DNA of 38,253 nucleotides from Thaumarchaeota archaeon 13_1_40CM_4_38_7 (lineage in GTDB: Archaea > Thermoproteota > Nitrososphaeria > Nitrososphaerales > Nitrosopumilaceae), in contig MNFB01000010.1 in the NCBI GenBank assembly GCA_001917995.1, positions 1 to 38,253 on the forward strand, given 5' to 3'. A program made the position numbers and the translations under genes. The notes beneath the pieces were generated by a model. That model was not told the DNA's origin and ran no database searches. It saw only the letters and a list, made by a program, of their open reading frames with translations. This document shows positions 1 to 38,253 of this stretch, piece after piece (position 1 is the stretch's first letter; every line of letters starts with the position of its first letter).

Positions 1-355
1 TGGAAGATCTTACAGAAAGGGACCTTTTGAGAGTCTCAATGGTATTATAGCTATCACTATCTGTACATGCTTTTCTGCCTTTGAACAGTTTTACAAGGGT
101 AGCAAGTGAGCCCTTCCCACGCTCAGATTTTATTATTTCACAGTCAGTAGATTCTTCTTTTGCACGGCCCATCTCAAGCTCGGGGGATATGATAGTGGTA
201 CCGTTCTTGTCTAGTATACCAATTGCCTCACCCCAGAAACCAGTCATGTAAAATAAATTCTCAGGCTCAAATGCAACCAAAGTGTCACATCCTAGTTTAT
301 TGCAAAACTTGAGTAGATTCTTTTGGCGTTTTCGCATTACCATGGATCTTGTCAT
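1..355 (-). CDS. Xaa-Pro aminopeptidase (M24/creatinase-like) N-terminus, truncated by window edge
   Basis: Reverse strand is open from ATG at 355 to position 1: MTRSMVMRKRQKNLLKFCNKLGCDTLVAFEPENLFYMTGFWGEAIGILDKNGTTIISPELEMGRAKEE..., typical creatinase N-domain 'NLxYxTGF'. Not in ORF track because the stop is outside the window. Confidence 0.75.
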   Translation of the reverse strand, partial: MTRSMVMRKRQKNLLKFCNKLGCDTLVAFEPENLFYMTGFWGEAIGILDKNGTTIISPELEMGRAKEESTDCEIIKSERGKGSLATLVKLFKGRKACTDSDSYNTIETLKRSLSVRSS

Positions 356-411
356 TTAGTGTTTTATACTTGCTGGAAGGTTTAGATAATGGAATCAGAC
401 TTTGTGTTTTC

Positions 412-1416
412 GTGGAAGAAAAAAAGAAAGTAGTAGCATTATTGTCTGGAGGACTTGATAGTAGACTAGCTGTAAAAATGATGCAAAACCAAGGATTTGA
501 TGTCACAGCTGTTGCAATTAAGACTCCGTTTTGCGATTTTGATTGTGGGAGAGGATGCGGATTTGAAATAAGAGAAACAGCTGATACGTTAGGTGTTGAT
601 CTTAGGACAGTCTATCTTGGTGATGAATACATTGAGATGCTCAAGCATCCAAAGCATGGATTTGGTTCTGGTATGAACCCATGCATTGATTGCAGGGCAA
701 TGATGTTCAAAGCTGGCAAAAAAGTAATGGAAGAGGTTGGTGCCGAGTTTATTATTTCAGGCGAGGTTCTAGGACAAAGACCAATGAGTCAACACGGTCC
801 TGCTCTAAGAACAATCGAAAAAGAAGCCGGACTTGAAGGAAAGATAGTCAGGCCACTCTCAGCAGCTTTGCTTCCACCAACAGAACCTGAAACCAATGGT
901 CTGATAAAAAGAGAAAACCTTGGAATGATTCGAGGCAGATCAAGAAAAGAACAGCTGAAACTAGCTAAAGAATTTGGTTTTGAAAACCCGCCGAACGCAG
1001 GTGGTGGTTGTCTTTTAACAGATCCAGCATTTTCAGTTAGAGCAAAAGATCTCTTCAAGCATGTAGAAACTCCTACAACAAATGATATTGATCTTCTAAA
1101 AATTGGAAGACATTTTAGGTTTGATCCTAAAACAAAATTAATTGTTGGAAGAAACAAAGATGAAAATGAAATGCTGCAAGCTTTAGCACTAGATGGTGAC
1201 GTTTTGCTTGAAACAAAAGATCATGTCGGGCCAATATCGTTGCTTAGAGGTGATGATTTTGAAAAGAATTTGGAATTATCAGCAGCCATAACATTGCGTT
1301 ATTCTGATGCTCCAAAGAATACAGCTGAAATAGTGCTGTTCCAGAAAAAGGAGACAAAATCGGAGCTTTCAGTCTCCCAAATTGCCGAATCAGAGTATCT
1401 CCAGTACAGAATTTAG
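412..1416 (+). CDS. PP-loop ATPase, tRNA thiolation/modification enzyme-like (MnmA/ThiI-type ATP-pyrophosphatase)
   Basis: VVALLSGGLDSRLAVKMM PP-loop (SGGxDS) plus Cys motifs CDFDCGRGCGF and NPCIDCRAMMF. GTG at 412 is preferred over 349 because 349 overlaps the divergent M24 gene. Confidence 0.7.
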   Translation: MEEKKKVVALLSGGLDSRLAVKMMQNQGFDVTAVAIKTPFCDFDCGRGCGFEIRETADTLGVDLRTVYLGDEYIEMLKHPKHGFGSGMNPCIDCRAMMFKAGKKVMEEVGAEFIISGEVLGQRPMSQHGPALRTIEKEAGLEGKIVRPLSAALLPPTEPETNGLIKRENLGMIRGRSRKEQLKLAKEFGFENPPNAGGGCLLTDPAFSVRAKDLFKHVETPTTNDIDLLKIGRHFRFDPKTKLIVGRNKDENEMLQALALDGDVLLETKDHVGPISLLRGDDFEKNLELSAAITLRYSDAPKNTAEIVLFQKKETKSELSVSQIAESEYLQYRI

Positions 1417-1490
1417 GTGCACAAGCTAGTATGTGAACTGCAATTGACTAGCAAGACTTTTTGAGGGAGAGTAACTTGAATATCATCAGT

Positions 1491-1769
1491 ATGCAGACCC
1501 AAAAGTCTCCCATGTATCTCAAGGCAATAACGCTAAGGGACTATAGTGATGTCCATAGTGTAAGAGATGATATCAAAAAGGGTATGATTTTGGTTCTAAG
1601 AGTTACACCGCTTGCACAAAAAAATGTTGATGAGCTCAGAAAAGCAGTTGAAGAAATCTATAGCATTGCAAAAAGTGCTGATGCGGATATTGCAAGACTT
1701 GGTGAAGAAAGAATTATTGTGACGCCTGTGGGCGTGAAAATCTGGCGAGCAGAGTACGACTTAAAGTAA
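1491..1769 (+). CDS. sepF: Archaeal SepF-like cell division protein
   Basis: MYLKAITLRDYSDVHSVRDDIKKGMILVLRVTPLAQKNVDELRKAVEEIYSIAKSADADIARLGEERIIVTPVGVKIW matches the archaeal SepF core pattern; internal ATG at 1491 preferred over the ORF-track TTG at 1461. Confidence 0.8.
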   Translation: MQTQKSPMYLKAITLRDYSDVHSVRDDIKKGMILVLRVTPLAQKNVDELRKAVEEIYSIAKSADADIARLGEERIIVTPVGVKIWRAEYDLK

Positions 1770-3692
1770 TCTTAGGCCTTCTTGAACTTGTGGACAAGTT
1801 GTTTGAATTCTAAACATTCTGTGAATCGAGCTTGCAAGATTTTCACACTTTCTTCGTTCACCATGGTTTACTATAACTCTCCTAAGCTTTGGTCTTAGTC
1901 TGTGAACATACGACATTAACTGGTTATAATCACTGTGGCCACTAAATCCATCTAGTTTTTCCGTGGAACAGTTGATATTGATTACTTCTATTTTTCCTTC
2001 CTTGCCCATTACAGATACTTGTCTTGAGCCATCAAGTACCCTTCTTCCTAAAGTTCCATTTACTTGATACGATACAAACAAGATCTTGTTTTTCTGTATT
2101 GGTGCAATGTTCTTGAAATATTCCAGTACCGGTCCACCTTCTAACATACCCGAAGTCGCCATGATAATACATGGTCCTTCACGCAATGGCTCTTCTCTTG
2201 CATCAGAGTGTTCGATATTTGTGAAATATTCAGAGTCAAATGGATTCTCATCTGTTTCTAAGATCTTTTGTCGTAAATCGCGGGCAAGATACTCTGGATA
2301 GGCTTCATGGATGGCAGTTGCTTCTGAGATCATTCCTTCTGTGAATACTGGTGCCTCCATCAGTTGTCCTAGTTTCATGTATTGATTTATTACCATCATG
2401 AGTTCTTGAGCACGACCTACGGCAGGAATTGGAATTAAGACCTTGCCTCCGTTTCGTAGTGTCTCATTTACTGATTTGACAAATGCGCCTTCAACTTCCT
2501 CCCTTGTCGCCTGAATGTCTTCTTTTGCTCCATAAGTACTCTCAATTAGTAGAGTCTCAATTCTTGGAAAGTTCCATGATGCACTCTCAAATAGCATGGA
2601 TTTACCATACTTTAGATCGCCTGAATACACAAAATTATGATTGCCGTTTCCAATGTGGAAGTGGCAGCTAGCAGAACCTAGTATGTGGCCTGCATTTGAA
2701 AATACTAGTTTGATATCAGGCGAGATATCCGTTACAGTACCATATGATAGTGGAATTGTCTGTTTCATTACCTGCTTGACATCTCTTTCAGAGTATAGCG
2801 GAACCTTGCCTTGTGCGGCTGCTACCTTGATTGCATCCAGTTGAATGAGGTTCATCATAGGTAGGGTAGGTTCTGTGCAGTAGACAGGTCCCTTGTAGCC
2901 ATACTTGAAAAGAACGGGTAAAAATCCAGTATGGTCTAGGTGTGCATGGCTTATTACAACTGCATCTAGCTCGTCTAACGTGATATTTGGCCAGTCAAGG
3001 CGAGGAAACGCTTCCATTGGGCTCCGGGCACCTGGATTTACACCACAATCGACTAAAATCTTTGACTCGTGTGTGGTAAGCAGCATACAAGACCTTCCTA
3101 CCTGGCTGAATCCTCCTAGTGTAATAAGAGAAACTTCGGCATCTTCAGAAAGTTTTGGTCGAAAGATCTGCTCACCTACTTGTCGGAGGTGCTTGCTTCG
3201 TTCAGTAGATGATATCTTGAGGTTATAGTTTATGGTTTGAATTGTTTGCGATTGAGCTGTGGTAGCTTTTCTTATCCTAACTCTCCATCCTGTCTTGGAT
3301 ACAAGGTCTACCATGTTAAAGACCTCGGCATTATTTAGAAGCCATGGTCGCTTTATCTCAATTGTCATCTCACCTGTTGCAGTATCAAAGAAAGTACCTT
3401 GCAGCTCAGCATCTTTTGGAAGCATTTGAGTAAGAATCTGTCTTGATTCTTCCTCACTTTTTCTGATGGACTCTTCAGTTCTTACTACGATTCTCTTTTT
3501 TATGACGTTTACCATGTTTGAGATTACTTCGTTGTGTTCCATTAGGTATCTTGGGTTCTTTGTATAGATTGCAATTCTCGGTCCCTCATAGTCTATCTTT
3601 GTAACATCAGCCTCTTTTGGAATACTTTGCAGTATGGTTCCCATGATATTGGGTGCTGGAGATAGTTCACGTTGTTGTGTTTTTCTTTGCAT
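1761..3692 (-). CDS. fttA: KH-domain beta-CASP ribonuclease aCPSF1 / transcription termination factor FttA
   Basis: 643 aa with N-terminal KH region, metallo-beta-lactamase motif HAHLDHTG, and beta-CASP motifs (GFSGHSDYNQL, VNHGE). Confidence 0.93.
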   Translation of the reverse strand: MQRKTQQRELSPAPNIMGTILQSIPKEADVTKIDYEGPRIAIYTKNPRYLMEHNEVISNMVNVIKKRIVVRTEESIRKSEEESRQILTQMLPKDAELQGTFFDTATGEMTIEIKRPWLLNNAEVFNMVDLVSKTGWRVRIRKATTAQSQTIQTINYNLKISSTERSKHLRQVGEQIFRPKLSEDAEVSLITLGGFSQVGRSCMLLTTHESKILVDCGVNPGARSPMEAFPRLDWPNITLDELDAVVISHAHLDHTGFLPVLFKYGYKGPVYCTEPTLPMMNLIQLDAIKVAAAQGKVPLYSERDVKQVMKQTIPLSYGTVTDISPDIKLVFSNAGHILGSASCHFHIGNGNHNFVYSGDLKYGKSMLFESASWNFPRIETLLIESTYGAKEDIQATREEVEGAFVKSVNETLRNGGKVLIPIPAVGRAQELMMVINQYMKLGQLMEAPVFTEGMISEATAIHEAYPEYLARDLRQKILETDENPFDSEYFTNIEHSDAREEPLREGPCIIMATSGMLEGGPVLEYFKNIAPIQKNKILFVSYQVNGTLGRRVLDGSRQVSVMGKEGKIEVININCSTEKLDGFSGHSDYNQLMSYVHRLRPKLRRVIVNHGERRKCENLASSIHRMFRIQTTCPQVQEGLRLL

Positions 3693-3699
3693 TAAATCA

Positions 3700-4332
3700 C
3701 TAAAGCGTAATGATGGCCTTTTTCTGCTCTTTTGATAAGAGTTGGAATCCTTGCTTGTCGATTGTTGCGACGTTTATGCCGTCACCAGTTCCAATGTTTC
3801 TTGTTATCGCAGCTTTTACCGCTCTTAGGGCAATTATTTTTCCTTCTTCTATGGTAAGACCATCTCGGTATTCACTTTCCAAAAGACCATATGCTACTGG
3901 TGAACCGCTTCCTGTTGTCACGTATTTTTTTTGGTCAAGTGAACCAAACGGATCAATGTTGTAAAGCGATGGACCTTGCTTGTCGTATCCTCCTACCAAG
4001 ATATCTGCAATAAAACCATAGTATCTATTTTGGAAGAAGATAAGCGATGCAAGTCTTGCAATTGACTTGACTGGCAGATACTCTTGTTTTTCTATTCTGT
4101 GAATGTTAGAATGATATCGTAACATGTCTGTTATATTCTGCGCATCTGCAACTCCACCTGCCATTGTCATGCCTGCGTGATTGTCTATCTTTTGGATCTT
4201 CATCGTGTTGTTATTTGCTATAAAATAGCCTGCACTTGCTCTCATGTCGGCGCACAAAACTACGCCGTCAGTACAGGTGATACCTACTGTAGTTGTTCCA
4301 TGTAGTGTGTGTTGTTCAATGTAGTCTGACAA
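3700..4332 (-). CDS. psmB: Proteasome beta subunit
   Basis: HGTTTVGITCTDGVVLCADMRASAG... catalytic Thr after propeptide; GSGSPVAYGLLE; GDGINVATID. Confidence 0.94.
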   Translation of the reverse strand: MSDYIEQHTLHGTTTVGITCTDGVVLCADMRASAGYFIANNNTMKIQKIDNHAGMTMAGGVADAQNITDMLRYHSNIHRIEKQEYLPVKSIARLASLIFFQNRYYGFIADILVGGYDKQGPSLYNIDPFGSLDQKKYVTTGSGSPVAYGLLESEYRDGLTIEEGKIIALRAVKAAITRNIGTGDGINVATIDKQGFQLLSKEQKKAIITL

Positions 4333-4418
4333 ATAACATCTTACCTAACTAGAGATACATTCGATTAGGTTTTCACCGGCTTAAATAACTTTGTATTCTG
4401 AGGGATAATCGATAAATA

Positions 4419-5480
4419 ATGAGATTCCAAGTTCAATCCATGCCTTCTCATGTAATGGAGTTGCCAAGGAAGATAGTCATTGGTGAGAAAAATATCAGTG
4501 ACATTGGAACCTTTCTGGTAGGCCTTTCTAATCCAAAAAAAGTCTCTATTGTTTCAGGGGACCAAGTAAGAAAGATCGCATTCAAGAAGGTGGCCTCTTC
4601 ACTTTCTGATTCAGAGATAAAAAATGTCTGGCATCTTAGCAAAAGCAATGATGTGGCATCTGTAAAAAGAACTCTTGAGCAGATAAAGAAGGACAAAGGC
4701 GATCTGATAGTTGGAATAGGTGGTGGAAGGTCTGTTGATATTGCAAAGATGATTGCATTTACGTTAAAAAAGTCATTTGTTAGTATTCCAACTTCGGCAT
4801 CCCATGATGGTATAGCAAGTCCCTTTGTTTCCTTACGTGGAGACAAGCCTTATTCCATAATTGCAACTGCCCCACTAGGAGTATTTGTTGATATTGAGAT
4901 TCTAAAAAAGGCACCAAGAAAACTTCTTGCAAGTGGTTGTGGAGATCTTATGGCCAAAGTAACTGCTGTCAGGGATTGGGAACTTGCAAGAGACAACATT
5001 GGAGAATATTTTGGCACTTATGCTGCAAATCTGGCATCAATGAGCGCTAAGATAGTTATAGACAATTCGAAGAATTTCAAAAGAAATCCAGACGTAAGAA
5101 TGATTGTAGAAGCACTGATTAGTTCAGGTGTTGCTGCGTGTATTGCTGGAAGCAGCAGACCCTGTTCTGGAGCAGAGCATCTTTTTTCCCATGCAGTGGA
5201 TTATCTTGAACCAGACGTTGGACTACATGGAGAAAAATGTGGAATTGGTGCAATTTTGATTGCAAAGCTTCAGGGTCAGGACTGGAAGAGGATTATTCAA
5301 ATGTTAAAAAATGTAGGTGCGCCCACTACTGCAAAAGAGATTGGACTCTCTTCTCGAACTCTAGCAAAAGCACTGACTATTGCCCAGTCATTAAGACCGG
5401 AAAGATACACTATTTTAAGTCAAGTTAAGATGAACGAAGAAAAAGCTATCGCTTTGGCAAAAAGCACTGGCGTATTGTAG
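4419..5480 (+). CDS. egsA: sn-glycerol-1-phosphate dehydrogenase
   Basis: IVGIGGGRSVDIAKMIAF, SIPTSASHDGIASPFVS, GAEHLFSHAVDYL, LHGEKCGIGAILIA typical of archaeal G1P dehydrogenase. Confidence 0.93.
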   Translation: MRFQVQSMPSHVMELPRKIVIGEKNISDIGTFLVGLSNPKKVSIVSGDQVRKIAFKKVASSLSDSEIKNVWHLSKSNDVASVKRTLEQIKKDKGDLIVGIGGGRSVDIAKMIAFTLKKSFVSIPTSASHDGIASPFVSLRGDKPYSIIATAPLGVFVDIEILKKAPRKLLASGCGDLMAKVTAVRDWELARDNIGEYFGTYAANLASMSAKIVIDNSKNFKRNPDVRMIVEALISSGVAACIAGSSRPCSGAEHLFSHAVDYLEPDVGLHGEKCGIGAILIAKLQGQDWKRIIQMLKNVGAPTTAKEIGLSSRTLAKALTIAQSLRPERYTILSQVKMNEEKAIALAKSTGVL

Positions 5481-5481
5481 C

Positions 5482-6246
5482 TTAAGCTGCTTTTGGCTGC
5501 ACAGGCTTGGCTTCAGCTGCCTTTTGTTCTACTGGCTTGGTCTGAGGCGGTTCCTGTTTTGCCTTGTTATAAGTCTCGATAAAGTTGATCTTGTCTAGTT
5601 TATTGACAAACTTGAGAACCTCATTTGCAATTGCACGCTTTACAACCTGTATACCTTCCATCATCATTGCTTCTTCTGGAATTACGATATCAACTTGTGA
5701 ATCTTTTATCTCAAACTTGAGCTTTGATTCATCAAGCGGGAATCTTCGTTTGAGTAATCCCAATATCTTGTCTTGATCAGTATCAAGTGACTTGAGTATA
5801 TTTAGATCATACAAAATTGTTCTTCCCGCAAACCTATGATTGTAATCAACCTGAACTCTCCCCGAGCCGATAAATCTGATAATTCCAGCCTTGTCATCAA
5901 TCTCTATAGTGTCTCCAACAGAAACTTTCTCAGCATCATCTCCAAGTTTTCGCAAAGGAATCATTCGAACCTTGCTTGGATCTCTTGTTCCAAATCCTTT
6001 CTCTGGTGGAACCTCAATTGTTAGCTTATCACCAACATTTGCATTAAGAAGAGCGTCATCTAGTCCTTTGAGCACCCATGATTCTCCTACCGCTATTAGT
6101 CTTGGTTGATATTTGATATTTGCATCATAAAGTGAACTTGATTTAGCATCATCTTCTCTTGTAGTCTCAAAGACCTCGTTTGTGTCTTTTACCTTTGCAG
6201 TATAGTCTACCAAAACTAAGGTGCCTTTTTGGAAAGCCAACGTCAT
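5482..6246 (-). CDS. FKBP-type (SlyD-like) peptidyl-prolyl cis-trans isomerase with C-terminal Lys/Pro/Ala/Gln tail
   Basis: FQKGTLVLVDYTAKVKDTNEVFETT, VGDKLTIEVPPEKGFG, DYNHRFAGRTILYDL; low-complexity C-terminus KQEPPQTKPVEQKAAEAKPVQPKAA. Confidence 0.88.
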   Translation of the reverse strand: MTLAFQKGTLVLVDYTAKVKDTNEVFETTREDDAKSSSLYDANIKYQPRLIAVGESWVLKGLDDALLNANVGDKLTIEVPPEKGFGTRDPSKVRMIPLRKLGDDAEKVSVGDTIEIDDKAGIIRFIGSGRVQVDYNHRFAGRTILYDLNILKSLDTDQDKILGLLKRRFPLDESKLKFEIKDSQVDIVIPEEAMMMEGIQVVKRAIANEVLKFVNKLDKINFIETYNKAKQEPPQTKPVEQKAAEAKPVQPKAA

Positions 6247-6284
6247 TCGATCCTTTTAGTTCCTTATATTAAGTTAACACGAAA

Positions 6285-7460
6285 TCAAAGTGCTTTTAAT
6301 TTCTCTTCAGCTACTTTGAGTGCTTCTGGATTTGTCTTGTATCCCATCATGTCAAGTGTTGATGCAATTGCGGATATAGTTCTCATAACATGGTATCTAG
6401 AAACTTCACCCATACATCCAACTCGAAACACTTTGCCTTTGAGATCACCAAACCCACCAGCTACAAGAACTCTAAACTTTTCAGACAAAGTACCTCTGAA
6501 TGTTTTGTCATCTAGTCCATGAAGATAATTTAATGCAATTACAACTGTTGAGCGAGCATCTTCATTTGCAAAAGGTGTAAGACCCAAAGCGCTCAGCCCA
6601 CTGTAAAGTGCGTTTGAACAAACTCTATGCCTTTTTACTCTGTTGTCCATTCCCTCTTCTAAGATGATATCAAGTGCCTCTCTATACGCATAAAGTAATG
6701 GCAGAGCAGGAGTAAATGGTGTCTCTTTGTTGTCGTCATAATACTTGAAGTATCTTGCCATGTTAAAGTAAAATGTAGGAGGTGGGTTTGCAATCATCTG
6801 TTTCTTTGCTTTTGGACTTACTGCTATTGGCGAGATTCCAGGTGGAGCGGCAAGTGCCTTTTGTGCTCCTGCGACACATACATCTACTCCCCACTTGTCC
6901 ATATGAAATTCTTCACCACCTAGTATTGATACACCATCTACCACATAGAATGAATCGTTTCTAGAGGTAAGACTTGAAACCTTATCAAGATATTTGACCA
7001 TGGTTCCTGTTGAAGTCTCATTCCATACAACATAGAATGCTTTTACATCCTTGTTGTTATCAAAGGCCTCTTTTACTTGATCAAAACTGGCGTTTTGCCC
7101 AAATGGTGTGCTAAGTCGTATCACATTTGCACCCTGCCATTCTAGCATTGTTGCAAGTCTTCCACTAAACTCACCGTTGACTGGGATTATCACCTTATCG
7201 CCCTTTTTGATCATGTTTACAACAGATGCTTCAACTGCTCCTGTGCCAGAAGCACTGAGCGCTACTACATCACCTTTAGTATCGAACACCTTTTGGGTCT
7301 TTTCAACAACATCAGTGTATAATTTTACGAAATCTTTACTTCTGTGATTTATCATATGAGTAAACATCGCTCGTGTTACTCTTTCCGGAACATTTGTTGG
7401 TCCGGGAAGCATTACTAAATATTCCAAATAAATTCTCCATTCTTTACGATTAGTAACCAA
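6285..7460 (-). CDS. Class V aminotransferase (alanine-glyoxylate / serine-pyruvate aminotransferase family)
   Basis: MLPGPTNVPERVTRAMFTHMINHRSKDF, VDGVSILGGEEFHMDKWGVDVCVAGAQKALAAPPG (PLP Lys region). Confidence 0.88.
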   Translation of the reverse strand: MVTNRKEWRIYLEYLVMLPGPTNVPERVTRAMFTHMINHRSKDFVKLYTDVVEKTQKVFDTKGDVVALSASGTGAVEASVVNMIKKGDKVIIPVNGEFSGRLATMLEWQGANVIRLSTPFGQNASFDQVKEAFDNNKDVKAFYVVWNETSTGTMVKYLDKVSSLTSRNDSFYVVDGVSILGGEEFHMDKWGVDVCVAGAQKALAAPPGISPIAVSPKAKKQMIANPPPTFYFNMARYFKYYDDNKETPFTPALPLLYAYREALDIILEEGMDNRVKRHRVCSNALYSGLSALGLTPFANEDARSTVVIALNYLHGLDDKTFRGTLSEKFRVLVAGGFGDLKGKVFRVGCMGEVSRYHVMRTISAIASTLDMMGYKTNPEALKVAEEKLKAL

Positions 7461-7478
7461 TATTTATAATTAAAGAAT

Positions 7479-7985
7479 CTACGACAGTCGCGCTTTGGCA
7501 TTTATCTTTAATAGTAATTTTTTGGTTCCCTCTGGAACAAGTTCTGACCAATTATTTTCTGAGGCGATCATTTCACGAATGTTTGTACCTGAGATCTTGT
7601 CTCTTTGCAGCATAGGAACTTCGATTACATTAATTCCTCTTTTTTTATACAGATTTGTTGTAAAATCATCATTTGAGAATACCACATCATATTTTGGAAC
7701 AATAGAATCTACATGATGTGTCCATTTCTCGTGATCGCCAATGTCTGGTATGTAGTAAATCTTGACTCGTTTTAGTATATCAGAATCAAGCGATGAAAGA
7801 ATCATTTCTTTTCTTTCATCTGCGGTAAATGGGTTTTTCTTTTCATTACTCTTGTTTGAGCTTCCTATCCCTATCCAGAGATTTTCAACTTTTGACAGGC
7901 AAAAATTGACAGCTGCCAAATGTCCTTTGTGAAACGGTTGAAACCTACCAATTAAAAGACCATTCACGTCCAGTTTTCGCTGCAC
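7479..7985 (-). CDS. Nicotinamide-nucleotide adenylyltransferase (archaeal NMNAT)
   Basis: GLLIGRFQPFHKGHLAAV nucleotidyltransferase HxGH; SGTNIREMIASENNW ISTxxR-like motif. Confidence 0.9.
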   Translation of the reverse strand: MQRKLDVNGLLIGRFQPFHKGHLAAVNFCLSKVENLWIGIGSSNKSNEKKNPFTADERKEMILSSLDSDILKRVKIYYIPDIGDHEKWTHHVDSIVPKYDVVFSNDDFTTNLYKKRGINVIEVPMLQRDKISGTNIREMIASENNWSELVPEGTKKLLLKINAKARLS

Positions 7986-8089
7986 TTCTTTAAAAAACCA
8001 TCATTGGTTACACAAGTTGTTCATGTTCCAACCGAAGGTTTTATTCAGTCAATTCCTTTATACTACAAAATATCATTTTATCAAAATCA

Positions 8090-9088
8090 TCAAGTAGAAG
8101 TCTGGGAAAATGTCTTTATGACAAGTGTGATAATAAATGATACTGCGGCACTTGCAGGTATGGTGATTACCCATGCCCACACAATTCTTCTCCCAAGACC
8201 CCATCTAACTGCAGACATTCGTCTGACAGCCCCCACTCCCATTATTGAACCAGAAATTGCATGAGTTGTGCTTGCTGGAATACCAAGCCATGCAAGAACT
8301 GCAAGAATGCTTGCTGCTCCCGTTTCCGCTGAAAAACCCTGATATGGTCTTAGTTGGGTTATCTTAAGAGCCATGGTCCTCACTATTCTCCATCCCCCAA
8401 AGAATGTCCCAAGACTCATAGCTACTGCTGCCATCAAAATTACGTAAGATGGAATCTGGAATTTTGTGATAACACCCTGAGTGAGAAGAATAAGAGCAAT
8501 AACACCCATCGTCTTTTGTCCATCATTTGCACCATGTGTCAGAGAGAAATATGTTGCTGACACAAGTTGTAGTCTTCCAAAAACTGAATTGACTCTACCT
8601 GGTTTTGCTTTTGCAAATGCTGCCATTATCAATAACGCTATAAGAAAAGCAACTACCAATCCCACAACTGGTGAAATTACGATTCCCATGGTCACCTTAC
8701 CCAGACCATCAAAAACTATTGCCTTGGCTCCAGCTCCTGCCAAACCCGCACCAAGAATTCCTCCTACTAGAGCGTGGCTACTAGAGGTAGGCAAACCTAG
8801 TAGCCATGTGATAATATCCCAGACTATTGCACCAGCCAAGGCACCTATAATAATCTCTATAGTAACAAAATCTGGATTTATGATACCTTTTCCTATGGTT
8901 GTAGCTACAGCAACACCAAACAGAAAAGGTCCGACGAAATTAGCAACTGCAGCTATTGCAACAGCTTGAAGAGGCCTCAGAATTCTAGTTCCTATGACCG
9001 TAGCTATCGAATTTGCTGCATCATGAAATCCGTTCAGAAAGTCAAATGCAAGTGCTGCTATTATGGCTAATATGGCAATTTCCAACAT
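8090..9088 (-). CDS. PiT-family inorganic phosphate transporter
   Basis: DFLNGFHDAANSIATVIGTRIL and SLTHGANDGQKTMGVI duplicated PiT signatures; multi-TM. Confidence 0.93.
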   Translation of the reverse strand: MLEIAILAIIAALAFDFLNGFHDAANSIATVIGTRILRPLQAVAIAAVANFVGPFLFGVAVATTIGKGIINPDFVTIEIIIGALAGAIVWDIITWLLGLPTSSSHALVGGILGAGLAGAGAKAIVFDGLGKVTMGIVISPVVGLVVAFLIALLIMAAFAKAKPGRVNSVFGRLQLVSATYFSLTHGANDGQKTMGVIALILLTQGVITKFQIPSYVILMAAVAMSLGTFFGGWRIVRTMALKITQLRPYQGFSAETGAASILAVLAWLGIPASTTHAISGSIMGVGAVRRMSAVRWGLGRRIVWAWVITIPASAAVSFIITLVIKTFSQTST

Positions 9089-9095
9089 AAAAAAT

Positions 9096-9728
9096 CTAAG
9101 TATATTTGAGAACGACGTCTTCTATAGAATCAGCAACATCAAGACATCTGTCGGAAGCTTCTTCCAGTGCCTCATAGATGTCTTTTAGTTTTATTATATT
9201 GATAATATCGGTTGTTTCCAATAGCTCGCCTACAGCTTTTCTATATAGATCATCTGCTTTATGTTCGATTTCGCTAATGGTACGGCAATGTTCGATTATA
9301 GATTTGTTTACCTTCAGCTTATTTAGACTAGTAATCATGAGATTGATTTCTTTTGTAGAATTATGAATCTCCTTTGCTAGATCCAGCATGTAAGGTGGAG
9401 ATGATTTTATCTTGAAATTAACTATCCTGCCTGATATGCCCTCAATATAATCAATAATATCATCGGTCTTTGAAGCAATTCTAGATATATCCTCACGATC
9501 TAATGGAGTAATGAATGTCTTGTTTAATTCTTCAAAAACAGAATGTGTAAGTTCGTCTGCTTCTCTTTCAATTTTTTTTATCTGTACATGATTTTCATTT
9601 AATTTTTGAAAATCATTAAACAGATCTACTAATAATTTTGCTGCATTTTCTGCTCTACATGCAAGCTCGTTTAGAATTGATAAAATCTCTTTTTCGTTTG
9701 ACTTAATCCACGAAGTCCATTGCGTCAT
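9096..9728 (-). CDS. DUF47/PhoU-like phosphate transport regulator
   Basis: All-helical; READELTHSVFEELNKTFITPLDREDISRIASKTDDIIDYIEG; 7 nt upstream of PiT gene. Confidence 0.9.
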   Translation of the reverse strand: MTQWTSWIKSNEKEILSILNELACRAENAAKLLVDLFNDFQKLNENHVQIKKIEREADELTHSVFEELNKTFITPLDREDISRIASKTDDIIDYIEGISGRIVNFKIKSSPPYMLDLAKEIHNSTKEINLMITSLNKLKVNKSIIEHCRTISEIEHKADDLYRKAVGELLETTDIINIIKLKDIYEALEEASDRCLDVADSIEDVVLKYT

Positions 9729-9746
9729 ATAGTTTGTGACTTATCT

Positions 9747-9831
9747 TTCATAGTTAAATGTCTGATGTATATAGGACCTATGAACTATATAGTTGATTTT
9801 GCATCAGCACTAGTTAACAAATTGTTTAACT
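9747..9831. promoter_or_regulatory. Cluster of palindromes upstream of the DUF47-PiT operon
   Basis: TTCATAG(9747-9753)/CTATGAA(9778-9784); AACTATATAGTT(9783-9794) perfect 12-bp palindrome; TAGTTAACAA...TTGTTTAACTA imperfect palindrome further left of the upstream gene. Confidence 0.45.
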
Positions 9832-9833
9832 AA

Positions 9834-10022
9834 CTAGGCCCCAATGGCTATTCTGGAGTTTCTAGTAAAAAATTCTAGGAAATAAAAGCAATGGTTATGG
9901 AATTGCTCGGCAGATTTTCTTCCGCACTTTGTACATATTTTTTGTATTAGTCTCCTGCATTCTGAACATTGTGAGTACCCTATCAGTTCAGTTCCACAAC
10001 AGCGGCAACTTTCATCAGGCAT
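9834..10022 (-). CDS. Small zinc-ribbon protein, unknown function
   Basis: MPDESCRCCGTELIGYSQCSECRRLIQKICTKCGRKSAEQFHNHC: three CxxC pairs in 62 aa. Confidence 0.6.
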   Translation of the reverse strand: MPDESCRCCGTELIGYSQCSECRRLIQKICTKCGRKSAEQFHNHCFYFLEFFTRNSRIAIGA

Positions 10023-10200
10023 TCATCAACCACTGTTCTAGATATGTACAAGGTTTTTCTTTAGTCATATGTCTTTAGTTACCATATTCTATATAGCCAA
10101 ATGAGGTCTATTTTGGATTCACATAGGGACAAATCCTTTCCTAGTTCTTGAAATCCAGGCCATACTAAATCTAGAAATTACGATTATCTTCTTTCTGCAT

Positions 10201-10512
10201 TTAACACTTACAGGCTGGCTCTTCACAACACATTACCATCTTCTGGCCAGCCTTTACTATATCACTGATAATCTTTGCAATATCTTTGTTAGATATTGAA
10301 TACATGGTCATTTTCCCGTTTTCTCTGGTCTTTACTATATTGCATTGTTTAAGGGCTTTTAGATGATGTGATATCAATGGTTGTTCTTTTCTCAATTTAG
10401 AAACAATATCATTAACTGACATCTCATTATTTTTTTGTAAAAGATCCAGTATGCTAAACCGTGTCTCTTCACAAATGCATTGTAAGAGAGTAACTCCATT
10501 CATATCAATCAA
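10201..10512 (-). CDS. arsR: ArsR-family HTH repressor
   Basis: Winged helix NDIVSKLRKEQPLISHHLKALKQCNIVKTRENGKMTMYSI; C-terminal CCEEPACKC. Alternative ATG start at 10503. Confidence 0.9.
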   Translation of the reverse strand: MIDMNGVTLLQCICEETRFSILDLLQKNNEMSVNDIVSKLRKEQPLISHHLKALKQCNIVKTRENGKMTMYSISNKDIAKIISDIVKAGQKMVMCCEEPACKC

Positions 10513-10546
10513 AATTTATATAAATCTCTATTAATATAAAGATTAT
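10504..10546. promoter_or_regulatory. Divergent arsR/arsC promoter region with A/T-rich palindrome (ATTTATATAAAT)
   Basis: 43 nt between ATG of arsR and GTG of arsC; contains ATTTATATAAAT (self-complementary) and TTAATATAAAG, TATA-box-like on both strands. Confidence 0.5.
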
Positions 10547-10945
10547 GTGTTAGAGAAAAGAATACTTTTCGTCTGTGTAGAAAATGCTGGAAGAAGTCAA
10601 ATGGCGGAAGGCTTCTTCAGAAAGATTTCACCAGCAGAGTATCAACCCATAAGTGCTGGCACAAATCCTACTGATATAATTAATCCTCTTGCAATAGAAG
10701 TAATGAAAGAGATCGGAATAGATATTACCAAACAAAAACCCAAAGTTCTTTCTGATGATATGATAAGAAATTCTGTCAAGATTGTAAACATGGGATGCAT
10801 GGATAAAGAATCATGCCCTGCATTATTCGTAAATAATGTAATAGAATGGAATATCTCTGATCCAAAAGGTAAGCCAATAGAACAGGTGAGGAAGATAAGA
10901 GACGAAGTTGAAGCAAAGGTAATGGAACTTGTTGCAATCCTCTAA
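10547..10945 (+). CDS. arsC: Arsenate reductase, LMW-PTPase fold (thioredoxin-coupled type)
   Basis: ILFVCVENAGRSQMAEGF (CX5R P-loop); second Cys pair GCMDKESCPA; EWNISDPKGK. Confidence 0.9.
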   Translation: MLEKRILFVCVENAGRSQMAEGFFRKISPAEYQPISAGTNPTDIINPLAIEVMKEIGIDITKQKPKVLSDDMIRNSVKIVNMGCMDKESCPALFVNNVIEWNISDPKGKPIEQVRKIRDEVEAKVMELVAIL

Positions 10946-11627
10946 GCTCGGCTTCTCCTCAAATCAAAAGAAATTCATTGCTGAGTTTGTTGGTACTTTT
11001 GTCTTGGTCGTTTGTGCCACAGGTTCTATAGTTTTAGACGCCAAGATAGGTGGGTCTCTAGGTTTATCTTTCATAGCTTTTGCTCCTGGAGTTGGAGCTG
11101 CTGTTATGATCTATAAATTTGCTAAAATTTCTCTGTCTAACTTCAATCCCGCTGTAACTGTAGGTTTTCTCATTACAAAACACATTCCAGTACGATTATT
11201 TCCTCTTTATTTTACGGCAGAAATTAGTGGAGCATTATTAGGAACCGTATTTGTAAAATATGTTATTGGAGCAGAGGCAAATTTAGGTACTAATTTCCCT
11301 AACTATTCTTATCCTATTCCTCTAATCTTTGGAGTTGAAGTTCTTGCTACTGTATTTCTGATGGGAATGATTCTGCTAGTAATCCATACAAATGGATTGA
11401 GAGGATTTGGTTGGATAGCAATAGGTTCTGTGATTGGTTTAGACATTTTCTTTCTATCGTTTATCTCTGGTGCTTCAATGAATCCTGCTCGCTCCCTTGC
11501 TCCAGCCATATTTTCTGGAGCGATAGGTGACCTTTGGTTATACTGTAGCGCAACTTTTGTCGGCTCTGCTATTATTGCAGTGATTTATAGAAAGATAAAA
11601 GATCGATTCTTACCAAAGGTTCAGTAG
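10929..11627 (+). CDS. MIP/aquaglyceroporin family channel
   Basis: Two NPA motifs: SNFNPAVTVGF and GASMNPARSLAPA; six-TM pattern; overlaps arsC 3' end by 17 nt (TTG start). Confidence 0.9.
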   Translation: MLQSSKLGFSSNQKKFIAEFVGTFVLVVCATGSIVLDAKIGGSLGLSFIAFAPGVGAAVMIYKFAKISLSNFNPAVTVGFLITKHIPVRLFPLYFTAEISGALLGTVFVKYVIGAEANLGTNFPNYSYPIPLIFGVEVLATVFLMGMILLVIHTNGLRGFGWIAIGSVIGLDIFFLSFISGASMNPARSLAPAIFSGAIGDLWLYCSATFVGSAIIAVIYRKIKDRFLPKVQ

Positions 11628-11636
11628 ATCAGCTTT

Positions 11637-12791
11637 ATGATATCGCATAATGATTTGCATGTTAAGGCAATACTTGTAATATCTGCTTTATTCTTGGTCA
11701 CTTGTGCAGTAAATCTACAGGCTCCACTGTACTACAAATACGCAGAATTGTCAGGCTATGGATATGGATTGATAACAGTTGTCTTTGCGGCTTACGTGAT
11801 AGGGGTTCTTCCTACCTTGGTTCTATTTGGTGGGATCTCCGATCGCATTGGTAGAAAAAACTCGATACTGCTTGCCCTAATACTAGCAATATTGGCCACC
11901 AGTTTAATGATTATCCTGCCAAAAATTCAAACATTGTTTGTTGCGCGTATACTGCAAGGAATCAGCTTTGGATTATGTGCAGGTGCTGCCTCTGCGTATC
12001 TCACTCAATCAATGGAAAACCCTGCAAGGGCAGCAGCATATGTTGCTGCATCAACGTCTGTTGGGTTTGGCATGGGTGCCTTGTTTACAAGTGGCGCGCT
12101 CTTGACTGGACAGTCCTTAGTACCTCCAAGCTACTGGATTATTGTTATTATCACGATAAGTTGCTCTGTAATGTTTTTGGGCATTATTCCAGAACAGAAA
12201 AGATTACACAATACGATTCTGATACTGGCAAAGATACCAAAAGGTACGCTCCTAATTGGATTAACAATCACAACTGCTTGGGCAGTAAGTGGGTTAACTA
12301 CTGCGATCCTACCTTCGCAATTGGCACAACAAGGCCTCGCTAGTTGGTCAGGGTTAGCAATATTCCTCGTGATGGGTATAGGCGCAATCGCTCAGCCCAT
12401 AGCACGTAAGATGGAACCATTACGTTCGATTAAGATAGGTTTTGTACTGATACCATCAGGATACTTGCTGATGTTGATGGGATCTTGGTCAGGAAATATT
12501 GCTATTGTATTAACTGGTACATCACTTGCAGGCCTTGCATGTTACGGCTTTACCTATCTTGGTGGGCTAGCACAATTTTCAAAGGCTGGAGGACTTTACA
12601 ATGCAAGAGCAATATCGGGATACTATTTGTTTTCATATGTCGGCTTTAGTGTACCAATAGTCCTTTTGGGATTTGTTTCTGATGTTGTAGGAATACTTGG
12701 GGCACTGACTTATTTTGGAATTGGTATTGTTATTGCAAATGTTCTTCTATTTGTCTTGTTAAGATCACAGAACACAAAAAAAATTCATTAA
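11637..12791 (+). CDS. MFS transporter
   Basis: GGISDRIGRKNSILLALIL MFS loop 2-3 motif; about 12 hydrophobic segments; 10 nt after aquaporin gene. Confidence 0.85.
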   Translation: MISHNDLHVKAILVISALFLVTCAVNLQAPLYYKYAELSGYGYGLITVVFAAYVIGVLPTLVLFGGISDRIGRKNSILLALILAILATSLMIILPKIQTLFVARILQGISFGLCAGAASAYLTQSMENPARAAAYVAASTSVGFGMGALFTSGALLTGQSLVPPSYWIIVIITISCSVMFLGIIPEQKRLHNTILILAKIPKGTLLIGLTITTAWAVSGLTTAILPSQLAQQGLASWSGLAIFLVMGIGAIAQPIARKMEPLRSIKIGFVLIPSGYLLMLMGSWSGNIAIVLTGTSLAGLACYGFTYLGGLAQFSKAGGLYNARAISGYYLFSYVGFSVPIVLLGFVSDVVGILGALTYFGIGIVIANVLLFVLLRSQNTKKIH

Positions 12792-12799
12792 AAAAGAAT

Positions 12800-13822
12800 A
12801 TGGAACCAATAAGAATAGATGGTGCTTTTGGAGAGGGTGGTGGACAAATTATCCGAAGTGCAATTACATTGTCTGCTATTACCGGAAAGCCCGTAGAAAT
12901 TGAAAACATTCGTAAAAATAGAAAGGTCCTAGGACTGAGACCCCAACACATGCTTGGGGTAAAAATTCTGTCAAAAATTTGCCAAGCAAAAGTGGAAGGT
13001 CTGCATGTAAACTCTACCTTTCTTAGATTCTTTCCATCCGAGGGAGTTGATATGAATCTGAAAGAAGACGTTGGCACTGCAGGCAGCATTCCATTAATCT
13101 TGCAGGTACTTGTTCCCGCAGTCTCTCTTATGAAAAAGAGCTTACGGCTCTCAATTATAGGTGGGACAGATGTTCCATGGAGTCCTACGTCTGATTATAC
13201 AAGATTTGTCTTAGGGGAGGTATTTTCCAGAATTGGAATAAATTTTGAAACTGAAATTAAAAAACGTGGATATTATCCAAGAGGAGGAGGCTTGATAGAA
13301 ATAGGAATAATTCCATGCAAAAAGCTAAGTCCTGTCTCGCTCCTTGAACGTACTACTAAATCTACAAGACTTGTTTGTTCTTATTCAAAGATACCAAAGG
13401 AAGTAGTAGAAAAAGAGGTAGATAGCGCAAAAACAATTCTTGAAGCAAATGGATTTTCATGTGATTACGTGGTAAAAGAAGAAATTGCGCTTGACAAGGG
13501 ATGTTCCATGCTTGTATTTTCGCATGATAGAAGTTCTGTTATTGGATCTGATTCAATCTACCAAGGAAAGATGGAGGGGATTGGTGAATTCATAACAAGA
13601 AAATTCGTCCAATCAGATCTTGGAGTAGACCTATGTCTTTCCGATATGCTGGTGGTTCCACTTTCGCTAATCAATGAAACGTCAACATATAGAATAAAAC
13701 AAATTACAAAGCATTTAGAAACTAACCTCTTTGTTGCTTCAAAGATAACTAACTGCAAGTATGGCATAGAAAGACTTGATGATGGTTTTGAGGTAAGAAT
13801 AGTTGGTAGCTCATATTCCTGA
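12800..13822 (+). CDS. rtcA: RNA 3'-terminal phosphate cyclase
   Basis: IDGAFGEGGGQIIRSAITLSAITGKPVEIENIRKNRKVLGLRPQH and YPRGGGLIEI. Confidence 0.94.
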   Translation: MEPIRIDGAFGEGGGQIIRSAITLSAITGKPVEIENIRKNRKVLGLRPQHMLGVKILSKICQAKVEGLHVNSTFLRFFPSEGVDMNLKEDVGTAGSIPLILQVLVPAVSLMKKSLRLSIIGGTDVPWSPTSDYTRFVLGEVFSRIGINFETEIKKRGYYPRGGGLIEIGIIPCKKLSPVSLLERTTKSTRLVCSYSKIPKEVVEKEVDSAKTILEANGFSCDYVVKEEIALDKGCSMLVFSHDRSSVIGSDSIYQGKMEGIGEFITRKFVQSDLGVDLCLSDMLVVPLSLINETSTYRIKQITKHLETNLFVASKITNCKYGIERLDDGFEVRIVGSSYS

Positions 13823-14305
13823 GTGAAGTAGTGCCGCCGTAAACAAAATGGCTACGGAGACAACTACTGTAATCCTACCTAGCATGATAATTTTTGAGCG
13901 AAGCTTTTGCAAGAGTTCGGATGAAAGCTGTCCTGATTCTATCCTTCTTTCTGTTTCAGATCTAATCAATCTTACATGTACCGCAAAGGTGACAATTAAG
14001 ATGATTACAAGTATTATCTTTACTACAAGAACCAACCCATAGTTAGTTGATAAAAATAATGATGGTTTTGCAAACAAGTTAACAGAGTTATAGATTCCAC
14101 TTGCAATTAGGATTAGCAACGATGGAATTGCAATTCTGTTAAATTTTCTTCCCACACGAATCATTATGGCTAGTCTTCCCTCTACAGAATCTGAAATTGT
14201 CTTAAGAAGAGGAGCAAGTACAATTCCAATGAACATAGATCCCCCAACCCATATGGAAGCTGCAACAAGATGAGCCCACATGATAAGGGCGTCAAGCAAT
14301 ATCAT
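13811..14305 (-). CDS. CopD-like integral membrane protein
   Basis: Four TM helices; MWAHLVAASIWVGGSMFIGIVLAPLL resembles CopD-type membrane domain. Confidence 0.6.
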   Translation of the reverse strand: MILLDALIMWAHLVAASIWVGGSMFIGIVLAPLLKTISDSVEGRLAIMIRVGRKFNRIAIPSLLILIASGIYNSVNLFAKPSLFLSTNYGLVLVVKIILVIILIVTFAVHVRLIRSETERRIESGQLSSELLQKLRSKIIMLGRITVVVSVAILFTAALLHSGI

Positions 14306-14430
14306 GCATCTATACCAAAGTCAATGAATAATATCTATTCTGATCTGAAATTGTAATGTGATACCATTTATGAAAACCTAAAGGTAACCCTAGTTAAGAA
14401 TATAAAAAATTAGTTTAAGCGTATTTCAGC

Positions 14431-14613
14431 TTAAAATCTTCTTTCGCCACGATGTTTTGGTAAACATTCACGACAATATACTGGTCTTCCTTCTTTTGGT
14501 TGGAAAGGTACCTGTGTTTCTTTTTTGCAATCCGCACATGTTGCAGGATACATTTGTCTGTCTGATGACATACATTTTGGAAATTCTAGCCGCATAATAA
14601 CTATATCGTACAC
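14431..14613 (-). CDS. CxxC-x17-CxxC small zinc-binding protein
   Basis: ATCADCKKETQVPFQPKEGRPVYCRECLPKHRG; true start may be an internal ATG. Confidence 0.65.
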   Translation of the reverse strand: MYDIVIMRLEFPKCMSSDRQMYPATCADCKKETQVPFQPKEGRPVYCRECLPKHRGERRF

Positions 14614-14699
14614 AAACGAATACCTAGTGTATCACAAAACTTGAGCAGTGTCTTATCTGAGAAGGTTTTTTAGTTAATTAGAACTCGTAGCTCCTAGAT

Positions 14700-15197
14700 T
14701 TGGTTAGCAGGGGAAAAGTTGTAATAATTGCGGCATTTGCTGGCCTCGGTTTCATGATGGTCTTTTTCTATCTTTATGCAAATTCCTTTCAAGGTGATCT
14801 TAACAAAGTAACGATTCGGCTCGAGAGTGTTAATATTCTTGATGAGAATAAACTGGATAAACGAGCCCACCTTAATGTAAGATTCTATATTCAAAACCCT
14901 ACGTCTATGGTATTGACGGTCTCTACCATCAATTATGAATTGTATGCAAATGGGAATAACGTTGGAGAGGGCCATTTTACAACAGAAGACATTCCAGAGG
15001 CCGGAAGACCCCCCCTTTTTGCGAATGATAATCTGACTTTATCAAACACATTTGAACTTGTAAATGATGATAAGATTTCAAAAGAATATCTGGCAATAAC
15101 AACTAATCAGGCAGTAAAATATGAAGCAAAAGGACAAATTACTATAGAGTCATTTTTGACAGCAGTTACCAAGGATTTTGATTCAACTTTGGGCTAG
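14700..15197 (+). CDS. LEA14-like (WHy-type) membrane-anchored protein, paralog of 20471..20989
   Basis: N-terminal TM then VTIRLESVNILDENK...NVRFYIQNPTSMVLTVSTINYELYANGNNVGEGHF...IPEAGRPPLFANDN. Confidence 0.6.
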   Translation: MVSRGKVVIIAAFAGLGFMMVFFYLYANSFQGDLNKVTIRLESVNILDENKLDKRAHLNVRFYIQNPTSMVLTVSTINYELYANGNNVGEGHFTTEDIPEAGRPPLFANDNLTLSNTFELVNDDKISKEYLAITTNQAVKYEAKGQITIESFLTAVTKDFDSTLG

Positions 15198-15592
15198 CCA
15201 AGTCCCCAACTTGTTTTGGTCTTTGGTGTAATTTTTACAAACGGAGCTTCTCCTTCTTTCCAAGGATTTTCCCTTACCCAGGCAAATTTTTTGTAGAAAA
15301 TATCGTACAAACGCTTGAACTCGGGACCCTTTTCTACAAGGATAGTTAAGCCTTGCACTATCACAGCTTTGTGCTTTGTAGGAGAGTAAATGTCGACTGA
15401 GATTGCAATCTTGTTGTTCTTTTTTAGATTTGTGTACTTTTTTGTGTCGTAATCAGTTGCAAAGTAAAAGTATCCGTCTTCAAAGTAATATGTTACAGGG
15501 GCTATGTGTGGTACATCTTTGGTACATGTTGCAACCCTACATCCTTCGTTTGCTTGAAGAAATTCAATTTCGCGTATCGTAAATTTTATCAT
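15194..15592 (-). CDS. Pyridoxamine 5'-phosphate oxidase-like FMN-binding protein
   Basis: EIEFLQANEGCRVATCTKDVPHIAPVTYYFEDGYFYFATDYDTKKYTNLKKNNKIAISVD. Confidence 0.82.
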   Translation of the reverse strand: MIKFTIREIEFLQANEGCRVATCTKDVPHIAPVTYYFEDGYFYFATDYDTKKYTNLKKNNKIAISVDIYSPTKHKAVIVQGLTILVEKGPEFKRLYDIFYKKFAWVRENPWKEGEAPFVKITPKTKTSWGLG

Positions 15593-15625
15593 GATATGCT
15601 ATTGTCTGTATCAAATAAAAAGAAA

Positions 15626-15699
15626 TGGGCCGAGAGAGATTTGAACTCTCGACCACCGCCGTGTCAGGGCGGTATCCTAACCAACTAGACGATCGGCCC
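15626..15699 (-). tRNA. tRNA-Val(GAC)
   Basis: Reverse complement GGGCCGA TC GTCT...CCGCC CTGACAC GGCGG...GAGAGTTCAAATCTCTC TCGGCCC A: full cloverleaf, anticodon GAC. Confidence 0.92.
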
Positions 15700-15780
15700 A
15701 ATAGAATACGACCTTATTGCAGACGTTATTAACGTTTAAGAAAACAAGAATAATATGCAATGTATTAAATAACTATCGTT

Positions 15781-16491
15781 ATGGTTGGTGATTTTTCATC
15801 AGAAGAAAAGAACGGCTTTTACAAAGCGGTCTTTTCAAGGAGAGATGTTAGGTCTCATTTTACTTCTGAGCCAATAGACGAAAAGGTATTATCAAAAATA
15901 CTCAATGCCGCACATCATGCGCCTTCTGTTGGATTTTCACAACCTTGGAATTTTATTCTTATCAAAGACATAGAAACGAGAACAAAAGTAAAGGATTCAT
16001 TCGAAAAGGAAAGAATTCGCTCTTCTATTCTAGTTAATGACCCTAAAAGATCAAAGTATCTCTCACTAAGATTGGAGGGGATCTTAGATTCAGCAGTAAA
16101 CATCTGTGTAACATATGATCCGTCAAAGTTTGGACCGTTCGTAATAGGGAGAACAAGCGTACCAGAAACTGGCATCTACAGCGTTTGCTGTGCAATACAG
16201 AATCTTTGGCTTTCTGCAAGAGCAGAAGGTATAGGCGTTGGTTGGGTAAGCATACTCTCAAATGACGATCTAAAAAAAATTCTTGATATTCCAGAACATG
16301 TTGTACCTGTTGCGTATCTATGTCTTGGAAATGTATCCAAGTTTGCAGAAAAACCCGATTTGGAGACTGTAGGCTGGCTGCCACGACTTGGTCTTAAGGA
16401 TGTAGTTTTCTATGAAAAGTGGAATAATGCTGATGATCCTAATTGGAAGCAGATTCGAGAAATGATAATTTCAAATCTTGATTACGCTTAA
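15781..16491 (+). CDS. bluB: 5,6-dimethylbenzimidazole synthase (BluB)
   Basis: FYKAVFSRRDVRSHFTSEPIDEKVLSKILNAAHHAPSVGFSQPWNFILI; ETGIYSVCCAIQNLWLSARAEGIGVGWVSIL. Confidence 0.88.
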   Translation: MVGDFSSEEKNGFYKAVFSRRDVRSHFTSEPIDEKVLSKILNAAHHAPSVGFSQPWNFILIKDIETRTKVKDSFEKERIRSSILVNDPKRSKYLSLRLEGILDSAVNICVTYDPSKFGPFVIGRTSVPETGIYSVCCAIQNLWLSARAEGIGVGWVSILSNDDLKKILDIPEHVVPVAYLCLGNVSKFAEKPDLETVGWLPRLGLKDVVFYEKWNNADDPNWKQIREMIISNLDYA

Positions 16492-16516
16492 ATGCTTACC
16501 AGGTTTGATTTTTTCT

Positions 16517-16609
16517 GGGCTCGTGGCGCAGAGTCTAAACGACGCGAAACATGGATAGCGCGGTAGCCTCCTAAGTTACAGGTCGAGGGATCGAAGCCCT
16601 CCGAGCCCG
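16517..16609 (+). tRNA. tRNA-Arg(CCT), interrupted by a probable noncanonical D-loop intron
   Basis: GGGCTCG...CGAGCCC G acceptor; D stem GCGC/GCGC; anticodon stem GTAGC CTCCTAA GTTAC; T arm GAGGG ATCGAAG CCCTC; D-loop is 28 nt instead of about 8-11. Confidence 0.88.
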
Positions 16610-16627
16610 TATTCTTCTAAGTTAGCT

Positions 16628-17050
16628 TTAGGTTTGAGTTATTATTCCAGCTGAGGGGTTTTTTACAACAGCCTTGAAGATGTCCACTGTGTAATCTCCC
16701 TGAAAGATATTGAGCACTTTATCACCATCAACGTTTTTAACTCTAAAGTAGTGTTCATAGGAACCATCATTTTTTACATCAGTTTGTGCAAAATATACTG
16801 GTTTTCCATCTTTGTAGATCTGAATTACAACAGGATAACCGGGTGCAGCATTTTGCACTGTCCCCCAAACACAAGCAAATGGAAGTTTGTTATCAGTTGA
16901 AATATGCATATAAACAATATTCTTTTGTAAAACCACGTTTTCCTCAGGTACTAGATTTTGATCCCATTGTACTCCTTGTGATGCTGGTAAAGTAACACTT
17001 GGGAGTATAAGCAGGAATAATGCAAATATCATACCTATTAGATATTTCAT
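16628..17050 (-). CDS. Secreted protein of unknown function
   Basis: Signal peptide MKYLIGMIFALFLLILPSVTLPASQG then beta-rich VWGTVQNAAPGYPVVIQIYKDGKPVYFAQTDVKNDGSYEHYFRV. Confidence 0.7.
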   Translation of the reverse strand: MKYLIGMIFALFLLILPSVTLPASQGVQWDQNLVPEENVVLQKNIVYMHISTDNKLPFACVWGTVQNAAPGYPVVIQIYKDGKPVYFAQTDVKNDGSYEHYFRVKNVDGDKVLNIFQGDYTVDIFKAVVKNPSAGIITQT

Positions 17051-17106
17051 GCTACTGATTCTTACATCGTTAAATATTAAGATGACGCATAACTAATTCA
17101 AGTCAA

Positions 17107-17226
17107 TTGGTTCTAGATGAAAAGCTAAACTATGAGTGTAAGTGCGATTGCCATTATGGAGGAGCAGTTAGCTGTCCTTCATGTAAGGAAAACCACGACG
17201 AGCATAGCTGCCCACACTGCAAGTAA
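17107..17226 (+). CDS. 39-aa Cys/His-rich microprotein (candidate)
   Basis: Frame from TTG: MVLDEKLNYECKCDCHYGGAVSCPSCKENHDEHSCPHCK*. 7 Cys and 4 His. Not in ORF track, which lists a different frame here (17132..17320). Confidence 0.5.
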   Translation: MVLDEKLNYECKCDCHYGGAVSCPSCKENHDEHSCPHCK

Positions 17227-17449
17227 CTATTTTCTTTTATTTTTGGAGCGTTCCTTCGCAGCCAGTGTTTTCAGGTTCGCTAGTTCAGTTTTTAATTTTT
17301 CAATCTCAACCAGTGTATGAAGATTTGCAATCTCAGACTTTAGGTTTTCAATTTCTGTATCCTTGTTTTTAAGTGAACTTATAAGATCATCTAGTTCAGC
17401 ATTAAGCTTTAGCTTTTGCTTGACTAATTTCGTTTGAACTTATCTGCAC
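17227..17449 (-). pseudogene. Coiled-coil reading frame lacking an in-frame start (apparent frameshift)
   Basis: 17439-17227 reads VQTKLVKQKLKLNAELDDLISSLKNKDTEIENLKSEIANLHTLVEIEKLKTELANLKTLAAKERSKNKRK*, heptad-like, but has no ATG/GTG/TTG before the upstream TAA. A GTG at 17449 begins MQISSNE... in the adjacent frame. Confidence 0.4.
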
Positions 17450-17471
17450 GGTGTGTTGGTAATGACCGACA

Positions 17472-17690
17472 TTACTTGCTAGTTTTTTTTTCTTCATTCC
17501 CATGGCCGTAACCCTGGGATCCATGCATGTAATCAGCACTCTTTTGAGCCAGCCAACATATTGCTACTAGAAACCATGAAGCTGAGATGAAAACCATCAT
17601 GGTAAAATGCAGCGCGTCTGGGAGTACAAAGTACAAACCACTCAGAGCTGAAGCGAGACAAGCTACTACGATCGTAGGAATATGTCCCAT
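17472..17690 (-). CDS. Small two-TM membrane protein, unknown
   Basis: MGHIPTIVVACLASALSGLYFVLPDALHFTMMVFISASWFLVAICWLAQKSADYMHG. Confidence 0.55.
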   Translation of the reverse strand: MGHIPTIVVACLASALSGLYFVLPDALHFTMMVFISASWFLVAICWLAQKSADYMHGSQGYGHGNEEKKTSK

Positions 17691-17776
17691 AAAACTACCT
17701 CAAAAGTAGTAGAATATAACAGTAATGGAAATTATCAAAACTAAAAAATTGTCTTTATAAAAATAGAGGGATTTTG

Positions 17777-18019
17777 CTAGTCACTGTTTTCAGCAATCTT
17801 CCTCTGAGTACCCTCTAATTCTGGAACTTCAGATTGCAAAATCTTAATCTTTTGTACAAGCTCATTTCGAAGATCTCTTGCGACTCGTCTTACTGTTGGT
17901 CTTGGGACACCAAGTTCTTCGACTACTTTGGTATAGATATCTTGTTTATCCGTTAAGCCTTTGTCAAGCAAGTTGTTGATAGCTTGTTTGATATTTGTGC
18001 TTTGAGTAGTACGGCTCAC
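17777..18019 (-). CDS. Small HTH-like protein, unknown
   Basis: IKQAINNLLDKGLTDKQDIYTKVVEELGVPRPTVRRVARDLRNELVQKIKILQSE: HTH-like followed by helix. Confidence 0.65.
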   Translation of the reverse strand: MSRTTQSTNIKQAINNLLDKGLTDKQDIYTKVVEELGVPRPTVRRVARDLRNELVQKIKILQSEVPELEGTQRKIAENSD

Positions 18020-18087
18020 GTTTTTTATTTTTCAGATCCTCTATATAAGACTGTTACTATGTTAGTGGTAATATTACATCTGTGAAA

Positions 18088-18126
18088 CTACCAGTGTTTA
18101 TGTTGACCAGATGGTAGAACCATCTG
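18088..18126. promoter_or_regulatory. Overlapping inverted repeats in divergent intergenic region
   Basis: CAGATGGT(18108-18115) AGA ACCATCTG(18119-18126) perfect 8-bp stem; TGGTAG(18112-18117) can alternatively pair with CTACCA(18088-18093). Confidence 0.45.
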
Positions 18127-18303
18127 TTTGTATCATAATTTTCAAATTTTTCTAGAATTTTTATCAACCTAATCTAGAGCAACTAAAATGTTTTTATCTA
18201 ACTATTCTCTTTGAATGCTACAGAATTAGTATATCGTATGACCTACTGAATAAGTTATACAATGAAGAAAGGTTCTTATGATAAATTGGGTAGTTGACAA
18301 AAG

Positions 18304-18783
18304 GTGTCAAAGGCAACTATTGAAACAAATTTTGGAAACATAGTCTTTGAGTTATTTCCTAACACTGCACCAGAAACGGTCAGAAATTTTGTCAATCTTG
18401 CAAAGAGCAACTTTTATGATGGTACACTTTTTCATAGAGTAATTCCTGGTTTTATGATTCAGGGAGGGGACCCTAATACCAAGAAACCAGACAAGAGCAA
18501 ATGGGGTCTGGGCGGACCTGGTCATACAATAAAGGCGGAATTTAATTCCAAGTCTCATCTGAGAGGAATTGTCTCAATGGCGAGGGCAACTGACCCCAAT
18601 AGTGCTGGCTCTCAATTCTTCATAGTAACAACCGATAGTACGTTCCTTGATAAACAGTACACTGTCTTCGGACAAGTGCTACAAGGAATCAATGTGGCAG
18701 ACAAGATAGTAAATCTTCAAAGAGACAAAAACGATTGTCCACTTCAAGAAGCAAAGATTCTTCGCGTTAGCATCTCGGGATAG
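18304..18783 (+). CDS. Cyclophilin-type peptidyl-prolyl cis-trans isomerase
   Basis: GTLFHRVIPGFMIQGGDP, GIVSMARATDPNSAGSQFFI, YTVFGQVLQGINVADKI. Confidence 0.94.
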   Translation: MSKATIETNFGNIVFELFPNTAPETVRNFVNLAKSNFYDGTLFHRVIPGFMIQGGDPNTKKPDKSKWGLGGPGHTIKAEFNSKSHLRGIVSMARATDPNSAGSQFFIVTTDSTFLDKQYTVFGQVLQGINVADKIVNLQRDKNDCPLQEAKILRVSISG

Positions 18784-18792
18784 GGAAGCGAA

Positions 18793-19701
18793 TTGAAAAA
18801 AATTATAAGCATTTTAGTGATTTCGGGGTTAATCTTTTCTACTACTCAAGTCTTCGGTCAACAACTAACAGTTGGTATACCCCCAAAAGAAGATCTTAAA
18901 GTTACAATTGAGCAAAATGGTACAGCGCATGTAGTACACCAAGTCAAAGGAGATAAGCTCCAACCTGTCCAAGTTGAAGCTATAACTGGCAATATGACTA
19001 ATTTTTCTGTCACAGACAAAGATGGTAATTCTGTTCAATATTCTACACTTTCGAGATCTCCTATGACTGTATTGATACTACCAACAGATAGAAACATGAC
19101 TTATATCAAATATGATTTGCCAAACATAGTATCATACAAAAATGGCGTATGGGAATGGAACTACTTTGAACCATCTGACACAACTTTTACTGACTTTTAT
19201 TTTCCAAAAGGAGTGGACATGATCTGGACCTACGACACGCCGGTCTATCTTGGTGAACAAGGACTCAGACAACACGGCAATGGATTTACCTTACATTATG
19301 TCATTAATGAGCCTGTCACTAATCAAAATGTTCAATGGCAAGGTAAGAGTTTTGATGTTGGAATAAGAACCGTATCAGGATTAGGATCCTATGTTTTTGA
19401 TCAATCACAGAAGACATATGCTTTTGATATTAACACACCCAAGTCGTTCATTACTGTGATAATGCCAGAAAAGCTCTTGTGGGGACCATATGATGTAGCA
19501 ATTAATGGAAACAAAACACTGCACAAATCATATTACAAAAATGGAACACATGTCTGGATAGGTTTTAGACCTGATTCAGCAGGTACCGTACAGATAACAG
19601 GAACGACTACAGTGCCAGAATTTCCCTTCTTTGTGCCATTGGCTATTGCTCTTTCAGCTGTCGTGCTCTTGCGATTTACCAACAGGCTCAGTTTCCACTA
19701 G
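18793..19701 (+). CDS. Secreted protein with PEF(G)-CTERM-like C-terminal anchor
   Basis: Signal peptide MKKIISILVISGLIFSTTQVFGQ; C-terminus TTTVPEFPFFVPLAIALSAVVLLRFTNRLSFH. Confidence 0.7.
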   Translation: MKKIISILVISGLIFSTTQVFGQQLTVGIPPKEDLKVTIEQNGTAHVVHQVKGDKLQPVQVEAITGNMTNFSVTDKDGNSVQYSTLSRSPMTVLILPTDRNMTYIKYDLPNIVSYKNGVWEWNYFEPSDTTFTDFYFPKGVDMIWTYDTPVYLGEQGLRQHGNGFTLHYVINEPVTNQNVQWQGKSFDVGIRTVSGLGSYVFDQSQKTYAFDINTPKSFITVIMPEKLLWGPYDVAINGNKTLHKSYYKNGTHVWIGFRPDSAGTVQITGTTTVPEFPFFVPLAIALSAVVLLRFTNRLSFH

Positions 19702-19731
19702 GTTATTAATAGTAATAATTCACAAATTTAC

Positions 19732-19917
19732 ATGCAATGCGGCTGTCACTGCATAAAATGTGGTAGTACAGACTTAAAATCCAACCGCACAAGTGAGATA
19801 CAAAGTGATGGGTATTACGATATGCACCACACCTGCCAGAAATGTAATGCGCATTTTGACCATCTTGAAGGAAATGCATTTGCTTCTTGTGATAGGTGTG
19901 GTTATGAATTTAGTTGA
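19732..19917 (+). CDS. Small zinc-ribbon protein
   Basis: CGCHCIKCGSTDLKS...HTCQKCNAHFDH...ASCDRCGYEFS. Confidence 0.65.
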   Translation: MQCGCHCIKCGSTDLKSNRTSEIQSDGYYDMHHTCQKCNAHFDHLEGNAFASCDRCGYEFS

Positions 19918-20383
19918 CTTCTAGCAGTTTGGCAATGGAATAATAACTGCGTTTTTCCCGTAGATCTTTTTGTAGTTCAGTATTAAATGCCATATTTGTC
20001 AAGACCTTGGATACATCTAGCGGTACTGTAGCCCAGCCATACTCACGCAACTGAGATACTACCTCAGATACTGTTCTTGGTTGGTCAAAGAACGAGTCTT
20101 CCATTAGCATATTGATCTTACTTCGAATCTGATTTTTATCTATAAACGCTGGCTTTACAAATTCAGGCTCGTGAATCTCTGCTTCTTCGAATATGCTTAG
20201 AGGATTTGTGGTATGGGTTGGATCATAAGAGTATTCATATTGAGTATTACCACTTGAACCGTAATCTTTGACAAATCCCGAAAGGTTGCATATTACTTCG
20301 TTTACGCTTTGATTATCAACGTAAAAGTCCTTAGATTCTATCTCAATCTCATTTTGACCGTGTTTTATTTTGATTCTAGCCAT
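19910..20383 (-). CDS. Conserved-looking hypothetical protein
   Basis: 157-aa ORF; MARIKIKHGQNEIEIESKDFYVDNQSVNEVICNL...; C-terminal helical domain. Confidence 0.6.
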   Translation of the reverse strand: MARIKIKHGQNEIEIESKDFYVDNQSVNEVICNLSGFVKDYGSSGNTQYEYSYDPTHTTNPLSIFEEAEIHEPEFVKPAFIDKNQIRSKINMLMEDSFFDQPRTVSEVVSQLREYGWATVPLDVSKVLTNMAFNTELQKDLREKRSYYSIAKLLEVN

Positions 20384-20470
20384 TTTGTAAGTTCAAATCT
20401 ATCTATTTTGATTTATTCTGTTAGCTCTAAGTAGCTTAGAAAACAGATCAAAAAGTTTACACAAGTTATC

Positions 20471-20989
20471 TTGAATTTTTTTCCTAATTGTGCTAAAAAG
20501 GAATTTGCTCAATTCTTGGACATGAGAAGAGGTTCAAAAATTGCCCTAGTGTCTATTATCGTCGCAATAGGGGTATTTGGCTACGTTCAGTACGTATCTG
20601 CAACTCATCTTCATATCTCAATCCTTGAAAGCAAGGTGGTTGAAAAAAACAAAGATGGTACTCTTTATGACATGCATCTTGAGTTTAAGAATCCCTCCTT
20701 TCTAGTTCTGAATCTGGGCAAGACAGACTTTATCATATCAGTTGCGGGTGAGAATCTAGGAACGGGTGTATTACAGCCATCAGTGATTCCAGCCATGGGA
20801 ACGACTGTTTCTCAGACTCCGTTTGTGGCAGATAACACAGTACTTCACAAATATGATAATACTGATAACATTCCTAACGTTAAGCTCGTCGGAACAAGCA
20901 GATACGATCTCTTGTTTGTTTCCGTGAATATTCCATTTACGTATTATCCTACACAAGAAGAAGCTAGAGAATTTATACACGGAACCTAG
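20471..20989 (+). CDS. LEA14-like (WHy-type) membrane-anchored protein, paralog of 14700..15197
   Basis: MRRGSKIALVSIIVAIGVFGYVQYV TM then LHISILESKVVEKNKDGTLYDMHLEFKNPSFLVLNLGKTDFIISVAGENLGTGVL. ATG at 20522 is the likely start. Confidence 0.6.
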   Translation: MNFFPNCAKKEFAQFLDMRRGSKIALVSIIVAIGVFGYVQYVSATHLHISILESKVVEKNKDGTLYDMHLEFKNPSFLVLNLGKTDFIISVAGENLGTGVLQPSVIPAMGTTVSQTPFVADNTVLHKYDNTDNIPNVKLVGTSRYDLLFVSVNIPFTYYPTQEEAREFIHGT

Positions 20990-21001
20990 ATTCTGCAAAG
21001 T

Positions 21002-21895
21002 ATGCTGACAGTCTTTGGATCTGTTGCTTTAGATACCATAAGAACACCAACAAGAATTCTAAGAAACACACTTGGGGGGGCAGCAACTTATGCAGCAATT
21101 TCTGCAAGTTTCTTTGAAAGACCTGGACTTGTTGCTGTTGTAGGTTATGATTTTCCTAATCAGTACCAAAGCATCTTGGATAGATTTGCAGATACTAGGG
21201 GGGTTGTTCGGGCGCATGGAAAAACTTTCAGATATGATGGTAGCTATGATCAAACACTAACTTATCGAACTACAAACAAGACAGAGCTCAATGTTTTGAA
21301 GAATTTCAAACCTGTTGTTCCAGAACAGTATAGAAAGTCACAATTTGTTTATCTGGCAAATAATGATCCTGCTCAAAATGTGAAGATCCTAAGGGAATTT
21401 GACAAAGTCAAATTTTCAATGTGTGACACAATAGAGTTTTGGATTTCAACAAGGAGAAATGATGTCATCAAAATGATGAGTCGCGTTGATTCTGTAGTAA
21501 TAAATGATGAAGAGGCTAAACTTCTTACAAAGACCCACAACCTCATCAAAGCCGCTAGAAAAATCATGGAATGGGGTACAAAATATGTAATTATAAAGAA
21601 AGGCGAGCATGGCTCTCTGCTATTTTACGATGACATGGTCTTTCCTTCACCTGCATTTTCCATGGAAAATATTGTAGATCCCACAGGGGCGGGAGATTCT
21701 TTTGCAGGTGGGATGATTGGATATCTTTCAAGCAAGAACAGCACAAAGTTGTCAACTATCAAAGAGGCCTCAGTATATGGAAATATCATGGGCTCGTTTG
21801 CAGTGGAAAAATACGGAGTATATGGAATAACTAGATTGAAAAGATCCATCATTAGGAAAAGATTTAATCGCTACAGGAAAATGGTCCATTTCTGA
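21002..21895 (+). CDS. PfkB-family carbohydrate/nucleoside kinase
   Basis: GSVALDTIRTPTRILRNTLGGAATYAAISAS; IIKKGEHGSLLF; DPTGAGDSFAGGMIG. Confidence 0.9.
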   Translation: MLTVFGSVALDTIRTPTRILRNTLGGAATYAAISASFFERPGLVAVVGYDFPNQYQSILDRFADTRGVVRAHGKTFRYDGSYDQTLTYRTTNKTELNVLKNFKPVVPEQYRKSQFVYLANNDPAQNVKILREFDKVKFSMCDTIEFWISTRRNDVIKMMSRVDSVVINDEEAKLLTKTHNLIKAARKIMEWGTKYVIIKKGEHGSLLFYDDMVFPSPAFSMENIVDPTGAGDSFAGGMIGYLSSKNSTKLSTIKEASVYGNIMGSFAVEKYGVYGITRLKRSIIRKRFNRYRKMVHF

Positions 21896-21930
21896 AGAAA
21901 GGTTATAGACATCAAATTAAAAAAGAGCAC

Positions 21931-22263
21931 ATGGAAGATAAATTAGAAACGATCTTCAGTCTTCAAAAAAATCTAGAAAGAATGATGAATTTAGAACGTT
22001 ATCCAAAGGACATTCAAGGAAAAATATCTGCTTTGTGTACGGCTATAATTCATGAGGCTGTAGAACTTCAAATGACTACTAACTGGAAGTGGTGGAAAAA
22101 ACCAACTCCATTTGATGAAGCTGCTGCTCGCGAAGAGCTTATCGACATATGGCATTTCGTAGTTCAGGCATCCTTAGAGTTAAACATGACACCAGCAGAT
22201 ATCTTAAAAGAATATCAGAAAAAACATCAAATCAACAAACAGCGGCAGATAGATGGATACTAA
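21931..22263 (+). CDS. Dimeric dUTPase-like / all-alpha NTP pyrophosphatase
   Basis: ALCTAIIHEAVELQMTTNWKWWKKPTPFDEAAAREELIDIWHFVVQASLELNM: EExxE/ExxD-type metal-binding pattern. Confidence 0.8.
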   Translation: MEDKLETIFSLQKNLERMMNLERYPKDIQGKISALCTAIIHEAVELQMTTNWKWWKKPTPFDEAAAREELIDIWHFVVQASLELNMTPADILKEYQKKHQINKQRQIDGY

Positions 22264-22745
22264 TTTTTATTTTTAATTTCAATTATGGCTTTTAGATTGT
22301 AGATTCTATCTTCGCCGATTTTATCAATGATTTTAACCTGGTTTTGAAATCTTGATACTTCTTGTTTTGTAAGGGATACAATTGGTTGTGGGCTTTGTGA
22401 ACCTATAATTTTGCCATTTTCGTCAATACCATTTTTGTACAAACAAAGCAAGGAATGCCCTGGTCTATGTCCTACAGTATCTTTACCACATAATATGATC
22501 ATGCTAATCTTGGCGTTTGATATCACGTATTTCACAAGCGAGTCGATTCCTTTGTTTTCTGATAGCAATCTGCCGGCTATCGCAATCTCGTTCATCAGTG
22601 AAGAATTTGCTATTTTTTTGAGGAATCTTATACTTGAAAGAGTACACACTGCAATACCAGATTTAGAATTTCCAAAGAAAATCTTCTCTTCAATTGGAAG
22701 AAGAATTTTACATAATTCGCCTGCAATCTCTTCGACTAGATTCAT
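22260..22745 (-). CDS. MtrA-like corrinoid protein (tetrahydromethanopterin S-methyltransferase subunit A homolog), soluble
   Basis: GIAVCTLSSIRFLKKI...EIAIAGRLLSENKGIDSLVKYVISNAKISMIILCGKDTVGHRPGHSLLCLYKNGIDENGKIIGSQSPQPIVSLTKQEVSRFQNQVKIIDKIGE; no C-terminal TM helix. Confidence 0.85.
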   Translation of the reverse strand: MNLVEEIAGELCKILLPIEEKIFFGNSKSGIAVCTLSSIRFLKKIANSSLMNEIAIAGRLLSENKGIDSLVKYVISNAKISMIILCGKDTVGHRPGHSLLCLYKNGIDENGKIIGSQSPQPIVSLTKQEVSRFQNQVKIIDKIGEDRIYNLKAIIEIKNKN

Positions 22746-23827
22746 TTCAAAAATCTATGCATTATCATTGAGATGTAGTGAAGATTCTTCTCAGTTACGA
22801 GAGGATGTACGGGCAAGCTCAAAACTGAAGAAGCCGCCCAATCAGTTATAGGTAATTTCAATTTCTTGCGATAAAATGGAGTTTTATGTACAGGAATTGC
22901 ATAGTATGCAGTTGCTCCTATTCCCTTTGAATTTAATTGCCTCATCAATTTATCTCGGTTTTTTGTAGCTATTGTGTAAAGATACCAATTTACTTGCACG
23001 TTTTGCCTTTCGGTGGGTAGTATAATGGCCAGATCAGATAAAAGTTCGGAAAGAATCTTGGCGTTCTTCTTTCTTTTCTCCAAGAATTTTGGCAGTTTTT
23101 TCATTTGTATTTTAGCAATGGCGGCAGAAATTTCTGGGAGTCGTAAATTTAGTCCAAGAATTCGTGTGTCATATCCATGTAGCATGCCATGATTTCGAAT
23201 CTTACGTAACTTTTCAAAAAGAGCTCGGTCATCAGTAACAATGGCACCACCTTCCCCAGATGTCATTACCTTTGCAGCATACATACTAAAACATCCCATA
23301 CGAGAAAATGATCCTGATTGTTTTCCTTTGTATGTGGTTCCAAGTGACTGGGCAGCGTCTTCGATGACCTCAAGACCATGTTTTCTTGCTATCTCAGAGA
23401 TTTCTTGAATATAAGCAAAGTTTCCGTAGAGATGTACTGGTATTATTGCTTTAGATCTTCTTGTAATCTTTTTCTCAAGATCGTCGGGGTCCATCGTATA
23501 ATTTTCAGGAAGTACATCTACAAAGACTGGCTTTGCTCCTACAGAAACTACAGAATTTGCTGTAGCTACAAAAGTAAATGACGGAAGCAAAACTTCGTCT
23601 CCACTTTTTATATCAAGTGCATAAAGAGCAGCTTGCAAAGCGGCAGTTCCAGAGTTTATTGCTATTGCGTATTTTGATTTAACATAAGAGGTCAATAGGT
23701 TCTCAAATTCTTGAACACGTTTTCCACCAGCATTTGCGGCAGTTGTTAAAGATTTTTCCACTAAAACAGAATGTACTTCATTTATCTCTTCTTTCTCAAT
23801 TATTGGAATATTTACCGGAATTTTCAA
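22742..23827 (-). CDS. DegT/DnrJ/EryC1/StrS-family sugar aminotransferase
   Basis: GTAALQAALYALDIKSGDEVLLPSFTFVATANSV; VIEDAAQSLGTTYKGKQSG; SMYAAKVMTSGEGGAIVTDD. Confidence 0.92.
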   Translation of the reverse strand: MKIPVNIPIIEKEEINEVHSVLVEKSLTTAANAGGKRVQEFENLLTSYVKSKYAIAINSGTAALQAALYALDIKSGDEVLLPSFTFVATANSVVSVGAKPVFVDVLPENYTMDPDDLEKKITRRSKAIIPVHLYGNFAYIQEISEIARKHGLEVIEDAAQSLGTTYKGKQSGSFSRMGCFSMYAAKVMTSGEGGAIVTDDRALFEKLRKIRNHGMLHGYDTRILGLNLRLPEISAAIAKIQMKKLPKFLEKRKKNAKILSELLSDLAIILPTERQNVQVNWYLYTIATKNRDKLMRQLNSKGIGATAYYAIPVHKTPFYRKKLKLPITDWAASSVLSLPVHPLVTEKNLHYISMIMHRFLK

Positions 23828-23900
23828 TATACAGTATCAAATTTTATACTATAATTAAACTTCTGGGATATAATAAAACCAATTTTTATATCTTAGAGGT

Positions 23901-24479
23901 ATGAACCGAAATCAAATGAAAGTGCATCTGCAGGAAAGCGAACCTGGATACAGGATCTTCCTATTCGTTTTCTATGCATGCGCAATCATCATGGCATCCA
24001 TTACGTTCTTTGGGATTTACTCAATGTTTCAAGAATGGTCTGCAAAAGGGACATATGTTATGGGCGAAGTACTTGTAAAGACAGAGTTTCCAACACCACA
24101 TTTTGCTAAACTAATTACGTGGTTATTTTTCTCGTCAGTGATTGGATGGTATTGTGTTTCACGAATAGGTTGGAAAAAAGCTGTCAAAATGTCAGCGTGG
24201 AAGCTTACATTGGTACAACTTATGGTTTTAGGATTTACTGTAATTTGCTTGTATGAAACAATCTATAATTTCATTCTCTTTGGGTCACAGATTACAGCTG
24301 GAATTGTAAATGGAAAGGTTCCTGATATAGATTCCATAACGGTGGCCTATCCTGATCCTAACAGACCATGGAATCTTATCTTTGCAACAAAGATGTTTCT
24401 AGCAGCTTTGCTGATAAGTTCACATGCTTTTTACTTGAGCACTAGACCTAGAAAGTCGGTTCAGGAATTAGATGCGTAA
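23901..24479 (+). CDS. Four-TM membrane protein of unknown function
   Basis: 192 aa, hydrophobic segments ...IFLFVFYACAIIMASITFFGIYSMF..., ...LVQLMVLGFTVICLYETIYNFILFG..., ...FATKMFLAALLISSHAFYL. Confidence 0.65.
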   Translation: MNRNQMKVHLQESEPGYRIFLFVFYACAIIMASITFFGIYSMFQEWSAKGTYVMGEVLVKTEFPTPHFAKLITWLFFSSVIGWYCVSRIGWKKAVKMSAWKLTLVQLMVLGFTVICLYETIYNFILFGSQITAGIVNGKVPDIDSITVAYPDPNRPWNLIFATKMFLAALLISSHAFYLSTRPRKSVQELDA

Positions 24480-24512
24480 ATTTATAGGATTACATGGTAG
24501 TATCTGACTGAA

Positions 24513-25562
24513 ATGGATGTTACAGAAAAAATAAAGCTTGTAGTTAAGGATCCTACAGAAGAAGTAGTTACACAGGAAGAATTAGTAAATCTCTTCAATA
24601 CAAATCCAAATCCCAAGCACTATATCGGTTTAGAGATCTCTGGTTTTTTGCATCTTGGAAGCCTCATCCTTACGGGGTTTAAGGTAAATGACTTTATCAA
24701 AGCTGGAGCAAAGTGTACGGTATTTTTAGCAGACTGGCACACTTACATCAATAACAAACTAGGTGGAGATTGGGGAACAATACGGATGGTCTCAAAGTAT
24801 TATGCGGACGCTTTCAAACTATTTTGTCCAGGTGCGCAGATTCTTGAGGGTTCACAACTTTATGAGTCAAGAAAAGGTTATTGGATGGATCTGGTCAAAT
24901 TCGCAAAAAATATGTCGCTTGACCGTACTATGCGCTCACTTACAATTATGGGAAGAAGTGAGAAGGACAAGATCGATCTTGGCCAGCTTTTCTATCCTCC
25001 AATGCAGGCTGTTGACATCCACACCATGGATCTGGATATAGTTCACGCAGGAATGGACCAGAGAAAGATCCACATGCTTGTAAGAGAAATTTTCCCAAAG
25101 ATGAAGTGGAAAGTTCCTGTAGCAGTTCATCATCACATACTGGCTGGCTTAGGCGAGCCAGAAGCTGCCGGTTCTGACTCTGAGTTTGTTGCAAGTAAAA
25201 TGAGCAAGTCAAAATCTTCTTCAGGAATATTTATTCATGATTCAGATGAGGAAATCAATTCTAAATTCAAGAAAGCCTGGTGCCCTGAAGGTGTTATAAA
25301 ACAAAATCCAGTACTTGAGATTGTAAGATACATAATATTTCATGAATTTAGTGAAGTTAATGTTGAAAGACCGGCTAAATTTGGAGGTAACATCACATAT
25401 GCAAGCTACCAAGATCTTGAGAGGGATTTTGCACAAAAGAAACTGCATCCCTCGGATCTGAAGGCAACTACTGCCAAGTATGTAATAGATATAATCAAAC
25501 CCATAAGAGAAAAACTAGTTCTAACAAAAGAGATTCAGGAAGCAATAAAGAAAACGATGTAG
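24513..25562 (+). CDS. tyrS: Tyrosyl-tRNA synthetase
   Basis: YIGLEISGFLHLGSLIL (HIGH-like), VFLADWHTYINNK, SKMSKSKSSSGIFI (KMSKS). Confidence 0.92.
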   Translation: MDVTEKIKLVVKDPTEEVVTQEELVNLFNTNPNPKHYIGLEISGFLHLGSLILTGFKVNDFIKAGAKCTVFLADWHTYINNKLGGDWGTIRMVSKYYADAFKLFCPGAQILEGSQLYESRKGYWMDLVKFAKNMSLDRTMRSLTIMGRSEKDKIDLGQLFYPPMQAVDIHTMDLDIVHAGMDQRKIHMLVREIFPKMKWKVPVAVHHHILAGLGEPEAAGSDSEFVASKMSKSKSSSGIFIHDSDEEINSKFKKAWCPEGVIKQNPVLEIVRYIIFHEFSEVNVERPAKFGGNITYASYQDLERDFAQKKLHPSDLKATTAKYVIDIIKPIREKLVLTKEIQEAIKKTM

Positions 25563-25580
25563 ACTGGTCTCATTTTAGTT

Positions 25581-26366
25581 TTAACTTGTTTGTGGTTCTT
25601 CGACTATGTTGTATTTTGAAGTGTATCCACGTGGGTTTATCATCAAGTCTTTGTATCTGAAGGTAGAAGAGTTACCCACTATGACAGTAGTAATCATTCC
25701 CAGCTTGTCAGAATGATTTTCCATATTTTCCAAGTCTGTAAGAATAATTTCTTGTGATTCTCTAAATGCGCCTTTTACAATTGCAACTGGCGTGTTTGGT
25801 GTTCTGTATTTTAACAGAATCTTTCTAGTATCCTGTAGTTGATGAATTCTTTTCTTGCTTGCAGGATTGTATATTACTATAACATAGTCTCCTTGTGCCG
25901 CAGCCTCCACTCTTTTTACTATGATTTCCCATGGAACAAGCAAATCACTCATGCTGACTACTGCAAAATCAGTCATAAGCGGTGAACCAACCAATGCAGC
26001 GCATGAATTAAGCGATGATACACCTGGCACGATTTCAACGTACATGCCAGTTTTCTTATCCCATCCTTCCTCTGATAAAATTTCGTAGATGAGTCCTGCC
26101 ATTCCATAGATACCAGGATCTCCGCTTGAAACCAAGGAAACTATTTTTCCAGTTTTTGCAAGCTCAATACACTGGTGTGCTCTTTCAACTTCTTGTGTCA
26201 TTGCATATCTATGAACTTCTTTTCCTTCAATTAGGTCCTCAACCAAGTTCACATAAGTCTCATAGCCTACAATTGTATCACTTTCTTCGATTACCTGTTT
26301 TGCACGAAAAGTCATGTGATCATGATGACCTGGCCCCACACCTACGATATACAATTTCCCAGTCAT
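25581..26366 (-). CDS. cobJ: Precorrin-3B / cobalt-precorrin-3 C17-methyltransferase
   Basis: LYIVGVGPGHHDHMTFRAKQVIEESDTIVGYETYVNLV; VSLVSSGDPGIYGMAGLIYEI; IVIYNPASKKR. Confidence 0.92.
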   Translation of the reverse strand: MTGKLYIVGVGPGHHDHMTFRAKQVIEESDTIVGYETYVNLVEDLIEGKEVHRYAMTQEVERAHQCIELAKTGKIVSLVSSGDPGIYGMAGLIYEILSEEGWDKKTGMYVEIVPGVSSLNSCAALVGSPLMTDFAVVSMSDLLVPWEIIVKRVEAAAQGDYVIVIYNPASKKRIHQLQDTRKILLKYRTPNTPVAIVKGAFRESQEIILTDLENMENHSDKLGMITTVIVGNSSTFRYKDLMINPRGYTSKYNIVEEPQTS

Positions 26367-26412
26367 TTACAGTAAGAAATTTTCGAGTAAATTTATCCCT
26401 TTTGATGTTTTC

Positions 26413-27888
26413 TTACGGATTGGCAATGATTGGACAATCAAGGATATAGTTTTTGTTGAGAACTGTGGCCTCTTCAACTTTGATATTTCCAGTGGATTTT
26501 TCAGAATCTATGTCGTTTATATTTTCCAAAATCTTTGCGTTTTGAGGTTCCTTCCATGTAATCAAAGATACTTTGCATATTGGAATGTATGACGAGTCGC
26601 CGGGCTGTGTGCTCGTAATTCCCTCTTGGTAACCAAATGGTCCTGTTCCCCTAAATCCGTTAGTAAAGTGGTAGAGATCTCTTGCAGATGATGTCATTGT
26701 CAAAAGAGATGGCGTATATTGAATTCCCATCATTTCTGCTGGACCGGGAGGGGTGCCACTTGTAACAATATAATATATTGTCTGACCATTTGATCCCCAA
26801 CCTCTATGGCCTACAAAAGTTACAGTCATGTTACTGGTGTTGATATCAAGTACTTGGCCAGCAGTATAGGATGTTTGATCTGATAAGATTTTGTCTGCTC
26901 TAATATTCATCTGGCCACTAGGCCATACTATTTGGGGAATATTCATAATAGTGTCAGTAGTTATGAGCTTGACTCTTCCTGTCATGTTGGCAGCAAGAAT
27001 TTGCTGTGTAGAGTTTAGAATCTCTGGACTTCGGCCGATGTTCCAAGTCACCTGAACTTCCTTACTTAGTGGTGAGTACTGTTTATCAGAAGGCATACTA
27101 GAAACTACCTCATCTTGGAAACCTCGTGTTCCGTTCCCTTCTATTCCATTTGTGAATACATACACGTTACCTAATGATATTGATGCTAAATGAGCCAAGC
27201 CTGGGGCTGGCTGTACTTTCCAGTTTTGTTTCTCTGAAATCTGGTTAGCTTCAACATTATTGCTGGAATCAGTTATGATATAGTAAACGGGTTTACCGTC
27301 AGAGAATCCTTTGTGCATAGGTATCTTTACTTGAATTATTGAATTGGCAAGTTTGATAGTATAGTTTTCAGTAGTGACCGGTAGATTTTTTTGTATAGCC
27401 TCTGGTGTTGTTGTTCTTATCCATCCATCAAAACTTACTGTTACAGTAAACTGATCAGACTTGATAGAATGAAGTCCGAGGGCTGATCCGGTAAAATCGA
27501 GAGTACCACCGTCTGAATTGGAATCAATTATTGTCTGTGCATATAGAGTATTACCATCAACTGTCCACATGGGTTGGCCTTTAGATTCTTCTTTACTGAT
27601 TTGATGAAAGATGACTACTTGAACTGGCTTACTTGCGCTATATGTCAGAGTTCCATAATAAATGGAATTGTTATTTGGTTGCAATATTATTGCCATCTGT
27701 TCAGTACTATGACCTTGACCGGGATCCTGTGTAGATGTGATGGTTTGTGTAAATTGAATTTTTTTTATTGTTTTTGCATTAGCAAGTTGATCACTGAATA
27801 AAGGAACAGTAAGTATCACACCTATTATAACCGCAATAATTGCAAAGAGAAAGTATCTGTTCATATGGTCTGAATATCTGATTTGCAT
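26413..27888 (-). CDS. Secreted/anchored protein with internally duplicated unknown domain
   Basis: N-terminal signal/TM YFLFAIIAVIIGVILTVPLFSD; repeat 1 KGFSDGKPVYYIITDSS...NVYVFTNGIEGNGTRGFQDEVVSSMPSDKQYSPLSKEVQVTWN; repeat 2 RGWGSNGQTIYYIVTSG...DLYHFTNGFRGTGPFGYQEGITSTQPGDSSYIPICKVSLITWK. Confidence 0.8.
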   Translation of the reverse strand: MQIRYSDHMNRYFLFAIIAVIIGVILTVPLFSDQLANAKTIKKIQFTQTITSTQDPGQGHSTEQMAIILQPNNNSIYYGTLTYSASKPVQVVIFHQISKEESKGQPMWTVDGNTLYAQTIIDSNSDGGTLDFTGSALGLHSIKSDQFTVTVSFDGWIRTTTPEAIQKNLPVTTENYTIKLANSIIQVKIPMHKGFSDGKPVYYIITDSSNNVEANQISEKQNWKVQPAPGLAHLASISLGNVYVFTNGIEGNGTRGFQDEVVSSMPSDKQYSPLSKEVQVTWNIGRSPEILNSTQQILAANMTGRVKLITTDTIMNIPQIVWPSGQMNIRADKILSDQTSYTAGQVLDINTSNMTVTFVGHRGWGSNGQTIYYIVTSGTPPGPAEMMGIQYTPSLLTMTSSARDLYHFTNGFRGTGPFGYQEGITSTQPGDSSYIPICKVSLITWKEPQNAKILENINDIDSEKSTGNIKVEEATVLNKNYILDCPIIANP

Positions 27889-27903
27889 AAATATGTTTAA
27901 GAA

Positions 27904-29304
27904 CTAGGTTTTGGCAAGCTCAAACTCATCATGTAACGCCTGTACTGCAGCATTACAATCAACATCATTTACTACAAATGCTAAATTAAGCTCTGATGAG
28001 CCTTGTGCGATCATGATGACATTTACACCTCTTTTTGCTACAGCTGTAAAAACTTTGGATGCTACTCCAACTATTCCTCTCATTCCTGATCCAATAAGTG
28101 CGATGATTGAGACGTCTATTGTAACATCCACTTTTTTGATTAGATTGCCAAGTAGGTTCATTTCAAGTGTGTTGACTGCCTTGTCTAAATCGTTCTTTTT
28201 TACGATAATTGATATGCTGGACTCGGATGGACTCTGAGATATCATCATTACGTTAACTCCAGCTTTTGCAAGAACAGAGAATATTGTAGCTGCAGTACCA
28301 GGGGCTCCTACCATGCTTCCTCCTCTGACATCAATTAATCCAGTGTGTCTTATGGTGCTGACACATTTGACTGTCTTTTGTGTATCAGCTTGTGGTGTTC
28401 CCGTAACAAGTGTACCAGCATTTTTTATGTTAAATGTATTTCGTATTCGGAGTGGAATTTTTTTTGTAACTAGCGGTTCAAGAGCCCGCGGATGGATATG
28501 TTTTGCTCCAAAAAGCGCCATTTCCATCGCTTCTACATATGATACCTCTTTGATCAGCTTGGCATTTTTTACAATCTTTGGATCAGTAGTCATTAAACCA
28601 TCGACATCACTCATTAACCATACCTCATTAGCTTTAATGCTTGATGCAACTATTGTTGCAGTATAGTCAGAACCGCCTCTTCCAAATGTTGTTATGTTAC
28701 CATGTTGATCCGCGCCTGTAAAGCCACCAATAACAGGCATTATCTTTTTTTGTAAGAGGCTTTCAATAGTATGAGAAACGTGTAACCGCGTGGTATCCAT
28801 AAGTGGTTTAGCTTCACCAAAATTAGAATCGGTGACTATGCCAATATCTTTTCCAGTTAGAGGGACTGCTTTTATTCCCATATCTATTAGTGCATAAGCA
28901 ATTAGATTGATAGATAATCTTTCACCAAATGATATGAGATAGTCAGAGGAGCGGGGAGTTACCTCACCAAGTAAGAGCATCCCATGCAATAATTCTTCAA
29001 GCTCACCTAGGTCAGTCTTCATCTTATTTGCAAGGTCTTTTCGTATCTTTGGATTCTTGACGCATTGATTTGATATATCTAAATGTATTTTGACAATCTT
29101 CTTTGCTAGTGAGCTTGCTGGGTCTTTGTTTCTATTTTGAATTAGGTTTGTTATTCTAATTAGATCGTCTGTAATTCCACTTATTGCAGAAAATACAGGA
29201 ATGATTTTGTGTTCTTTTGAAAGTGATTTTATCAAACTTGCAACATGGCGTATGTTTGAAGGTGAAGAAATCGATGTACCTCCAAACTTTAGAATTAGCT
29301 TCAA
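27904..29304 (-). CDS. lysC: Aspartate kinase with tandem ACT domains
   Basis: LILKFGGTSISSPSNIRHVASL; TFGRGGSDYTATIVASSI; C-terminal ACT motifs (GVNVMMISQSPSESSISIIV; GVNVIMIAQGSSELNLAFVV). Confidence 0.93.
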   Translation of the reverse strand: MKLILKFGGTSISSPSNIRHVASLIKSLSKEHKIIPVFSAISGITDDLIRITNLIQNRNKDPASSLAKKIVKIHLDISNQCVKNPKIRKDLANKMKTDLGELEELLHGMLLLGEVTPRSSDYLISFGERLSINLIAYALIDMGIKAVPLTGKDIGIVTDSNFGEAKPLMDTTRLHVSHTIESLLQKKIMPVIGGFTGADQHGNITTFGRGGSDYTATIVASSIKANEVWLMSDVDGLMTTDPKIVKNAKLIKEVSYVEAMEMALFGAKHIHPRALEPLVTKKIPLRIRNTFNIKNAGTLVTGTPQADTQKTVKCVSTIRHTGLIDVRGGSMVGAPGTAATIFSVLAKAGVNVMMISQSPSESSISIIVKKNDLDKAVNTLEMNLLGNLIKKVDVTIDVSIIALIGSGMRGIVGVASKVFTAVAKRGVNVIMIAQGSSELNLAFVVNDVDCNAAVQALHDEFELAKT

Positions 29305-29340
29305 ATCAGTATAACCTTTTTACATTATCCTTAAATGCTT

Positions 29341-30087
29341 TTAACTTTCTACTCTTGGAGCCAGATAGAAATGAATTCTGCCCACATTTGCTACCTTAAA
29401 TTCTAGTCTCAATGGCATCTTGGTTGAATATTCACATACTACTGTTCCTGCCACAGTACCTACTGCTTTGACGATGCTATTGAGGTATTCTAGACTGTAA
29501 GTTGCTGTACTTTCTTCTTTGACTGTAATTTCAGGCATTTCAGGCATTCCTTTTTCAAGTGTTACAACAGCTTCCCCAGAATCACCTCTACCTGAAAACT
29601 CTGCCTTGTTGGAATTAGAACTGATAGAGAGATATTCTGAGACTACTTGTATGTCTCCAAGCATTTTGTCAAATTCAGTAGATGTTACGGCAATCTTTGT
29701 GTTGTAGGTAATTTTTGGTAGTGGAGTATCTGTTGCGGAGCTCTCTATTAATCGCATCTTGTACTTTTTGTTTTTACCAATTGTTACTAGTAACAGATTG
29801 TCTTCTGAGATACTGATCTCTATGCTTTCCTTTTTATCAGCTCTCTTGATTAGTTTGGAGAACTCGTCTATTCTTACTCCAAACTTGGCGTCCTCATCGC
29901 ATACATATTTTTCAAATGCAGAGTTTGGCCATGCAATATCAATTAATGCTACATGAGAAGGATCCATTCCTCTGAAGGCAATTCCTTCCCCTGTGGCTTC
30001 GAAGGTAGCCTCTTCAACTAGTGTCGATATAGCAGATATTACCGCTTTCCATTCATCAGAACCACCAGTTTTAGCAGAAAATACCAA
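29341..30087 (-). CDS. pcn: DNA polymerase sliding clamp (PCNA)
   Basis: GIAFRGMDPSHVALIDIAWPNSAFEKY; LEYLNSIVKAVGTVAGTVVCEYSTKMPLRLEF; LAPRVES. Confidence 0.93.
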   Translation of the reverse strand: MVFSAKTGGSDEWKAVISAISTLVEEATFEATGEGIAFRGMDPSHVALIDIAWPNSAFEKYVCDEDAKFGVRIDEFSKLIKRADKKESIEISISEDNLLLVTIGKNKKYKMRLIESSATDTPLPKITYNTKIAVTSTEFDKMLGDIQVVSEYLSISSNSNKAEFSGRGDSGEAVVTLEKGMPEMPEITVKEESTATYSLEYLNSIVKAVGTVAGTVVCEYSTKMPLRLEFKVANVGRIHFYLAPRVES

Positions 30088-30122
30088 ACTTATTCACATG
30101 TCTAACATGTTCAAGTTAAACC

Positions 30123-30437
30123 TTATGCGTAATTTCGCCAAGTGTAGCTACACTTGACACAGCGGTAAAATTGGGTAGTTGGTTCGTCTGCACTTCTTGT
30201 TTGAAGCATCCACCAAACAGCTTCATTGTTTCCACATTTTGTGCATTCGATCTTAATTACAGGTAAGGCTTCTCTTTTCTCTTTCTCGTCTACTACGTTT
30301 ATGGTAGAACCACCTTCAGTCCTTACTTGTTTTGCAATCTTTGTTCCTTTTTCACTGTATCCACATTTCGGGCATACAAATTCGGAATCGGAGCTATCTA
30401 GCTTTAATCGTGCCTCACACTTTGGGCAAAATTTCAT
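30123..30437 (-). CDS. tfs: Transcription factor S (TFIIS-like)
   Basis: MKFCPKCEARL...FVCPKCGYSEK; IECTKCGNNEAVWWMLQTRSADEPTTQFYRCVKCSYTWRNYA with catalytic RSADE loop. Confidence 0.94.
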   Translation of the reverse strand: MKFCPKCEARLKLDSSDSEFVCPKCGYSEKGTKIAKQVRTEGGSTINVVDEKEKREALPVIKIECTKCGNNEAVWWMLQTRSADEPTTQFYRCVKCSYTWRNYA

Positions 30438-30719
30438 TTACGCACCCTTAATCTTGGAATGAACTGCTTTCTTTAATTCTTCTGAATATTCCAAGGCTGC
30501 CTTTGTGGCCTTTTCAATTTCTTTCATTGGGTTTCCTTTCGAGGTATTTACTCGCATGGCATATTCTTTAGTAAGTGGGTGTCTTTGTACCACTCCTGCA
30601 AACTCTACAGTAGGATCCTTGAGTAGCTCATGTTGCACTATATACAAAGTGCTAATGTCGGATTTTGTTATGTTCAACAGAACTTCTTTTGAAGAAGATT
30701 TTTTGAGCTGAACATCCAT
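30438..30719 (-). CDS. rpo11: DNA-directed RNA polymerase subunit L (Rpo11)
   Basis: SDISTLYIVQHELLKDPTVEFAGVVQRHPLTKEYAMRVNTSKGNP. Confidence 0.85.
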   Translation of the reverse strand: MDVQLKKSSSKEVLLNITKSDISTLYIVQHELLKDPTVEFAGVVQRHPLTKEYAMRVNTSKGNPMKEIEKATKAALEYSEELKKAVHSKIKGA

Positions 30720-30766
30720 GCCAAGTCAAAAAAATACTTATTGAGGATATAAATCATTACGAATAG

Positions 30767-31300
30767 TTGACTAATACAATAAGCGAAATTTCGTTAGAAA
30801 AACCCCCTGATAAATTTAAAGAGAATGAAAATGTTGCTGTAAATGCCAAGTTCTCTGTAACAGGAGCATTACGCCAAGCCTTCAATGAGAAGAATTGGGA
30901 AAGGGCCTACAATAAGCATGATAATGTATTCAAGCTAAGGTATGGAATCAAGCTTTATTCTGGTGGTTTGAGAAAACGTGAGATTGGCAAGCCACTTGAT
31001 ACCTATAAGAAGGTGGCATTATTCTGGACTAGAAACCCAAAACTGACCCAAATGGCAGAGAAAAAGGTATGGGTACAGATATCCAAGAATTTTGAATCGT
31101 CTATTCCAAAAAACCAAGATGAAGCACAAGAGATGCTCCTTGACTTTGATGAAAAACTTTACTTTAATACATCGGAACTTGGAGTAGGCAAACACAAGAT
31201 CGGAGTCGAGGTTTATGTTTCTTGGCTTAAACATGATTATGCTGAGCCATTTGATCAGAAGATGCATTCAAAAGAAATTGAAATTGAAATTACCAAATAG
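30767..31300 (+). CDS. Conserved-looking hypothetical protein
   Basis: 177-aa ORF (TTG start), divergent from rpo11; WVQISKNFESSIPKNQDEAQEMLLDFDEKLYFNTSELGVGKHKIGVEVYVSWL. Confidence 0.65.
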   Translation: MTNTISEISLEKPPDKFKENENVAVNAKFSVTGALRQAFNEKNWERAYNKHDNVFKLRYGIKLYSGGLRKREIGKPLDTYKKVALFWTRNPKLTQMAEKKVWVQISKNFESSIPKNQDEAQEMLLDFDEKLYFNTSELGVGKHKIGVEVYVSWLKHDYAEPFDQKMHSKEIEIEITK

Positions 31301-31330
31301 GATATAAATGGAATTATTAGAGTAACCATT

Positions 31331-31486
31331 ATGGCAAAATTCGATGGAATTAGAGGACAAGAATTACTTGAAATTGAAGACAAGTCTGAAAAAGAAAACG
31401 AAATCACCTTGATTTTTAAAGACAACAGGTTTCTTTTCATCAAGCTTGAAAATGGTAAGATGGTAACTAGATCAATACCAGAGTAA
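31331..31486 (+). CDS. 51-aa small protein, unknown
   Basis: ATG at 31331: MAKFDGIRGQELLEIEDKSEKENEITLIFKDNRFLFIKLENGKMVTRSIPE*; below the ORF-track length cutoff; stop immediately abuts the convergent phosphatase gene. Confidence 0.6.
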   Translation: MAKFDGIRGQELLEIEDKSEKENEITLIFKDNRFLFIKLENGKMVTRSIPE

Positions 31487-31981
31487 TTACTTGGAAAGAA
31501 ACTTGTAATACAAGCTCACTGCTAATTCCTGAGATTCAGATTGAATAGAACCGGGTCTTTCTTTTCGTACTTTTTCTATAGCATCACTGACTGACATTTT
31601 TTGATATTTGACAAGATAACAAGCCAAGATAGTTCCAGTTCTTCCTATTCCTGCTGCACAGTGAACCATAACAGGTTCATCACTTTGGAGTCTTTTATGA
31701 ATAAACTCGATTGTAGTATCAATTTTTTCCATATCTGGTGCAGATAGATCTTCTGTTGGTACGTGTAGATATTTTACATCTTTTATCCATGACTCTGGGA
31801 GAGATTCTTCCGTCATTGTAATAATAGATCTTACACCTTGTTTTAGTACCCAATCTAGTTCAGACGCTGAAGTTGGCATGCCACTTCCAGCCAGTTTATT
31901 GTTTATTAGCCAGCTGAAATTTGTTGGCTTTTTTGTTACCTTGCCATATATTTTTCTCCACAGATTTCCTGGTTTACTCAT
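31487..31981 (-). CDS. Dual-specificity/tyrosine protein phosphatase
   Basis: VMVHCAAGIGRTGTILACYLV (HCxxGxxRT), upstream acidic-loop region YLHVPTEDLSAPD. Confidence 0.92.
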   Translation of the reverse strand: MSKPGNLWRKIYGKVTKKPTNFSWLINNKLAGSGMPTSASELDWVLKQGVRSIITMTEESLPESWIKDVKYLHVPTEDLSAPDMEKIDTTIEFIHKRLQSDEPVMVHCAAGIGRTGTILACYLVKYQKMSVSDAIEKVRKERPGSIQSESQELAVSLYYKFLSK

Positions 31982-32062
31982 TGGTAATGATGTGAATGCA
32001 CCATATATTTACAAAACGAAGTAGGGATTTAAAATAATAAGAAAAAGAAGTTAATGTCGGAC

Positions 32063-32368
32063 TTAGTCGGCGAGTTCAGTCCAACCTTTGACGAATACAG
32101 AGTTCCTGTATAGTGGTACTGGCTGTCCTGGAGTAAAGTCCATTGGTCTCATCCAAAAGATTGCCTTTGTCGGGCAAACACCAATGCATGCACCGTCTGA
32201 GATGCATCTTTCTGGATAAAATACAAATGCCTTGCCTCTCTTCCAACCCTCTACTGGTTTTACTCTTAATACGTCTGGGCCTAGTGATGTACAAATCTCT
32301 ACACAGAGTGCACATCCTATGCACATTTGTTCGCCTATATCTGGAATAATTCCAACTGGCATGTTCAA
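32063..32368 (-). CDS. 4Fe-4S dicluster-type ferredoxin
   Basis: QMCIGCALCVEICTSLGPDVL and ERCISDGACIGVCPTKAIFW. Confidence 0.88.
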   Translation of the reverse strand: MNMPVGIIPDIGEQMCIGCALCVEICTSLGPDVLRVKPVEGWKRGKAFVFYPERCISDGACIGVCPTKAIFWMRPMDFTPGQPVPLYRNSVFVKGWTELAD

Positions 32369-32412
32369 TAATATTTCCGAATAGATCTTAATATAACTTC
32401 CTCAAAAAAGAG

Positions 32413-32483
32413 CTGTTATAACGGCGTTTGAGATTTCTATAACAGTGTTAACTTGCGATCTTGTAATTCTAGGATCTTAGAAT
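32413..32483. promoter_or_regulatory. Two adjacent inverted repeats in ferredoxin/parvulin divergent intergenic region
   Basis: CTGTTATA(32413-32420)...TATAACAG(32438-32445) perfect 8-bp; ATTCTA(32466-32471) GGATCT TAGAAT(32478-32483). Confidence 0.45.
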
Positions 32484-32540
32484 AACAATTGGTCTCTAGA
32501 TGATCGACGTTTTTTTATAATTTATCTTTGATTTCAGATC

Positions 32541-32816
32541 ATGTCAAACAAGATTCATTGTGCGCACATACTAGTTGAGAAATTAAGTGTGGCACAAGAA
32601 CTTAGAGCAAAAATAGCAAAGGGGGAAAGTTTTGCAAATCTTGCCAAAGAATATTCGATTGATGTTTCGAAAAAAAGAGGTGGAGATTTAGGATTTTTTG
32701 GTAGAGGAATTATGGTACCAGAATTTGAAAAGGCTGCCTTTGCTTTGCAAAAGGGCCAAGTCTCAGATGTTGTAAAAACACAGTTTGGGTACCATATAAT
32801 CAAGAGACTAGATTAG
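32541..32816 (+). CDS. Parvulin-type (PpiC) peptidyl-prolyl cis-trans isomerase
   Basis: CAHILVEKLSVAQELRAKIAKGESFANLAKEYSIDVSKKRGGDLGFFGRGIMVPEFEKAAFALQKGQVSDVVKTQFGYHIIKRLD. Confidence 0.95.
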   Translation: MSNKIHCAHILVEKLSVAQELRAKIAKGESFANLAKEYSIDVSKKRGGDLGFFGRGIMVPEFEKAAFALQKGQVSDVVKTQFGYHIIKRLD

Positions 32817-33427
32817 AGCGGGATCGACTCGGCTTGAAGTAAGAATTTGCTGGAATCGGCCAACAGCTTTATGACCATACCTTCGTTGTCATGTTCAAGT
32901 AGAATCTGTTTGCTATTTTTAGTCTCAATTAGCCGCTTTCCAGTTGGAGACATAATCCATCCCTCTTCTTTTTTGTATCGAACCATACTGGCCACAACCA
33001 CATAGGAATTAGTTATTTGTGCTATACTGGTAAGTAACATGATAATTGATGTTACAATCTTTCCAACTTCTTTTTTTCGGTTTAAGAGATTAAAAAGTCC
33101 ATTAAGAGAATCTACTATAATTAGTGTTTGTGAGACGCTTGCCTTGACTAAGATCTCAGTTAGTACTTTCCCTAAACTCTCTGCAGTAGGTTGAAACAAA
33201 GTTACATTCTCTTTGGAAGGGAATGCACTTGAAACCATGTATCCACTATACAACAAATCAAGGTCAAGATACAAGATATCAATCTCTACGTCTTGAACTA
33301 GCTTCGAAATTAATCCTGCCTTTAGAAAAGGGTCATCATACAAAATGGAGTTGATTCGCTTTTGTTCAAGAAGTTTTTCAATGTTTAGATTGGACAAATT
33401 GCTGATATTATTATGAATTTTAAACAA
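32813..33427 (-). CDS. RecA/KaiC-like protein without a recognisable Walker A motif
   Basis: Walker-B-like SQTLIIVDSLNGLFNLL and RecA-like YVVVASMV strand; no GxxxxGK[ST]. Confidence 0.5.
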   Translation of the reverse strand: MFKIHNNISNLSNLNIEKLLEQKRINSILYDDPFLKAGLISKLVQDVEIDILYLDLDLLYSGYMVSSAFPSKENVTLFQPTAESLGKVLTEILVKASVSQTLIIVDSLNGLFNLLNRKKEVGKIVTSIIMLLTSIAQITNSYVVVASMVRYKKEEGWIMSPTGKRLIETKNSKQILLEHDNEGMVIKLLADSSKFLLQAESIPL

Positions 33428-33442
33428 TGCATAGGATACTGG

Positions 33443-33700
33443 TTACTTGTCCTGCTCTTCTATTACCATCATGGTTAAAGTCGAGTAAACCTTGTCGATT
33501 TTTCGAATTTTATTAGTAATGATATTTCGTAGATTTTCCATCGAAGAGGTGGTTATCTTGACTATAATATCATAGACACCGTATACTCCTTGGACTTCAT
33601 ACTTTATCCCACTTTCCTTGTCTAGTATCTCTTTTATCTTCTGAATTATCTCAACATCAGAGCCTAAATCGGAATTTATCAAAATGTAAGTAGTAGGCAT
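33443..33700 (-). CDS. Stand-alone Lrp/AsnC ligand-binding (RAM/ACT-like) domain protein
   Basis: TYILINSDLGSDVEIIQKIKEI...GVYGVYDIIVKITTSSMENLRNIITNKIRKIDKVYSTLTMMVIEE; no HTH. Confidence 0.85.
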   Translation of the reverse strand: MPTTYILINSDLGSDVEIIQKIKEILDKESGIKYEVQGVYGVYDIIVKITTSSMENLRNIITNKIRKIDKVYSTLTMMVIEEQDK

Positions 33701-33732
33701 GAAAGTAATTCTAGATGCACAATATTTAACCT

Positions 33733-34422
33733 TTGATTACAAATGTCAAAATTGATTTATCAGCTCTGACAACTAATTTAGTGGATCCAATAGATCTGAC
33801 TCTTGAGATTTCTAATACACTTCCAAGTTTTCCAGGAACTCCAAGGCCACAATTCATCTCATGGGCTAACAAAAAAACTAATGGATATAATTTGGAGCTT
33901 CTCTTCCTGAGTTCTCACTCAGGTACGCACCTTGATGCGCCTATTCACTTCGTTGACGGGGGCCTTGTGATAAACAAGATACCTTTGAAACGATTAGTTA
34001 CTAATGCAGTGCTTTTCAAAATAAAAAAAGGAGTAAACGAGTCGATAACTAGAAAAGACATTTTAGAATTTGAGGCAAAAAATGGAAAAATACGGTCTAG
34101 CAAAGCTGTTATCTTTGCAACAGGTTGGTGGAAGAATCTTTCAAAGAAAGATTACTTTACAAAGAACCCTGGTCTCTCCTTAGATGCGGCTAAATACTTG
34201 TCACAAAAAAGAGTGAATCTAGTTGGTATAGATTCTCCAAGTGTAGACCTAGGCAGAAATTCAGAATTTTCAGCTCATCACATTCTTTTAAAGAAAGGAG
34301 TTTTAATTTTAGAGAATTTATGTAATCTAGCGAAAATTCATAATACTAGTTTTAAGCTCATAGTCTTGCCACTTAAGCTCAAGGGTGCTACTGGCTCACC
34401 TGTACGTGCAATAGCAATCTAA
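33733..34422 (+). CDS. Cyclase family protein (kynurenine formamidase-like)
   Basis: LLFLSSHSGTHLDAPIHFVDGG metal-binding HxGTHxDxPxH; VNLVGIDSPSVD. Confidence 0.9.
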   Translation: MITNVKIDLSALTTNLVDPIDLTLEISNTLPSFPGTPRPQFISWANKKTNGYNLELLFLSSHSGTHLDAPIHFVDGGLVINKIPLKRLVTNAVLFKIKKGVNESITRKDILEFEAKNGKIRSSKAVIFATGWWKNLSKKDYFTKNPGLSLDAAKYLSQKRVNLVGIDSPSVDLGRNSEFSAHHILLKKGVLILENLCNLAKIHNTSFKLIVLPLKLKGATGSPVRAIAI

Positions 34423-35480
34423 AAGACAAACTGGAATCTGTTTTGCTTGTAGTTTTTGGCAAGTTTGCCTGTGATAGCAATTTTGTTGTCGCAGAACTTG
34501 CAATTGTTGTTATCATCAAGATGCCACCCTTGAATATCAAAACCATATCTTTTGATAACGATTTTTTTGCATTGAGGACAGTAGGTGTGCTCAAGGGGAT
34601 GACCTGGAACATTTCCCACGTAAGCATACTCTAGTCCTTCCTCTTTGGCTATTTCGTAGTGTCTCTCTAGTGTCTTAACTGGAGTTGACTCAAACTCCAT
34701 CATTTTATAGTCTGGGTGAAATCTTAGAAAATGAATTGGCATATCTGGACCAAATTCGTCGTAAATGAACTTACAGAGGTTCCTTGCATATTCCAAGTTA
34801 TCACCCACTTTGGGGATAATCAAGTCGGTGATTTCAACGTGAATCTTTGTTTTGTGATGAATTTCTTTTAGGGTATCAAAAATTGGCTGCGGGTCAGGAA
34901 CTCCTATGTATTGTCTAGTAAACTTGGGCTCGGCATTTCCTTTAAAGTCCACAGTTATACAGTCAAGAAACTCGTCCATCATCTTGACTGTTTCTGGAGT
35001 ATCATATCCATTTGAGACAAAGATGTTGAACATTCCATTTCTTCTTGCTACAAGACCACAGTCTCGAGCAAACTCGATGAATATTGAAGGTTGATTGTAT
35101 GTGTAGGCAATTCCATCAGAGCCAGATCTCTTGGCTAGACTTACCACCTCTTCTGGCGTCATCTCGGTTCCTTCTACTTTTCTTCTTTGACTGATATCAT
35201 AATTTTGACAGTATTTACAAAGCCAGTTACAACCAGTAGTTGCAATAGAAAATATGCTAGTACCTGGTCTGTAATGCGTTACAGGTTTTTTCTCTATTGG
35301 GTCAACATGACCAGTTATCACTTTACCATAGACTAGAAGATCTAGTTTGCCATTGTTGTTAGCTCTTATCCCACAAAGTCCCACTTGGTCTTTTCCTATC
35401 TCGCAGTATCTAGCACAGGCTGTGCATCTAACCTTGTCATTAGGCAATTTTTGATAAAGTATTGCTTCTCTTGCCGTCAT
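34419..35480 (-). CDS. amrS: AmmeMemoRadiSam-system radical SAM protein
   Basis: ARYCEIGKDQVGLCGIRANNNGKL; TTGCNWLCKYCQNYDISQ (CxxxCxxC); YVGNVPGHPLEHTYCPQCKK. Confidence 0.92.
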   Translation of the reverse strand: MTAREAILYQKLPNDKVRCTACARYCEIGKDQVGLCGIRANNNGKLDLLVYGKVITGHVDPIEKKPVTHYRPGTSIFSIATTGCNWLCKYCQNYDISQRRKVEGTEMTPEEVVSLAKRSGSDGIAYTYNQPSIFIEFARDCGLVARRNGMFNIFVSNGYDTPETVKMMDEFLDCITVDFKGNAEPKFTRQYIGVPDPQPIFDTLKEIHHKTKIHVEITDLIIPKVGDNLEYARNLCKFIYDEFGPDMPIHFLRFHPDYKMMEFESTPVKTLERHYEIAKEEGLEYAYVGNVPGHPLEHTYCPQCKKIVIKRYGFDIQGWHLDDNNNCKFCDNKIAITGKLAKNYKQNRFQFVF

Positions 35481-35507
35481 TAGTTATTACTCAATTTATC
35501 ATATAAG

Positions 35508-37649
35508 TTATGGTGTCAAAGCTTGTCGTGGTTTGACCTTGCCTGGTCGTATCTTTTCGATTGCGTTCTCGAAATCTTCTTGAGTTATTTTGATTGATTT
35601 TACAGATTTTTCTTTATTGTTGACGTATCTTCGTATAGCACTCATTGCAGCTCTGTTACATACTCCTTCAATTTCTGCTCCACTAAATCCATCAGTCAGT
35701 TCTACGAGTTTGGCAAAGTCTATCTTGTCTGCAAGTGGCTTCTTTTTTGTATGTATCTTGAATATGTTTTCACGTCCTTTGGAATCAGGGAGAGGAACCT
35801 CAAGTATTCTGTCAAACCTGCCAGGTCTTAGTAATGCATTATCTACCAGATCTACTCTGTTGGTTGCCCCAATTATTAGTACATTATTTAATTCCTCTAG
35901 TCCGTCGATCTCAGTTAACAGCTGTGAAACTACCCTATCTGTTACGTGTGAATCTGAACCAGATGAGCTTCTGCTTGGAACAAGCGCGTCTATTTCATCT
36001 AGAAATATTATGCAAGGAGCTGCCTGACGAGCCTTTCTGAAAACTTCGCGTACTCCTTTTTCTGATTCGCCAACCCACTTGGAAAGTAATTCTGGGCCTT
36101 TTATGCTGATAAAGTTAGATTCTGTTGTGTGAGCTACTGCCTTTGCAATCAGTGTTTTGCCAGTTCCAGGTGGGCCATAAAGCAATACTCCTTTTGGAGC
36201 TTTAACATCGGTGTGTTCAAATGCTTCCTTGTGCTTTAGCGGCCATTCTACCGCTTCATGTAGTTCTTCTTTTAGTGATTCTAGTCCACCAACATCTTCC
36301 CATGTGACATTAGGCACTTGAACTAGAACTTCTCTTAGTGCTGATGGTCGTACTTCTTTTAGTGCGTCTTTGAAATCCTCCTCAGTAATGATAATTTTTT
36401 GCAGAATTTCGTTTGGAATTTTTTCTTTTTCTAAATCAATGTCAGGTAATATTCTTCGTAACGATCTCATAGCAGCTTCTTTTGCAAGAATTTCCAAATC
36501 TGCACCAACAAATCCATGAGTTACTTTTGCAAATTGATCCAAGTTGACCTTTGCTTCTATTGGCATTCCACGCGTATGGATATCTAGAATTTCTTTTCGT
36601 CCTCGTTGATCAGGGATCCCAATTTCGATTTCACGATCAAATCTTCCTGGTCTTCTTATTGCAGGATCTAGCGAGTCAGGTCTGTTACTAGCAGCAATAA
36701 CAACTACCTTACCTCTTGATTTCATTCCATCCATCAAAGTTAATAATTGTGATACGATTCTCTTTTCTACTTCACCGGTTACTTCCTCTCGTTTTGGAGC
36801 AATCGAGTCAATTTCGTCTATGAATATTATACTTGGAGCATTCTCCTCAGCTTGTTTGAATATGTCACGAAGTCTTTCTTCACTTTCACCGTAAAACTTG
36901 CCCATTATTTCAGGACCACTAATTGATATGAAATGAGAGTTAGTCTCTCCGGCTACTGCCTTTGCTAATAGAGTCTTGCCAGTTCCAGGAGGTCCATAAA
37001 GCAGTACACCTTTTGGTGCCTCTACACTTAGTTTCTCAAACAATTCAGGATGTCTCATAGGAAGCTCTACCATCTCGCGTATCTTTTGTACCTCGTTTTT
37101 GAGACCTCCTAAATCATCATAGGTTATTCTTGGAATAGAATTATCAATTGCCTTAGTCATAGAGCCAAGTTTGAATTCGGTATGTTCTGTTACTAAAACT
37201 GGTTTTGAAGATGGAGTTGTGCTAGTTACTACTAGTTGTGTTTTTCCACCTAGCTGAGTTGATACTATAAGAGTATCGCCTGTTGTAAATACATGACCAA
37301 AATAGTTTGCTTGCATGTATTCTTGCAATCCTTCTGCACCAAGTTTTTCAATAGGAGAAACTGTAACTTGATCTGCTTCTGCAGCATCAACACTCTTTAT
37401 TGAAATCTTCTCCCCTATCCCAGAACCAATATTGTGTCTTGTAATTCCGTCGATTTTTATTATTCCAGTACCATATTGCTCTGCTGAGCCAGGCCATAAC
37501 TTTACATGACTTTTTCTGTTTCCTACCAGTTCCAATATTTGGCCGGTTTTCCAGTTGTTGTCTTCAACAACTTTAGGATCCACTACTGCAATGCCTTTTC
37601 CAACGTGGCGCTGTGCCGCTTCTGCAATTTTTAGTGTAATTTCGCTCAT
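35508..37649 (-). CDS. CDC48/VAT-type AAA+ ATPase
   Basis: Two AAA modules, each [28 protein letters not shown] and [15 protein letters not shown]-terminal double-psi barrel. Confidence 0.96.
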
Positions 37650-37675
37650 ATTTAATCACCATAAAAAATAAGGGG

Positions 37676-38176
37676 TTATTCGACCGAGACTGTTTTGCCT
37701 TTTGGTCGTTCCTCTTCTTTTAGCTTGAAGCTTACTTCAAGAATTCCGTTGGCATATGCTGCCTTGACAGAATCTTCATCGACTTTGTGCTTTACTGGCA
37801 CCTTTGTGTGATACTTTCTGTCGTTGTGTTCTGCATCGATGTTGACTGTTTGACCCACTACCTCTATCTTGATGTCTTTCTTTTCTACTCCTGGCATCTC
37901 TGCTATCAGCTTGAGAAGCTTTTCCTTGTCATCAACAATGACATCTACTAGTGGTTCTCTTGTTTCTGCTGTCGGAAGTAGACCTGGCCTAATGTTTCCA
38001 TATTCTTTTACCACAGGTTTACCATCCGGTCCTACGGTCATAGAATACCCATAGTAATAGGGACCAAAGGTCTGAACGTTTTCTTCAGTTTTCATTTCGT
38101 CCCACATTTCGTCTAGTTCCTTGAATGGTCGCATCATCCTTCGGAAGAGGCTATCAAATTCGTCGAATTCCATCAT
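37676..38176 (-). CDS. Hsp20/alpha-crystallin small heat shock protein
   Basis: EPLVDVIVDDKEKLLKLIAEMPGVEKKDIKIEVVGQTVNIDAEHNDRKYHTKVPVKHKVDEDSVKAAYANGILEVSFKLKEEERPKGKTVSVE. Confidence 0.93.
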   Translation of the reverse strand: MMEFDEFDSLFRRMMRPFKELDEMWDEMKTEENVQTFGPYYYGYSMTVGPDGKPVVKEYGNIRPGLLPTAETREPLVDVIVDDKEKLLKLIAEMPGVEKKDIKIEVVGQTVNIDAEHNDRKYHTKVPVKHKVDEDSVKAAYANGILEVSFKLKEEERPKGKTVSVE

Positions 38177-38253
38177 ATGTCATATTCACCTATGTGATGT
38201 AATAGTACTGACATTATATAAATTTTATGTGCTTTTATATAGAATTCTTACAT

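Follow-up and report, generated by a model that had tools for sequence, protein, structure and literature searches.

A soluble MtrA-type protein of ammonia-oxidizing archaea, its conserved cobalt-ligand residues and its flavin- or F420-type split-barrel neighbour

The window analysed here, meaning the whole 38,253-nucleotide stretch of DNA, is contig 9 of a source genome that is 80% complete and whose nearest named relatives are Nitrosotalea-type MAGs. On its minus strand, positions 22260..22745 hold a stop-free frame of 161 aa, which we call mtrA and which encodes a soluble MtrA-like, probably cobamide-binding protein. The MtrA family profile PF04208 matches this protein with 89.7 bits (2.3e-25; gathering cut-off 25), it is the sole MtrA match in the source genome, and its PDB matches are all MtrA (5laa, 5l8x, 8q3v and 9qtq); a chance reading frame is excluded, since 231 of 400 class genomes carry MtrA-family matches (among good genomes, 156 of 220). 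The protein ends after the corrinoid domain with no C-terminal membrane segment, and it falls below the NCBIfam equivalog cut-off for TIGR01111 (80.8 bits vs 249). An earlier sequence-only reading of this DNA had proposed an MtrA homologue without a membrane anchor in a non-methanogenic setting, and it holds up in each respect; no MtrB-G gene is seen among the window genes examined.

Immediately upstream lies a gene for a DegT/DnrJ/EryC1/StrS sugar-type aminotransferase (degT, 22742..23827, minus strand; PF01041, 385 bits), which overlaps mtrA by 4 nt (ATGA), just as that reading had reported, and on the other side a dUTPase_2/MazG-like gene (mazG, 21931..22263, plus strand; PF08761, 62.3 bits) converges with mtrA. 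The two cobamide genes that had been picked out in the window were correctly named: bluB, for 5,6-dimethylbenzimidazole synthase (15781..16491, plus strand; TIGR02476, 235.7 bits, cut-off 150), and cobJ/cbiH, for precorrin-3B C17-methyltransferase (25581..26366, minus strand; TIGR01466, 310.5 bits, cut-off 246). Adjoining bluB is a gene for a PPOX protein, a PNPOx-like split barrel of the FMN or F420 type (15194..15592, minus strand); a tRNA gene (15626-15699, minus strand) sits between the two. A promoter scan gave results at chance level, and a terminator scan was uninformative.

The residues that hold the corrinoid in methanogen MtrA are present in the protein encoded by mtrA. We mapped residues through a phmmer alignment to 5laa, the Methanothermus fervidus MtrA, in which, beyond the gap, query residue q corresponds to chain residue 21+(q-25)-5, and counted conservation in 121 non-redundant sequences from ammonia-oxidizing archaea (AOA). 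H93 (codon 22467..22469, minus strand) is the exact alignment partner of His84, and E63 (codon 22557..22559, minus strand) that of Glu54; in the crystal structure, His84 is the lower axial cobalt ligand and Glu54 its hydrogen-bond partner (PMC4915002). Both H93 and E63 are invariant, each in 120 of the 120 AOA sequences that cover the site, which confirms the suggestion that the corrinoid-ligating histidine is conserved. Two cysteines are likewise invariant in the AOA subfamily: C12 (codon 22710..22712, minus strand; 121/121) and C34 (codon 22644..22646, minus strand; 120/120), the latter a Val in M. fervidus; C86 is kept in 114/120. The meander motif of methanogen MtrA, GAIPF-Y/F-xEN, is not kept in the AOA sequences, which have SxSPxPxLT instead and retain of the meander only the Pro equivalent to 112. 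The AlphaFold (AF2) model has a mean pLDDT of 88.8, with residues 11-19, among them C12, at low confidence, and its predicted fold matches the MtrA crystal structures: the top Foldseek matches are all MtrA (best E 7e-13, TM 0.73-0.77), led by 5l8x and 5laa at a TM of about 0.75, and nothing outside MtrA is convincing, the next match having an E of 0.02.

The AOA protein has the predicted fold of the MtrA (PF04208) of methyl-H4MPT:coenzyme M methyltransferase and the same Glu54/His84 pair positions; it differs from the MtrA of that complex in having no anchor, no MtrH that we could find in the genomes tested, no meander motif, a score below the equivalog cut-off, and the invariant C12 and C34, and its identity to solved MtrA proteins is at most 33%. 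It also resembles the cytoplasmic MtrA homologues of methanogens, which are likewise soluble and single-domain and of which the M. fervidus protein (PDB 5laa) binds cobalamin base-off/His-on (PMC4915002). Those homologues are close copies of the membrane MtrA, with 60-97% identity (PMC4915002), whereas the AOA proteins make up an old clade of their own, and no MtrH was found in the AOA genomes tested.

A profile of the AOA form gives AOA sequences, usually of 155-190 aa, at least 199 bits, and gives other MtrA of the phylum, with open frames of at least 224 aa, at most 124 bits. In the tree, the AOA sequences are one supported clade (98/94) with mostly family-level structure; outside their own family groups fall L139, on a long branch, and one sequence of family f2 (L135), which groups with family f5. 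Here f1, f2 and f3 are what we take to be the Nitrosopumilaceae, Nitrosocaldaceae and Nitrososphaeraceae. By these sequence comparisons, mtrA is a lineage-specific gene for a soluble MtrA-type protein of AOA, and the short form was inherited vertically from the AOA ancestor. It is found in most AOA, with losses in several Nitrosopumilaceae genera. One genome (G086; L142 4823-5276) has an mtrA pseudogene with frameshifts and many stops between intact degT and mazG genes. One genome from the genus of the source genome (G125, 99% complete) lacks MtrA, which is likely a bin gap because the adjacent pfkB is missing too.

Outside the Nitrosopumilaceae, mtrA is associated with the PPOX gene. The PPOX protein of the window matches PF01243 with 48.4 bits (cut-off 28.1), its AF2 model has a mean pLDDT of 95.1, and the Foldseek matches of that model are F420/FMN split barrels that include both F420 and FMN binders. 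It has its fold and sequence family in common with split-barrel oxidoreductases of the MSMEG_6526, MSMEG_3380 and Rv1155 type; it shows weak matches to several F420 PPOX models, and its scores against the NCBIfam PPOX models all stay under the respective cut-offs. The sequence-only reading left this gene unlinked to mtrA, although the orthologue sits in the window beside bluB. Three other families, the Nitrososphaeraceae, the Nitrosocaldaceae and f5, have the orthologue directly upstream of mtrA, co-directional in all 17 such genomes with hit-to-hit gaps of 62-198 bases; at three loci (L155, L172 and L176) the end of the PPOX frame and the predicted beginning of mtrA share 4 nt, the spacing is 1 nt at three others (L153, L164 and L174), and the remaining flanking genes differ among the three families. 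Within Nitrosopumilaceae, MtrA and PPOX tend to occur together (counts 64/12/3/5; Fisher P = 0.007, a test that ignores relatedness); the orthologue is missing from 12 of the 76 MtrA-positive Nitrosopumilaceae, and PPOX also occurs without MtrA. No cobamide genes surround the PPOX gene in Nitrosopumilus-type genomes, where a parvulin-like gene adjoins it instead. The older neighbour of mtrA is probably the PPOX flavin- or F420-type protein, not degT. In one Nitrososphaeraceae genus (g36) the usual PPOX gene is not adjacent to mtrA, and a different PPOX (L170 5495-5938; TIGR03618, above cut-off) is encoded near it.

A carrier gene with a split-barrel gene of the flavin or F420 type beside it suggests that the redox state of the cobalt is being controlled. 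Given its ligand pair and predicted fold, the MtrA-like protein likely binds cobamide, which would be held base-off/His-on; H93 would ligate the cobalt from the lower side and be held in turn by E63. The PPOX protein, as the likely ancestral partner, would keep or make the carrier's cobalt reduced, and the reduced cobamide would then be delivered, adenosylation and the reactivation of cobamide enzymes being two examples of where it might go. The best reading, which we put forward tentatively and with somewhat less than even confidence, is a role in cobamide redox handling or delivery, with a soluble carrier that would be reduced by PPOX and would pass its cobamide on; we prefer it to methyl transfer of the Mtr type, in which coenzyme M is the acceptor. 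That the MtrA-like carrier and the PPOX reductase constitute a two-protein AOA module for cobamide redox state or delivery is a more doubtful proposition. Two analogies bear on such a mechanism. CobR is a flavoprotein that can bring Co(II) to the Co(I) state needed in adenosylation (PMC4083273), and CobR together with CobA, where cobalt reduction by a flavoprotein comes first, offers a proposed functional parallel; the link between PPOX and CobR is one of gene neighbourhood only, and we claim no homology. The second is MtrI, whose Cys40 can serve as an upper thiol ligand and so cap the MtrA cobalt when oxygen is present (PMC12774963), which makes the AOA-specific cysteines worth testing.

In several Nitrososphaeraceae, a gene for the ATP:corrinoid adenosyltransferase CobA/BtuR (PF02572, 198 bits) is found near mtrA, divergently adjacent or one gene away (G070, G093, G115, G140, G202 and G082); this adjacency is a single, divergent syntenic region of that family. 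CobA is also present in AOA that lack both MtrA and PPOX (G046 and G124), and therefore the MtrA-PPOX module is not needed for adenosylation and its role would be accessory.

Three other explanations deserve consideration, the first of which starts from the aminotransferase. The block around mtrA is syntenic in 80 named AOA loci, and at each of the 74 Nitrosopumilaceae loci where this could be measured the mtrA ORF begins within degT, with an overlap of 4 nt in 56 and 8 nt in 12 (68/74 together) and a longer nominal overlap in the remaining 6, where the ORF caller picked an earlier start; co-expression is likely there, and the two products could form a functional pair, for example in a cobamide-linked step of sugar or surface-glycan synthesis. 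The mtrA-degT arrangement is conserved, then, throughout the measurable loci of this family and not beyond it, degT being seen as a neighbour of mtrA in Nitrosopumilaceae only. Within the family, each gene has been lost without the other: mtrA is kept without degT at four loci (L085, L105, L118 and L119), degT is kept without mtrA in two genomes (G063 and G160), and in G086 the decayed mtrA lies beside degT. The functional link to the aminotransferase suggested by the sequence-only reading is accordingly family-limited and we consider it highly improbable; DegT pairing as an ancestral link we reject, and we read the overlap of the two genes as a derived feature of the Nitrosopumilaceae. The convergent mazG-mtrA pair is kept in Nitrosopumilaceae and in several Nitrososphaeraceae, and because the mazG-like gene is common to both, the ancestral order was likely PPOX, mtrA, mazG, with degT a later arrival.

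A second possibility is a soluble methyl carrier. The MtrA-like protein could receive a methyl group from methyl-tetrahydropterin by way of some methyltransferase and donate it to an acceptor such as a thiol, and PPOX would be the reductive activator that returns Co(II) to Co(I); H93 and E63 match the ligand pair of a corrinoid protein that transfers methyl groups (PMC4915002), having a reductase as partner would be in keeping with reactivation, and in methanogens MtrA has been proposed to feed the core methionine synthase MesA (PMC7857596). Against this, MtrH, the search for which had been suggested from the sequence, has no match in the source genome or in any genome of f1, f2, f3 or f5 tested; methyl carrying is possible, but no methyltransferase partner came to light. 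All four combinations of presence exist for MtrA and MetH (PF02574) or MetE (PF01717), and the AOA MetH is split, a PF02574 protein lying beside one of about 840 aa with a B12-binding domain, and appears to have such a domain of its own. We therefore rejected a link to methionine synthase, MtrA presence being independent of MetH/MetE type, and we regard the methyl-carrier explanation as unlikely. Members of the source genome's genus differ in their type of methionine synthase: the source genome itself has a MetE-type match (G000:C24:2061-3032) and no PF02574 match, whereas most relatives have split MetH. The MtrA-like protein might instead act on its own, with no catalytic partner, as a cobamide store, buffer or scavenger that would benefit cells which both make and release cobamides, and being small, soluble, ligand-conserved and dispensable in several lineages it would fit that description; such a role leaves unexplained both the tight PPOX operon and the two extra invariant cysteines, and we find it improbable.

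MtrA homologues with a mostly conserved His84 were already known in some non-methanogenic archaea (PMC4915002), and MtrAH outside methanogens has been described as of unclear role (PMC9635834). In the open-licence papers searched we found no account of the AOA gene's function, the AOA subfamily, the PPOX operon or the loss pattern. A two-component table (PMC4084955) gives one TIGRFAM 'MtrA' per AOA genome under osmotic-stress regulators, an entry that is possibly a name clash with the gene described here.

AOA are abundant, and a protein that most of them keep, with the cobalt ligands of a methanogenesis subunit but no known role, marks a gap in what is understood of their cobamide metabolism. 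They are also major cobamide producers. If cobamide redox handling or delivery is indeed the role of the MtrA-like protein, the MtrA fold would be used outside methyl transfer in aerobic, cobamide-producing organisms, and the PPOX partner gives a concrete lead on that role. The protein could also mislead annotation into reporting methanogenesis where there is none.

The phylum contains further forms of MtrA. In family f21, MtrA is fused to DUF4346 (PF14251, tested on L159), as in L159 6768-7553, L158 7368-8279, L130, L133 and L134; these fusions have lost the equivalents of both Glu54 and His84, and their MtrA fold probably no longer ligates cobalt. A protein of family f19 (L169 6352-7470) keeps the His and the Glu and combines MtrA with a DUF4346-like C-terminus and a Cys-rich N-terminus that may be an Fe-S domain. 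In families f9/f10 (L165-L168), a longer MtrA of about 257 aa is encoded directly after a predicted membrane permease, with a conserved 238-aa protein nearby in L166-L168, and one genome (G196) has a longer MtrA together with MtrH.
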